The position numbers and the translations under genes are program-made. Positions 1-64,000 of a stretch of 64,000 nucleotides of DNA are shown here, in pieces. How positions within the stretch are numbered: position 1 is the first letter of the stretch; every line of letters starts with the position of its first letter. This DNA comes from Ligustrum vulgare (lineage: Eukaryota > Streptophyta > Magnoliopsida > Lamiales > Oleaceae). The stretch is from positions 13,096,133 through 13,160,132 of the forward strand of contig OY743187.1 in NCBI GenBank assembly GCA_963555705.1, read 5' to 3'. The notes beneath the pieces were generated by a model that worked only from the letters and a program-made list of their open reading frames with translations, had not been told where the DNA came from and made no database searches.

Positions 1-244
1 GCATTAGCAAAGTTGTAAAGGTGCCAGAACAAGAAGACAGAAATATTGAAATGAACAATAAGCCAATTTATAACAACAGATCCCAACCAAGTATATATCA
101 ATATAAATCTGTTTATGCAAATCCAATCTGATAGAAGAACTATGCAGCAAAAGAAATAGTAACTGGCAATGTATGTAAAATTCAGAATGCAATAAAACAG
201 TAGCTGAGGACATGTCTCCGCTAAAAAGAAGAGTGGATAAACAT

Positions 245-2656
245 TCAAGGGTACCGTTTCCATGAATTATCTTCCCGATTGTTTCTGAATGCACAGCATC
301 CAACAGAGTACACGATAATGAGGAAGATGAGGAAAATGATGTTGATAACTGCCACCCTCTTCCAGTCGCTCTTAATGTCGTCCAGCAACCCTGCCTTGCA
401 TGATTGGCAGCTGTAGCACAAGATGTTCGGATCATTGTTCCAGGCAGTGCAGTCGGAATTATTCAAGGATGAGGCTGGTATCCGAGTCCAGTTGGTTGGG
501 CTAATGTACTGGAAGTTGCAGTCATTTGATGGCTTACAGCAACCGGACTGTGAAAAAACAGTACACGAATTAAGTTAATACCACATCCGTGGTCTGCCTT
601 AGAATAAGTGAAGAACCTATATTAAGAAGACGAATGAAGTAGCAAAGCTCACATAAAATATACCCTTTCTCCAAGGTTTTTGGCAATAGGCAACCATATT
701 CAAGAATCAGGTACCAAAATATAGGTATATTTACATTCACAACGAAATGAAAATTGATCTATAATTTGAAATTTGGTGTAAACTAGTCTGACAGCATGCC
801 AACCAACATCATACGAAGTGCTTACAGTATGCGAAGAAAATAAAATTTTCACTGCTCGTAACATAAAGAGCTTGTTTGGTGTAGGAGTTTTAGATGAATT
901 TTGGAATTTTAGGAGCACGTGTGGTTGAAAAGTATAAAAAGTGACGGGTTTCATAGAAATGTGTGGTTGAAAATAAATTTGTGGGGGAAAAGGAGAAAAA
1001 TTCACCACTACCAAACCAGCTGAAAATCTTGATTAATGCTATATATCACCACTATTGCTACAACACAAGTCCAAGTGATGCTGTGTGATAGATACAATGA
1101 AAAGTAGAATAAGAATTAAACCCCTGTATGGTAAAAAATGTTTATAATTTTTTACCTTTTTTAAACGACCACATGGCAATCTCATTGGTCAGTTTTTTAA
1201 AAAGTCAACAATTTCAGCTAGACAAATATTTTCGCCAACCATTTTTGGTCTTTCAAAAAAAAGGACCAACGAAATGTTGATAAATAGAGACGTGACTCAT
1301 TTAATTGTGCCTCACTTGATGTCACATTAGTGCCACCTAGACCACTGTTTTAACACCATTGGTGATAAATAGAATTACTCAAAAACCTCTTCTATGAAAA
1401 ATGGTTTCCAGCTTCTTGTGTACTCCACAGGTGATTGCAGAACTATGAGATCATATTAGAGTAATTCTAGGGTGACGTTTTTAATTGATATTATGATATG
1501 ACGCACATACATTGGGTGGTGAAAAAGCAAGTGGTGTAATAATTATTTACACCATCCAATGTATATTCAACAAGTCAAAATATCACTTAAAAATGTCAAT
1601 TTAAAATATCTTTGTAGAATTATTCATCATATTATCCATGCTACGTACAAGGAAAAACATGGAAGAATCAAATCAAGAAAGATCACATATCAGAGCATCA
1701 TTGAACTGCTATAGCAACAAATCAGGAATTAAATGAAAAAACACAGGTGAGCATGCTCTGTAGGAAAAAAGGGATTTGATATGCACTTTTTATACAAAAA
1801 AAAAAAAAAAAAAAAAAAAAAAGCACCTTTTTCCAGACAAAATCAAAAGTTAAACTAGGTTAAAAGTCCCTCAACTTTGTAAAAATTTGAAAAATTCCAT
1901 GGACCCAACTAACAATTTCGCCAGTTGTTCTTGAAATAACTGATAATCAGATCATTGCCACCATTATGTCACAAGTTCAACAATTTCAAGAAATTTCACA
2001 CACATAAAAATGCAAACATGGGGAAATCTGACCCACCCACCCAGATCTAAAGCAGATCATTCACAATGAACCTACAAATCATAACCATCCATTCACTAGA
2101 GAATTAATTTGGTATATACATAAAACAAATTGGTAGGTATATATTATACCTGAAGGGAAGATAGGTGTTGTTTGTAAAAATCTTCAACTCTGGTAGATGA
2201 ACCATCAACAAGAAGCCTCTGGCAAATCTTACTATCCTGTAAACAACTCCTAATCTTATTCCAATTCTTGTCGCTATTAACCCTTTTCTGCAGCCAACCT
2301 GAATAATCCCCCAATCTGTACTCCTTGTACCCTTTATCCGAAATGGCCTCACCAGCCCCCTTATTTGTCACCACGAACGCAAAGATTGTGAAGCTAAATA
2401 ATAGAATAATCAACAAGAACATTACCACTAAATACACCCATAATAGGCATGAAATCCTACAGCAAGAACCCACTAAACCTGCAATTGAAACCAGCAGAAT
2501 GAAGACTCCCAAGGCTATTACTGGCTTGTCTAGAAATCGCTCGCACTCTGTGTTGGCTTGTTTTGAGAGCCATATGCCCCCTCCTATGATAGGAATTGAC
2601 AGCAAAAGTGTGATTAGGTTGAGAATGCCGACCAAATTGTTACTCACCCGAACCAT
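245..2656 (-). CDS. TET8: Tetraspanin, TET8/TET9 type (2 exons)
   Basis: Plant tetraspanin, a four-span plasma-membrane and exosome organiser. The coding exons read on the minus strand are 2656-2150 and 547-245, giving 269 residues. The intron (2149-548) has GT and AG at its ends, and the join falls between codons. Visible domains: TM1 about residues 8-30, TM2 about 44-64 followed by the short GSCCR loop, TM3 about 71-96, then the large extracellular loop with the plant GCCKPS signature right after the splice junction, more paired cysteines, TM4 about 236-258 and a short cytoplasmic tail ending KRYP. Length and exon structure match the Arabidopsis TET8 class, and the residues flanking TM2 and TM3 ([16 protein letters not shown]) are typical of it. 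The start is the first ATG of an open hydrophobic N-terminus. The 3' untranslated region probably occupies 1-244. The gene looks intact. TET8 and TET9 cannot be told apart here. Confidence 0.93.
870..1020. mobile_element. Possible small MITE in the tetraspanin intron
   Basis: The ends form imperfect inverted repeats: GCTTGTTTGGT on the left and ACCAAACCAGC on the right. They bound about 150 bp that contains two copies of GTGTGGTTGAAAA. No clear target-site duplication was found, so the boundaries are tentative. It lies within the 1.6-kb tetraspanin intron. Confidence 0.35.
1796..1822 (+). repeat. Poly(A) run
   Basis: An uninterrupted run of about 27 A residues inside the tetraspanin intron. 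There is no adjacent retroposon body that I recognise. Confidence 0.9.
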
Positions 2657-2784
2657 TTTTTTAGTCTTGATTTAGGAATGAAAGATTTTCTCAATACCAA
2701 AGATAAAATATCAAGAACTTGTTAAGGAGAAATTCAACAAACTGCTCGTTGATTTCAATTGTTGAAGATGGAGTGGGGTTGGGC

Positions 2785-2793
2785 GTTTAAATA
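2785..2793 (-). promoter_or_regulatory. Possible TATA box of the tetraspanin gene
   Basis: On the minus strand the sequence reads TATTTAAAC about 130 bp upstream of the tetraspanin ATG. Position and composition suit a plant TATA element, but nothing else supports it. Confidence 0.35.
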
Positions 2794-2879
2794 CAAATTT
2801 GGAGATGTGTGATTCGATACCTTGTTACGCGCGTAAGAAAATGCAATGGCGTAAAACTTAAAAGTTCGACTCGATCTTG

Positions 2880-5722
2880 TTCTCTCACACACTGCACATG
2901 AATTCATGTAAGAGAGTCAACTACAAAAATGAAAATATTATACACACAAACACACACATATACACGTACACATACGCATACGCATAACCTAAGCATAGAC
3001 GAATTCATGAAATTGATCCAACACGAATGATCACTAGATAAGGAAAAAAATTTGACATCCATAAATGTAATTGTAAAAAAAGAGAAAAAAAATAATTTGA
3101 CAAATCCAGCACGGGGAATCGAACGTCCTCGCAATAGGTTATATCTGCTCATGTACTTAAGGCGTGTTTAACATTTCTGAATTGGTAAAAATGTTTTGGC
3201 ACTCCATTTTTGTAATCATGTCTAATTTTATTTAGCTTTTATTTGATTTAGATAAAAAAATCATGGATTTTGAAAAGGATGATAAAATATATTGTTAAAG
3301 GTTGATAAAATTTGTGGATATCATAAAATTAATTTTTGATTTTCTCTTAAATTTTTATCAATTATTTAGCTAAACCAAAAAGAGCTTATTCTTATTAATA
3401 AAATACATATCTCGTGGTACAAAACATATTGAATTCATAAACTTAATATTTTATATTTTTTCCTTCCAATAAATAACCATAGTAAAATTATTACCGATTC
3501 GCAATGGTAAAAATAAAAAAATAAAAAAAAATGATCAACTTTCCATCCGGAGCAAACGTCCGTGGGAAAACTGAAAAGGGAAGCATAGCTGATCTAATAT
3601 CCATCAACGGCGGTGTCAACGGCTTCTTACTTTATTTCTTTTTCAATTTTAGAATAAAAGGTGGTGGTAAACTTTGTTTGACAAATGAGTTTAACTGACC
3701 AGAATACAATGATGTAAACGTGTCGTTTACTGATTGATTTTTCTGTATTTAACCACTTACATTTCTTTAAATCACTTTTTAATCCTAAATTTTATCTAAA
3801 AAATACAAATAACATCAATTATTACCTGTTATAACAATTGTCGAAAGGAGTTTCCTAACATTTTTTAATTAGTAATAATTTCATTTTCCCCCTTCTTTTT
3901 ATGAGATTGCATTGCCCTTATTGTATGTAAGATTATCCGGCGGACGGTGGTACATTCCAAATGTTTTATTTTATCATAATTTAATTTAAGAGCCGCTCTT
4001 CATTTATCGTGCATTATTACATTACATTTTGTTAAAAAATGTTACGACGAAATTGAAATAAAATAAATTTACATCAACTAATAAATTTGTAGAATGTGGC
4101 ATTTTTGTCCTAACTCCTATGGTGAGACGGGGACCTCTTACCAGGTCATTGGGGGTACATATGTTCTGTTTTCACATGGGATGTATGAAATATGAAACTG
4201 CCTAGAATCTACTGATCTTTAGACAACGATTATCAGTTGTGTTTTTCTTCTATTATCTATGATTTAATTGCACATGTTTTTAGTGGTTAAAATATTATTA
4301 ATATAGCATCTATTTGGTAAACAAAATAAATTTATAAATTAGTTTATAAAATAAACAATTTTTCAAATCATTTTTTAATCACACGGTATTACCAATCAAA
4401 GAATCACTAATTAAAGTACCTAATTGTTTGCGAGTAATAATGAGTTGAAATTTAAGTTATGACATTGTTTGCAAAGTTTTGATTTTAATGAAAATTGACA
4501 AAGTATGTAAAAAATAAAATAAAAATAATCACATATTTTATCAATTTTTATTAAGTTGACAAAAACTATAAATTTGATGAAATATATGTTTAACATTGAA
4601 ATTTCATCAGTTAAGAAATTAATAAAATTTAAAATAATTTTATCAAACAAGTGCAACATAATTTAATTTCGTTATAGTTGTTATTCATGCAAGTCAAATC
4701 CAAAGCTTTTAGGCCATCTTCAACCTACGTACACTAAATTTTACATCAAACTTTCACTTTTACACTAAATTTGAATTACAGTTACACTATTCCAGTTTTT
4801 ATACTCCAACCCAACAACACTAAATCTTACACCAAATATACACTATTCATTATTTTCCTTATTTTGTATTTTTAAAAAAATACAATTTCATTATATTTAA
4901 TTATTTTGATAATTAAATACAAAAAGAGTATTTATATTTATAATAATTAATATTTTATGAATTTAATTATTAATTAATTATTTATTTTGAACAATTAAAA
5001 ATTAATTTTGTCGTAAACTAATTAAAATTAAACTTTTTATTAGCTACAAATTCGAAAAACAAGCATGAAAATTTAAATACGAGATATGAAATACGTAACA
5101 ATGAGACAAGTAGAAATAACATAGAAAATTTAGTCTTGAGAATTGCTATATTCTCTCCACAAATGATCAATCAACGCATTTCTTAGCGCAATGTTTGCTT
5201 CCCTGTTCTTAATCTTTCGATGTCGAGGAAATTTGCCAAATTACTGAAATAGTCAATTTCTATTTACTATGTGTTTGTTGTGTTTTAATTAAAATTTGGT
5301 GTGGTTCAATTATTCCCAAGTGTCGCATTTTTCAATCAAATTTTAATGTGTTACATCTTGTAATCAATTTCTATTTATTACATGTTTATTACAAAAAATA
5401 TCATTAACCACAATTGAATAAAAATAAACATGAAAATTTATTTGACTATAAAAATTATAGATAATTTCAACTTTACATAACATATTTTAAATAAGGTAAA
5501 CAAAATTGTAGGGACCAAAATGGACAATAAATAAATGAAATATGGACAAAAAATTACAAAATCAATATTCTAGGAACCAAAAAAAAAAAAACCAGAAATG
5601 GGACACACCCATTTGTCGGATCACCGGCATTGCTACAATGATGGCGCTGCACTATAGCGGCAAAATGGTGCTGGGTTGCAAATGCTCTTAGAAAGTGAGT
5701 TCTTTATTTTGCAAATGAAATT
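2880..5722. other. Intergenic region, no gene seen
   Basis: A+T-rich spacer upstream of the tetraspanin gene. It holds a CA/CGTA-type microsatellite (about 2942-2990), a tRNA B-box-like segment read on the minus strand (about 3110-3165, see findings) and a possible AT-rich MITE (4306-4654). No open frame has a recognisable domain. Confidence 0.6.
4306..4654. mobile_element. Possible AT-rich MITE
   Basis: The left end GCATCTATTTGGTAA and the right end, TTATCAAACAAGTGC, are imperfect inverted repeats of the (T)GTTTGGT kind that recurs in this window. About 350 bp, no coding capacity, no clean target duplication seen. Confidence 0.3.
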
Positions 5723-6435
5723 GGGTAATTATATTATCACAACAAAATTTGTTTTTCCCACCACATTTTAAATATTTTGTATTATTTACTAAAATAGTCA
5801 TTAATAAAATGACTAAATGACCTTCAAAATTTCCTTCTCCAATTTTTATATACACCACAAAATTATAGTTATTTTTTTTCTCCTCTTCTTTTCTGTTTTC
5901 GTTTCATTATTCTCTAGTAACATAGTTTAATTTGAAACATATTCAAGATTGAATTGTAATGAGTTGATTAATTAATTGGTGAGATACACAGATTCATTCA
6001 TTGTCATTATTATTAAAACAAATATTTCTACTATGTTCTACGCCTTTCTCTACCTCAATTGATTATGCATTGCTATCGATGAAAAAAGAATCTGCTTCTC
6101 TAGAAATTCACTGTTCTCTTAATCTTCAAGGCAAATGGATTGAGTTACTACAAAAAGATTTAATCAATCTTTTTTTTTTTTTTTTGACATTTTCTTTTGA
6201 ACAATACCCAAATTTCCCCACTTATGGTGCTCAATTTTGATTTAGGATCCAAGATAAAAACCGAAGATAGAATATGATTTCAATTAGAAAATAAGCACAA
6301 CTAAAATACAAGATCTTGAAGACAGAAAGAAAATTCAAATTCATGTGGTGTAAAGTTGACTTGAGCTTTTCAAAAACTGATCCATCAACTACATGCGCCA
6401 CACTTAAGGTTATATTAGTAAAATAATTGTAGTAT

Positions 6436-6568
6436 TGTTATAAAATGTATATAATGTGAATGACCAAATTTACCCTTATAAATTTTACTTTATTACAATT
6501 GTATCATTACTCTCTCCTATAAATAGGGGCTTGATTTATAGGTTTTGAACACACCTATTCAATAAGAA

Positions 6569-6616
<48 letters not shown>

Positions 6617-6627
6617 GTTTTACAACA
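6436..6627 (+). repeat. 5' LTR of copia element
   Basis: Starts TGTTATAAAATG, ends TACAACA, and contains a TATA-like CTATAAATAG and a long CT microsatellite (about 6575-6615). It matches 12507-12697 with scattered substitutions. The interior begins CGTTATCAGTACGAG, which is not the common TGGTATCAGAGC primer site. Confidence 0.9.
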
Positions 6628-7125
6628 CGTTATCAGTACGAGTCTCTAATCAATTGAGTCTTGAATTTCAGTAATCTGAAAGAATTATGCTCTGCAGTTA
6701 TATTTAGTAGGATCCTTTGCATCAGAAATCTGATTATTACTAATCAAACATCTGCTTAAACATAAATCCTGTGAAGAGATTATCCTTAGGCATCTACTCA
6801 ACTGTAAATCTTCAAATTTATATCTTTGTAAGAATCAAATTCATTGATATTTATCGATCTATATTTCATAATCATTTTAAATATTTACAATTTTTTTATT
6901 AAGTATACAATAATTATGAAATAACTTATCTTTAAAACTTTAGAATTAATTACATACTTTTGAGTTGTCCATATTCATCTTTTTGAAAGTATTGCTTATT
7001 GAAATTGTTGCTTAATTATTTAGTAGTTTTACTTCTTTAGAATCTTTATAATTATGGTTTCTATGCATACTAACATGGTGTGGTAGTCAAAAAGTTAAAG
7101 TTAAATTTAAAGTTAAAGCTAAAGT

Positions 7126-7128
<3 letters not shown>

Positions 7129-7188
<60 letters not shown>

Positions 7189-7290
7189 ACTTTGGACTAT
7201 TATAACCTATGCTCTATTATGGATCTTGGATTTATGGACTTTGGACTATTATAATCTATGCTATATTATAGACCTTGAACTTATGCACCG
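7129..7290 (+). repeat. (TA)n microsatellite and adjoining 60-bp imperfect duplication
   Basis: About 58 bp of alternating AT (7129-7186), followed by a repeated unit containing TATGGACTTTGGACTATTAT. It lies in the untranslated leader of the copia element. Confidence 0.85.
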
Positions 7291-7460
7291 TGGATTGTTA
7301 TAAACTTTGGACTTCATTCTAAATTAAAGATAATTTACTAAAGTTATTTATCTTGATTTTATACACACATTATATTCAAATTATTTCTTTATTATATTTG
7401 TTAGTCATTCATTAGATAATTATATTTGTTTACTTGATTTTATTTTGTAGTTTTACATAC

Positions 7461-8499
7461 ATGGTCAATCTCACAAAATTAGAATTTGTGACTATTGATA
7501 TATCTGGAAAAAACTATTTTTCATAGATCCTTGATGCTGATATACATCTTGAAGCAAATGGCCTTGGGGATACCATAAAAGAAGAAAATAGCGCATCCAA
7601 TCAAGAAAAGGCCAAGGCAATGATCTTCCTTCACCATCATCTTGATGAGGGATTAAAGGCGGAATATCTTACAATCAAGGATCTTCTTCAATTGTGAAAT
7701 AATTTGAAGGAAAGATATGACCATCAGAAGACAGTCATACTGCCAAGAGCTCGTTATACTTGGATGCATTTGAGGCTGCAAAATTTTAAATCAGTATCTG
7801 AGTATAATTCCTTATTGTTTAAAATAACTTCCACATTAAAATTATGCAGAGAAAAAGTTACTGAAGAAGATATGTTAGAGAAAATTTTCTCTACTTTTCA
7901 TGCCTCAAATGTTATCTTGCAGTAACAATACAGGGAACGAGGTTTTAAAAAATATTCAGAACTGATATCATGTCTTTTAGTGGCTGAGCAAAATAATGAG
8001 CTCTTAATGAAAAATCACGAATCACGACCGACCGGATCAGCTGCACTACCTGAAGCAAATAACATTTCATTTAATAAACAAAGACAAGACCATGGTCGCA
8101 GTTACAATCATGGTCGTGGTTGTGGTCGTGGCAATGGTCAAGATCGAGGACGAGGACAAAGCTACACTTGGCAACGTGGAGGACAAAATCATGCTCGTCC
8201 TCACAATGGTCATAATAAACAATCCTTCAATTTTAGAGGAACAAATTATGGAGAAAGGGGGAAAATTCCCAGAAAAGAAAGATGTCAACAAGATTGACAG
8301 ACAGTTCTGCCATAGATGTGGTATGAAAGACCATTGGGCACGTGTCTGTCGGACAGCAAAATATCTTGTTGAATTATACAGAGCCTCTCAAAATGAGAAA
8401 GGAAAAAATGTTGAAACAAACTTTGTTTTTCAAGGAAATAATCTGTACAATTTCTCATCAGAAGTAACACATCTCAATGTTGATAATTTCATTGAATAA
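7461..8499 (+). pseudogene. copia gag, broken
   Basis: The frame starting at 7461 (MVNLTKLEF...) has the copia gag (UBN2-type) pattern, with a segment resembling ILDADIHLEANGLGD, but it is interrupted by stops at about 7524, 7696 and 7923. An RG-rich tract (8090-8240) leads into a CCHC zinc knuckle, CHRCGMKDHWARVC, which lies in a different frame (8308-8349), so a frameshift separates them. In an intact element this protein packages RNA. This copy cannot be translated as one protein. Confidence 0.85.
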
Positions 8500-8673
8500 C
8501 CTGACGAGAACATTGTTAAATATGATAATGATCGAAGTTGAGAAGTTATTACTTGTAATTTTATGTATTCATGTATTTCAGTGTGTTAACGGTACTTTTT
8601 GATAATTTTTGCACGTTGTTTTTAATGAAAATATGTATGATAATATAATATTTTTCTTCTCAGTATAATTATT

Positions 8674-10416
8674 TTGTGTGTAACCGTATTTCTCTTTGTT
8701 AATGAAGAAATGGACACTTCTGATTTATTGAATGACTCCAAGATCATTGATGGAGATATTTGCTTAGCAGGCAGTGCATCAACAAATATAATACTCAGAA
8801 ATGAGAAATATTTCTTGAATTTGACAATGATGACAACTAATGTGAGTACAGTAATAGGATTTGCACCTATTATTAAAGGATGGGGAAAAACAAATATTGT
8901 ACTAAGTGGAGGAACAAAAATGGCCATCCAAAATGCCTTATTTTCCCCTAAGTCATCTAGGAATCTGCTAAGTTATAAAGATATACGAAGTAACGGGTAC
9001 CATACTGAGACTTCCGAAGAAAATAATAAAGAATATCTTTATATTACTTCTATTGTCCCTGGAAAGAAATGTATACTTGAAAGGTTATCCGCTTTACCTT
9101 CTGGCTTGTACTATACAAAAATTAGTACAATTGAAACAAATGTTATATTATGCAAAAGGTTCAATGAGTAAAGAATTTTATAACTTGGCATGACCGGCTA
9201 GGACATCCCGGGTCAACTATGATGCGAAGAATTATTGAGAATTCAAAAGGACATTCATTGAGTAATCAAAAAATTCTTCATTGTAATGAATTCTCATGTG
9301 CTGCTTGTTCTCAAGGAAAATTGGTCATCAGACCATCATTAACTAAAGTTGGGTATGAATCTTCAATATTTTTGGAACGTATACAGGTGAATTTGTGGGC
9401 CCATTCACCCTCCATGTGGACCATTTCGATATTTTATGGTTTTAATAGACGCATCTACTAGATGGTCACATGTGAGCTTATTATCCACTCGCAACCTGGC
9501 ATTTGCGAGATTACTTGCTCAGATTATTCGTCTACGAGCACAATTTTCGGATTACCCAATTAAGAATATTCGTCTTGATAATGCTAGTGAGTTTACATCT
9601 CAACATTTAATGATTACTGCATATCGATTGGGATAAAGATTGAACATCCGGTTGCTCATGTTCATACTCAAAAATGGTCTGGCAGAATCATTTATTAAAC
9701 GCATCCAATTAATAGCTAGACCATTACTTATGAGAACAAAACTTCATGTATCTGCTTGGGGACATGCTATACTACATGCTGCAGCACTCATACGCATCAA
9801 ACCAACATCTTATCATAAATTCTCCCCATCACAAATGACTTATGGTCAAGAGCCTAATATATCCCATCTAAAAATTTTTGGTTGTACTGTTTACGTACCA
9901 ATAGCCCCACTACAACAAACAAAGATGGGTCATCAAAGAAGACTGGGAATATATATTGGGTTTGAATCTCCTTCTATAATAAAGTATCTTGAACCCAATA
10001 CGAGCGATGTTTTTACTGCACGATTTGCAGACTGCCATTTTCATGAAACTATGTTCCCAGCATTAGGGGGAGAAATTAAACAGCTGGAAAAAGAAATAAC
10101 ATGGAATGTATCAGATTTATCCAAACAAGATCCTCCCGCAAAGCAATGTGAACAAGAAGTTCAAAAGATAATCCACTTGCAAAAGATAGTCAATCAATTT
10201 CCAGATGCATTCACTGACCTAAAAAGAGTGACTAAATTACACATTCCAGCTGAAAATGCTTCAGTCAGAATTGATGTCCCAGAAGGACAAAATAAAGCTA
10301 ATGAGTCTGAGATACGCATGAAGCGTGGTAGACTAATTGGTTCCAAGGATAAAAATCCTCGAAAGAAAAAGGAGCATATAGTTAATAATTACCCCCGAAG
10401 TGGTACAGGTACCTGA
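8674..10416 (+). pseudogene. copia protease-integrase region, broken
   Basis: 8674-9171 resembles copia protease followed by pre-integrase sequence, but the expected DS/TG active-site aspartate is replaced in CLAGSAST, predicting an inactive protease. A GAG-pre-integrase segment (WHDRLGHPGS) follows in another frame near 9180. Integrase catalytic-core residues appear in ASTRWSHVSLLS and RLDNASEFTSQ (9436-9636), and the integrase tail is at 9640-10416 (PLHVSAWGHA-like region, then KIFGCTVYVP). At least three frame changes or stops separate these pieces. Confidence 0.8.
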
Positions 10417-10615
10417 AAATGATGAAAATAAAGAGATCTCGATAAATTATGTCTATACAAGAAAAAGATGGAATCGAGAAGAAACAGTTATCGACAGTAT
10501 TTTTTCATATAATATAGCGCTCGAAATTATTAATGATAGCGAGGATGATGAACCAAAATCCATCGAGGAATGTAAACGAAGAAATGATTGGCTAAAAAGG
10601 AAAAGTGCAATTTAG

Positions 10616-12105
10616 GCATAATTGGATTCATTGGAGAAACGTAAAGTTTTTGGACCTATCGTTCAAACTCCTAAAGGGGTTAATCCTGTAGGATACAAAT
10701 AAGTATTCGTGCGAAAAAGAAATGAGAAAAGAGAAGTCGTGAGATATAAAGCACGACTTGTAGCATAAGGATTTTCGCAAATACCTGGTGTCGATTATGA
10801 AGAAACGTATTCCCTTGTAATGGATGCAATTACATTTCGATATCTAGTTAGTTTGGCAATACATGAAAAACTAGATATGCGCATGATGGATATGGCATGC
10901 TTGACAATGATATCCACATAAAATTCCCGAGGGATTTAAAATGCCTGAAGTATATAATTCGAGACCTCGAGAATTATTTTCAATCAAATTGCAGAGGTCA
11001 TTATATGGATTGAAACAATCTGGCCGCATGTGGTATAATCGCCTTAGTGAATATCTACTGAAAGAATGATTCAAGAATGATCCTATATGCCCTTGCCTTT
11101 TTATAAAGAAGTAAATGAATGGGTTCATAATTATTGCTGTATATGTTGATGACTTAAATATTATTGGAACTCTTGAAGAAATTCCGGAGGCAGTTGAGTA
11201 CTTAAAGTCAGAATTTGAGATGAAAGATCTTGGAAAGACAAAATTCTGTCTCATCTTGGAAATAGAGCATTTATCAAATGGAATTCTTATTCATCAATCA
11301 ACATATACAGAAAAAGTCCTTAAACGATTTTACATGGATAAGACAAATCCATTGAACACACCGATGGTTGTTCGTTCACTCAATGTGGAAAATGACCCAT
11401 TTAAACCTCGAGAAGACAATGAAGAACTTCTTGGTCCTGAAGTACCATATCTTAGTGCTATAGGTGCACTACTATATCTTGCCAATAACACACGACCTGA
11501 TATTGCATTCTCGGTAAGTTTACTAGCAAGGTATAGTTCTTCTCCTACACAAAGACATTGGAATGGTGTTAAACATGTATTGAGGTATCTCCGAGGAACA
11601 ATTGACATGGGTTTGTTTTATTCAAATAAAACTAAACCGAAACTTGTTGGGTATGCTAATGCGGGATATCTATCAGACCCACACACAGCTAAATCTCAAA
11701 CAGATTATTCATTCACGTGTGGAGGTATTGCTATATCATGGAGATCCACAAAGCAAATATTAACTGCTACTTCTTCTAATCATGCTGAACTACTTGCAAT
11801 ACATGAGGCAAGTCGAGAATGTGTATGATTGAAATCAATGACTCAGCATATAATGGAGACTTGTGGTCTCTCTTCAGGAAAAAGGAAATCCAACAATTTT
11901 GTATGAAGACAATACCTCGTGTATAGCTCAACTAAAGGGAGGTTTGATTAAAGATGACAGAACGAAACATATTTCACCGAAACTCTTCTTCACACATGAT
12001 CTTGACAAGAGTGGTGAAATTGATGTTCGACAAATTCGTTCAAATGATAATCTAACAGATAGTTCACAAAATCTTTACCTACTGCAACATTTGAAAAATT
12101 GGTAA
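10616..12105 (+). pseudogene. copia reverse transcriptase and RNase H, broken
   Basis: Reverse transcriptase begins near 10630 (VFGPIVQTPKGV, then YKARLVA followed by a stop, then GFSQIPGVDYEETYS). The catalytic YVDD lies in the frame at 11115-11828 (AVYVDDLNIIGT). The same frame runs through the RT thumb (YLRGTIDMG) into RNase H, ending at 11828. The C-terminal RNase H piece (ILYEDNTSCIAQLKGG) is at 11863-12105. Stops and frameshifts abound upstream of 11115. Confidence 0.85.
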
Positions 12106-12506
12106 ATAAGATCGGAATGTGTCGACTCAGAGATCTCAATCAACATCATCAAGAAGATTAGATACGCGCTGCACTATTTTTTTAGCTGAGCTTTTATCTC
12201 ATTGGGTTTTCAAGCAAGGTTTTTAATGAGGCAGCAGATGTACTCTTTTTCCTTCATTCAGATTTTATACACTGAATTTTACTGACAAGGTTTTAACGAG
12301 ACAGCACTTCAGAATTCAAAGCTTCAGTACATGATTCATTCTTATTATCATTTGATGTTATTTCGAACAGTAAACACAATGATTCAGGATGACCAATATC
12401 AGGGAAGTAACTCTACTCTTTTTCCTTTACTCAAGTTTTATCCTACTAAGTTTTCTTAGCAAGATTTTAACGAAACATGCTGCATAATGGGTCATTCAAG
12501 GGGGAG

Positions 12507-12641
12507 TGTTATAAAATGTATATAATGTGAATGACCAAATTTACCCTTATAAATTTTACTTTATTACAATTATGTCATTACTCTCTCCCATAAAAAAGGA
12601 CTTGATTTAGAGATTTTGAACACACCTCTTCAATAAGAAGT

Positions 12642-12672
<31 letters not shown>

Positions 12673-12697
12673 TTTATTTTACTCTAATTTTACAACA
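12507..12697 (+). repeat. 3' LTR of copia element
   Basis: Second copy of the 6436-6627 repeat. It is preceded by the polypurine tract at 12498-12506 and followed by the AGTAT target duplication. Confidence 0.9.
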
Positions 12698-12779
12698 AGT
12701 ATAATTAATAAAAAGATATTTTAATTGTGGTGGGAGAAATAAATTTTGTGATGATAATATAATTACCTAATGAAATTCA

Positions 12780-13450
12780 ACCTCTCTGTCTCCCACTAAA
12801 TTAAGCCTATGTCGATTTTAAAGAATTTATTTGAAAAATTAATTTTTTGAATTATATTTTTTTGAAGAATGTATAAAAATAGAAAATTTTTTATGAATTT
12901 ACGTGTAACATTAATTTATTGATAAATATCTAGTTGAATAGGACAGAAAGAAAAATGTGTTTTATTTATAATGGAGACCAGACAACTTTTTTTTTTTTCC
13001 TCTCAAATTCATTTTCAATCACATTCACACAATAAAATATTCTATACATAAACCTAAATTTTTGCATACTTTGCAACCACACGTTTTTCAAAAAATCACT
13101 ATAAAAACTTTCTTTCCCATTTAATGGGAGACAAGCAGGGCCTCAAAGCCATTTTCTCCATTAAATTCTTCTGTACCCCACTATTTTATTACTCCATTAT
13201 CGACTTCAATTGAGAAAAGGACATTGTTGGATAGAAAATATCTTGGCAAATCATAAAATATCCCAACATATCTTTTAAAAGGACAACTCGATCAAGTAAT
13301 ATTGAAAGTTTGAAACGAACAATGAGAATAAGCATTGAATTCTTCCTATATTGCTTCGTGTATACACAAAAACTCATTAAGAATTTCCGGCTTTTAAGCC
13401 AAAATGAGACACTTTTAAGTGGTGAAATGTTGATTAATGAAGACATCGAA
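12780..13450. other. Spacer between the MULE and COX6B
   Basis: A+T-rich sequence with no gene seen. The last 200 bp before 13663 probably hold the COX6B 3' untranslated region. Confidence 0.5.
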
Positions 13451-13662
13451 ATAACACTGGAATGAAATTTTTAAAACAGCAACTCCTTCAAAGCTTTTCT
13501 TTTGCAACTTGTTTACAAGCACTGACAAAGCATTCGAATTAACAATAAGAAATTTGTAAAAAACGCCTTATATTCAAAGCAAAAAACAGATGACTAGCAT
13601 CATAACAAAGGTAAATGCAAACCCAGGAAACCAAAGGCCTTAATTTCTAATACCGTGTTAGA

Positions 13663-16039
13663 TTAGAGAGGCCCGGGGAATGATCCATTTTCCCGCTGCT
13701 CATTCCACTTCTCAACCTGTAAAACCAGTGAGGTTCGTTCAAAAGAAACAACCAAGACGTAGAGAAACTACACGTAAAACTTCTAAAAGGCAGATAGTTA
13801 GGATAACAATAGGGGAAGTCATTACAGCATTAATCGGCCATTTGGACACTGATTAGAAACAGGCTCATGGTTTTTGCAGGCATATTTATTCCGATTTTTG
13901 GTGACACAGTTGCAAGTCAACATACGACTCTTGAAGGCTTGGAGCTTGAAAATGGCATACCACAAAGGCATCTGGCCTCGAGACCATTCTTTATAGAACT
14001 TTAAAAGAACTGGCACACAGAGAGTTCATCATTTTGCATACATAAAAAGTCAAAAGTCACCATCAATTCTGAACAGGGCCAGAGAATGACAGGTACATGG
14101 TAATAAAAAAATGTTGCGCTTGCCAGTAACGTAGTCCTGATAAATATGATATATGAGACATCTATCCTTCTATTTAAATTGTCAATCTTCCGATAAAATT
14201 AGAATTCTTTAAATCCACTTTCCCAAATTAAACATTTATATGATTATGATGTTTGTAAATAAAAGTTATATCTCATTAATAGTTTTTCATTTCACCACCA
14301 AACAATAGGTATTGGATACTGGATAGCATAGACATTCACCCCATCTTCTACAGTTCTACTATTCATTCATATTTTCTCATTCAAATTTTGGATCAATCAA
14401 TTTAATCAGCAAAAACAAGTCATTTGCCATTAGATTTGAAAGTTTTGACAATCTATTTACAATTTCTTTTGGCCAATAATTTTATTGACTACATACATAC
14501 CTAATGCACACAAATATTAGTAACCTCCAAGAACTAAATAAAACTGCTTTATGCAGGAATCTCACATGAAAACAAAAGCACGGTCTCTTTCCAGAACAAT
14601 TCCTCTCCACCACCCCCAACCAGGGGCGCGCACACACGCAAACCATTAAGAATAGCTACAAGAACCTTTACACAAGAAACACCAGTGAAATAATGTTTTG
14701 AAACGGACCTATGAGAATATCAACTTACCCATTCACCTGGGCAAAGGGATCGATAGTACTTGGCAAATTTTCCACAATCACCAGATTCTTCACCCTTCGC
14801 AGCTATGCATCTGACAATTAATAGAACCAGGAAATGTGTTCACGGTATAATTCTTGAAGAATCACAATTACCTAGTGCAACACTAAAAACAAGGAAGTAA
14901 AATAATAGCTCAGACTAAGAATCCTGTAACTGTTATGCAAGTCCATTCATACCCTAAAACTGCCAAAAGTGAAGTTATAGGATTTCCAGTCAAGTCCTGA
15001 GAACCAGTATAAACAAGAGCCACCCATATAGCTCCAAATTCACATAAACTGGGGTCATATAACACACAGATCAAACTCCAATCTCTCAACCTCCTCTTTT
15101 TTTCATCTCTTGACAAAATACCTTCATCTCTCTTAATTCAGAAGTGCAGGCAAAACTTGGGCATAAATATATTTTCTGTTAGATAATTTTGCCAAAGTAG
15201 ATAACGATCCAACTAAACCAATCTAGGTAACTAGTGCCAATGGGAGCCAAATCACAGGTTATCAAACTCAGATATGCAATCTCAACTCTGGTAACTAGTA
15301 AGCCAGGAAATACAAAACAATCATGAATAAATATATTGTGCTTCAATAGTCTTTCAACAAAAGTTAGCTTTTGGGCATTCTGCATCAACTTATATCGAAA
15401 TAAGCAATTAACACAAATTAATCGCTTCTTGTCAGAATTTAAAAGGATCAAAATCCGTTTGAAAATTTTAATCAAACTCAGCAGCTAAAAAAGAACATCA
15501 AACTGCAATAAAAAGTACTACATTTTACCTGTGAAACTCAATGTACCGGGTGAAACAGTGTCGTGTTTGATTGGTAGTTGGAAATCGAAAATCAGCCGGT
15601 GCAGTTTTCAGTTCAATCTGAATCAAGAAGTCAAAACAGAAGAATAAACACAAAGAACCTCATTGACAACGTATCAATAAGTTCTGTTAAAAAAAACCAC
15701 TGATGGTAAATTGAATTTATATATAACATTTTCCATTGCAGACCATTCAACCCTAAAACGAAAACAACACAACTTTTACATGGTAAAATAAGAACAAAAA
15801 AGTTAAATTCATTGCGCCAAATACACGAGATTTAACAAAGATGCCCTCATGAACGGTCAAATAGCTGGAACTAAACATCCATTTTTATGCATAAATAACA
15901 TAATTGCATACCAAAATGTGGGAAAACTGTGCACTGATAATTTGAAATCTTAAATTTCTGTAACCTAATGAATTAAAAAGGGAAAAGAAAAAATTTGGAA
16001 TGTTTTTCTAAAACAAAAGCAGGAATTTACCTCAGCCAT
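13663..16039 (-). CDS. COX6B: Cytochrome c oxidase subunit 6b (4 exons)
   Basis: Small intermembrane-space subunit of mitochondrial complex IV. Minus-strand coding exons: 16039-16031 (MAE), 15617-15529, 14810-14729 and 13716-13663, all bounded by GT/AG, total 234 nt and 77 residues. The protein carries the diagnostic CX9C (Cys24-Cys34) and CX10C (Cys45-Cys56) pairs that form the two disulfides of the family, within the conserved TAPADFRFPTTNQTRHCF and PGEWVEKWNEQRENG segments, and ends FPGPL. It lacks the long acidic N-terminal extension of Arabidopsis COX6b-1, so it is the short plant form. The first exon codes only three residues and would be missed by ORF searches. All splice phases agree (the second exon ends in phase 2, the third starts with one base). 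It appears intact. Long introns (0.4-1.0 kb) contain no recognisable element. Confidence 0.95.
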
Positions 16040-16159
16040 TGGAATTAGGATTGATGAGAGAATTCCTTGAATTTGCAGAAGTCGGAAACGCGAAGGCTTT
16101 GGGCTCTTGACCTGAAAAGCGTTTAAGTTTGATTATTTATTATTTATTTATTTTAATTA

Positions 16160-17265
16160 GGGTGGCAATATTGACACCACAAAACTTAATCCTTACATCA
16201 CATTTTTAAGTAATTTCTTTATTGACTAAAATAGATATAAAAAAATTACAAAAATATCCTTTTATTTTTCTCTCACTATTTTTACATACACCACACCACA
16301 ATCTTTCAAATAAATTTCTTTTATTTTCTTCTTTATATTTAGGGTGGCTATATTACCATCACAAAATTTATTTTTTACGCCACAATTTAAAGTATTTTCT
16401 TTATTTATAAAAATAGACATAAATAAAATTATATACATATCCTTTTAATATTATCTCACTAAAAATAATTTTTATATACATCACACCTTTCAAATATTCT
16501 CTTATCTTCTATATGTTTATTTTTCTAAATCATCTTATTCTTCTTGTTATTTTATATTTTTACTTTTCAATACCAAGTTAATTAGAATATATGTTAATAC
16601 AACAATTTCATATGAGTTTTCAAATCATAACATCATGCAAACATTAACATAAGTTAAAGTTTATGACTTTAGGTTAGCGAAAGATTTTTATTGTTTAAGG
16701 TTCCCTATATTTTGATGTCACCCAGAATTTTGGTTATTTAATTATATTTAATTTTCAATTAAATTTTATATTCGATTTTCGAATTCTATGGTTTTTCAAT
16801 GACATATATTTGCGTGTTCATACTACATTCTGCCTATCGTGTTTTCAGTTGCATCTAGTATTAGAAAAAAATAGTGATTCTAATTTCTAATTGCATCTAG
16901 TATTTAAAAAAAAAAATGTGTATCAAGTATTTAGAAGTCAATCGCCTACTATATTTATATGAAATTGAATATCTTATTGTTTCAATTATCCATCAAACAT
17001 CAATTAAAAAATGTGTAACATGAAAATATGAACATAATTAATTGTAATTAAGGAAACAATGGATGGCAATGATGAGGAAAAAGATGAGAGATATTGGGAA
17101 TTTGAGGTGATGAATACACCACAATAATATATTTATTTATTTATTTAAGTTTTTATAGGATTAGGAGTATTATTGTAAATTTGTTGTGGTGAAAATATAT
17201 TTTAATTGTGGTGTGATTATAATGTGGTGTAGTAAATAAATTTTGTGGTGGTAATATAATTACCC
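16160..17265. mobile_element. Mutator-like (MULE-type) non-autonomous element, copy 2
   Basis: Same family as 5723-12770. Left end GGGTGGCAATATTGACACC, right end (reverse complement) GGGTAATTATATTACCACC, each continuing into CACAAAA. The exact 9-bp duplication TTTTAATTA flanks the unit (16151-16159 and 17266-17274). The left ~180 bp, including the terminal repeat, is duplicated in tandem: a second terminus starts at 16342. No transposase frame. It sits just upstream of the COX6B start, in its probable promoter. Confidence 0.8.
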
Positions 17266-17291
17266 TTTTAATTATGACTAACTATTAGTAC

Positions 17292-17422
17292 CTCCGCCCC
17301 CATTTCTGTAAGGAAAATGCTCCCTCCCACTCGCATGGGAGGCGGGCCCGCTCATCAATGATGAGCGAGCCCGCCCCCCATGTGAGTGAGAGAGCAAGCT
17401 TGGGGGCACGGATGGAGTTACT
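17292..17422. mobile_element. GC-rich fold-back element
   Basis: Two arms of about 30 bp around a short centre near 17357 pair almost perfectly: left CACTCGCATGGGAGGCGGGC, right (reverse complement) CACTCACATGGGGGGCGGGC. Looser pairing extends outward to AGTA-type ends. It stands out sharply in A+T-rich surroundings. No target duplication identified. Confidence 0.55.
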
Positions 17423-17424
17423 GT

Positions 17425-18194
17425 AGCATAACCCGTTCTGTAAATCGCAATTCGATTTTCACTTGCCCCAATTATATAGGCACAATTATATAAGCATGTT
17501 TCTTTATTAATAAGTATTTATTTTGTTTGTTCATTAATGTATCCTTATTCATTACTTTCAATAATAATAATTTTGATACTTAATAAGGATAATTTGAAAA
17601 TTTTCTTTACAAAAATTACATTATCAATAGCATTAAATATGTTTTTTTAATTTGTGTGAAAAATCAAACAAACATATATAAATGGGATGGAGGGAGTACA
17701 ATTTATAAATTTATATATTTATTTTTGAGTTAAAATATATTGTTAAAAAATAGAAAAGAAAAATATGTGCTTAAAAAGTGATTCGAGAATTTGTATTGTT
17801 TATAAACTGGTTTGTAAATTATAATAATTGCATTAAAGAACATGAGAAATGATCTAGTGCACGTTGGGAGGTTGATTTTTTTTTTTTTACTCTGGACGTG
17901 CACTATAAAATTTCTATAAAGAACATATAACTTCTGTTTAGTAAAAGTTTTTTGTTTATAAATAAAGAATATGATATTTTTGAAATAAAATATGTAGCTA
18001 AAAAGTGATTTGAGGTAATATGTGTGGCCAAAAAATGATTTGAGAAAATGTATTGTTTATAAATTTGTTTAGAAAGTTATCCAAGCTTCTTGGCTAATCC
18101 TTAGAGAGAACAACTTTCCTCCCTCATTCGTCCTCCATACATATTCAAATGTAGATAAAACTTATATATACTTGAATTAGATATTCGAGCAACG
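17425..18194. other. Intergenic, no gene seen
   Basis: A+T-rich spacer without recognisable coding sequence. Short poly(T) and repeated GTGGCTAAAAAGTGATTTGA-like motifs only. Confidence 0.5.
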
Positions 18195-18202
18195 ATTCTC
18201 CT

Positions 18203-18328
18203 TAGATATAACAACGGGGCAAGGATGTCAATCTCCGTTCCCGCCCTGTCGGAGATTGACTATTCTCATCCCCCTCCCCACCCTGTCCCGTCTAAATCAG
18301 GGATGGGGCGGGGATGTCCATAATCCCC

Positions 18329-18362
<34 letters not shown>

Positions 18363-18736
18363 TTGTTCATTAATGTCTTTTTATAATTGTTATATAATGT
18401 CTTAGTTATACAAATTCTTTTCTTAAAGTATGATTATTTTACAAAAATTTCATTTAATAACTCTAAAGAAAGATTAACATTAATAAAAAAAAAATTGATA
18501 ATATCTTTTATAGAGTAATACAAGTTTAATTGTGTTAAGAATTATGTTTGGACAGACCGAGATGAGACTTGGGAGTGAGAGATGAAAAGTAGCATAGAGT
18601 TAAAATGTAAGGCTTGATTTTGAAATTATATATATGGACATCGGGTGGTTCATGACACTTTTAATTTATCGGGGATTCCCCGTTCTGGGCGGGTCCCCGT
18701 CGGGTTCGAGAATTCCCCGCTCCATTGTCATCACTA
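18203..18736. mobile_element. hAT-like miniature element, TAGRGATGGCAA family, copy 1
   Basis: The left end TAGATATAACAACGGGGC matches the reverse complement of the right end, TAGTGATGACAATGGAGC, at 13 of 18 positions. An exact 8-bp duplication ATTCTCCT flanks the unit (18195-18202, 18737-18744), as expected for hAT elements. The interior has GC-rich arms (GGGGCGGGGATG, GGGCGGGTCCCCG) around an A+T core with a (TA)n run at 18332-18358. Non-coding. Confidence 0.65.
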
Positions 18737-18744
18737 ATTCTCCT

Positions 18745-19080
18745 CCCCCATAGACCTCCTTTAGGTCGTGCGGACAAGACCCCGAAGGAGCGATAAGATG
18801 CACCATGACCTGTTTTCATGTAAGTACTTGCATTACAGTATTAAATACTATCCTCCAATAACCAAGACTCAAACATTCAATCCTCCATTTTTAACAACTC
18901 ATTCTTTACCTTTGCACCATACCCGCGAGGGTTAAATTGATTTTCTAATTCGGTGAAAGTTAGTTAAGTGTAAGTAAATATCACCGTGGTTAATATGTAG
19001 AAAAAAGTTGTGATGAAAATGTGATTTTTTTTAATTATGTTTGAAAATAATTTGAGTAAAAATTAAAAATAGATTTCGAA
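18745..19080. other. Short spacer, nothing recognised
   Basis: About 340 bp between two miniature elements. Neither coding sequence nor repeats were identified. Confidence 0.5.
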
Positions 19081-19083
19081 TAA

Positions 19084-19594
19084 GGGTGTATTTGATTGTG
19101 ATGGTGGAAAATAGGTGGAAAAAAATATTTTTCGAAGAATTGATTTGCCTGAAAAGTATTTTCGTGGAAAGTATCAATTGGAAGTGTTTGATTGGTTTAA
19201 TTTTCTAGGTGAAAAAGTGAAAAAAAATTTCAAGTTTTGTTATTTGATTAACATTATTTTTTATGACAAATAAAGTAAAATTTAGTTATTTTAGTCAATT
19301 TTTTAAAACATTTATACTTGATAATAATAATATTATTATTTTTTCAGAAAAATTAAGTCAGTTAACAAAAACAACAAAAAAGATCAAACATGACCAAAAT
19401 TATTTTCTAACATGGAAATTGATTTCTTACCAAAAAGGTTGGTGAACATTTCCCTCCAAAAGAAAGCAAATCAGGCGCGTGAGTGGAAACAAGCCAAATA
19501 TCTTCCATGTGAAATTGTTGCTGTCAAACAAAATGACTAAAGATGAAAAATATTTGAATTTTTCACGACAAATGTATGGTAATCAAACACACCC
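19084..19594. mobile_element. Tourist/Harbinger-like non-autonomous element
   Basis: Termini GGGTGTATTTGATT and (reverse complement) GGGTGTGTTTGATT agree at 13 of 14 positions. A 3-bp TAA flanks both ends (19081-19083, 19595-19597), as in PIF/Harbinger insertions. About 510 bp with no transposase frame. Confidence 0.55.
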
Positions 19595-19597
19595 TAA

Positions 19598-20333
19598 GAA
19601 CCCTAAGAGCCAAAGACAAGTTTGGTTGTGCTTTAAAAGAATCACTTGCAGACCCAAGGTTGGTTCTATTGGGTAATGTGATCCACTAACTAAGATTTTT
19701 TTTTTTTTTTTTTTTTTTTTGGGTAAAATCAGAAATCATATTACCAAGTTTAAGGATATCATGTAAAATAGGAATGTGTTATTCTTGATACCATTCCGAA
19801 GTGTTCATAATCTCACTCTCTAGCTTATGACATCATTGAAAGGCATACAAAATTGTCAATCGTACCAAAAGTTACAACATGCCAAATTAGGCTATTTCAA
19901 TTTAGAGTTTGACAATTTCGATGACAAGCTGACTTCAAAAATTTGTGGACGATCGTACACAAGTCGAATTCATGAATCCATGTCATCTCGAAGTTTATTT
20001 CAAAAGTTATATCGTAAATATTGAATTGTCCAAAAATTGTTAAACTCATGTCTCGAAAAAGTGACATTTAACTCGTATTTTTTTCTATAATATTTTTTTA
20101 ATTAATTCGTTGACATTTAAAAAATTTCTCAATGATAATTTGCTGCTTTTTTATTTTTACTAAAAAGTTACTTTTTGTGAATATAGATCTTATGGTTAAA
20201 TGGTTTGACTTCCATGTTTTTTGTCATGTAAGTAGTGGTTGAATATCTATAAAGATGTGATGATATTTCAACTTTATTATATATAATGAAATCAATTCTT
20301 GATGTAAGATTTGAGGTCAACAAAGTCCATTTC
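19598..20333. other. Spacer, no gene seen
   Basis: Contains a poly(T) run (about 19698-19720) and otherwise A+T-rich sequence. The last part may be leader or LTR of the copia remnant that resumes after 23416. Confidence 0.45.
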
Positions 20334-20338
20334 TAATT

Positions 20339-20891
20339 TGATTTGATCCGAAGTAGGAGACCAAAGGAGAAGTCGACCTATCGGCAATGCGACAGTGAGA
20401 TTTTAATTTAATTACGTTTTTAAATTATTTACTTCCATATTTTGGGCCCAAATTAGCGGCTAACCCTAGTTAGGTCAATTGTTACATTATATTACTTTGT
20501 ATTTCATTATGGAACAGAACTTTGAATTATTGAATGAATGTGAGATTTTCTCTCTCTAAAAGGATGATTCCTTTTTTTCTTGTTCTTGAAGAACAATTCA
20601 TAGAACTTATCAAATATTTTCTTGAATATTTGTGGCGTTCCAATCAGAAACTTATCAAGGAATTTGGCATCCCTTGTGGCGTCTCGAAAACCTCGGTTCT
20701 TCAATCCGCATCGTCAATTATTGCGTCGTGATTGTTGGGTCCAGGTCCTATCGTCAATCTTATTTTAATTTTCGTCTATTTATTCGTATTCTTGTTAATT
20801 TTCTTGTCAGATCTGATTTAGATCTTTCCTAGGGTTTTAGATTTCGTTATTTCCGCGTTTTCGACGAGATTCCCCGACTGGGATCGCGTCA
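20339..20891 (+). repeat. 5' LTR of gypsy element (deleted form)
   Basis: 553 bp. It matches the 3' LTR except for one missing block of about 323 bp after GCGACAGTGA, the block that carries the ACGGCCGT array in the 3' LTR. Confidence 0.88.
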
Positions 20892-20893
20892 TC

Positions 20894-20905
20894 TGGTATC
20901 AGAGC
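20894..20905 (+). promoter_or_regulatory. Primer-binding site (tRNA-Met)
   Basis: TGGTATCAGAGC, the standard plant initiator-tRNA-Met primer complement, two bases after the 5' LTR end. Confidence 0.9.
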
Positions 20906-21176
20906 TTGGATCTATTTCAGATTCTTGCGTTTCTTGAAATTTTTCTTGATTTTCTTGTTCTTCGCGTTCTTCGTGTCAGTCATAATTTTCTTCAGTTTGA
21001 TCCATAAGAGTCAGTCCCAAAAATTCAAAAGTGTTTTTCTTCTTCGTTTTTCGTCCAAATTCAGTTCCGTTTTTTCTATCATACTCGTAGTCAAATTCTC
21101 TGGCAGATTATAAAAAAAATCCAAATATTCCAAATATTTCCCAAATATTCCGAATTTCCTTGTTCATGTCTTAAAA

Positions 21177-22793
21177 ATGTCTGATAGAGAGGTTTCCACA
21201 TCTTCATCTTCTATTGGAGACAGAAAACAGCTCAGGGGTATGAATAAAAATGATGAACAGAGTAATAATGATATTGCAGCAATGAGGGCACAATTTGAGA
21301 GGTTTATGGCTCAAATGGAGAATCGAGGTGCAGAACGTGAACAAAAACCTCGGAATCAATCTCATGATGGTTCTCGGGTTAGGAGAGGTAATAGGCGTGA
21401 ATGTCATGCTAGGTACGGAGATGGGATGGATGAAGGTCCATTAAAGTGAAAGGAGACATCAAAACGGGAGAGTAGTGATCATGTTCACAAAAGGAGGGAG
21501 GAAACGACAACCAAAGGTAAAAATAATTCTAATTCCAAGCCTCTTAAGGATAAAAATATTAAGTGCTTTAAATGTTTGGAACGGGGTCACATTGCACTTG
21601 ATTGTCCACGTAAGAAGGATAGGTGTGATAGTAAAGGGGCTAATAGTGTTGTGGTGGATGAGTCAATTATTGATAGGCATGCTCTTAGCATTAAGCGTAA
21701 GGCGAATGTTTTGGAAAATGTGGATGGGCAAAGGGATAATATTTTTCGCACTAGATGCTTAGTGGATGAAAAAGTTTGTAGCTTGGTGATTGATGGGGGA
21801 AGTTGTACTAATGTAGTCAGTACAATGTTGGTGAAAAAATTAGGCTTACCTTTAATGAAACATCCAACGCCTTATAAATTACAGTGGTTAACCGAGTCGG
21901 GAGAACTTAAGGTGAACAAGCAGGTTAATATTAAATTCACCATTGGGGGTTATAGAGATGAGGTGGTATGTGATGTGGTCCCTATGAATGTTGGGCATAT
22001 TTTATTGGGAAGACCATGGCAACATGATAGGAGAGTGGTGCATGATGGCTTCAAAAACCGATATTCTTTCGTGAAGGGTGGAAAAAGGATCACTCTTGCT
22101 CCGCTAACGCCTAAAGAGGTCCAAGAGGATCAATTGAAAATAAAGAGAGAGTTTGAGGGAAAAAATAAGAGCGTTGAGGCCACGACCTCAGAAAAAGGAG
22201 AGGGTGTGAAAATTGAAAACAAGAAAGTTGAGGCCACGACCTCAGAAAAATGTGAGCTTGAGAGTACAAAGAAAAAGAAAAGAGAGTCCACCACAAAAAT
22301 GAGCTTATTTGCATTCGCTAACACATCCCTCCCTAGTTTGGCTAATTCTGTTTTGCAGGTACTACAATCAAATTACAAAGCTAAGGCCAAAAGAAAAATT
22401 AATTGCCGGACAGGACAACCCCGAAGTATGATGCATAGAACAAAACAGGAACAGGTCTCTCGAACCAACGAAAGCAAGAGACACGTAAAGGAGAGGCCAT
22501 ATACGGATTCGAGGTCGAATCCTTTCCAAGAAAGGGTGGATGATGTGATCCGAAGTAGGAGACCAAAGGAGAAGTCGACCTATCGGCAATGCGACAGTGA
22601 TCTACGCGGGAAACAGCACAAGTTTCATGCTGGAGTCGAGCCGAGAAGGCGAAAGGATCAAGCCGAGACAAATAATCAAGAAATTGTGCAGAAAGACACT
22701 TACGGCCGTAAGAAGAAACTTCACGGCCGTAAAACTCAAGTTCACGGCCGTAAAACTCAAATCCTCACGGCCGTGACTCTGCCTTGGGTTTGA
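21177..22793 (+). pseudogene. gypsy gag-protease, one in-frame stop
   Basis: One reading frame broken by a single TGA at 21447-21449. The N-terminal part (90 codons) is charged, gag-like sequence. After the stop comes a CCHC knuckle (CFKCLERGHIALDC, from about 21561), then a retropepsin-like domain with the variant active site VIDGGSCTN (about 21787) and HILLGRPW (about 21997), typical of plant Ty3/gypsy polyproteins. A Lys/Glu-rich tail with a duplicated VEATTSEK segment follows. The frame then runs into the 3' LTR and stops at 22793, so reverse transcriptase is absent rather than frameshifted. Confidence 0.85.
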
Positions 22794-23416
22794 ATAAGGA
22801 ATTGCAGAATTTTATAGTTACGGCCGTAATGATAATGGTCACGGCCGTAAGACTTATGCAGAAGGACATTTACGGCCGTAAATCAGTTCTCACGGCCGTA
22901 ACATCTAATTTTCCAGATTTCGCGTATTTTAATTTAATTCCGTTTTTAAATTATTTACTTCCATATTTTGGGCCCAAATTAGCGACTAACCCTAGTTAGG
23001 TCAATTGTTACATTATATTACTTTGTATTTCATTATGGAACAGAACTTTGAATTATTGAATGAATGTGAGATTTTCTCTCTCTAAAAGGAGGATTCCTTT
23101 TTTCTTGTTCTTGAAGAACAATTCATAGAACTTATAAAATATTTTCTTGAATATTTGTGGCGTTCCAATCAGAAACTTATCAAGGAATTTTGCATCCCTT
23201 GTGGCGTCTCGAAAACCTCGGTTCTTCAATCCGCATCGTCAATTCTTGCGTCGTGATTGTTGGGTCCAGGTCCTATCGTCAATCTTATTTTAATTTTCGT
23301 CTATTTATTCGTGTTCTTGTTAATTTTCTTGTCAGATCTGATTTAGATCTTTCCTAGGGTTTTAGATTTCGTTATTTCCGCTTTTTCGACGAGATTCCCC
23401 GACTGGGATCGCGTCA
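22541..23416 (+). repeat. 3' LTR of gypsy element (full form)
   Basis: 876 bp, ending GCGTCA directly before the TAATT duplication. It includes eight copies of ACGGCCGT at 22702-22899. Confidence 0.9.
22702..22899 (+). repeat. Array of eight ACGGCCGT palindromes
   Basis: Copies start at 22702, 22723, 22744, 22767, 22820, 22841, 22872 and 22892, mostly about 21 bp apart. Each contains the CG-rich palindrome CGGCCG. The array is inside the 3' LTR and missing from the 5' LTR. Confidence 0.92.
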
Positions 23417-23547
23417 TAATTCATTGAAACATTGCAAAAGTTCTTTAGTTTTCAAGTTCTTTTTTGCTTTGTTTGAACTTGATTAAAAACTTGATCAATC
23501 CTACAAACATATTTACTATTTTCAACAATCTCAAACTATATTTTTCA

Positions 23548-24470
23548 TGAAGAATGAAACAACCTTGGCTACTATCAAATTGATGAATCAAGATCTTGCG
23601 AAACTCGATAGGTTCGATGGCACAAACTTCACGCTTCGGAAAGACAAGTTGAAATTCCTATATACTCACAGTATTAAAGATTTTTTAAAATTTTGCAACC
23701 GGGCTTGGAACCTCTAGCGGAATCAATGGAGACGGATATGGATAACGTAAGGGTTAAAAGAAAGAAAAAGACAAAAAAATGAATTAAATTTTTTGTTGTC
23801 ACGTTTCGAATGCCTTGACAAATTGTATTGGTCATACATCAACACCACTTCGACAAAAAGATTTTTGGACTAGTTGAAAAACAAAGACAAAGTGAAAGAA
23901 GAAGGTATCAAATTTTTTTTTTTCAAAATACTTTGATTTTAAATTTATGGATAATATCCCTATTTTCCCAAAGTGCATGAATTGCAAGTGCTTGTCAACA
24001 GTTAAAAGCGGTCAAATTAGAACTCCCAAAATCCTTTCAAGTGTGGTCAATTATTGTCAAACTTCCAAATGCTTGGAAATGATACCAGAAGAAGATTCTT
24101 CATAACTTCGAAGATTGGACCAACTATAAAAATATTTATGATTGAAGAAGAATCAAGAATGAGAGACAAAAATAAAAGTTCTTGTGAAGGCAAATCTAAA
24201 ACAAAAGAATACCAAAAAGACTAAACACTCCAACAAATTCAAAGTGAATCATCTTGGTTCTAAAAATGACAAAGGAAGTTCAAACCAAAACCAATGAACC
24301 ATGTTATATTTATGAAAAATTCGGTCATTCGGCCAAGGTATGCAGACATAAAAAGAAAATCGAACACGAAATAAACTTTGTTGAAGATGACAATATATAC
24401 TGTGGCAACAATATGTGAAGTCAATACTGTTATATGAAAAGTTCAAGGCTAGTGGTGCGATACTTGTGCT
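23548..24470 (+). pseudogene. Ty1/copia gag remnant
   Basis: Decayed plus-strand copia gag: MKNETTLATIKLMNQDLAKL with LDRFDGTNFTL near 23600, later a degraded zinc-knuckle-like stretch (CYIYEKFGHSAKVC-like, about 24305-24350), and a trace of the protease start (a WCDT segment near 24455). Stops and frameshifts are frequent. The gypsy element appears to have inserted just upstream of it. Confidence 0.6.
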
Positions 24471-24479
24471 ACAGATGCT

Positions 24480-24834
24480 ACTGTTATGCGGCTGTAGGAC
24501 GGCGATGGCGCTGAAAATTGGTAATTTGGGATGAGGGTGGGGTGGTGGTTGGGGGTCTAGTTGGAGAGAAGGTGAGAGTAAAGAGAGAGATGATTGTGAA
24601 GAGAGGTTGAAATGAGGAATTAGAGTTTGTATGATTTTTATATTTATATTTATTTCTATTTTATAATATCGTTTTGAAAATTTGAATTATAGCCTAATTT
24701 TAGAATAAATAACTTGAAATTTTGAAATTTAAATTAATAGTCGAAACTTAGTGGTTGATGTAATTTTCCCAAGAGATATTTATATGTGTATCTCTCTGTA
24801 TGCTGATATGTGTGTCAGAGACAGACCAAAGGCA
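24480..24834. other. Spacer left of the pararetrovirus-bearing element
   Basis: G-rich then A+T-rich sequence with no gene or repeat recognised. It ends with the 9-bp ATTCCCATG (24835-24843). Confidence 0.5.
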
Positions 24835-25037
24835 ATTCCCATGGAATAATTCTAGACTTACTAACAAATAACTACTAACAACTTACTAACATAAATTATA
24901 CCCATTTTACCCTTTTAGCTAAAAATATAACTAATATCTTATTTCACATATTATCTTATTAAATTTAACACATAATAAATTCTAAAAATTTAATTACTTT
25001 AAAATTTTTATTACTTATTTCATAATTAAAAAATATT

Positions 25038-25307
25038 ATGCCTGTTTATGATCCTCATATACTTCACGAAAAAAGAAAAAATTTAATTAGAAGCTTACAT
25101 AGAGAATATTTAGAATTAGAAAGATTAGGAAGAAACTTAAATACTGATCCTATTGCTATAGAAAAATATAAAGAAATTAAAATGCTAGTTTTACAACATA
25201 ATGAATATTTAAGATTAAAAGAAGAAAACTTGATAAGACAAGAAGATAATAGATATATGGATGAATTTGAAGAAAGATTTTTAAGAAGAGTAAGACAAAG
25301 ATTATAA
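25038..25307 (+). CDS. Small ORF upstream of the viral primer site, function unknown
   Basis: 89 residues, highly charged and predicted helical (Arg, Glu and Leu rich; ERFLRRVRQRL at the end). It starts at an ATG preceded by A+T-rich sequence and ends 42 bp before the primer-binding site. Small ORFs near the leader and primer site are common in caulimovirids (for example CaMV ORF VII), but I see no sequence signature that assigns it. The frame is intact. Confidence 0.5.
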   Translation: MPVYDPHILHEKRKNLIRSLHREYLELERLGRNLNTDPIAIEKYKEIKMLVLQHNEYLRLKEENLIRQEDNRYMDEFEERFLRRVRQRL

Positions 25308-25349
25308 TTCCGCAAAATAAAAATTTCACTTTCACGATCCAACTCACAG

Positions 25350-25361
25350 TGGTATCAGAGC
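25350..25361 (+). promoter_or_regulatory. Pararetroviral primer-binding site (tRNA-Met)
   Basis: TGGTATCAGAGC, the tRNA-Met complement used for minus-strand priming in Caulimoviridae. There is no LTR next to it, which separates this locus from the retrotransposons in the window. It lies 33 bp before the ATG of the next ORF. Confidence 0.85.
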
Positions 25362-25393
25362 TAGTAGTTATACTTAAAAATATATTTAGAAAA

Positions 25394-26056
25394 ATGTCTA
25401 AAAAACTACCAATAATCGAACCTAGAGTATATAATTATAAATCTAAAGATTTACCAAATAATAGTCATTGGCCGTTAATAACTGAAACATATGGAAAATT
25501 TATACCATTTATACTATTAGGAGAAGGAGGATTTGGTGAACATAAACAATTAAACTGGACAAATTTATTTTTACTAAATAAATTAGGAATAAGTTTAGAT
25601 AAAACTACAGAACAAAATTTAGAACAAGCAAAAAATCCAGAACAAGTTCAAGAAATTATCAATAATTTACCATTAGAAATAAGACAAATGATAGAAATAA
25701 CTAATGATTATAAGGATATAAACAAAAATATACCAACACAAATATTAGAAGTAAAGCAATATGTAAATAACCTATCAAAACAATTAATAACCTTAGAAAA
25801 CCAAATTAAGCAAATAACTGATAAAATAAATAAAATAGGAAATATGGTAGGAGTATATGAAAACCCAATAGAAATTATAGAGCAAAAAACTATTATAAAA
25901 CAAATAAATATGATAAGAACAATTAAAGAAGAAGAAATAGGGAAAAATGATTTACATAAAAAAATAGATAATATACAACAAAATATTGGAATTATAAACC
26001 AAAATATAACAAAAATATATGATGTATATCTCATTAATAGAAAAAGAAAATTATAA
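25394..26056 (+). CDS. Viral ORF with C-terminal coiled coil, unknown role
   Basis: 220 residues from ATG 25394; upstream in-frame sequence only covers the primer site. The N-terminal half includes FILLGEGGFGEHKQLNWTNL. The C-terminal half (about residues 105-210) is rich in Ile, Asn, Lys and Gln with heptad-like spacing, suggesting a coiled coil. By position and character it could be equivalent to the small virion-associated or transmission-factor proteins of caulimovirids, but no diagnostic motif is visible. It overlaps the next ORF by 38 nt, a usual arrangement for polycistronic pararetroviral RNA. The frame is intact. Confidence 0.6.
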   Translation: MSKKLPIIEPRVYNYKSKDLPNNSHWPLITETYGKFIPFILLGEGGFGEHKQLNWTNLFLLNKLGISLDKTTEQNLEQAKNPEQVQEIINNLPLEIRQMIEITNDYKDINKNIPTQILEVKQYVNNLSKQLITLENQIKQITDKINKIGNMVGVYENPIEIIEQKTIIKQINMIRTIKEEEIGKNDLHKKIDNIQQNIGIINQNITKIYDVYLINRKRKL

Positions 26057-27566
26057 CTTATTACCTATTGAACAAGAAGAAGAATGGGAAGAAATTCCTG
26101 AAGATGAAGAAATTTATGAATTAGAAGAACATGAAGTAATAAATACAATAATGGAATTAGAATCTTCAGAAGAAAGTGAATCTAATGAATCTAGTGAAGA
26201 AGAATATTTATATATAAATATGATTAGACATATTAGTGAAGAAGGTACATCTAAAGAATATGAATATCAATTAGAAGAAAATGAAGAACAACTAAATGAA
26301 AGATTAATATTTAATCCTAAAATGTATGAGAAGATCTTAAAATCAAAATTAGATGTAGAACCAAAAGAAATATTTAATTTACCATTTTGGCAGAAAAATA
26401 AAGAAATAGCATATGTAGCAAGAAACCATAGTCACCCTATAGACATAAGAGATACTACAGGAAATACATTAATACCAATAATAAATGAAGAAATTATAAG
26501 ACAAGAAATAAACCTATTGAATCCTGAACTAAAAGGAAAAATAAAGAACATATATTTAGGAGCTGTACAAATTATAGCAAAAGCCTATTTTAGAGAAGGA
26601 ATAGATACACCTATAGAATTTTATATTATGGATGATAGAATTGTAAGTTCAGTACAAGATGCTCTAATAGGAATTGTAACAGGAAACTTAATGTACCAAA
26701 AAGTAAAATTTACAATAAGACCAAATTTCAGCATAAGTATGGGAGAACAAAATAAAAATAAAGCCTTAACATTATATTACAGGTTAAGAGGGATAGATAT
26801 GGAACCAGGAAGTAAAACTATAAGTTTAACTATTAGAACAATATATGCTTTTACTAGTAAACATGAAGTAAAAATTAAGAATGCTACAAGAACACATATA
26901 ATAGAACCCATATTTCAGAATTTATTGGAATACAAACCAGCTAAAGAAAATCCAAGAATGACAATACCAGAAGATATAGAAATAGATTTCAATCAAGCTA
27001 GAAGATTAGTAAATATGGATAAACCACAAATAGAATTTGGAAGAAGATCAATTAGCCTAAGAAGAAATACTAGTACAAGATCATTACCTGAAATAGAAAA
27101 TAGAAATGATTCAGAAAAACAAATAATGACAAAAATACATAGAAAGATACCAAGAATGAATCTATCTAAAAGAAATGAGACAAAACAATTTGAAGTTATG
27201 ATAGAAATTAGAATAAATGGAGAATGGAAAGAGCAAAAAGTATTAATAGATACTGGAGCAACTGTATCTCATATAAAAGAAAACATAATAGGAGACTTAG
27301 AACTTAAAGTAACGAATAATTTAATTCAAATACAAGATTACTTTGGAAATATTCATCCCATGGATACTTATGTAGAATTACCAATAAGAATAAATAAAAG
27401 AAATGAAATAATCATAAACATGTACGTAGAACATACAGGAAAGGTAAATACGGAATTACTATTAGGAACAGACTTCTTAGAGCAAGTAAAACCATATTAC
27501 ATAAAAGATGATAGAATGCTATTAACAATACAAAATGAAAATCTAGTTATACCAAGGTTATTATGA
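26019..27566 (+). CDS. Pararetroviral movement protein fused to an aspartic-protease-like domain
   Basis: 515 residues, intact. Residues about 18-65 are strongly acidic. Residues about 175-310 match the 30K-superfamily movement protein of caulimovirids (IYLGAVQIIAKAYF, GIDTPI, then DDR), which opens plasmodesmata for cell-to-cell spread. After a basic linker, a retropepsin-like domain occupies about 395-510 with LIDTGATVSH (Asp411) and LLLGTDFL. In badnavirus-type polyproteins a coat protein lies between movement protein and protease. Here only about 85 linker residues separate them. The stop overlaps the next ATG as ATGA (27563-27566), favouring termination-reinitiation. Confidence 0.85.
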   Translation: MMYISLIEKENYNLLPIEQEEEWEEIPEDEEIYELEEHEVINTIMELESSEESESNESSEEEYLYINMIRHISEEGTSKEYEYQLEENEEQLNERLIFNPKMYEKILKSKLDVEPKEIFNLPFWQKNKEIAYVARNHSHPIDIRDTTGNTLIPIINEEIIRQEINLLNPELKGKIKNIYLGAVQIIAKAYFREGIDTPIEFYIMDDRIVSSVQDALIGIVTGNLMYQKVKFTIRPNFSISMGEQNKNKALTLYYRLRGIDMEPGSKTISLTIRTIYAFTSKHEVKIKNATRTHIIEPIFQNLLEYKPAKENPRMTIPEDIEIDFNQARRLVNMDKPQIEFGRRSISLRRNTSTRSLPEIENRNDSEKQIMTKIHRKIPRMNLSKRNETKQFEVMIEIRINGEWKEQKVLIDTGATVSHIKENIIGDLELKVTNNLIQIQDYFGNIHPMDTYVELPIRINKRNEIIINMYVEHTGKVNTELLLGTDFLEQVKPYYIKDDRMLLTIQNENLVIPRLL

Positions 27567-28135
27567 ATAAAATACAAGGAGGAAGAGAACATATTTATAT
27601 ACTAACCAAAATGAATTACAATGGATATCTTAGCAGAAATTATCATGCATTGTTTGATACAGGAGCATCATCCTGTTTATTTAAAGAATATGTATTACCC
27701 CCAGAAATGTGGAGTAATAAAAAAGATAATGAAGAAAGAGTAATACTTGCAGGATTTGATGGAAGCACAAATCTAATAACTAAAGTAGCAAGGAATGTTA
27801 AAATACAAATAGGAAAATATGAATTACAAATACCTTATGTATATCAATTTGATGATATGCCAGGGGATATATTAATAGGAAATAACTTCATAAAACAATA
27901 TTATCCAATAACTATTGATGAAAAAGTTATACTTTTATCTACCCCTTGCCACCATATAGCAATTGCAATAAGAATTAATGATCCTTACTGTAGAGAAAAA
28001 ATGCCTCATATAGCAGCTCAGCGTGGTGAGGATAGACAAAAATTAACACAAACAACACAATTTATGCCTAATAAAAATAGAATAAATCTAGTAGAAGAAC
28101 ATTTTGATCAAATTGTAATAAAAAATATTACATAA
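27563..28135 (+). CDS. Pararetroviral aspartic protease domain ORF
   Basis: 190 residues. ALFDTGASSC (Asp32) and DILIGNNFIKQYYP (about 107-120) are the two active-site and flap-side signatures of caulimovirid aspartic proteases, with LPPEMW between. It ends with a TAA at 28133-28135. The reading frame then continues directly, without shift, into the reverse-transcriptase ORF, so the two were probably one polyprotein and the stop is either a mutation or a readthrough point. It is the second protease-like domain in a row, following the one at the end of the previous ORF. Confidence 0.85.
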   Translation: MNKIQGGREHIYILTKMNYNGYLSRNYHALFDTGASSCLFKEYVLPPEMWSNKKDNEERVILAGFDGSTNLITKVARNVKIQIGKYELQIPYVYQFDDMPGDILIGNNFIKQYYPITIDEKVILLSTPCHHIAIAIRINDPYCREKMPHIAAQRGEDRQKLTQTTQFMPNKNRINLVEEHFDQIVIKNIT

Positions 28136-28165
28136 AAATTATTAAAATTATCAGGAGATAATCCT

Positions 28166-29521
28166 TTGAAAAAATGGTACATAAATAAGCCTATGGCAGA
28201 AATTATACTAAAAGATGATACTAAGATTATTAGTGTAAAACCAATTAAACATACACCAAAAGAATTACCTGAATTTGAAATGCATATAAAAGAAATGCTA
28301 GAAAAGAAATTTATTAGAGAATCTAATAGTAAACATAGTAGTCCAGCCTTCATTGTAATAAAACATTCAGAACAAAAAAGAGGAAAATCTAGAATGGTAA
28401 TTAATTATAAAAGGTTAAACACTTATACAAAAGAATTAAAATATCCAATACCAAACCAACAAGTATTATTTAATCAAATTAGAGGAAAGAAATATTTCTC
28501 TAAATTTGATCTCAAATCAGGATTTTATCATATTATGTTAACTGAAGAATCTAGACATTTAACGGCTTTTACGGTACCACAAGGATTTTATGAATGGAAT
28601 GTATTACCTTTTGGATTTAAAAATAGTCCAGGAGAATTCCAAAGGTACATGGATAAAATATTTAAAGATTATTATCATTTTATTACAGTATATATTGATG
28701 ATGTTCTTATTTACTCTGAAACCAGACAAGACCACTTAAAACATCTAAATATTTTTATAGATATTGTAAGGAATAATGGAATTATATTATCAGCTACAAA
28801 AATGGAGATAGCTAAAGAAAAGGTAGAATTTTTGGGATCTATAATAAGCCAAGAAGGAATAAAACTCCAAAAACATATTGGTACAAAAATACAAGAATTT
28901 GACAATCATATAAAAGATAAAACACAATTACAAAGCTTTTTAGGACTTGTAAATCAGACTAGGAAATATGTACCTAACTTAGCAAAACATTTAATCCCAT
29001 TACAAAAAAGATTAAAAGGAAAAACTAGATGGACACCATGGTCTAAAGATGAAGAAGAAGAAGTACAAAAAATTAAAGACATTTGTAAAGATTTACCAGA
29101 ATTAGAATTACCCAAAAAAGAATGTGATTGGATTATAGAAACCGATGCATGTGAAACAGCATGGGGAGCAGTACTTAAATATATTTATCCAAATGAGGAT
29201 GAGGAAAGGATTGCACAGTTTACTAGTGGCAGTTTTACTCAAACTCAAACTAATTATCATATAAATGAAAAAGAATTATTAGCTGTAAAGTTTGCTATTA
29301 AAAAATTTGAATTATTTATTGTTACTACAAAATTCAAAATTAGAACAGATAATACACAAGTTAAATATTGGTTAACTAAAGAAATTGATCCAACTATTGC
29401 AAATAAAAGGTTAATTAGATGGCAAGTAGAACTTAGTCATTATGATTTTGAAATTATTCATATTAAGGGTACTGACAATGTTATTGCAGATTATTTATCA
29501 AGACATGGAAGACATACTTAA
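28166..29521 (+). CDS. Pararetroviral reverse transcriptase and RNase H
   Basis: 451 residues from the first ATG after the stop at 28133. Homologous sequence already begins at 28136 in the same frame. Reverse transcriptase motifs: SRMVINYKRLN, FSKFDLKSGFYHI, LPFGFKNSP and the catalytic YIDDVL (about residues 176-181). RNase H follows with ETDACETAWGAVL, the HINEKELLAV glutamate region, RTDNTQ and DNVIADYLSR. No integrase follows, as expected for Caulimoviridae and unlike Ty3 elements. Function: copies pregenomic RNA to DNA. The frame is open throughout, indicating a fairly recent arrival. Confidence 0.92.
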   Translation: MKKWYINKPMAEIILKDDTKIISVKPIKHTPKELPEFEMHIKEMLEKKFIRESNSKHSSPAFIVIKHSEQKRGKSRMVINYKRLNTYTKELKYPIPNQQVLFNQIRGKKYFSKFDLKSGFYHIMLTEESRHLTAFTVPQGFYEWNVLPFGFKNSPGEFQRYMDKIFKDYYHFITVYIDDVLIYSETRQDHLKHLNIFIDIVRNNGIILSATKMEIAKEKVEFLGSIISQEGIKLQKHIGTKIQEFDNHIKDKTQLQSFLGLVNQTRKYVPNLAKHLIPLQKRLKGKTRWTPWSKDEEEEVQKIKDICKDLPELELPKKECDWIIETDACETAWGAVLKYIYPNEDEERIAQFTSGSFTQTQTNYHINEKELLAVKFAIKKFELFIVTTKFKIRTDNTQVKYWLTKEIDPTIANKRLIRWQVELSHYDFEIIHIKGTDNVIADYLSRHGRHT

Positions 29522-30608
29522 GAAAGTAGAAGAAATTAACTTGGCCATGGGTCAAATGAATATCAACTATTCAAATCTATTCAACCATGTGAATACTTGC
29601 ATGGCGCAGATTGTACAAATTAACAGTGAACTAGCCTTTTTCAAGTCAAGGGTTAATTCTCTTGAGGAAATGTACAAAGGAGGATCCCAATCCTCTCCAG
29701 TGAAGAATTTATCTGTAGGACTTCCTATTGAGGAAGAAGTATCTAATGTATCAATTATTGGAAGTTCATCTTCCAAAGCCATTGGCAAAACTATTGAACC
29801 ATCTAAAGAAACTTTTTTAGAAGCTGCGAAGAAACCAGCAGTAGTAACAAAGGAACTATCAGAAAGGGAGAAAGTTATGAAGAAACTAGAGACATTCTTG
29901 AAGTATGTGGAGTATCTAAACAAGAGGACAAAAGAAGGAGAATGGCTAAGGACAATTAGCCATCAAAAAATCAATAAAGCAATTATTTTTCCAGGAGCAG
30001 AGCCAAGAACAGCCAGGGGACTGTTTGACCAAGGACTTATTCAGTGCATCTACCCTAGCAAGGATATGAAGGAAATATCATTATTACCTAATTCTATCAA
30101 GGCAGCAGTGAAAACATATTTTGGAATTACCAAAGCTGAAAAGATCTATGTCAGGATTTACTCAGCCATTCCAGAATTTATTGATGAAGAATTTCTAAGG
30201 GCAGAACATATTGTAAAACTCGGAGTAACTAGCAAAGCTATCCTTTCAGAACCAGAAATAAAACCATTTAACAAAGAGGAACAGATAAAAGCTATTCCAG
30301 AAAAAAGGGCATTGGGATTTAGAGTAATGTACACTGAATTAAGGGATACCCTTACACAAACTAATGTTTGGGTATATGAATCTAATGATGACAAATTATT
30401 GATATACAACATTGCAAGAATTAATCAGGTTAATTGTCAATTATGGAAATTAAGAGAATATGCTGAGAATATACTTGCCAGCAATTTGGATCTTAGCAAA
30501 GAAGCCTATGAATATCTACATCACTTAATGGAGGTAGAAACAGGTCACAAATGTAATAATTGTGGGGACCTACTCAACTATAATGAAGATGAAGCATACC
30601 TTGTCTGA
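29505..30608 (+). CDS. Transactivator/viroplasmin-like protein (CaMV ORF VI type)
   Basis: 367 residues from ATG 29505, which overlaps the end of the reverse-transcriptase ORF by 17 nt. Residues about 150-230 hold the signature of caulimovirus transactivators: FPGAEPRTARGL, GLIQCIYPSKD, and YVRIYSAIPEF. In CaMV this protein forms inclusion bodies and lets ribosomes reinitiate on the polycistronic RNA, which fits the overlapping ORFs here. The N-terminus is coiled-coil-like. The C-terminus has a lone CNNCG pair, not a CCHC knuckle. Base composition is less A-rich than the upstream ORFs. It is followed by the promoter region. The frame is intact. Confidence 0.85.
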   Translation: MEDILKKVEEINLAMGQMNINYSNLFNHVNTCMAQIVQINSELAFFKSRVNSLEEMYKGGSQSSPVKNLSVGLPIEEEVSNVSIIGSSSSKAIGKTIEPSKETFLEAAKKPAVVTKELSEREKVMKKLETFLKYVEYLNKRTKEGEWLRTISHQKINKAIIFPGAEPRTARGLFDQGLIQCIYPSKDMKEISLLPNSIKAAVKTYFGITKAEKIYVRIYSAIPEFIDEEFLRAEHIVKLGVTSKAILSEPEIKPFNKEEQIKAIPEKRALGFRVMYTELRDTLTQTNVWVYESNDDKLLIYNIARINQVNCQLWKLREYAENILASNLDLSKEAYEYLHHLMEVETGHKCNNCGDLLNYNEDEAYLV

Positions 30609-30769
30609 ACACGAATTATTCAAGGCATGGGGGTTCAGACCCATGTGAAACTTTAGAAAAGCAGCAAAAATTATTGTAACTTTAGCTTTACTTTATCTAC
30701 TTTAAATCTTAGCCAAGTATGTAAAAGATAGGGAATATTTTCTTGTTTCCCAACTTTGCTTTTTCCAAC

Positions 30770-30777
30770 TATAAAAG
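30770..30777 (+). promoter_or_regulatory. Pararetroviral promoter TATA box
   Basis: TATAAAAG, about 160 bp after the transactivator stop, the position of the 35S-type promoter in caulimoviruses. Predicted transcription start near 30800. Confidence 0.7.
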
Positions 30778-30827
30778 GAGGAGTCTCTCCTCATTGTAGG
30801 CATCCGAAAATCATATGAGTTTTCAGC

Positions 30828-30833
30828 AATAAA
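30828..30833 (+). terminator. Pararetroviral polyadenylation signal
   Basis: AATAAA lies about 58 bp after the TATA box. In caulimovirids the signal sits downstream of the start site, which creates the terminally redundant RNA needed for strand transfer. Confidence 0.6.
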
Positions 30834-31091
30834 AATCTATATTCTCTATCTATTGTCTTTCTTTTCATTCCTAGTTCAAGATTTTCTTTCATCAAACAAA
30901 TTCAGAAACAGTTAACAGAAGGTATGAGTAACTAAACTTCACATAGATATATATGAAGCTATAAATAGTTAGTAATACTCTATTTATTTATGAGTCCATA
31001 AGTTTATTCTTTATAAAACTTTTGTTAAAAGAGTACATCCAGAGGTAGGAAACGAAACTGGATTGTGCTGAACCTCTTTGAAGTTTTTGTT

Positions 31092-31194
31092 TAAGTATTA
31101 AACAGAAAGTGTTGGAGTAAGTCTTTCGAGCATCCTTTAATGCATAAGTCTTTCGAGCAGCAACGATCTTCTATGAAGATGTGTTTAATACTTA
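31092..31194 (+). promoter_or_regulatory. Leader hairpin with internal direct repeat
   Basis: TAAGTATTAAACA (31092-31104) and TGTTTAATACTTA (31182-31194) are perfect 13-bp inverted repeats. The enclosed sequence has a 15-bp direct repeat TAAGTCTTTCGAGCA at 31118 and 31145. A large stem-loop in the leader is a general feature of caulimovirid pregenomic RNA. Confidence 0.6.
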
Positions 31195-31485
31195 GATAAA
31201 TAACTGAAGAGTATTTGGTCAAAAATCTTTTAAAATCAGATTTACAAAGAAGCGTGATGGACCCATAGATAGAAAGAAGTATTATTGATTATTTATGGTG
31301 GATTATATATCGTCTTTTTTATTGATATTATACAATTACTGTTATTATAGTCTTAAATTTATCATTTTGCTTATGATATCTCTTACATGTTTTTATATAT
31401 TGAAAATTTGTCTTTACTATTCCTAGAATTAACTATTGGAAAAGGATTTGAATTAATAGCTTAAATTTAAATAGTTTTATAATTT

Positions 31486-31821
31486 ATGAATTTAGAACAT
31501 TTAATAGAACTAAATCCTTCAGAAGTAAACGACTTTAAGTATTTAAGAGAAGAAACAATTAAACAATTAGAAATTGTAAGAGAAGATTTAGGAAGATTTT
31601 ATGATTTATTAGACTACGCAATAAAAGAACCCACATTCACAGATTTTTCACAATTTACTAGAATTATAGTAAATAGAGGAAGAATAATTAGTGATTTAGA
31701 GAAAAAAATTGAAGAATTAAATATAATTATTGAAGAAAAGAGTTTAACATATAATAGTATATATTACGCATTTTATGTAAACAATAAATTTAGAGATATA
31801 GACATAACATCAGAAAATTAA
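31486..31821 (+). CDS. Small viral ORF after the leader, unknown function
   Basis: 111 residues, A-rich codons like the other viral ORFs, predicted helical with a coiled-coil-like segment (ISDLEKKIEELNIIIEEK). It is the first long ORF after the promoter and leader, so it would be translated first if the RNA started near 30800. It shows no evident similarity to the 89-residue ORF at 25038 and matches no family I recognise. Its stop is about 60 bp from the right inverted repeat. Confidence 0.5.
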   Translation: MNLEHLIELNPSEVNDFKYLREETIKQLEIVREDLGRFYDLLDYAIKEPTFTDFSQFTRIIVNRGRIISDLEKKIEELNIIIEEKSLTYNSIYYAFYVNNKFRDIDITSEN

Positions 31822-31938
31822 AAGAATCTAACTAGAAGGATAACATAGTAATTGAACATTCAAAATTTTTGTCTTTTAGTCGTTAGTACAACTGTTAGTA
31901 CAGTTTTGTTAGTAAGTGTAGCAAGGTCCATTCCCATG

Positions 31939-33039
31939 AGGCTTCTCCTTGGGCCTAGTATTTTTTTGGGGGCCAAAATATATTTTTTATGTATATTTTA
32001 AAATGCAAAAAATCAATTTTAGTCTATACCAAATAGGGGCTTAATTTTCCCTTTTATTATTGAATTTGAAATTAATAAATCTAGTTATCAAATTATATAA
32101 AAAAATAAAAAGAATTTGAATATATACAACGATGGAGCCAATTTCTAAAAGTGACCCCAAATCGTCGAAATGCAACTCATATATATATATATATATATAT
32201 ATATAAACACCTCGAAAGTTGGAGACGAAATCAACTTTTATAATAGAAAGAATCATGAACCAATACACATCAAAATGTGAAGCAAGCATCATACATGAAA
32301 TTTGGGAATAGATGTAGAAACACCGAAATTATGTCGCAAAGAATGGCTTGAACACGATTGATAGCGTTGTCCTAAAATTATATTTGCCTCGATGGAGATA
32401 CTTAAAGGTTTTATGCAAATGGCTTTAACGGATTTAATTCAAGCCTGCAACCGAGTACATTTAAAGTACAACAAAACTCGAAAGAGGAACAAGAGAACAT
32501 ATAGAGTGAGCATTATTTTAGTGGAAGTGATCTCTCATCTTATATATAATAAAAGGTTGTTCTCACTTGTTTTTTATGATCAACATAACATCACATATAC
32601 AGTAATTAATTCACTATATACGAAACACAACGCTTGGACAAAATGACACAATATTTTGGTACAAAAAAACCATATTGAGCACCAAAAGGTGCCTCTCGGA
32701 CTTCATCTTGCGATCACAAGGTTTCGTGCCTTGCGATTGTAAGGCACGATAGAATTGTATTATGTTTAAATTACTGTATGGCTTGAGTTCGCAACAAGCC
32801 ATGACGTTGTGATCATCTAATTTCTTATCGAGTCTTATCATTTTTTGTCATATTTTCGATGTCTCTTCGCATTGATTTAATTCCGTACTTTCATCCATAA
32901 TCTTTACAAATATTTGAACAATTTGAAACAAATTTCCAACAATACGTTTGAAAATGTGTATATTATCAAGCACCGTATCCTCCACTTGCGCAAGTGGAAA
33001 TCATGTGGGTCGCCGAAATCTAGACGCTTGTCAAACCCT
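31939..33039. other. Spacer, no gene seen
   Basis: A+T-rich, with a (TA)n run at 32179-32205. Short open frames here lack recognisable domains. Confidence 0.5.
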
Positions 33040-33048
33040 AGAAAGTTA

Positions 33049-33203
33049 GGGTGATGATACACTCCCCTCGGGAGTGACCTCCCGCCTGACCGCCCCCTCA
33101 CATAGAGGGTAGTGGGACCAGTTTTTTGGAGTGGCCCCACCGCCCTCTATGTGAGAGGGAGGTCATGCGGGAGGTGACTCCCGAGGGGAGTTTATCATTT
33201 TTC
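33049..33203. mobile_element. GC-rich fold-back MITE with 9-bp target duplication
   Basis: Two arms of about 65 bp pair closely around a centre near 33126. Left arm motifs ACTCCCCTCGGGAGT and CTCACATAGAGGG recur inverted on the right. AGAAAGTTA flanks both ends exactly (33040-33048, 33204-33212), pointing to a Mutator-like origin. Non-coding. Confidence 0.8.
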
Positions 33204-33328
33204 AGAAAGTTAAGTGTTTTTGCAATACTTTCCACTTATTTCCAGTTCAAGGTTATCAACTTCTCCACTTCCCTCTTCACATGTACACGTTTCATGCACT
33301 ATACATAGTACACTAATAATCTCATCAC

Positions 33329-33336
33329 TATAAATA
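33329..33336 (+). promoter_or_regulatory. TATA box of the glycine-rich protein gene
   Basis: TATAAATA, 126 bp before the ATG at 33462, a typical plant spacing. Confidence 0.6.
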
Positions 33337-33461
33337 CCTAAATCACCGTTGCAGTTTCTGTCAATCGAAACCAAAACAAATTCACTCTACATTTTGCTAT
33401 ATTATAGTAGCATTGTTTTGAATTTGTTTCCTTGTTTTAGCGCCTTTCTTCTGAACCAGAA

Positions 33462-33878
33462 ATGGCAACTGTGACAGTGAAATCTTTAACCCTAGTTTTA
33501 TTTCTTCTTCTTGCGAGCTCGGCTATTATATCCGAGTGTCGGGTTGCGAGGAAGGACCTGGGAGTGGACCTTGGTGGGGTTGGGGTTGGACTTGGAGCCG
33601 GTGCAGGCGTTGGCATTGGTTTGGGCGGAGGTGGTGGTGGTTCTGGTTCTGGTGCTGTTGCGGGTTCGGGATGATCAGGGTCCGGCTCTGGTTCCAGTTC
33701 TAGCTCATCTTCGGCTTCTTCATCTTCATCTTCATCTTCGTCCAGGTCTGGGTCTGAGTCTGGCTCTGAAGCCGGGTCCTACGCTGGTTCTAGAGCTGGG
33801 TCTGGGTCAGGAGCAGGTTCTGAAGCGGGGTCCCATGCCGGTTCTAGTGCAAGGTCCGGGTCAGGTGGTGGCCATTAA
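33462..33878 (+). pseudogene. Secreted glycine/serine-rich cell-wall-type protein with an in-frame TGA
   Basis: The frame starts MATVTVKSLTLVLFLLLASS, a clear signal peptide (about residues 1-26), followed by ECRVARKDLGVDL and then a Gly-rich tract (GVGVGLGAGAGVGIGLGGGG) to residue 70. A TGA at 33672-33674 interrupts it. The same frame continues with SGSGSG, a Ser run and repeated GSEAGS/GSYAGS/GSRAGS motifs to TAA at 33876-33878. This layout is that of plant putative glycine-rich cell wall structural proteins, which act in the extracellular matrix. A plausible TATA box and a poly(A) signal AATAAA (33963-33968) are present. Either the gene is truncated to 70 residues, this allele is null, or the TGA is a sequencing error. 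Repeat-driven frame calls are possible, but the signal peptide supports this frame. Confidence 0.7.
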
Positions 33879-33879
33879 T

Positions 33880-34290
33880 TGAGTGACAAAATGGCGATTA
33901 AACTGAAAAAATGCTTCCCTAATTAAATTATTATATACTTATTATTATCTTCTATCTACCTAAATAAAATGTGTTGATATGCACGTGCTCCGTTTGTATT
34001 TCTAGTTGACCCATTGAACTATCCATAATAAGATTACTTGCTTTACAAGTTTTTTTTCTTTCTAATTTTCTGTTAACTAGGATATATGCAACACACGCGG
34101 TTGCATGAAATTATATTGATATTTTAATATTTCCTATTCAAGTATATATGTGTGTCTTTGAAATTGAATGAAAATTTTCCAAAATTTTCTACACATTTCA
34201 CCTAAAAAGGTACAAAATATTGAGTCAAACAATCTTAATATCGAACTCAATCTACCGTAAATATTATTCAAGTTTCTATTAAGTATGCAA
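33880..34290. other. Downstream region of the glycine-rich protein gene
   Basis: 3' untranslated region with AATAAA at 33963-33968, then A+T-rich spacer without features. Confidence 0.5.
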
Positions 34291-34297
34291 TATCTTA

Positions 34298-34482
34298 ACC
34301 CTCGTTTGGCTCCCATTTTTTCAAAATCAAATTTATTCAATACTCAATCTTAATCATCTATCTCAGTCGAGCATACCATTTTTTACTTTTCAAACATTTT
34401 TAACGACACATTTTCCCAAAAATATTATTCAAAACCACATTACTTACAAATTTTTTCCATAAAATGGGGCTCAAACAAGGGC
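34298..34482. mobile_element. Tourist-like MITE
   Basis: Left end ACCCTCGTTTGGCTCCCAT and right end (reverse complement GCCCTTGTTTGAGCCCCAT) form inverted repeats of over 20 bp. TTA flanks both ends (34295-34297, 34483-34485). The 185-bp size, TSD and CTTGTTTGG-type terminus fit Tourist/PIF-Harbinger elements. Confidence 0.65.
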
Positions 34483-34485
34483 TTA

Positions 34486-35051
34486 ATCAGTAATACCATT
34501 ATGTTTCTTTTTTTCATTATCGATTGCTGCTTTTTCAATTTTTGTATCTCCTAAAATGTATTATTAAGTAGCATTATCTGAAAAAACAGGAGTCAAAAGG
34601 ATTTCAATCCATTGCTACTATATAAAAAATTATGATAAACATTTAACAATTTATTCATATTTTAGAATCAAGATGAAAGCAATCAATTAGAATATAGCAC
34701 ACAAAGAATGTCGATAATGCATGTAAATTTAGAACTCAAAACAACATTTGATACTAAATATTTGAAAAAAAACTGAGATGTTTCTGACCTAGGTTCCAAA
34801 TAAAGATATGATTATTTGAGCCACAAAAGAATTGTATTTAATTAGAATAATGTTTGATACGAAAAATTATTATGAAATCAGTGTTCTTCCAATTTCTGAT
34901 CCAAACAAATTGATTTAAAGTGCAGTGAATCCCAAACCTTTAGATTGATAGAACCACCACAAACCATCATCTCAAGTTTTATTATAACCTAATAAGATTT
35001 GGTCATCGATTTGACTCAAACAAAAGCAATTATAATGTCATGCTATGTTCG
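34486..35051. other. Spacer, no gene seen
   Basis: A+T-rich sequence between two transposons, without recognised features. Confidence 0.5.
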
Positions 35052-35144
35052 CATCACTAGTACAAAATTACATAAAAAAAATAACATATTAGCGTCGTTT
35101 TTTGAAAAAAGCGGTGGCAAAATTGTAAATAAAAATTAATAAAA

Positions 35145-35360
35145 AGCGTCGGTTCTTTAGGAAGAACCGATGCTGGAATGCCGGCCCATTAAGGGCGTCG
35201 GTTCTTTAGTAAGAACCGACGCCTTTTAGTCGTCCATTAAAGGCGTCGGTTCTTACTAAAGAACCGACGCCTATAATATCATTATAGGCGTCGGTTCTTT
35301 ACTAAAGACCGACGCCTTTTAGTTAAAGGCGGCGGTTCTTAAAAGGAACCGCCGCCTTTA
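35145..35360 (+). repeat. CACTA 5' subterminal repeats
   Basis: Alternating GCGTCGGTTCTT and AAGAACCGACGC motifs, pairing into several consecutive hairpins of 12-16 bp. Confidence 0.85.
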
Positions 35361-36714
35361 ATTTAGGCATTTTCCCTCCACCTTAGGTCAAATTCTTCAG
35401 CACTTTGAATATTCCCACAGCACTCCACAGCGCCGCTCACCTCCACAGCCTCAAAGTCTCATTCATCTCCCCCACAGTAGCCAACGTCACCTCCAACCGG
35501 TAGTGCACCTTCGGCGCTGCCATTCTTTTCTCCACTGCGCACCACCCCCATCCCGCTGCCCTCTCTTTTCCTCCGTGAAAAGCAGTGCTCTCTCTTTGTT
35601 TAGAAACCGACCCATCCTTTTCTCTTCCTCTCTTTGCGTGACTGGAAGTGGGCCTTCTTTGTGACCACCACCGTGAGTCTCTCTTGTGACTCTTCGACCG
35701 TGACCCTGTTTGTGGCTCTTGCTGGTCGCGCCTCCTTGTTCCTACCATAGTGCATCCCCTGTTTCAGTGTGTGCTTGCTGTCCCTGGGGTTGAAGAAATG
35801 GAGAATTACGGGAAGAATTTTACCAAAAGTCATCCGAATACTTGTATGGAGTCTATCGACGTTGTGGAATTGGCCGCGGTGGATGGAAGCTCTTGAGTGG
35901 GTCATCTGGGTTTTCTTCCATTTCAGCGAAAATAGAGGTACAATTTAATAAGATTTTTCATTCTTGAATTATTTCTTAAATTGAGGAAGGCCATGTGATT
36001 GTATATGTGCAGTTCAAATGTTGCATAAATATATTCCTTAATTCATTGAATTTCCTTGAATCCATGATTTTAGGACAGTTTCAGTTTCAGTTTCTTAGTG
36101 CAGAATATTGTCCAGAAAGAAACTAAATTCATGCGTGTTTTTGCGCTTGTTCTTCTTCAAAATTTAAAAATGCGTTGTGACTTGTAAGTGTTGATACTTG
36201 GAAGCTAACATTTTGACAGAATACTTTATAATCACAACTGAGATCCAAGCAGCAGAAAAAAACTGCTTGAGATAAATGTTCGCACTGTCAAATTTCATAT
36301 CATAGCAAGAGTGATGACAATAAGGTTTTCCTTTATTTCCCAGGCACATTACTCACAAAGATTTTTTTATATGGACAGAGGATCAATATCAGTACACGCA
36401 TGATTTTTTTAGGCATCTATGACTTCATTTTCATTCTGTATAGCCTGCAATTATCAACTTTAGTACATAATTATCATCCTTAATGAATGTGAGGTATTTA
36501 TAAGTGAATTATTTGAGATGTCTTGTACTTGTTGGATGTTTTGGTGAGTTGAGATAATTATGTTGTGATGATCTGGAGATATGAGCGTATATAGTGAATA
36601 ATTAAAAGGCTAAAAATGTTTTATAAATTGCTACAAATTCTCATATTAGTTTAATATATATCACTTTCATTTGATTATTAATAATAGTTTTAATTTTAAA
36701 TATTCAAATTTCAG

Positions 36715-36971
36715 TGTCCTCAGCAACCTGGAGGAGATGAGTGTGGCTATTATGTTATGAGAAACATGTTCCAGATAGTCACAGTCTATTCTCAACTTAC
36801 TTCTCTACACGAGGTATAATTTATTGAAGATAATTGTTTAATTACGATTTATGTGTAATTAACATAATAATTATTAATTATTCTTAGGCATTTCAAGAGT
36901 TTTACTCAATAGAGGAAATTGATGAGGTTCGAAATTTATGGGCCAAATACTTCGTCGAAGAGTGTATGTAA
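36715..36971 (+). pseudogene. Ulp1/C48 cysteine protease C-terminal fragment (2 exons)
   Basis: Exon 36715-36813 encodes CPQQPGGDECGYYVMRNMF, with the catalytic-cysteine motif DECG and the glutamine/proline/glycine run typical of SUMO (Ulp1, C48) proteases. After a GT/AG intron, exon 36888-36971 continues in frame with FQEFYSIEEIDEVRNLWA and stops. The His and Asp catalytic residues and the N-terminus are not found upstream, so only the last ~60 residues remain. Ulp1-type domains are common passengers in plant CACTA and Mutator-like elements. Confidence 0.75.
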
Positions 36972-37184
36972 ACTTAGCCCATTTTATGTTTAACATGTAC
37001 GAATTTTTTAACAATATTGTGAAAAACATGATTAATTAATTCGAAATTCTGTTTATCTTATTAAGTTTTGTTCTGCATTCCTCGATTATATATATTTGTT
37101 GAAGATAAATTTTTGATGTGCACATGATTCTAGTTTATATAGGTATATGAGGGAAATATAAATAAATGAAAAAAAAAAAAATAC

Positions 37185-37470
37185 TAAAAGGCGTCGGTTG
37201 TAAACTAAAAACCGACGCCTTAAGTTATTAAAAGGCGTCGGTTGTTTCTTTAACAACCGACGCCTTTTATCAACTAAAGGTGTCGGTTGTAAAATAACAA
37301 CCGACGCCTTTAGTTGAGATAAGGCGTCGGTTGTTAAAGTAACAACCGACGCCTTTTAATAACTTAAGGCGTCGGTTTACAACCGACGCCTAAAGTATGC
37401 ACTTTTGGCGTCGTCATTAAAGGCGTCTCCTGTACAACCGACGCCTATTCTGCTTTACAACCGACGCCTT
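37185..37470 (+). repeat. CACTA 3' subterminal repeats
   Basis: Repeated AAGGCGTCGGTTGT and ACAACCGACGCCTT in alternating orientation, spaced about 30-50 bp. Confidence 0.85.
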
Positions 37471-37837
37471 TGACTCGTAATGTACTAGTGCATGTCTCCT
37501 AATTTACGGTCACAGAAAAGTCCGCTCTGGTAAGTTTGCTAGAACCTTTATTTATCGCACTAGAAAATCATCGTGTAGGATGATCATTGGGATTGAATGT
37601 TTCCATTGCTTGGTAAACATTGCCTGTTACTAGACCTAGGAATTACATGTTCAATTCGTGCCATTTATTATGCGTGAATTTGATATATCAAACTGAAGTA
37701 TGATTGGCTGGATTCTATATGATATGTTCCTATATTTTGCTTGTGGTTGTTGCATTTGTCATGTTTGTGCTTTTTTGGGTAAGATAACAACACTTGAATT
37801 TTCTTGATGGCATGTTGATTTATTTTTCTAGAGCATG

Positions 37838-38362
37838 TAGGAATGGCAATGGGGCGGGTTCGGGGCGGGTCAGGGCTGACCCGCCCCGGACCCGAAAATG
37901 CCCCGCCCCGCGACCTGCGAAGTCGCGGGGCGGGGCGGGTCAACCTCCCGCCCCGCTAAGGACCCGTTTTTTTTTTTTTTTTAAATAAATAAATTGATAA
38001 TGCAATTTTACGTGAAAAATTTAGTCGTTGAACTAGTTAGCGTTTTTAAGTTTGAACTTTAAAAATAATATGTATATATTTGAAGAAAAAAATCAATAAA
38101 TAATATAATTGTATAGTTGTTGTATATTCTCATATCCCTAAATTGCACCAATGTTCAATTCTTCTGGACTTCATCAAATTTATTTTAGTTTCTCATTTCA
38201 TTATTTTAAAAAAAAAAAAAAATTATTTTACCGGGTCTCGGGGCGGGGCGGGTCCGCCCCGAAACCCTCCGCGGGGCGGAAAACCCGCCCCGCGGACCCG
38301 ACGGGGCGGGTAATTTTCGGGGCGGGTCATTTCGGGTCCTTCGGGTTTTTTTGCCATCCCTA
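37838..38362. mobile_element. hAT-like miniature element, TAGRGATGGCAA family, copy 2
   Basis: Starts TAGGAATGGCAATGGGGCGG and ends TTGCCATCCCTA. The exact 8-bp AGAGCATG flanks both ends (37830-37837, 38363-38370). GC-rich GGGGCGGGT arms surround an A+T core. Non-coding. Confidence 0.85.
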
Positions 38363-38370
38363 AGAGCATG

Positions 38371-40130
38371 TGATGTCAATGTTTTAAGTTCAGGTTAATG
38401 CGAAATGTAAGGTGCTAATTGCGGCATATTTGGACTTTTTTATGGGAGTTTGTCCTAATTGGGAAAGTGAAAGGTGTTAGAAGATAGATGAGGCGGACAC
38501 TGTCACTGGATCTAGGAAAGATTCGTGCAAGGTTTATTAAGGATAAGTGCTCAATGTTAATGCATGTGGATCTGTGTGATCCTTTCTGCATGTGTTTGAT
38601 TACTTAATTTGATGCATTGCTTTGTGTAACATTTCAATTTATTAGATATATTTACTTTGCATGAATTTGTGTGTAATCAATTTTACTATGGGTAATGTGT
38701 ATATATGCATAGTGGATTGAGTCATTTCTGCATATTTGATTACTTAATCCGATGCATTGTTTTGTGTAACATTTCAACCTGTTTGATATGTGTTACATTG
38801 AAATGAATTTGTGTGTAATCAATTTTACCGAGTGTAATGTGTTGGCATGCATAATGGGTTTGTGATGCATTAGTAGCAAGTGTGAGGATGTCTTTTGGTA
38901 ATGTGTGAAGTAGATGTCTAATGATGCATTGATGAGATGTACAGAGGGTGAGTGTGACATGTGAATCACGAATTGAGATGTGATTAAATGTACTGTAAAT
39001 CTTCAATCTGAAAATCCTGGGCGGGTGAAGTGTTAGAATGGCACTTAGATTACTTCTATTTGGTGGAGACTCATTATCCCCTTAGGTTGAGAGAAGTGAG
39101 GTATTGATAGAGGAGCATCCCATATACTTAGGATCTATTCTTGTTTACCATACAGGAATGTGTAGTGATCAATTTAGTGAGCACAGGTGGTGGTGTATAT
39201 GATATTTGTTCTCGAGGAGGGAAATATACAAAATGGGATAGGATAATTGTGTGAGGTCATTTATGCATTGTGGTGTGTATGTGTTGGATGTTGTATTTGA
39301 TTAACTCTAAGTTAGTCTTATGTTCTTTTGTGAGCATGTTTGAAAAGGTTTTTGTATTATTCTATAGTTATATCGTCATCGCATGTGTTATATGTTCTTA
39401 ATTGATTAATGTGATTATCTGTCTTTTGCTTGAATATTCTTGATCTTAGACCTGAAGAGTAAATGGATCAATTATGGTGTGTTTCGAGTGTTAGACACGA
39501 GGTAAGACCCGTAATTCCAATTTTTATTGGATAACCTTGATTGGGAAAGTATTAACATTGTATTGTTTTTCTTGCAGGTTGATTGGGTATTAAGGTGGAG
39601 ATTTATTGGATTTTTTTATACCCAATAAATCTGGATTATATCGACTCCAAAATGAATAGCTCATATCGATAGGAGCCCACTTGGAAGGCCCAATAAGTGT
39701 TTTTGGGGCACAAACTTTGGACTTGGTTGGATTGATTGTTGGGTCTTGGGCTTGTTGATTTGGGCCATGTTTAGACATAACTCAACTAAGTGTTATATAT
39801 GTTTCCTTTGTCTACAGTTTACCTTGTGTTTTGATTCTCCCCATCTACCAAGGTGTGGTTAGAGTATAGTTGTGGCAATCAAGGTGAGGTCGAGCTTGAG
39901 TTTTAGAGTCATATTTTGAAGAGCTTGCTGAACCCGGATATGTATCGAATGACCAACATAATTTCAACAACGGCCATGACAATACATTTGCACCTTCTAC
40001 TAGAGCTCAAAGTTGTGGTAAAGAAATGGAGCAGATTCGGGACTTCTCTAAAGCATCCATTACAATAAACATGTTTCAAATGCCGATGGTCCCAATAATG
40101 AACTCTTGCAGCTTGCTTTTGATGTTACTA
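38371..40130. other. Spacer with a 140-bp tandem duplication, no confident gene
   Basis: The unit around GATTACTTAAT ... TGCATTG is repeated at about 38599 and 38739. Near 39905-40125 a short open stretch (ELAEPGYVSNDQHNFNNG, then LLQLAFDVTSS in another frame) looks faintly exon-like but is frameshifted and unidentified. Confidence 0.4.
38599..38860 (+). repeat. Tandem duplication, period about 140 bp
   Basis: Two diverged copies sharing GATGCATTG, TTTGTGTAACATTTCAA and GAATTTGTGTGTAATCAATT in the same order. Confidence 0.8.
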
Positions 40131-40962
40131 GTAGTAAGTACGTGCGTTGCACGCCTTATGTATATGATGATTACTGTAATGCGTAATGTTTTTAAGAATT
40201 AATACTATTTTTTTAAAAAATGCAGTTGAGGTAATAGATATTATTAGAAGGAGAATTAAAATTGTTAAAAATGTTATATATGAGTATTTTTTTTTTACGA
40301 TATTATGTATATAATGAGAAAATATTGAATAAATCGAAATGTAGTGTTTTGATTACAAACCACTTTTTTGTACATAATATTTTTGTTAAATTCTCACAAT
40401 TTTTTCTTAATTTTTATTTCTACTTTTACTAAGACTTTTATGGTTTGTATTGAAACTTCACGAGAAAGTATTACATATAGTTGTCCATAAAAGTTAGATC
40501 TTGACGTTGAGTGGGTCGATCCGAGTATTTAAAACCCGGAATCACCATGGAGTAATGGATCGATACCTTTCCCTGTAGCTCTGTAGCTATTGAGAAGGAG
40601 ACCTTGACCCGTAAGAGATAGAGGATGATTTATTCAATAACGTAGTCTGGACTCTTAGAATACGCTTGAGTTGTATGAGATAAAAGTTTCGTATATGGTT
40701 CTAAGAGGGGTATTTTATAAATGGAATCACTTGGGTCCTTATAATTATTGAAACCAAACTCAAACTTGAACCTTCGATTTTGGCTCGGGTTCGATTCTAC
40801 CCATAATATTTTCTTTATTTATACATTTAATAAATATATTCATATAAGTCATTTCGATACGTATACGGTATACCTAACAAGCAATTACTCAACAATATTT
40901 GTGCAAGAAGGAAAATTCAGTTAAGAGACTCAACTACTTGACTCAATAGTGGAGACTATGAT

Positions 40963-41720
40963 GATGATGATGATGATATGAAATTATAATAAAACATTGT
41001 TTAATGTTGATAGTATATTAATAAAACTAAATAAATGAAAGAGTATATCATATGAAATTATATTATAACAATGTAAGTTTTTAAATAAAAATTAATGTAA
41101 TATATTATTTAATGTTATTAAATTGGGATAAGGATTTATTGTGTATATAGATATTTATATGAGGGTAAAATATGCATTCAAAAGATTCTCCTCCATCCAT
41201 CATTTTTAAATATTGTAGAGTAGATGTAGATGTAGATAGATAGATTTGTATAACTAAATAAAGTAATAACATAACAATATTATGACGATGATGATGATGA
41301 TATGAAATTATAATACAACATTGTTTAATGTTGATAGTATATTAATAAAACTAAATAAATGAAAGAGTATATCATATGAAATTATATTATAACAATGAAA
41401 TTTTTTAAATAAAAATTAATGTAATATATTATTTAATGTTATTAAATTGGGGTAAGGATTTATTGGGTATATAGATATTTATATGAGGGTAAAAAAGGCA
41501 TTCAAAAGATTCTCCTCCATCCATCCTTTTTAAATATTATAGATTATAGATATAACAATGAAATTTTTTAAATAAAAATTAATGTAATATATTATTTAAT
41601 GTTATTAAATTGGGGTAAGGATTTATTGGGTATATAGATATTTATATGAGGGTAAAAAAGGCATTCAAAAGATTCTCCTCCATCCATCCTTTTTAAATAT
41701 TGTAGATTGTAGATGTAGAA
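40963..41720 (+). repeat. Tandem repeats, two full units and one partial
   Basis: A unit running from (GAT)n ATATGAAATTATAATA to CATTCAAAAGATTCTCCTCC occurs at about 40963 and 41283, and its second half again at about 41553. GTAGATGTAGATAGA-type simple repeats lie at the junctions. It follows GTACGTGCGTTGCACGC at 40138, so it may be the body of an uncharacterised plant repeat. Confidence 0.75.
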
Positions 41721-41857
41721 GATAGATTGTAGATGTAGATGTAGATTTGTTCACTTCTATCTCACAACTCCTAACTGCTTTTAACATCGATGCATCTGCA
41801 TCAGCCATATACTTCTGCATATCACCATATGTTAATAATAGTCACGTCAAGTCACAT

Positions 41858-42059
41858 TGATGTCAACAGGACCCGCCCCCACGCCTTGCGAATTTTGGGA
41901 CGGGACAGGTTGGGGCGGGCAACCTGCCCCCGTTTAATTATCATTTTTAAATTTTTTTAGCACTGTTTCTTTTTTTCTATATATTTTTTTCCTAATAATA
42001 ATTCAGCCTCGTGACTGACTCAGGTCTTGGTTTTTTTTTTTTTTTTTTTGCCATCTCTA
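41858..42059. mobile_element. hAT-like miniature element, TAGRGATGGCAA family, copy 3 (degraded)
   Basis: The right end TTGCCATCTCTA is clear; the left end TGATGTCAACAGG is degraded. AGTCACAT (41850-41857) and AGTCACAA (42060-42067) are a probable 8-bp duplication with one mismatch. GC-rich GGGGCGGG interior. Confidence 0.55.
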
Positions 42060-42067
42060 AGTCACAA

Positions 42068-42390
42068 TTTGGTTTATCTGACCCATATGTATCTCAATGT
42101 TGTTCCAAATCACATACCCAAACCAAGGGCTTCTACTGTTGATATGTACTGTTGCTTTAGTAGTATTGTGGTTTGTTTCTAGGTATTGGATTTTGAAAAT
42201 TTTGTTGGGTATCTCTCTTTTTTCATTGCTTTTGTCAGCATGTTCGACTTCCCAACATCATGTTGGAATAATTGGTCAATTATTTGTAGTATGAATTGGA
42301 AAAGTCTCCAATTGGTGCAATGGTTAGTCACAACTTTTCAAATATTTACATTCATATTAATTTATTTAGTTAGTATTGTTTGTATTTCAG
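42068..42390. other. Unidentified open stretch
   Basis: Two overlapping hydrophobic frames (42097-42294 and 42186-42467) suggest membrane-protein-like sequence, but neither matches a family I know and both may be chance. Confidence 0.2.
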
Positions 42391-42399
42391 GAAAACCCC

Positions 42400-43640
42400 A
42401 AAGTCGAGTAAACAAAGGAAATGAAGCAAAAACAAGTCATTTGGATGATAAAGCAGCTAAAATGTGAAAACCAAGAGTTGATGAAGTAAATCAAAGGGTC
42501 AATTGGAAGAAAAGTCAAAGAAAGAACCAAATTGCTGAAATTTAAAGAAGAAAATTGTTGCTGCCGGTATAACCGTGCGGCCGCACGGTTGTAAAAGCGT
42601 GCGGTCGCACGGCTTGAAAAAATGGCGACTGAAAGTTGATTTTTCGAAGTTGCGACCGCAAAAATTCCTACAGTTGGGTCGCACGGTAGTCCCAACTGAG
42701 ACGCAGCTGGGCTTTTTGCGAGGAATTCAGCAATTTTTCTCCTCAATTAACCTTGGCTTCGTGGAAATCTATAAATACAGGGCATACACCAGATGAGGGG
42801 TTCCAAACTTGTCAAAGGTGATCCCGAAGGGCTGTTGAACTTTTAAGGAACCAACTGGCGCATGATTGAAGATTCTTCTACAACATGGTGAAAAGGGTGA
42901 TGAACTCCAATTATCATAGTTGTAATTTATCTTTTATCATGTTTTTAGGCTAGAAATCTTGTGTTAGGATTGTGATGAAGTTTTAACTATTTGATTCCAT
43001 ATTTTTACTAATTATTTAATAAATACAGTTTATGGGTTTGATGATATTAAATAAGTGCTTTTATTATCATGCAATTGTTTGGCCAGCTTTTGTGTGATTG
43101 TCTTCATGATTTTCTATGTTCGAAAGAGTAGGATTTCATTAGAAACTATTTAATTGCCACAAAGTCCGATAGGGGATAGAAATATACCCCTATACTTTGT
43201 GTTATCCTATATAGTATTCATTGACCTTTAATACTTTTCTAATTGATTAATTGTTATAGAAATATAGTCAATTGGTATTTAGAGATAGGTTTTTATGCAT
43301 CGCTCGAAAGAGAACTTAAAATATTTTAGGAACATTGATATTCAAAATCACATAAGTTGTCTTTAAATAATTTGGTTAAATACATGGATGATTTGGTTAA
43401 AATGGATTCATAATTCTAATGCGTTTGCTTTTATAAGTTTTAACAAATCAATTTCTCTTATTTTTAGTTTAATCTTAATTTTAATTTTCAAAAACAAAAT
43501 TTTCAAACTCAAACAAATTCCTTATTCCGGTTAAGGTAATAGTCTAAAATACAATTTAAAATAATTTCTGTGAGATCGATACTTGGACTCTCGTCCACTT
43601 TATTACTTGCGTGACCTGTGCACTTGCGAAGCGTATCAGT
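42400..43640 (+). mobile_element. Probable LTR (solo or fragment) of a Ty3/gypsy element
   Basis: Features familiar from plant gypsy LTRs occur in order: CG-rich palindromes (42572-42613), a TATA-like CTATAAATACAGG (about 42770-42782), then a long A+T stretch with AAAGTCCGATAGGGGATAG, and a terminal segment TTACTTGCGTGACCTGTGCA near 43600. Exact termini and target duplication were not established. Confidence 0.45.
42572..42589. repeat. Perfect 18-bp palindrome
   Basis: ACCGTGCGG followed by its exact reverse complement CCGCACGGT. A second, imperfect one (CGTGCGGTCGCACG) follows at 42598-42611. Confidence 0.95.
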
Positions 43641-43649
43641 AGACAACAT

Positions 43650-46600
43650 TTATTGTTGAATTTGTTTAAAGATTTAAACACGTATAACAAAATACACTCT
43701 ACTACAAAGTGCATAAAATGAGAGGAAGATTAAAAATAAATTAGGCTTCAAATGACACAGAAAAATGCTTGCTAGTATGGGGACAGTGCAAGATGTTAGA
43801 AGCATCCAACACATAAAAAAATGGACAATTACTAATTTATATAAAGGTTTCAAAATCAAACAGAAACATAAATAAAAAGATTCTTCAATCCAAAAGGAAA
43901 GTGATTTTGTGCATTAATCAAAGATGACCACGTCACTGCAAACTTTAAACAATTTGTTCATGATACCACTTTCCCATCATTATAATTCCCATACCTCTCC
44001 TTCATACAACTCTTCTTCACATCCACATCGGCAATTATACTATTATTATTATTATCATTCTTGTTATCATTATCAATACTACTTCCACATTTTTCTGAAA
44101 ATATTCCAACAAAAATTTTGATGGGTTCTCCTATCCCTAGACCCATTTACCCTTCTTATGAACGGACTGACCAATACTGTTACCACTCTTATTCCATTCG
44201 AAGAAGGTCAAGGTTAATAAACTCACGAATTCATAGCCAAAAATACCTAGATGAGGTTGTCATTCAAGCCAAAAATACCTATAGAGGGGTTGACTAATTG
44301 GCATTATTTTGAGAAACGAAACTTCAAACAGAGGTGGTCATTCAAGCAAATTATCATTGACAATATTCTTATTTAATTAAGATTTGCCTAACTGTACTTT
44401 TATTCATTGCAAGAATCAAAAGAAGAAATTACATCAAGATATCATGGAATCCAATGCCAAGCACAGAAATGTAGTTCATAAATATATAAACACAAAGCCT
44501 ATATAAATTCATTACAAAAGAATGCAACTTTTATCTCTACTATCGTTTTGAACATTCTTCTTATGCAAAATCTACCCTAAATGGCATACAAACTATCAGC
44601 AAGGTGTATCTAAGATATGCACAACTTAACCTTTGCAGGAAGCCACGCTTGAGAATAGCTACAACCATATCAAAATCCATATTTTTCCAAGAAGTTTCAC
44701 AATCCTTCTTGAACTATCTTGATGTTATTTTTCAACTCCGAATAACAAGCCCCATCAATATTCCTAACCTCTTTGATTGAGATTTGTGAAGTCTTTACAA
44801 AAAAATAAAGATAAAAAATCACATATGATAATCCGAGCTTCAATGCTTTGAACATTATCAATTTCAAGAATAATTTCAAAGTTCCTAGAATAATATTTAA
44901 TTATTTGAACCACTCATCACACCGTTTTAGCCTTGATAGTAAATAAGCATTTTAAACTTGAAAGGCTATTGAAAAGCTTTAGGACAATTAAATCTCATTG
45001 TCGTGTTTTTTGAAGGATGACAATCACGATCAAACATCCAGTCAAGAATCATAACCTTGGAAGGAAAAGCACTTCATCAAACATAAATTTTATTAACCAA
45101 GTCAATAATCATAACCTTAGAAGGAGAAGCACTTCACCAATATTGGAAACTATTAATGCCACGTCTGTAAAGAGCTCTGCAATATCATTTGACCAATAAA
45201 ACTCAATGCACCGACAGCACTGTTAGTCAACACATAAATTTTATTAACCAACTCAAGAAGAAGATGAAGCAAAAGAAGTAATCTCTTCAACATGCCAACC
45301 ATCCAAACCAATTTCCAAAACCCCCCAACCTGCACAGCTAGCAAAGGCATCAGATTGTTTGAATATAATATTTCCTCAAAATCATTTTTCCCTCAAACTT
45401 GTATTCAACCGCGAGTTAGTTTTTGCTTGTGGATTCATAACTAAGCATCATATTTTAACTACATTTTGACCCAAAAAAAAATCCAAATCGAATAATCTCT
45501 CCTAAAGAAATACTAAATAAATACAACATTACATCAAAACCTATAAAGTGAATAACTGGACATCTAACGCCATTGGAAGAACACATATTGATGTTACCGT
45601 AAATGAGATTATATGGTATAGATTAGTAGACAACAAAAATGTTTCTCAAGCGACAAATATCTTCAGAACTTGGCAACAATAAATCTTTATTTAATTTAGC
45701 TTAAACTCGTGAAATTCTCATGAAATGGGTAAAAGTTATCACTCTTTAAACTGCATAATCTACTCTCTAACATCCTGATCTAACAGTTACCTTCATCACC
45801 AAGAGACTCAAACTGAGTATGGCTAACTGAGTTGTTCTCCAGTTTAGATAACGCCACGAGCCTACACCCCCTAGTTAATTACATCAAAACCTATAATTTT
45901 TGACAAAATAAATAATTAAACTTACAAAAAAATGTCACGAGTTAAAAGATAATATTCATTTTAAGTAAACAATCGAGAGGGTCTGTAATATTCGAACAGA
46001 AATATGAAAATACAATTTCATTGCTAAAAAAATCTGTGAACAATGCCAATGAAACTAAGATGTGGTGATTAATTCCATAAGTGTGAAAAATTATCGGGCA
46101 TTTTATCACCGAAAGTCACCAAATGTTGCAAGAAGGTATGCACATCCAGGGTCATCACATTCTCAATACTGCAATTTGCTAACATCCCTGACTTAAACCC
46201 ACATATTAAATTGAGTTCCATAACTAATAGAGTGTTCGAGGCTACTTAATGAGGAGAGAGAAGATTTTTGGTGTTTTTGAGATAAAATATGTGGTTAAAA
46301 ATTAGAGAGAGAAAATGTGTATGATTAAAAAATAGTTTGAAAAATTGTGTAGTTTAAACTACGATTTAATGAGGAAACCGAACAGTGCATAATTATCAAT
46401 CAAAACAGGTAAAACTCACAAAACCATACCCTATTCAGAAGATTTAAATAAATTTATTTCATTTATCCATTTAATGAAGCACAAAACTCACAAGTATAAA
46501 TGCCTTTAATAACTAAAAAATCAAGGGGAAGCAGCATTTTATTATTTCTTCAAACACAAATAAAAGACTACTCCATTTTTTTTCAAACGTTAATAACAAA

Positions 46601-46790
46601 GAGAAGGCATTAAATTCATGTTCTTTTCAACAAAATTCATGTAAAGAAAATTCGAACTTACCTCAATAAATGTGAATTTTTTTGTAGTCTTCCTCGAGCT
46701 TCCTTCAGTCCGAAACTTTGATGCCCATTGAAACTAAATTATCATTACGAACAATTATAAAATAACCATCAATTACACTCATATTCTTTC
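43650..46790. other. A+T-rich region, no gene recognised
   Basis: Contains a 60-bp tandem duplication (GTCAAKAATCATAACCTT at 45041 and 45101) and a possible MITE (about 46231-46392, ends GTGTTCG / CGAACA). Short minus-strand frames (for example 44697-44879) have no recognised domain. Confidence 0.45.
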
Positions 46791-46800
46791 AACTACTGCA

Positions 46801-47049
46801 CTTCCAATCTCAAGAAGCTTTGTTTCAAGTGAAGAAAAAGAAATAGCCACCAAAAAACTCTCTCAGGACATTGGAAGAGTTGATGAATTGGCAAATGCTG
46901 GAAGAAATAAATATGAAAGCCTAAAGATGGAGACCATTCATGACTATGCTGACCCGAAACCCAATCCAGTCCTTGCTCCAGTTTTCCCCCATCCACCTCC
47001 GACGGATGCCATTAATTCCAAAAGATTTATATGCTCAAAATATTGTTAA
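46801..47049 (+). pseudogene. Exon-like coding fragment, unidentified
   Basis: An 82-codon open stretch on the plus strand without its own ATG at the start: SRSFVSSEEKEIATKKLSQD, then VDELANAGRNKYES and PVLAPVFPHPPPTD before a stop at 47047. The composition (charged, then Pro-rich) looks like real plant protein sequence, but I cannot name the family. No acceptor AG directly precedes it. It may be an exon fragment or retrocopy. Confidence 0.4.
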
Positions 47050-48097
47050 ACAAACAATTTACAAACCTCAGTGACATCCACTGCATACCTTAACACCAAA
47101 ATAAACCCAAAACTCAAAATATTGTTAAGAAAACAAAATTGCAATATTCAAAATTTTATTTCTTCATAAAAACTCTTTAAAATCAACATCAAACAAGGGT
47201 ATTGAGTAGAAAGTTTATTCAAATATTTATATTAGAGTAATTACTTTAATTAGATTTTGTTTTTTAATGTAAGCATTAAAACTAATTTCAGATAAACTAT
47301 TTATAAACAATATTTTTAAAATTTTAATGTTTATACATAATCAATACAATAAAAATGCATAAAAAATATTATTATATTACAATAAATATTAAAATTTCAC
47401 AAATAATATAACTAATTCATTTAATATTACCGTTAATAATAAAAAAAGTCATGGCAAATATAATCAAAATACACAAAGCCCCTGTTTGGTAAAATTATTT
47501 AAAATAATATTACACATAAATTTATACAAGTTTTAATACATTTTAACTACACATTTTCCTGAAAATCATTATTCAAATAATTATTTCTTAAAATAGACTC
47601 TCAAGTTTAGCCGGTCCCTTAAAGTAAGGATCAATCAATGCCTAATACACCAAATAACATCAAAACAGAAGCCAAATAAATAAATCCAAAAGAAAACTCA
47701 CTGAAAGCTCCACCTAGGTAATACCTATCTTTAGTACATGCAGGTTATAGAATGCAACTAATAATATGGCAAAAATCACTTCTTCAACAGTTATAGAATG
47801 CAACAAATAATATGGCAAAAATCACCTCTTCTCTAGATTTCATGCATCAAGATAAAAGATGCTTACAGATACCTTCAGACAGAAATGTATGCACTCAAAA
47901 CTTACTTTAACTCACTCCAATGCAACTTCCTGACAATTTATATAAATCAAATATCCACAAACTTGGATATTTAAGCAAATAACACAATATTCAATAAACC
48001 CTCTGATCTAATGCTGCAACATCAAAAACTTTGCAGTACTAAAACAATAAATAAATAAATGTACAAAAAGGGGAAGAAAAAAACAAAAGAAAAGTAC
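47050..48097. other. A+T-rich spacer
   Basis: No coding sequence recognised. CCCCTGTTTGGTAAAAT at 47480 resembles a MITE end, but no good partner was found. Confidence 0.4.
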
Positions 48098-48167
48098 CAG
48101 CGCTGCATGATGTAGGAGGGTCCTTCTACAAATCTATGAGCTCCTTCAATATCCGTTTGGAAGCCAT
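48098..48167 (-). pseudogene. Ubiquitin-conjugating enzyme E2 (UBC8/10 type), first exon only
   Basis: Reads MASKRILKELIDL, a TAG stop, then KDPPTSCSAG, followed by a GT donor in the phase used by plant UBC8-family first exons. The start and the DPPTSCSAG segment are diagnostic of the E2D-like family that passes ubiquitin to RING ligases. The TAG replaces a glutamine codon and the catalytic exons are not found downstream. A possible spliced 5' leader exon ends at 48627. This is a broken, truncated copy. Confidence 0.8.
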
Positions 48168-48832
48168 AAATTAACCCTTTCAACCTTCAATGCAAAACTC
48201 TAACCAGTTATAAAACAGCATAGTAGATCCTCGTAAAAACAAAGAATATCAGAAAAACAAAAAAAAACTACAGAATCCAAACTTCCAGCAAGTAAATCAA
48301 CCCATCAAATCCCAAGATCTGATCAAAACTCCCCCAAAACACATACCCCACCAAATTCACTTCACCTAACATCATATCAATCCAAATACATACATATTTC
48401 ATCAATTTCACACTCATAATTCAAACTCATAAAACATCATACACATGAAACAATTCTTGTCGATCCAAATAAAAGGAGGTATCAAATCAAAATAAGTTAA
48501 TTAATTACAATTTTGTAAGAATTTCACACTTACAATCCAAACCAACAAATACAGAGCAAATAATCGCTTTTCCATCCGAACTAACCCATATTAATAAGTT
48601 AAAATCTAATCTAATACTGATTATACCTGGTCCTTGAGAGAGATTACAGCTTTGAAAAATGTCTCGTCTGGGAGTGAGAGGTTTGAAGTCGTTGGATTCT
48701 AAAACTTCCTTCTTCCGTGATTTTAAAATTTCAATTCAAAATTCAAAGTTGGAATGATAAAATGTACATCTATTGTTACTTAGTTCCTATTTTAAAAGGC
48801 TTTCTTAAGTTGATTTATTTTCACCAACTTAC

Positions 48833-49242
48833 TTGTGCTCAGACTCATCTTGTATGAATGCATGAAGTGCTTCCACGGCTAATGAGAATGATATAAATAA
48901 AAGAAATAACTGTCTATACAAGCTGCAGACACAAAATATTACTGTGTTAGACAAAGATGCATTTGAGAGAAAGGAAGGGGTGAGAGCAAGACAGGGATTT
49001 AAAATTTGGAATATCATATATATTTTATGTATAACAGAAATATAAAACCCTCAGTGAAGGACAAATTGTATACTGATAACCTATTATGAGCCTTTTCTGA
49101 CAAGTAATTTTGCTACTGCTTTTACGCGAGCTCCTCCCATCACCAAGCGGGAAATAAAAGGATTTAGTAATCAATAATTGGGCACAAATGTCAAGTACTT
49201 ACAGCATTGGTAAATGCAGACAAAACCTCTAGCCTTTTGTAC
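48833..49242 (-). pseudogene. MTP/cation-efflux transporter fragment (2 exons)
   Basis: Exon 49242-49203 encodes YKRLEVLSAFTNA and exon 48909-48833 encodes LFLLFISFSLAVEALHAFIQ followed by DESEHK. Both have intact GT/AG borders and compatible phases. They correspond to a transmembrane and loop segment of plant MTP5/ZnT-like Zn2+ transporters. No neighbouring MTP exons were found on either side: the sequence after 48833 leads into the E2 fragment instead. The conserved intron shows this piece came from genomic DNA, not from a cDNA copy. Confidence 0.8.
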
Positions 49243-50890
49243 CTGGTGAAAAATACAGAATTTGAGCATGTCTTGTAACCAAATTAGACGACATTGAAGT
49301 TACTACACATCCCTTGAATATATACTTATATAAGGAAAAGGAAGTACTAAACATGACAATAAAATATGCTAATCACGTATATTATTAAAAAAGACATGAC
49401 TAACCACAATAATCACCCAATGGATTCATAAAGGAAGGCAGTGCTAGATGTTACTCGACCAATTTCAATTTAATGGGAAGCTTAAACCATTAAAATGAAT
49501 TCTAAGTTGTCTTTGAGTAAGTCATACATATCTCCCCAAAAGAATCTCACCCATATGTGTATATAGAATCAAGCTTTAGTGAAGAAGTAGCCATTGCAAA
49601 CAACGAAAAAGTCAAGAGCCTACAGCCAAATGTCAAATGAAACGCATAATTGACAACATTTGTGGGATAACAATTTTTCAAGTAGTTTTGGCCAAGTCAT
49701 AAATTTTAAAAACAGATATTAAACAACTTTACTTATCTAGTAAATTCTAAGTCAAAATGTTTAATATACTATTAGAAAATGAAAAATTATCACAGAAAAA
49801 TGAAAGGGACATCAATTTTCTAATATTCTTGGATTATGATCCCCCTCACCCCCTACACTATTGTCATTCTGTAGAGACTACCGTCCTAAAGAACCAATTT
49901 TGCGCACAATTGGTATGAGCAACTCAACATATAATCAAAATTTATCTTATTTTTCCTCCTCAATACTATTTTCAATAGTACCGATTCATAGAGGAAAAAA
50001 TAAATAAATTAGAACTACAAATCGAATCTAAAAATGAATTAAGCAAATTTAACATATACCTCGAGTCATTGGGGTCCTAGTTTCACCCGTGGCATCTGAG
50101 ATCCTTCAGTCGCTGTTGATTTTCCTCTCCTACTTCGAAATAAACAGAGAGTTGAAGCTCCAACATTTCGAGCAATCTGAACCAAGTTACACATTTGGGT
50201 TTATATTTTGTAGCACAGGCAACTCTAGACATGATCTATATATAGAATCTAGTAAGGAAAACTCTCGAGGTAAAGGTTGTGCTGTCGTCTGCGTCATCGA
50301 TGGCCGAACTTTGAAGGTTGAAGTGCTGCTGGAGTTGGAAACAGAAAAGTTAGTAGAATTGAAAAGGTTGTACGTGCAGAGGAAGCAAGATATTATTACC
50401 GAGAGAGAGAGAGAAAGAGGTTGCGTGAAAAGCACTGACAATGGTTGCGTGAAAAGCACACCTCCGCCTTTAAAATAGTCTCTTGCCTCAAACAAATTTC
50501 AAATTAATCCCTTCAATTTCTCAACACAATCAGACAACTTTTTTTCCTAGGCGGGAATTTGAGTGGGATTTCTTCTACAACTATCCTCCTTAAATATTGT
50601 ATAAGATTACGAAAATGTTTGTATTGCGAGTAAATCACATGTACTGTTACTTTTATTTAAAAAATAATAATAATAATCACGTAGTTAAAAATAATTTTTT
50701 GAATATTGCGAAAATTATTTACATTATACAATGAATAAAAGTCATCGCATATGACATTGAATTGAATTTATTTTCTAATTGTTCTTTATTTCAATGATTG
50801 ACCTAGTATAATTGGTCAAAATAATTGGTGCATGTTACCAAGTCCAATTTTATAAGGGCCCTTCTTCTTGTACTCCCCGCGGTAAGGTGG
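49243..50890. other. Region upstream of the MTP fragment, no confident gene
   Basis: The plus-strand frame 50089-50478 and minus-strand frame 50187-50495 overlap. A GT donor on the minus strand at 50059 could end a 5' exon of the MTP/E2 chimera, but no family signature is present. Confidence 0.35.
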
Positions 50891-50891
50891 G

Positions 50892-50900
50892 GGTATAAAA
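50892..50900 (+). promoter_or_regulatory. TATA box of the membrane-protein gene
   Basis: TATAAAAAG about 205 bp before the ATG at 51101. Confidence 0.5.
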
Positions 50901-51100
50901 AGAATTTTTCATTTTATAATTGACCTAGTATAATTGGTCCCTTTCTTCCCTCTTAGCTAAATATAATTGGTTGACTTGGTACGTACGTAATGCAGCTGAA
51001 CCAAATCAAATTCATAAACCCAAATAAATACCTCATCTCTTTCCTTGAACCGTATTACAGGTATTTCAATTTTCTTTCACCTCTATACTCTGCAGCAGCC

Positions 51101-52483
51101 ATGGAATTCCATCCGTATTTTGGGTTTCTGATTACTCTAAAAGAAACCCTAAAACTTCTTCCCAGAAATGGAAAGCTGTTATTTTCAGTAACCCTAATTT
51201 CTCTACTTCTGTCCTCAATCTTCATCTTGATTTTCAACTTCTCATCATTTTCCTTGATGAGAAACATGCTTGCCAAAGAATCCTTATTCGCTATGACCAG
51301 TTCTAACAGCGCAGAATTTTCGACAAAACTTATGGGAATCAAAGAAAATTTCCCACTTGTCCTAGCAACTTACATTGCATTTGTTCTTGCTTATTTAGTC
51401 ATCTCCTTCTTCTCTACAATCACTTCAGTTTTTGTTTCATCCGTGTCTTACAATTTCAAAACCCTAACCTTAAAGGAATTAACTTTTAAGTTTGTAAAAT
51501 CTTGTCCAAGAATATTCATCACTGGTTTTTACACAACAATTCTTGTGGTGGGATACACTTTCTTTGCCATATCTTTGGGAACTCCACTTCTCATGTCTTC
51601 CAATCTAACCATTCTTGGAAGTGTCATTTTGCTCGGAATTATTGCTTACATATTTTATCTCTATTTATCTGTTGCATGGATCATGGCCATAGTGGTACTG
51701 GTGACAGTACATGAAAGTTAAACTATAAAGCTGAAACTACAACTTAAGCAGGAAGAAAGCAAAAGGAACCACTGCAGGAGGAATACGTCTTTTAAGTAAT
51801 ATATGTTATTACGTTTTTTACTAAGTTGGGCTATTACGTTTTTAAGTCTCACATTTTTCTTTGGATATTAATTACTGTTTTTGTCTTTTTCACATATGTA
51901 TGCGAGTGTATGTATAGGTAGTGCAGGAATCAATTATGTTAGTCGTTCCTCCATATTTTCTGGCCTTTCATTGATTATTTGTAATACGTGTACAGCATAG
52001 ATTATTGTTCTAGATCCTTCCGTGAGCTGTATAAATTAGGGTCGATATGTAATTCTTTTATTATCTTGAATACAAGAAATATTCCCAAATATTCTCTTCT
52101 GTGTTTTGAATTATGAAGACGAAATTTGTGGGATTCAAGCATTAGGAAAATCTGCAGAAATTGTTCGGGGAAACAGATTAAACGGTTTCATATCGAACAT
52201 TTTCTTGAATCTGCTTTCTTTGGTTATATATTTAGGCTCCGAGATGATTCAAGGCAATACACGAGTTTGGGGTCAGACATTTTCAGGGTTGTTTCTGATG
52301 AATTTTTCTTGTCTGTTGAAGAGTTTAACATTTGTTATATACACCGTCTTTTACTTCCAGTGTAAGAAAGCAAACGGGGAAGAAATTGAATTGCACGGAA
52401 GTACTGTATATAGTAAAATTCTACTACCGCTTTGGACCTGGTCAATACTACACCTTGAAATTTTTGTTTCACCTTACACGTAA
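51101..52483 (+). CDS. Plant-specific multi-span membrane protein (2 exons)
   Basis: Exons 51101-51716 and 52119-52483 join in frame to 326 residues. The donor GTTAAA and acceptor ending TATGAAG are GT/AG, and the joined VHENEICGIQALGKSAEIVR matches the conserved block of a plant family of uncharacterised membrane proteins, usually about 330 residues. Six hydrophobic segments: about 26-46, 84-115, 138-164, 169-202, then two more after the intron near 232-247 and 265-290. The MEFHPYFGFL start follows GCAGCC (a good initiation context). An in-frame ATG at 50990 would add 37 residues not typical of the family. The function is unknown. Without the intron the first frame would stop at 51721, just after residue 206, so splicing should be checked. 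Confidence 0.75.
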
Positions 52484-52848
52484 TTTTTCAGCCGCGGGCG
52501 TATTATATTGATGGGAATTTGAAAAATGAAAAGTTTTTAGGAAGTAAGAAATATTGTATAAATTTCATTTTCATTTTTTAAATATTTTTGTCAACTTTTT
52601 AATAATTGTGTCACTTTTCTTAAAACACTTTTTCATTGGTCTATAGGGACGTATCAACATTTCATTGGTCTATTTTTTTTGGAAGTCAAAAATGGTATAC
52701 TAGAATCTTTGATCAATTGAAATTGTTGACTTTTAGAAAAAATGAATCAATTGTTAGAATTAAGGAAAAAATACATATATAAGGTATTTACTATACACAA
52801 TTTCAATTCTAAGATATAAGTTAAAAAAAAATCAAAATCAGATAATAA

Positions 52849-52888
<40 letters not shown>

Positions 52889-53255
52889 ATACATTTATTA
52901 AAATTAGATGATTTCATCTACCCACCCCCACCTCCAACCCCATCTACTACCCAACCCTTTACCCCAGATCTGATCATTTCACCATTGCAGGTGCCGCTCA
53001 GCTTCATCACCACGGCCTACCACCACCACCACCACCACCACCACGACCTCCCACCACCACCACGATCTCCAACCTCCGGCACAAGGCCATTGCCACCACT
53101 CTCTAACACCATGAACTCTTCAAAACCACCACCAGAACCATTACAGTTTCAATGCACCACCACCATCAAAATCACCACCAGAACCACCACAATTTCGACA
53201 AACCACCATCACCACCAACATCGCCGACTCTCCACAAACCACCACCATAGTAATG

Positions 53256-53315
<60 letters not shown>

Positions 53316-54446
53316 TCCTATAATTAAGCAAACCAGTTTGGGATCTTACCATATATATATATAGAAAGTAGATTATAGTATTTAATCATCCTATAATTAA
53401 GCAAATTAGTTGGAGATATTACCATTTGAAATAGGACTCTTTAATTCTAAGATTTTGAAATTTGAAAGACGATTAAAGAGAAATTAAACTGGGAATGGCA
53501 TATAAAGTGTGACTTGAACGATGAAAATGTGACTTAAACATTTCGAGTGGGACATGAGATATAATGCACTAATGTGACATAAACACTACACTTGTGTGAC
53601 CTGAATATTTGAAAATGCATTGACATAATGTACCAAATGTGATCTGAACAAAACCCTGTAACGTGATGAAACAAATGTAACCTGAACAACACATTTGTGA
53701 CTTGAGCAACTGAAGCGTGACATGTAACCTAATCGACAAATATGACCTACAACATGTGACCAGAATAGCAGAAATAACCACCAGTGACCTGAACTGAATA
53801 TCTGTTAGACATCACAACAACCATCTCTTCACCACCGTGACCTGAATGGCTGAGCATGTGACCACCTCCTACACCACACACAGCACTAAGGCATCACCAT
53901 TACCGTTCACACAGCCATGACCGTCAGCACCATCCACCATCAACAATTGTCCAATTTACACATATCGCCCATTAGCACACACAGCACCAGGGAAGCACCA
54001 TTAAGCAATTTAGTTGGAGATTCGGTGTTTTGCCTCTATAAAAAGCTAGAGTTGAGATTTGGAGTGGGTGTTTTGTCTTCATCTCTCTCCCTCTCTGTAA
54101 AAGTTTGAATCAAAAAAAATTTACAGATTGGGGCTTTCTGGTTTTATGGAGGGTGGGTTGTTTACAGTGAGGTGGGTGGGTTGATGTCGACGAGGGCGCC
54201 GTCGATCCAGTAGATGACGCCGAAAATTCAAACCTCGTTGCTTATGTGTTGGCTGCCGAAATGAAAATCATTTTGGGGGTGGGTAGAGGTATGTAGGCTG
54301 GGGGTGGGGTAGGTGTTTAATTTAATTTAATATATTATTATTATTATTAATATTAAAAAACTTAATTACAGCTAATTTGTGTATAATTAAGGGTTAAACC
54401 TGATTTTTGATTTTGAAACTTAAAATACCGAGAGGCCTGTAATTTT
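52484..54446. other. Spacer with microsatellites, no gene seen
   Basis: (TA)n at 52852-52884 and 53258-53313, and a CAC/CCA-rich tract at 53017-53230 whose proline/histidine frames look like simple-sequence artefacts. About 53490-53880 has irregularly repeated GTGACCTGAA-type motifs. Confidence 0.6.
53258..53313 (+). repeat. (TA)n microsatellite
   Basis: About 56 bp of alternating TA. Confidence 0.95.
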
Positions 54447-54905
54447 CACTAGAATTAATGTACAAGCCCAATTTTTGGGCCAAATTTTACAATTAGATTA
54501 ATTAATATGATTAATTAATTAAGGCCCATTAATGACCCTATTGTCACTAGGGTTAGGGTTCTATGTGCACTATTGTAGAGAAAAAAGAGAGAGAGAGTCG
54601 TTTTTCTAGCATTAGGTTTTTCGTTTGCTAGCACAAAGAGAAAAACAAATTCTCTCAAATCCATTCCGATAGTTGGAGAGTGATAGAGTTCTAGATTCAA
54701 CTCGCTGTGTGGATTTCTGTTAGAGGCTGGACAATTGGACAGCTGGTAGTGACAAGATTGTACCTCCTGTTTCAGATTTCAGATTCACAGCGTTCATTAA
54801 AGGTATCATCTTCATCACAAATTCTATCTAAGTGCAAGGTTGATCCGGGTTATGGTTTCGAGTCTGTTTAATTTCTGTTGTGCATGTATGACCCGAAACC
54901 TTACA
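54447..54905 (+). repeat. 5' LTR of decayed copia element
   Basis: Ends CCTTACA, one base before the primer site. The first bases have lost the TGTT terminus seen in the 3' copy. Confidence 0.8.
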
Positions 54906-54906
54906 G

Positions 54907-54918
54907 TGGTATCAGAGC
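54907..54918 (+). promoter_or_regulatory. Primer-binding site (tRNA-Met)
   Basis: TGGTATCAGAGC next to the 5' LTR end. Confidence 0.85.
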
Positions 54919-56924
54919 GTGCCTTGTTACTTATTAGAATTTGTTTAATTCTTTGATGGATTCAATGTGATTGAATATTAATTTTTCTTGTTTTTGGCTT
55001 TTGAGAAAATTAATTTTTCTTGTTCCAAATTTGATTAAGAAAAGAAAATTAATTTTGGATCGAAAAATAGTGTCGGAACAATACAAGTGGGAAAGGATAG
55101 GTCAGCAACAGCCGCCGCCGACCAAGGCGGCGACAGGAGGAGGCAGTGCGCATGGAGCAGCGCACTTCCGCTACAGTGCGGCGGTGACTTAGCGGAGGCA
55201 GTGCGCATGGAGCAGAGCACTGCCGCACGCAGTGCAGCGACGATTTCAATCTCCACTGCAGCACAAAGGCGCGAAGCACAGCCTGCTTAGCGGCGGCGCT
55301 TCTCACTGTATCAATGCAACCAGAGGCCGCCTCTGTATGACAGAGCGGTGACCTCAATTCGAGCAATAGGGTGTGCAGTAGCTTGTGACGTTGCTGCACA
55401 CGCTGCTGCGCTACTGGGCGAGGCGCGGCTGGAGTGAAGGAACGCCGCCGATAAGAAACGGCGGTACCAGAAGCAGTGATTTGGGGGCGGGGGCCTCTAT
55501 TGCAATTTTAGAAATTGTAGGGGCTCATATGAAATTTTGCATTAGGGTTCAGATTTAGGCGGGGGCACTACTGAAATTTTTGAAATTTTAAGCCCCTATT
55601 TGCAATTGTTGAATAAGGGTCAAAGTGCAATTAATTTTAAAGGAAATGACTATTCTACAATTTTTGAAATTGGAAGGGTTCCTTATAATTTTAACAATGG
55701 GTCAGATTGCAATTTTAAAAATGGTTTAAAATTTGTTTTTAAAAGGGTTTGACCTAATTTTCAACTTGACCCATTTAAAATTATATTTTAAAATTCACGA
55801 CTTTTAAATTAATGTTAAAATTGGATTTTAACACAATATAAACTTTGACCCCAAATTGAATTTTATTTTATTTAGGAGTTTTATCCTAAATTGAAATGTT
55901 AATTCAATATGTCTTAATTTTAGAATTAGAGTTTGGACTCTAATTTGATGTTTAATTAAAATTTGATTTTAATTAAATTCGATTTAATAATTAGTTAATT
56001 CGATTAATTGAATCTTATTTAGGATTTGATCTTAAATTCAATTAGCCCTAAAATTTTGAAATTGGAGTTGGACTCTAATTTAGTATTTAATTAAAACTTG
56101 ATTTTAATTAAATAAACCCGTCCATTAAACTAATTGATTAATTTGATTAATTAATTACTAAATTGAATTTTATTTTATTTTAGATGTTTTATCCTAATTT
56201 TATATGTTAATTCAATTTGTCTCTTTTGGAATTAGAGTTAGACTCTAATTTGGTATTTGATTAAAATGTAATTTTAATTAAATAAGACCCGCTAACTAAT
56301 GTTAGTTAATTAATTTGATTAATTAATTATTGTTCCGATCCATTTTATCTAAATTAGTTTAGAAGACCTAAATTGCTAGAAATTTGAAATTTGTTTATAT
56401 AATATTAGATATTATATTATAATACATTTATATGATGAATGTGTATTGAGTGCAGGTTATGGACTCGACCCATGTGATTGGTTAGATGGTTAATTTATTC
56501 TATTTTTGTAGGTTGGGCCTTGGAGCCTATTATTATTTAATTGGGTCTGCGTGCCTATTATTTAATTTATTTGGGCCTGCGAGCTCTAATTTGTAGATAT
56601 GGGCATGCACGTCCATATGATACAGGCCTGCGTGCCAACTAGTATAGGATACAGGTTGCAGTTGGCCATAAGAAGACAACTAGTATAGGATACAGGTTGT
56701 AGCAACATATGGAGATTATTGCATTTAGCATTCGATGATCGAATGCAGTGTCCCCTACAAATTGACCAACTAGTCTTCTTCATGGCTCGAGAAGACTAGA
56801 TAGATATTATCCATAATCATCCACAGTAATATCGTATGTATGATTAATTGCATGGTGGATGTTAGTTAATATACATAGGAATGATGAGACAAACCCCTCA
56901 CTTAAAAATTATATTAAGTCATAT

Positions 56925-57463
56925 GCTTTCCATTATTATAATGAAAAATCAGAGTTTACTATTGATGTCGCTTGTTGAGTCACTCAAGGCTACTCGTTGG
57001 TAGATATGTTTCTCATTTTGAAGTATCAGATACTTCTGAACAATGGGTTAGACTTAAGCGAAACATATCCTTTATTGAGTCAATCAAAAGGGATAATAAT
57101 TTTGGAAGCAATTTATTAAATTCGTATTAATTGGTTATTATTACAAAGTGCCTTCCATTGTTATAGTGAATAAACCAGAATCCGCCCTCGATGCGCTTGT
57201 TGAGTCACTCAAGGTTGCGAGTGGGATGGTGTGTTTGTCACTATGAAACATAAAATGTTTCTGAACAATTGGTAGAATTTAACTGAAATCTATCTTTTAT
57301 TGAGTCACTCAAGGAGATGAGATTGTGGAGGCACAATCAAGTAAATACATAAGATGTGTGTGACAAAGAGTTGTCTACTTGATGATTTAGGAGTCACGTG
57401 AAAATGTGATTGATACGAGTATCTACCTGGATGTTTTATTAGGGCTTGTTAAGTCACTCAAGG
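56925..57463 (+). repeat. Imperfect ~225-bp repeats with TTGAGTCACTCAAGG motif
   Basis: CTTGTTGAGTCACTCAAGG or close variants occur near 56971, 57196, 57301 and 57445, with a weaker copy near 57074. Surrounding sequence (TTCCATTRTTATARTGAA) repeats with the same period. It lies in the non-coding part of the copia element. Confidence 0.8.
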
Positions 57464-58339
57464 TTCTAATTAAAAAAAGGGGTTCTAGCCCACTGTGAAT
57501 CTAACATGATTCTACGAGATTAATGTTTAGGATCATTAATTCAAGTAAAATAGCGGGAGCAATCGATATAATTAAAGACCTTATTAAATTGATTTATGCA
57601 TGATAATATGTGATTCTATTTTTAATTGTTGTTGTTGTATGAGTTTTAAGATTTGAGTTGTTACTTGAACTTATGGAGTGTAATTGATACTCTGTAAGTT
57701 CATTAGACTGAAATCCTTGAATTGGCGCCGTCCTTTGAGAAATGATCCCAAAACACGATATGATCGAGAATACTCTTCTTGAACATGCCAATAATAGGAC
57801 ATTACATTTATAATTGCGAGGCTTCCTTAACCGAACTGAAGAAGTGAGAAATTTAGTGAATCTTCTACTTCAGTTTTCTATTTGATAGAGGTTAAATAAT
57901 CTACTTAGCCAATCGAGTATTAGATACCGATAATATACAATGACTAAAAGTAGAATAATTGCGAAAAATGGTGATATGCCTATTTGTAGGTAATAAAGCA
58001 AATGTTTCTTGAAAAGCTTAAGAAGTTATCACCTATCTTTGTCTTCTCATTCAGTTTAAAATTAGACAATTCTTATGAAGAAAGACACTTCTACTTCATG
58101 TTTGGATATGAAATGATTATCCTCTATAATTAAGAATAATAGTTATTCGATAACTTAGATGAGATAATATGGAAGTGAGGTAAGAAACAAACAGTCTATA
58201 TTAATAAGGCAAAGAAGAAGTCACAATTAAATCTGACACTTGACTGATTCAATTAACAGAGATATATGTATATCTCACCTTGAAGGTATATTAACAAGTC
58301 AATTTTTTCTTTAAAAAAAAAAAAGGAAAAGTGGGATGG

Positions 58340-59500
58340 TTGATCAACTGAGCTTGTTACATTCGGATGTAAGTGGGCATATGTCAGAGTGGTCTTTAAT
58401 CATTAGATAACCATGATTGTCATTGTTATCTATAATAAAGTTTAATTCTGAAAGTTTGAAAAGTTCAAATAATACAGATATAAATTAGAAGGTCAAAATG
58501 AGAAAAATATTCTAAGCACATAGATTTGATCAAAGTGAAGAATATTTCAAAGTGATTGACTTCAAGATTGTGTTATGGGAACATAATTTTCGTATAAATA
58601 ACCCTTTCGCATACACCTCGACATAATGGCGTATCTGAAAGGAGAATGATTACAATTGATGCAATCATTGATGAAGCCAAGCAAAATCTCCAAAACAGTT
58701 TTTGGAGTTTTGCACTGAAAACTTTATATTACACACTTAGTCGTGTTCCATGATAATCGGTTGATGAAGGTCTATATAAGATATGGATTTCAAAGGTCTA
58801 ATCTTCCTCGCTTTAAGATTTAAGACCTCAATACTTATTAGAAATATACCAAATTTGGATAAGTAATAACCTTAGTCCAATATGTATATTTGTTGGATAT
58901 CCAAAAGATGGTTGGATATTATTTCTACATTCCTATCGAGAAAGAAATTCTATCTCGAATTTTGTCAATATCTTGAATAAATAGTTCATCTAAGAGAAGA
59001 CAGTGGGAGTAAAAGTAAAAACATGAAAGAGTTCATTGGATCTAGTGGGAGAACATCAGTGTTATGCTCTACGTCCTATCGTTGGATAGCATAACACATA
59101 TATTATCATTGGCTCAATAAAGGCAAATCTATTATTAAATTGAGTTTAACTCATTATTTAGATAATAAAGTCTGTAGAATAAGTTTAAGTAACTTGTAAG
59201 TCACAAGGTGTTGTGACTGTGAGATACAAGTCATTAATATCTTATTCTAAAATTTTTCCTAGTCGAAGTAACAAGCTATGGATATTGTTGTTGCAGTTAG
59301 ACTAGCATGTGTTGCATTTCTTTCTTATGAAGAAAGTAGCTTATCTCACAAGCTAGAATGTAGAGGGACATTCAAATGAACACGTGGATGCATTGTTTGA
59401 TGAACAAAGCATTAGATGACCCGTCTAAAGATTCCACATGGATAACTATCCAAACGTCAGTGATGAATCTCTAATGCGCTGTTGTGGATTTGGTCCTTTG
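58340..59500 (+). pseudogene. copia pol remnants
   Basis: Frameshifted traces only: integrase catalytic-core start (LLHSDVSGHMSE), TPRHNGVSERRM-like sequence near 58610-58650, and CIFVGYPKDG near 58890. Later pieces are too degraded to place. No function is possible. Confidence 0.65.
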
Positions 59501-60134
59501 ACTTGAGGATGTCATAGAGTCTTATATGAGGACTGCTATACTTTGGCGAGCGTTGATGTTGGCTTTTGAGAGGGAGTCATCAGGATGATGTCGTACGGTA
59601 TAGTGAGAATTATATGAAGGTTGTGTATACCCAACATGAAGATTCATCACTCCTGGGTAGTAGGAGATTATAACCTGTATTTCACTCACTTAAGTTGGTG
59701 TAAATTCCTCGACCGGGGTGAAGTTATGAGTTGAAAAGGTGTTTCCAGTCATAATAAGATCAACTAAGATAAGAGGTGAATAACAAAATTGGTTGAAATG
59801 AAATTGACGCTCTCCATATCTCTTAACCAATTGGGTTATATTAATGAAGGGATTATATTTTCACGGTAACTGCACATGAACTGGTCTTGTCATGCCACGT
59901 GACTTTTCCTTTCACATGATTGCCTTGACACATTGCTAGATGTCAATCTAGGACGGCGACGTGAATCAATCGATCTTGGTGAGTTGAGGATGAATTAGAA
60001 ATAGAGATTTAAATTCATCTTATTCCAATCAAATTGGAAAACACGACGTTTTCCATCGTGAATGGAACATAATGGGTCACACACAAAATGCTAGAATTGA
60101 GTATTTGGAATTGGATCTTGTCCAAGTGGGAGAT

Positions 60135-60592
60135 TGTTAGAATTAATGTACAAGCTCAATTGTTGAGTCGGACTTTACAATTAGATTGATTAATCAAGAC
60201 CCATTAATGGCCCTATTGTCACTAGGGTTAGGTATCTATGTGCACATATTAATATGTGCACTATTTTAGAGAAAAGAGAGAGAGTCATTTTTCTAGCATT
60301 AAGTTTTTCTCTTGCTAGCACAAAGAGAAAAACCAATTCTCTCAAATCCATTCCAATAGTTGGAGAGAGATGGAGTTCCAGATTCAACTCGCTGTGTGGA
60401 TTTCTGTTAGAGGCTGGACAATTGGACAGCTGATGGTGACAAGATTGTACCTCCTGTTTCGGATTTCAGATTCACAGCGTTCATCAAAAGTATCATCTTC
60501 ATCACAAATTCTATCTAAGTGCAAGGTTGATCCGGGCTATGGTTTCGAGTCTATTTAATTTCCACTGTGCATGTATGACCCGAAACCTTACA
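60135..60592 (+). repeat. 3' LTR of decayed copia element
   Basis: Begins TGTTAGAATTAATG, ends CCTTACA. Confidence 0.85.
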
Positions 60593-61955
60593 TCAATGAG
60601 ATGTTGTCATATGACCATTTAAAAACAAAATTTATAAAAAAAAATTTACCAAATAGAGAAATAATGTTACACTTCTATTATCCGAGCATAACATCATATG
60701 CGTGGAAAGTCACAAAAATTCAATAAAGTGACGAAGCTCTCGTGTTTATTGAATTATTAAGCCTCTATTATTTAACGCAATCATTATAATTTATAAACTA
60801 GTTCTTAAACAATGCAATTTTTCAAATTATTTTTTTAACCACACATTTTATCGATCACTTTTTATCCACACATTATAATTGCTACAGAATTAACAAAGCC
60901 TAAAATGTATTCATTGGATGATTAATTTTATTTTGCACATTGTCTCTTTGTGATTATATTTTTGTATTAACTAGCATAGAAATTTGAAATTTGAAGTTAT
61001 TCAATAAGGTGACAAAAATTGAAAAAAGTGATAAAATTGAAGAAAGAAAAATGACAATCTCTTATTATGAAGTCTAAAATTTCGGAAATTACGTTTTTTA
61101 ACTTTGTAATTTGATTGTCAATATTTTGATGAGAAACGTATTTTTATATCTCCAAATCAACATAATTGGTAAAATTTCCTTGTTATAATGATTAATTTTT
61201 TTTAAAATCGAACAAAACTCTCATTTTTATAGCTTGTTTTTAGGAGTAAATATGAGCAATCTGTGTAAATGTTGTTCGTGTTGCAACTCATTATACTAGA
61301 CAAGCCAATGTGTTTAAAAGGTGACACACAACTTAAAAGGCGACAAATTATGTTTATGTCAACAATTCAAAACCACACGAACCATCACATATAATCATAT
61401 ATGAGATCACGTATTTAATTAATATAATAATGATCGATCTCATTCACGGATAATTAACTATATATATTTATCTCTACCTCAATTTTCAACATTCATTCAA
61501 AATTCTTCTACTTCCCCAATTCTCACTCCAATTTCCAACAAAAAATCAATCAAAAATAGGCACTTCCCTCTCTTCAAAATCACTAAATTAACCAACGAAA
61601 ATTTTAATGGGCACTTTAAAATTTCCACTCATCTAACTAATTCATTAATTAATAGCAAGCTTGTCTCTTAATTAATTCATTACTTCTTGTTGTTTTATTA
61701 TTTTTTATTATTATAATTATTAAAATGGAAAGTACACAATTGAAAGGCTAGGACGAGCTATGCTAAAAAAAAAGGTTAAATGCATATCGATAACAATTTG
61801 TAAAGTTTAAAGACAAAAAATATAATGTTGTCATAAAATAATAATGGTGGGACCAATAACGATATTGTTGGTGTTATAATTTATCATTAAAAGAATAATT
61901 TATTAGTTCATCAATAGTTTACGTTAAGTTATTTCTAATCAACGCTATAAAAATA
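60593..61955. other. A+T-rich spacer
   Basis: No gene or repeat boundaries recognised. Confidence 0.5.
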
Positions 61956-62187
61956 CTACTAGAAAACAAGGCTTTTCCGACAGTCAAATCCGTCGGTAAA
62001 AGCCCAAAATCCGTCACTAATGACCTTTTCCAACAGCAAAAAATTCGTCGAAAATCCTTCGGAATTACTCGCGTAGGTAATATATTTACGATGGATTAAA
62101 TAAAACTATCGGAAATTTTCGGCGGTCATATTTTTCCGTCGAAAATTTTCGACGGACAATTCCGTCGATAATTTTCGACAGAATATG
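61956..62187. mobile_element. Possible CACTA end fragment
   Basis: Begins CTACTAGAAAACAAGG and carries repeated CCGTCGGWAAA / TTTTCGACGG subterminal motifs, as CACTA ends do. The opposite terminus was not found in the window. Confidence 0.45.
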
Positions 62188-62501
62188 TAGCGACCAAGAA
62201 TTTTTACGCGTTAAATAATTATTTTTAAACTATGAAACGTGCCGCTGCGATCTCACCCATTTTTAATTTGAAGTCATGACGTATTCGTCTAACCAAGTCG
62301 AGAAATATCAAGTCCATTCGATTTTAAATAAATTTCGAATTTCTACAATTATTTATTTATTTATTTATTTTCTTTAATTCCAAAATCGTTTTTAAATTCC
62401 AATCGTGTTAAGCTCATTTTTATCAGATTCAATTTTTTCGACTCAGCTGATTCACGCGTATGATTTTTCTCGAATTCCGTGTATTGCTTGTCAAGATTTC
62501 C

Positions 62502-62741
62502 TAGAGGTGGCAAACGAGTCGAGCCGCTCGTCGGCTCGTTGGCTCGGATCGTGAAAACACGAGCCGAGGGAGGCTCGGCTCGTCAAATGAACGAGCTCGT
62601 GGGCGAGCCAATCAACATTGTTGAACCACGAGCCGAGCTCAACGAGCCGACGAGCTCAAATGACACGAGCTCGTTGCTCGGCTCGTCCGTTTGACAAGTC
62701 GAGCCATGGACCGAGCTCGGCTCGGCCCATTGCCATCTCTA
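62502..62741. mobile_element. hAT-like miniature element, TAGRGATGGCAA family, copy 4
   Basis: Starts TAGAGGTGGCAA and ends TTGCCATCTCTA, with an exact 8-bp AGATTTCC on both sides (62494-62501, 62742-62749). The 240-bp interior is almost entirely permutations of GAGCTCG, GGCTCG and CGAGCC. Confidence 0.88.
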
Positions 62742-62824
62742 AGATTTCCATATTACCAACTACATCAATCTCATACCTATCAAACTCTCATATACACTAC
62801 ACAAACCACTGCTCAGCAAATCAG

Positions 62825-62861
62825 CCTCTCTCTCCCTCTCCCTCTCCCTCTCTCTCTCTAC
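62825..62861 (+). repeat. (CT)n/(CCCTCT)n microsatellite
   Basis: Pyrimidine run of CTCTCTCCCTCT units. Confidence 0.9.
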
Positions 62862-64000
62862 AAACCACAACACGATTCCTGCATCTCCATTCTTGACAAG
62901 TTGAAACTCAGCAAACTTCAAACCACAGGTCCACAATTCTGATTCCCTGCAACCAAGCTTCAAAGGTAATAATCTTCTCAACTTTTGGCCAACATTTTTC
63001 ACAGCAAGATTACCCAACCGCCTGCAGTACCACCTATATCATCACCGCAACCCAGTCATCACCCCCACTGCAGTTTTACCTCCACCTCCGAACAACCACT
63101 GTCACCACCCCTGCAGTCGTCACCTACAACCCATAGCCAAAGTCACAACCAACCGGCAACCAACTCCAAACTGTCACCACCGCCACTTCCTTCATCATCA
63201 TCACCTCGGCCACCCAACGCCACCACAACACCACCGCACATACCCATCATCATCACTGCCTAATCCAAATCAAACTCAAAATAAAACCCAAAAACCCAGA
63301 ATAGGACTTAACCCAGAAACTTACCTCTACCGTCGACCATTTCTGGCCGGATTTTCGCCGGGAATCGTGACCATGCAGCCTCGATTTACCCTCGAATCAG
63401 CCCCAAAACTTCGCCTTTTTACCACCATTTCTCCCTTTTGGTCACCGCCACACGACGGCGGTGATACCGCCGTGGTATCGCTAGCGGTTAGCACCGGCAA
63501 AGCACCCCCACCGATTTTTCCCCATTTCGGCCGCACCTCCGCTCTCTCTTCTTCTCTGGTCGTGAAATGGGAAAGGGAGTAAAGTTTGTTTTAATAATTT
63601 TGATTTTTGAAAATTTGCAGCTTAGCCCCCAAGTTTGTAAAATGATTTTAATCAGTCCCTTCATTTTAAAAATCAATTATTTCAATCCCTACAGTTTAAC
63701 ATCCGTTTTGAGCTTCAACCCAAGTTTTGAAAATTTACATTTTAGTCCCCCCAAGTGTAAAAGTATTCATTTTAGTCCCCCAACTTTCAAATCATCAATT
63801 TCAATCCCTAAATTTAAATTATCATTTTTGAACTATAAATTTCAAAAGACTAATTTAACTTATTTTCCTATTTGTCTAGACGAGGCGTACAGAGATTTAA
63901 AAGATTGAAGTCATTTCCCGTTCGACTTATGTGTCTTATGTGCACGAGAAGAAAGAGCAACCTACACCCTATGATTTTAAAGAGCCTATGATTTTTCAAA

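What the first reader, a model, noticed from the sequence alone, without database searches (positions are those of the whole stretch)
24844..31929. Nearly intact pararetrovirus gene set enclosed by Mutator-like terminal inverted repeats and a 9-bp target duplication
Seen: ATTCCCATG occurs at exactly both borders (24835-24843, 31930-31938). Both termini carry CTTACTAACAAA and three ACTAAC hexamers each, the outermost 16 bp from either end and the next 14 bp further in. Known: Caulimoviridae have no integrase and endogenous copies normally arise by repair, without target duplications or inverted repeats; 9-bp duplications and long TIRs are Mutator-like hallmarks. Inference: a Mutator-like element has captured a whole viral coding complement, or a viral lineage has gained transposon ends and moves as DNA.
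Basis: partly seen in the sequence, partly recalled or inferred. Interest (0 to 1): 0.92.

Follow-up and report, generated by a model that had tools for sequence, protein, structure and literature searches.

The report
Plant virus with jumping-gene ends
A plant virus lineage with no integration enzyme that could be found sits at dozens of separate places in this plant genome with the exact ends and target-site scars of a cut-and-paste transposon, so it probably borrows a resident jumping gene's machinery to enter chromosomes.

Summary
The window copy (24844-31929) belongs to a large, young family: left and right ends each gave 40 scored matches at 97-100%, at least 57 distinct copies by my pairing of the tables. 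Both borders were read for 43 other copies: 39 carry an exact 9-bp target duplication, 2 an exact 10-bp one, 1 has 8 of 9 bases, 1 has none. Of 38 lengths printed 36 are 8420-8481 bp; the two copies read there carry a coat-protein region that the window copy has lost by a 1387-nt deletion. By reverse transcriptase it is a deep sister of Solendovirus plus Cavemovirus, with moderate support. Coding sequence is under purifying selection. Both termini match, in register from the border, the terminal inverted repeats of resident Mutator-like elements. Best reading: a caulimovirid whose circular genome carries head-to-head Mutator-type ends and is integrated by a resident MULE transposase acting in trans. 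That the circle is the substrate, and that integration is part of its life cycle, are inferred. I found no report of such a thing in the papers searched.

The parts
24835..24843 (.). left copy of the 9-bp target-site duplication ATTCCCATG
31930..31938 (.). right copy of the 9-bp target-site duplication
24844..24893 (+). left terminal inverted repeat; GAATAATTCTA resembles MULE ends, then three ACTAAC motifs
31880..31929 (-). right terminal inverted repeat (read inward GGACCTTGCTACACTTACTAAC); positions 7-18 agree at 11 of 12 with one MULE end
25038..25307 (+). ORF of 89 aa, unknown function; pN/pS 0.21 among 30 sequences
25350..25361 (+). exact 12-nt match to the plant initiator-tRNA-Met primer binding site (motif recalled)
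25394..26056 (+). N-terminal part of the structural polyprotein frame (220 aa left after the deletion); pN/pS 0.155 among 29 sequences
26024..26025 (.). point of a 1387-nt deletion that removed the coat protein (PF22909 and CCHC knuckle in other copies); short repeat ATATGATG at the junction
26019..27566 (+). movement protein (PF01107) with a C-terminal retropepsin-like domain
27563..28135 (+). caulimovirus-type aspartic protease (PF02160)
28166..29521 (+). reverse transcriptase and RNase H; pN/pS 0.159 among 11 sequences
29442..30608 (+). ORF of 388 aa in the place of the translational transactivator (place recalled from relatives); 33% identical to one unnamed database protein
30770..30775 (+). 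TATAAA of the presumed pregenomic RNA promoter, pointing out of the right end
30828..30833 (+). AATAAA, presumed poly(A) signal just after the start of the RNA
30924..30935 (+). short ORF (ATGAGTAACTAA) just before the leader hairpin, shunt-like arrangement
30945..31310 (+). long leader hairpin (limits approximate, read by eye); folded region 30835-31480 has z = -3.35
31486..31821 (+). ORF of 111 aa, unknown function; pN/pS 0.43 among 40 sequences

Best explanation
This is a copy of a caulimovirid (a plant pararetrovirus lineage beside Solendovirus and Cavemovirus) whose genome carries a pair of Mutator-type terminal inverted repeats, which stand head to head in the circular form between the 111-aa and 89-aa ORFs. 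Shown: precise ends and 9-bp (rarely 10-bp) duplications at dozens of loci, no transposase or integrase match in the element's ORFs, selection on its genes, outer terminal sequence like that of resident transposase-bearing MULEs. Inferred: a resident MULE transposase binds the repeats on the circular viral DNA, cuts at the junction and pastes the linear genome into AT-rich chromosomal sites; once integrated the promoter faces out of the right end and the other genes are cut off from it, so the provirus is silent until excision or recombination rejoins the ends, after which it replicates again by transcription and reverse transcription.
For: Uniform borders and a target duplication in 42 of 43 other copies read. 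Inverted repeats in register. MULE transposase (PF10551): 150 matches scored, all over cut-off, many in frames over 700 aa. Of four 8-kb stretches around such frames, 3 have CAATAAT[T/G]CTA at both ends; L103, L104 and L106 have 9-bp duplications. The virus left end agrees with one MULE end at 15 of 18 positions (0 of 20000 random window 18-mers do as well), the right end with another at 12 of 18 (71 of 20000 do as well). Viral genes, coat-protein region in both other copies read there, primer site. pN/pS 0.21, 0.155, 0.159, 0.43 for four ORFs; variants present in 3 or more copies 21 synonymous: 8 not, those seen once 47: 83, p = 0.0007. Left-right four-gamete conflicts 169 of 224. Leader, promoter and ORF order continuous only across joined ends (inference). 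No second unit beside 29 left borders or in 40 right-side stretches.
Against: No MULE with the ACTAAC array was found (none of the four 8-kb MULE stretches holds ACTTACTAAC). No circular form was observed. The right-end match is moderate (71 of 20000 random 18-mers reach it). One copy (L096/L097) has no duplication. Selection and recombination could date from a viral phase before a DNA-only expansion; gene conversion or recurrent mutation could mimic recombination. The 388-aa protein could not be modelled, so an unrecognised viral recombinase is not excluded.
Confidence: 0.68

Rival explanations
1. A non-autonomous MULE captured a complete viral genome once and has since spread purely as a DNA transposon; the viral genes are passengers (a Pack-MULE with a viral load).
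For: Ends and target duplications are of the kind of resident MULEs; no transposase match in the element.
Against: Variants shared by 3 or more copies are depleted of amino-acid changes (8 of 29) and even once-seen variants give pN/pS 0.41; left and right parts of copies conflict as after recombination; the ends interrupt the viral transcription unit between two selected ORFs, which a chance capture would not need to do; most sampled ORF copies are open (27 of 30, 20 of 29, 32 of 40, 10 of 11).
Confidence: 0.18
2. The virus encodes its own, unrecognised DNA-cutting enzyme (for example in the 388-aa or 220-aa frame) that acts on the repeats.
For: The 388-aa protein has no Pfam match at a credible score and no usable model; the one relative found is unnamed.
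Against: It lies where the transactivator lies in relatives (gene order recalled) and its relative has no Pfam match either; the likeness of the ends to resident MULEs would be coincidental.
Confidence: 0.08
3. Ordinary endogenous caulimovirid copies inserted by break repair or by LTR-retrotransposon integrase, with the borders a coincidence or a shared hot spot.
For: This is the accepted view for the family (PMC10377300 section 3.1).
Against: Constant borders and exact 9-bp duplications of different sequence at 39 of 43 loci; chance of one such match about 1e-5; LTR elements mostly leave 4-6 bp (PMC12440569 passage); no tandem units in the sample.
Confidence: 0.01
4. The ends belong to another transposase superfamily with 8-10-bp duplications, the resemblance to MULE ends being convergent.
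For: The right end keeps only 12 of 18 positions of the best MULE end and no MULE with the ACTAAC array was found.
Against: Left end 15 of 18 in register; MULEs of the same genome make 9-bp duplications.
Confidence: 0.05

Closest known systems
Caulimoviridae, genera Solendovirus and Cavemovirus
   Same: RT-RNase H 50-52% identical to tobacco vein clearing virus, sweet potato vein clearing virus and Bacopa monnieri virus 3, 48% to cassava vein mosaic virus; coat protein, movement protein, A3 protease, tRNA-Met site, leader hairpin.
   Different: Sister to both genera together, not inside either (fork 88/80); integrates with constant ends and target duplications; the movement protein ORF carries a further retropepsin-like domain.
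Mutator-like elements (MULEs) and Pack-MULEs
   Same: Terminal inverted repeats, 9-bp duplications, outer terminal bases like those of resident MULEs.
   Different: No transposase match; carries a virus genome under selection; repeats short (about 50 bp) with an ACTAAC array not seen in the four MULE stretches searched for it.
Teratorn (PMC10175614; only the start of the abstract seen in a listing; the herpesvirus part is recalled)
   Same: Virus and DNA transposon fused into one mobile unit.
   Different: There the transposon is piggyBac-like and the virus a herpesvirus; here the virus is reverse-transcribing and no transposase was found in it.
IS256-family insertion sequences (PMC7780238, passages)
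   Same: Prokaryotic kin of MULEs; circular DNA intermediates with the two ends joined; in ISCth4 variation concentrated in the outer 14 bp; AT-rich targets.
   Different: Bacterial, encode their transposase, leave 8 bp, circles have a spacer of 5-7 or 19 bp between the ends.
Ordinary endogenous caulimovirids (PMC10377300, section 3.1 and passages)
   Same: Viral genes resident in a plant genome, high copy.
   Different: Those are described as often flanked by TA repeats, tandem or rearranged, with break repair or LTR machinery as hypotheses; here single units with transposon borders.

Membership tests
Caulimoviridae | RT-RNase H branching within the family | tested here: met
Caulimoviridae | 30K movement protein, A3 protease | tested here: met
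Caulimoviridae | Coat protein with CCHC knuckle | tested here: met
   CCHC knuckle in both other copies read there, PF22909 in the one scanned; absent from the window copy by deletion
Caulimoviridae | tRNA-Met primer binding site | tested here: met
   exact 12 of 12 at 25350 (motif recalled)
Caulimoviridae | No integrase | tested here: met
   no integrase or transposase match in 7 ORFs of the window copy and one coat-region piece of another; other copies only sampled
Caulimoviridae | Virions and episomal circular DNA | not testable with these tools
   needs plant material
Mutator-like element | Terminal inverted repeats at fixed borders | tested here: met
Mutator-like element | Target duplication of about 9 bp | tested here: met
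   39 of 43 exact 9 bp, 2 exact 10 bp, 1 with 8 of 9, 1 none
Mutator-like element | End sequence shared with transposase-bearing MULEs of the genome | tested here: met
   outer 18 bp: left 15 of 18, right 12 of 18 to the best MULE end; subterminal ACTAAC array not shared
Mutator-like element | Encodes a PF10551 transposase | tested here: not met
   no match; at most a non-autonomous MULE
Mutator-like element | Mobilised by a MULE transposase | not testable with these tools
   needs a transposition assay
LTR retrotransposon | Long terminal direct repeats | tested here: not met
   no long direct repeat joins the two ends among the 20 of 28 families shown

The most novel reading that the evidence does not exclude
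A reverse-transcribing plant virus lineage has gained a regular proviral stage by evolving Mutator transposon ends into its circular genome: resident MULE transposase serves as its integrase in trans, the provirus is transcriptionally split and silent, and transposase excision restores the replicating circle, so that the virus alternates between a class II transposon and an infectious pararetrovirus.
Probability: 0.42. Interest if true: 0.97.

Novelty: new variant of a known kind. Interest (0 to 1): 0.92.

Why it matters
[quoted passage not shown] Here the borders point to DNA-transposon integration directly, and a likely transposase source is in the same genome. It gives a testable case of a virus using a transposon in trans, a further kind of virus-transposon hybrid beside Teratorn, and a question to put to other recent expansions such as the 951 identical Solendovirus RT sequences reported in pepper (PMC9794742 passages).

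Tried and rejected
Considered and rejected: LTR retrotransposon (no direct terminal repeats); chance 9-mer; splicing as the cause of the window's coat-protein deletion (the lost stretch does not begin with GT; a short repeat ATATGATG lies at the break, read by eye). Led nowhere: relatives in IMG/VR (none confirmed); PDB sequence search and AlphaFold model of the 388-aa ORF (mean pLDDT 36.5, no fold search made); empty sites among sequence already held (none spanning, 29 joined flanks). A genome-wide empty-site search and pattern searches for MULEs with the ACTAAC array did not complete. Papers: ten searches; nothing that I saw in their listings, abstract starts or the passages cited describes terminal inverted repeats with target duplications on a caulimovirid; subscription journals are mostly not held. 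Passages only: PMC12440569, PMC13308828, PMC9794742, PMC7780238, PMC5225508, PMC11673190; PMC10377300 passages and the whole of section 3.1; PMC10175614 listing only.

Limits: copies were picked by similarity of an end, so copies lacking the ends could not appear; copy number is not known (565 and 734 first-look candidates, 40 scored each). L012 (TA repeat) and L016 (A run) have low-information duplications. L102's right flank was not fetched, so it is in no duplication count. For 20 of the 24 MULEs only 1.2 kb was fetched, so a missing end there means little, and the 6 end-like matches there are one-sided. Of the four larger MULE stretches, L104 lacks the CAATAAT[T/G]CTA motif (its outer bases differ at its two ends) and L105 has no clear duplication. 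I paired the 57 copies, and read the two 10-bp duplications and those of L103 and L104, by eye from printed output. Noncoding control stretches (mean differences 1.1-1.5%) rest on only 11-37 sequences each. The four-gamete count uses 28 sequences.
Full report
What is there. At 24844-31929 lies a 7086-bp unit with MP plus a retropepsin-like domain, an A3 protease, RT-RNase H, an exact tRNA-Met primer site at 25350, a 388-aa ORF in the transactivator position, and ORFs of 89, 220 and 111 aa. No integrase or transposase match was found in seven ORFs. It is bordered by ATTCCCATG on both sides and by inverted repeats in register.

It is one of a family with constant borders. The left 166 bp found 565 candidates, of which the 40 scored all match; the right 159 bp 734, of which the 40 scored all match. 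By pairing coordinates I count at least 57 different copies. All 39 other copies chosen by their left end had the same right end, and the 5 examined of those chosen only by their right end had the same left end. I read both flanks of 43 copies other than the window: 39 have an exact 9-bp duplication, 2 an exact 10-bp one (L007, L018), 1 has 8 of 9 (L019), 1 has none (L096/L097). The 40 exact 9-mers including the window's are all different and AT-rich (16% GC over 26 of them). Of 38 lengths printed, 36 are 8420-8481 bp, two are 7645 and 7938; L009 spans about 11.6 kb. No second unit was found beside 29 left borders or in 40 right-side stretches.

The window copy is defective. 28 of 29 other copies leave the window sequence at exactly 26024 (L016 leaves at 25592). 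In the two copies read there, 1387 nt are present that the window lacks, with a CCHC knuckle and one open frame that runs into the movement protein; the one scanned has the caulimovirus coat domain PF22909 at E 2.9e-9.

Which virus. The RT tree (29 rows) puts the element as sister to Solendovirus plus Cavemovirus (fork 88/80, not starred; the set of 13 that holds it 97/95), 52-53% identical at best. The region 30835-31480 folds better than 20 of 20 shuffles (z -3.35), with a short ORF at 30924-30935 just before the stem; this is the arrangement of caulimovirid leaders that work by ribosome shunting (recalled). TATAAA at 30770 and AATAAA at 30828 mark the presumed start of the pregenomic RNA.

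Why the joined form matters (inference). Read in the direction of transcription the order is promoter, leader, 111-aa ORF, right repeat | left repeat, 89-aa ORF, primer site, structural polyprotein, polymerase, 388-aa ORF. In an inserted copy the promoter points out of the right end and the rest is separated from it. An RNA that could be reverse transcribed can arise from a single unit only when the two ends are joined. ORFs on both sides of the junction are under constraint (pN/pS 0.43 and 0.21), so the joined form is probably the one on which selection acted.

Selection and recombination. pN/pS: 0.21 (89 aa, 30 sequences with the window's), 0.155 (220 aa, 29), 0.159 (RT-RH, 11, of which 10 without stop), 0.43 (111 aa, 40), 0.08-0.11 for parts of the 388-aa ORF (2-4 sequences). 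Pieces without stop or frameshift: 27 of 30, 20 of 29, 32 of 40. Variants in three or more copies are 21 synonymous to 8 not; variants seen once 47 to 83 (p = 0.0007). Copies differ by 1.6-1.7% on average; site pairs between left and right pieces fail the four-gamete test in 169 of 224 cases (within left 23 of 120, within right 34 of 91), and the left and right trees disagree (28 sequences). Template switching in reverse transcription explains this simply; gene conversion or recurrent mutation could add to it.

Where the ends come from. PF10551 MULE transposase gave 4690 candidates in this genome; the 150 scored all pass the cut-off, many in open frames over 700 aa. Four were fetched with 8 kb each. 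Three have CAATAAT[T/G]CTA at both ends: L106 with a 58-nt perfect repeat and the duplication AAATTAAAA, L103 with a 91-nt repeat of 90% and GAACATATT, L105 without a clear duplication. L104 ends in CAAAAATGCTGG and CGGTTTTGCTGG between copies of GTGTAAATA, so outer bases vary in MULEs too, as at the virus right end. In 20 further 5' stretches the inward motif occurs in 6 and outward in none; two of these begin with G as the virus does. In register from the border the virus left end (GAATAATTCTAGACTTAC) agrees with L103's at 15 of 18 positions, which 0 of 20000 random window 18-mers reach; the right end (GGACCTTGCTACACTTAC) agrees with L105's at 12 of 18, which 71 of 20000 reach. The ACTAAC array further in was not found in the four MULE stretches. 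The outer ends are thus of the resident MULE class; the inner sites differ, so the exact partner MULE is not identified.

Mechanism. MULE transposases are kin of IS256 transposases, which make circular DNA intermediates with joined ends, read bipartite ends, and prefer AT-rich targets (PMC7780238, passages); an active mosquito MULE leaves 8 or 9 bp (PMC5225508, passages). A caulimovirid circle with head-to-head ends has the shape of such an intermediate, though without the spacer that IS256 circles have. I therefore think it most likely that resident MULE transposase inserts the viral circle in trans. Whether it also excises the provirus is open.

Known or new. The field's review calls integration speculative and names break repair and LTR machinery, with transposon integrase hijack as a suggestion (PMC10377300 section 3.1); a 2026 study speaks of filler DNA (PMC13308828, passages). 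Ten paper searches showed me no description of terminal repeats with target duplications on a caulimovirid. Teratorn is the nearest precedent in kind (PMC10175614, listing only).

Noticed in passing
window 20810-23417: 83-bp pieces at 20810-20892 and 23335-23417 are 98.8% alike, the first followed by a tRNA-Met primer site at 20894, with an ORF (21450-22793) of CCHC knuckle plus aspartic protease and no polymerase match: perhaps a short LTR element without pol.
   Followed up: partly
window 8644-11828: Pieces of a Copia-type polyprotein (Pol_BBD, SH3, RVT_2) in separate frames.
   Followed up: no
window 2144-2671, minus strand: Tetraspanin coding stretch (PF00335, 3.5e-29), a host gene.
   Followed up: no
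window 54907-54918: Another exact tRNA-Met primer site, probably of a further LTR element.
   Followed up: no
window 26019-27566: The movement-protein ORF carries a retropepsin-like domain besides the A3 protease of the next ORF; in the unnamed relative P0002 Pfam finds only the movement protein.
   Followed up: no
L096 and L097: A copy with normal ends whose flanks share no duplication; could be recombination between two insertions.
   Followed up: no
L009 with L051 and L093: A copy of about 11.6 kb with a normal 9-bp duplication, so about 3.2 kb of extra sequence inside, probably a later nested insertion.
   Followed up: no
L110 and L116: Two MULE 5' stretches share an unusual GC-richer sequence after the CAATAATGCTA motif; not checked for a second end.
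   Followed up: no
L104, 8 kb around a MULE frame: A MULE whose two ends differ in their outer bases yet has a 9-bp duplication, GTGTAAATA (read by eye).
   Followed up: partly
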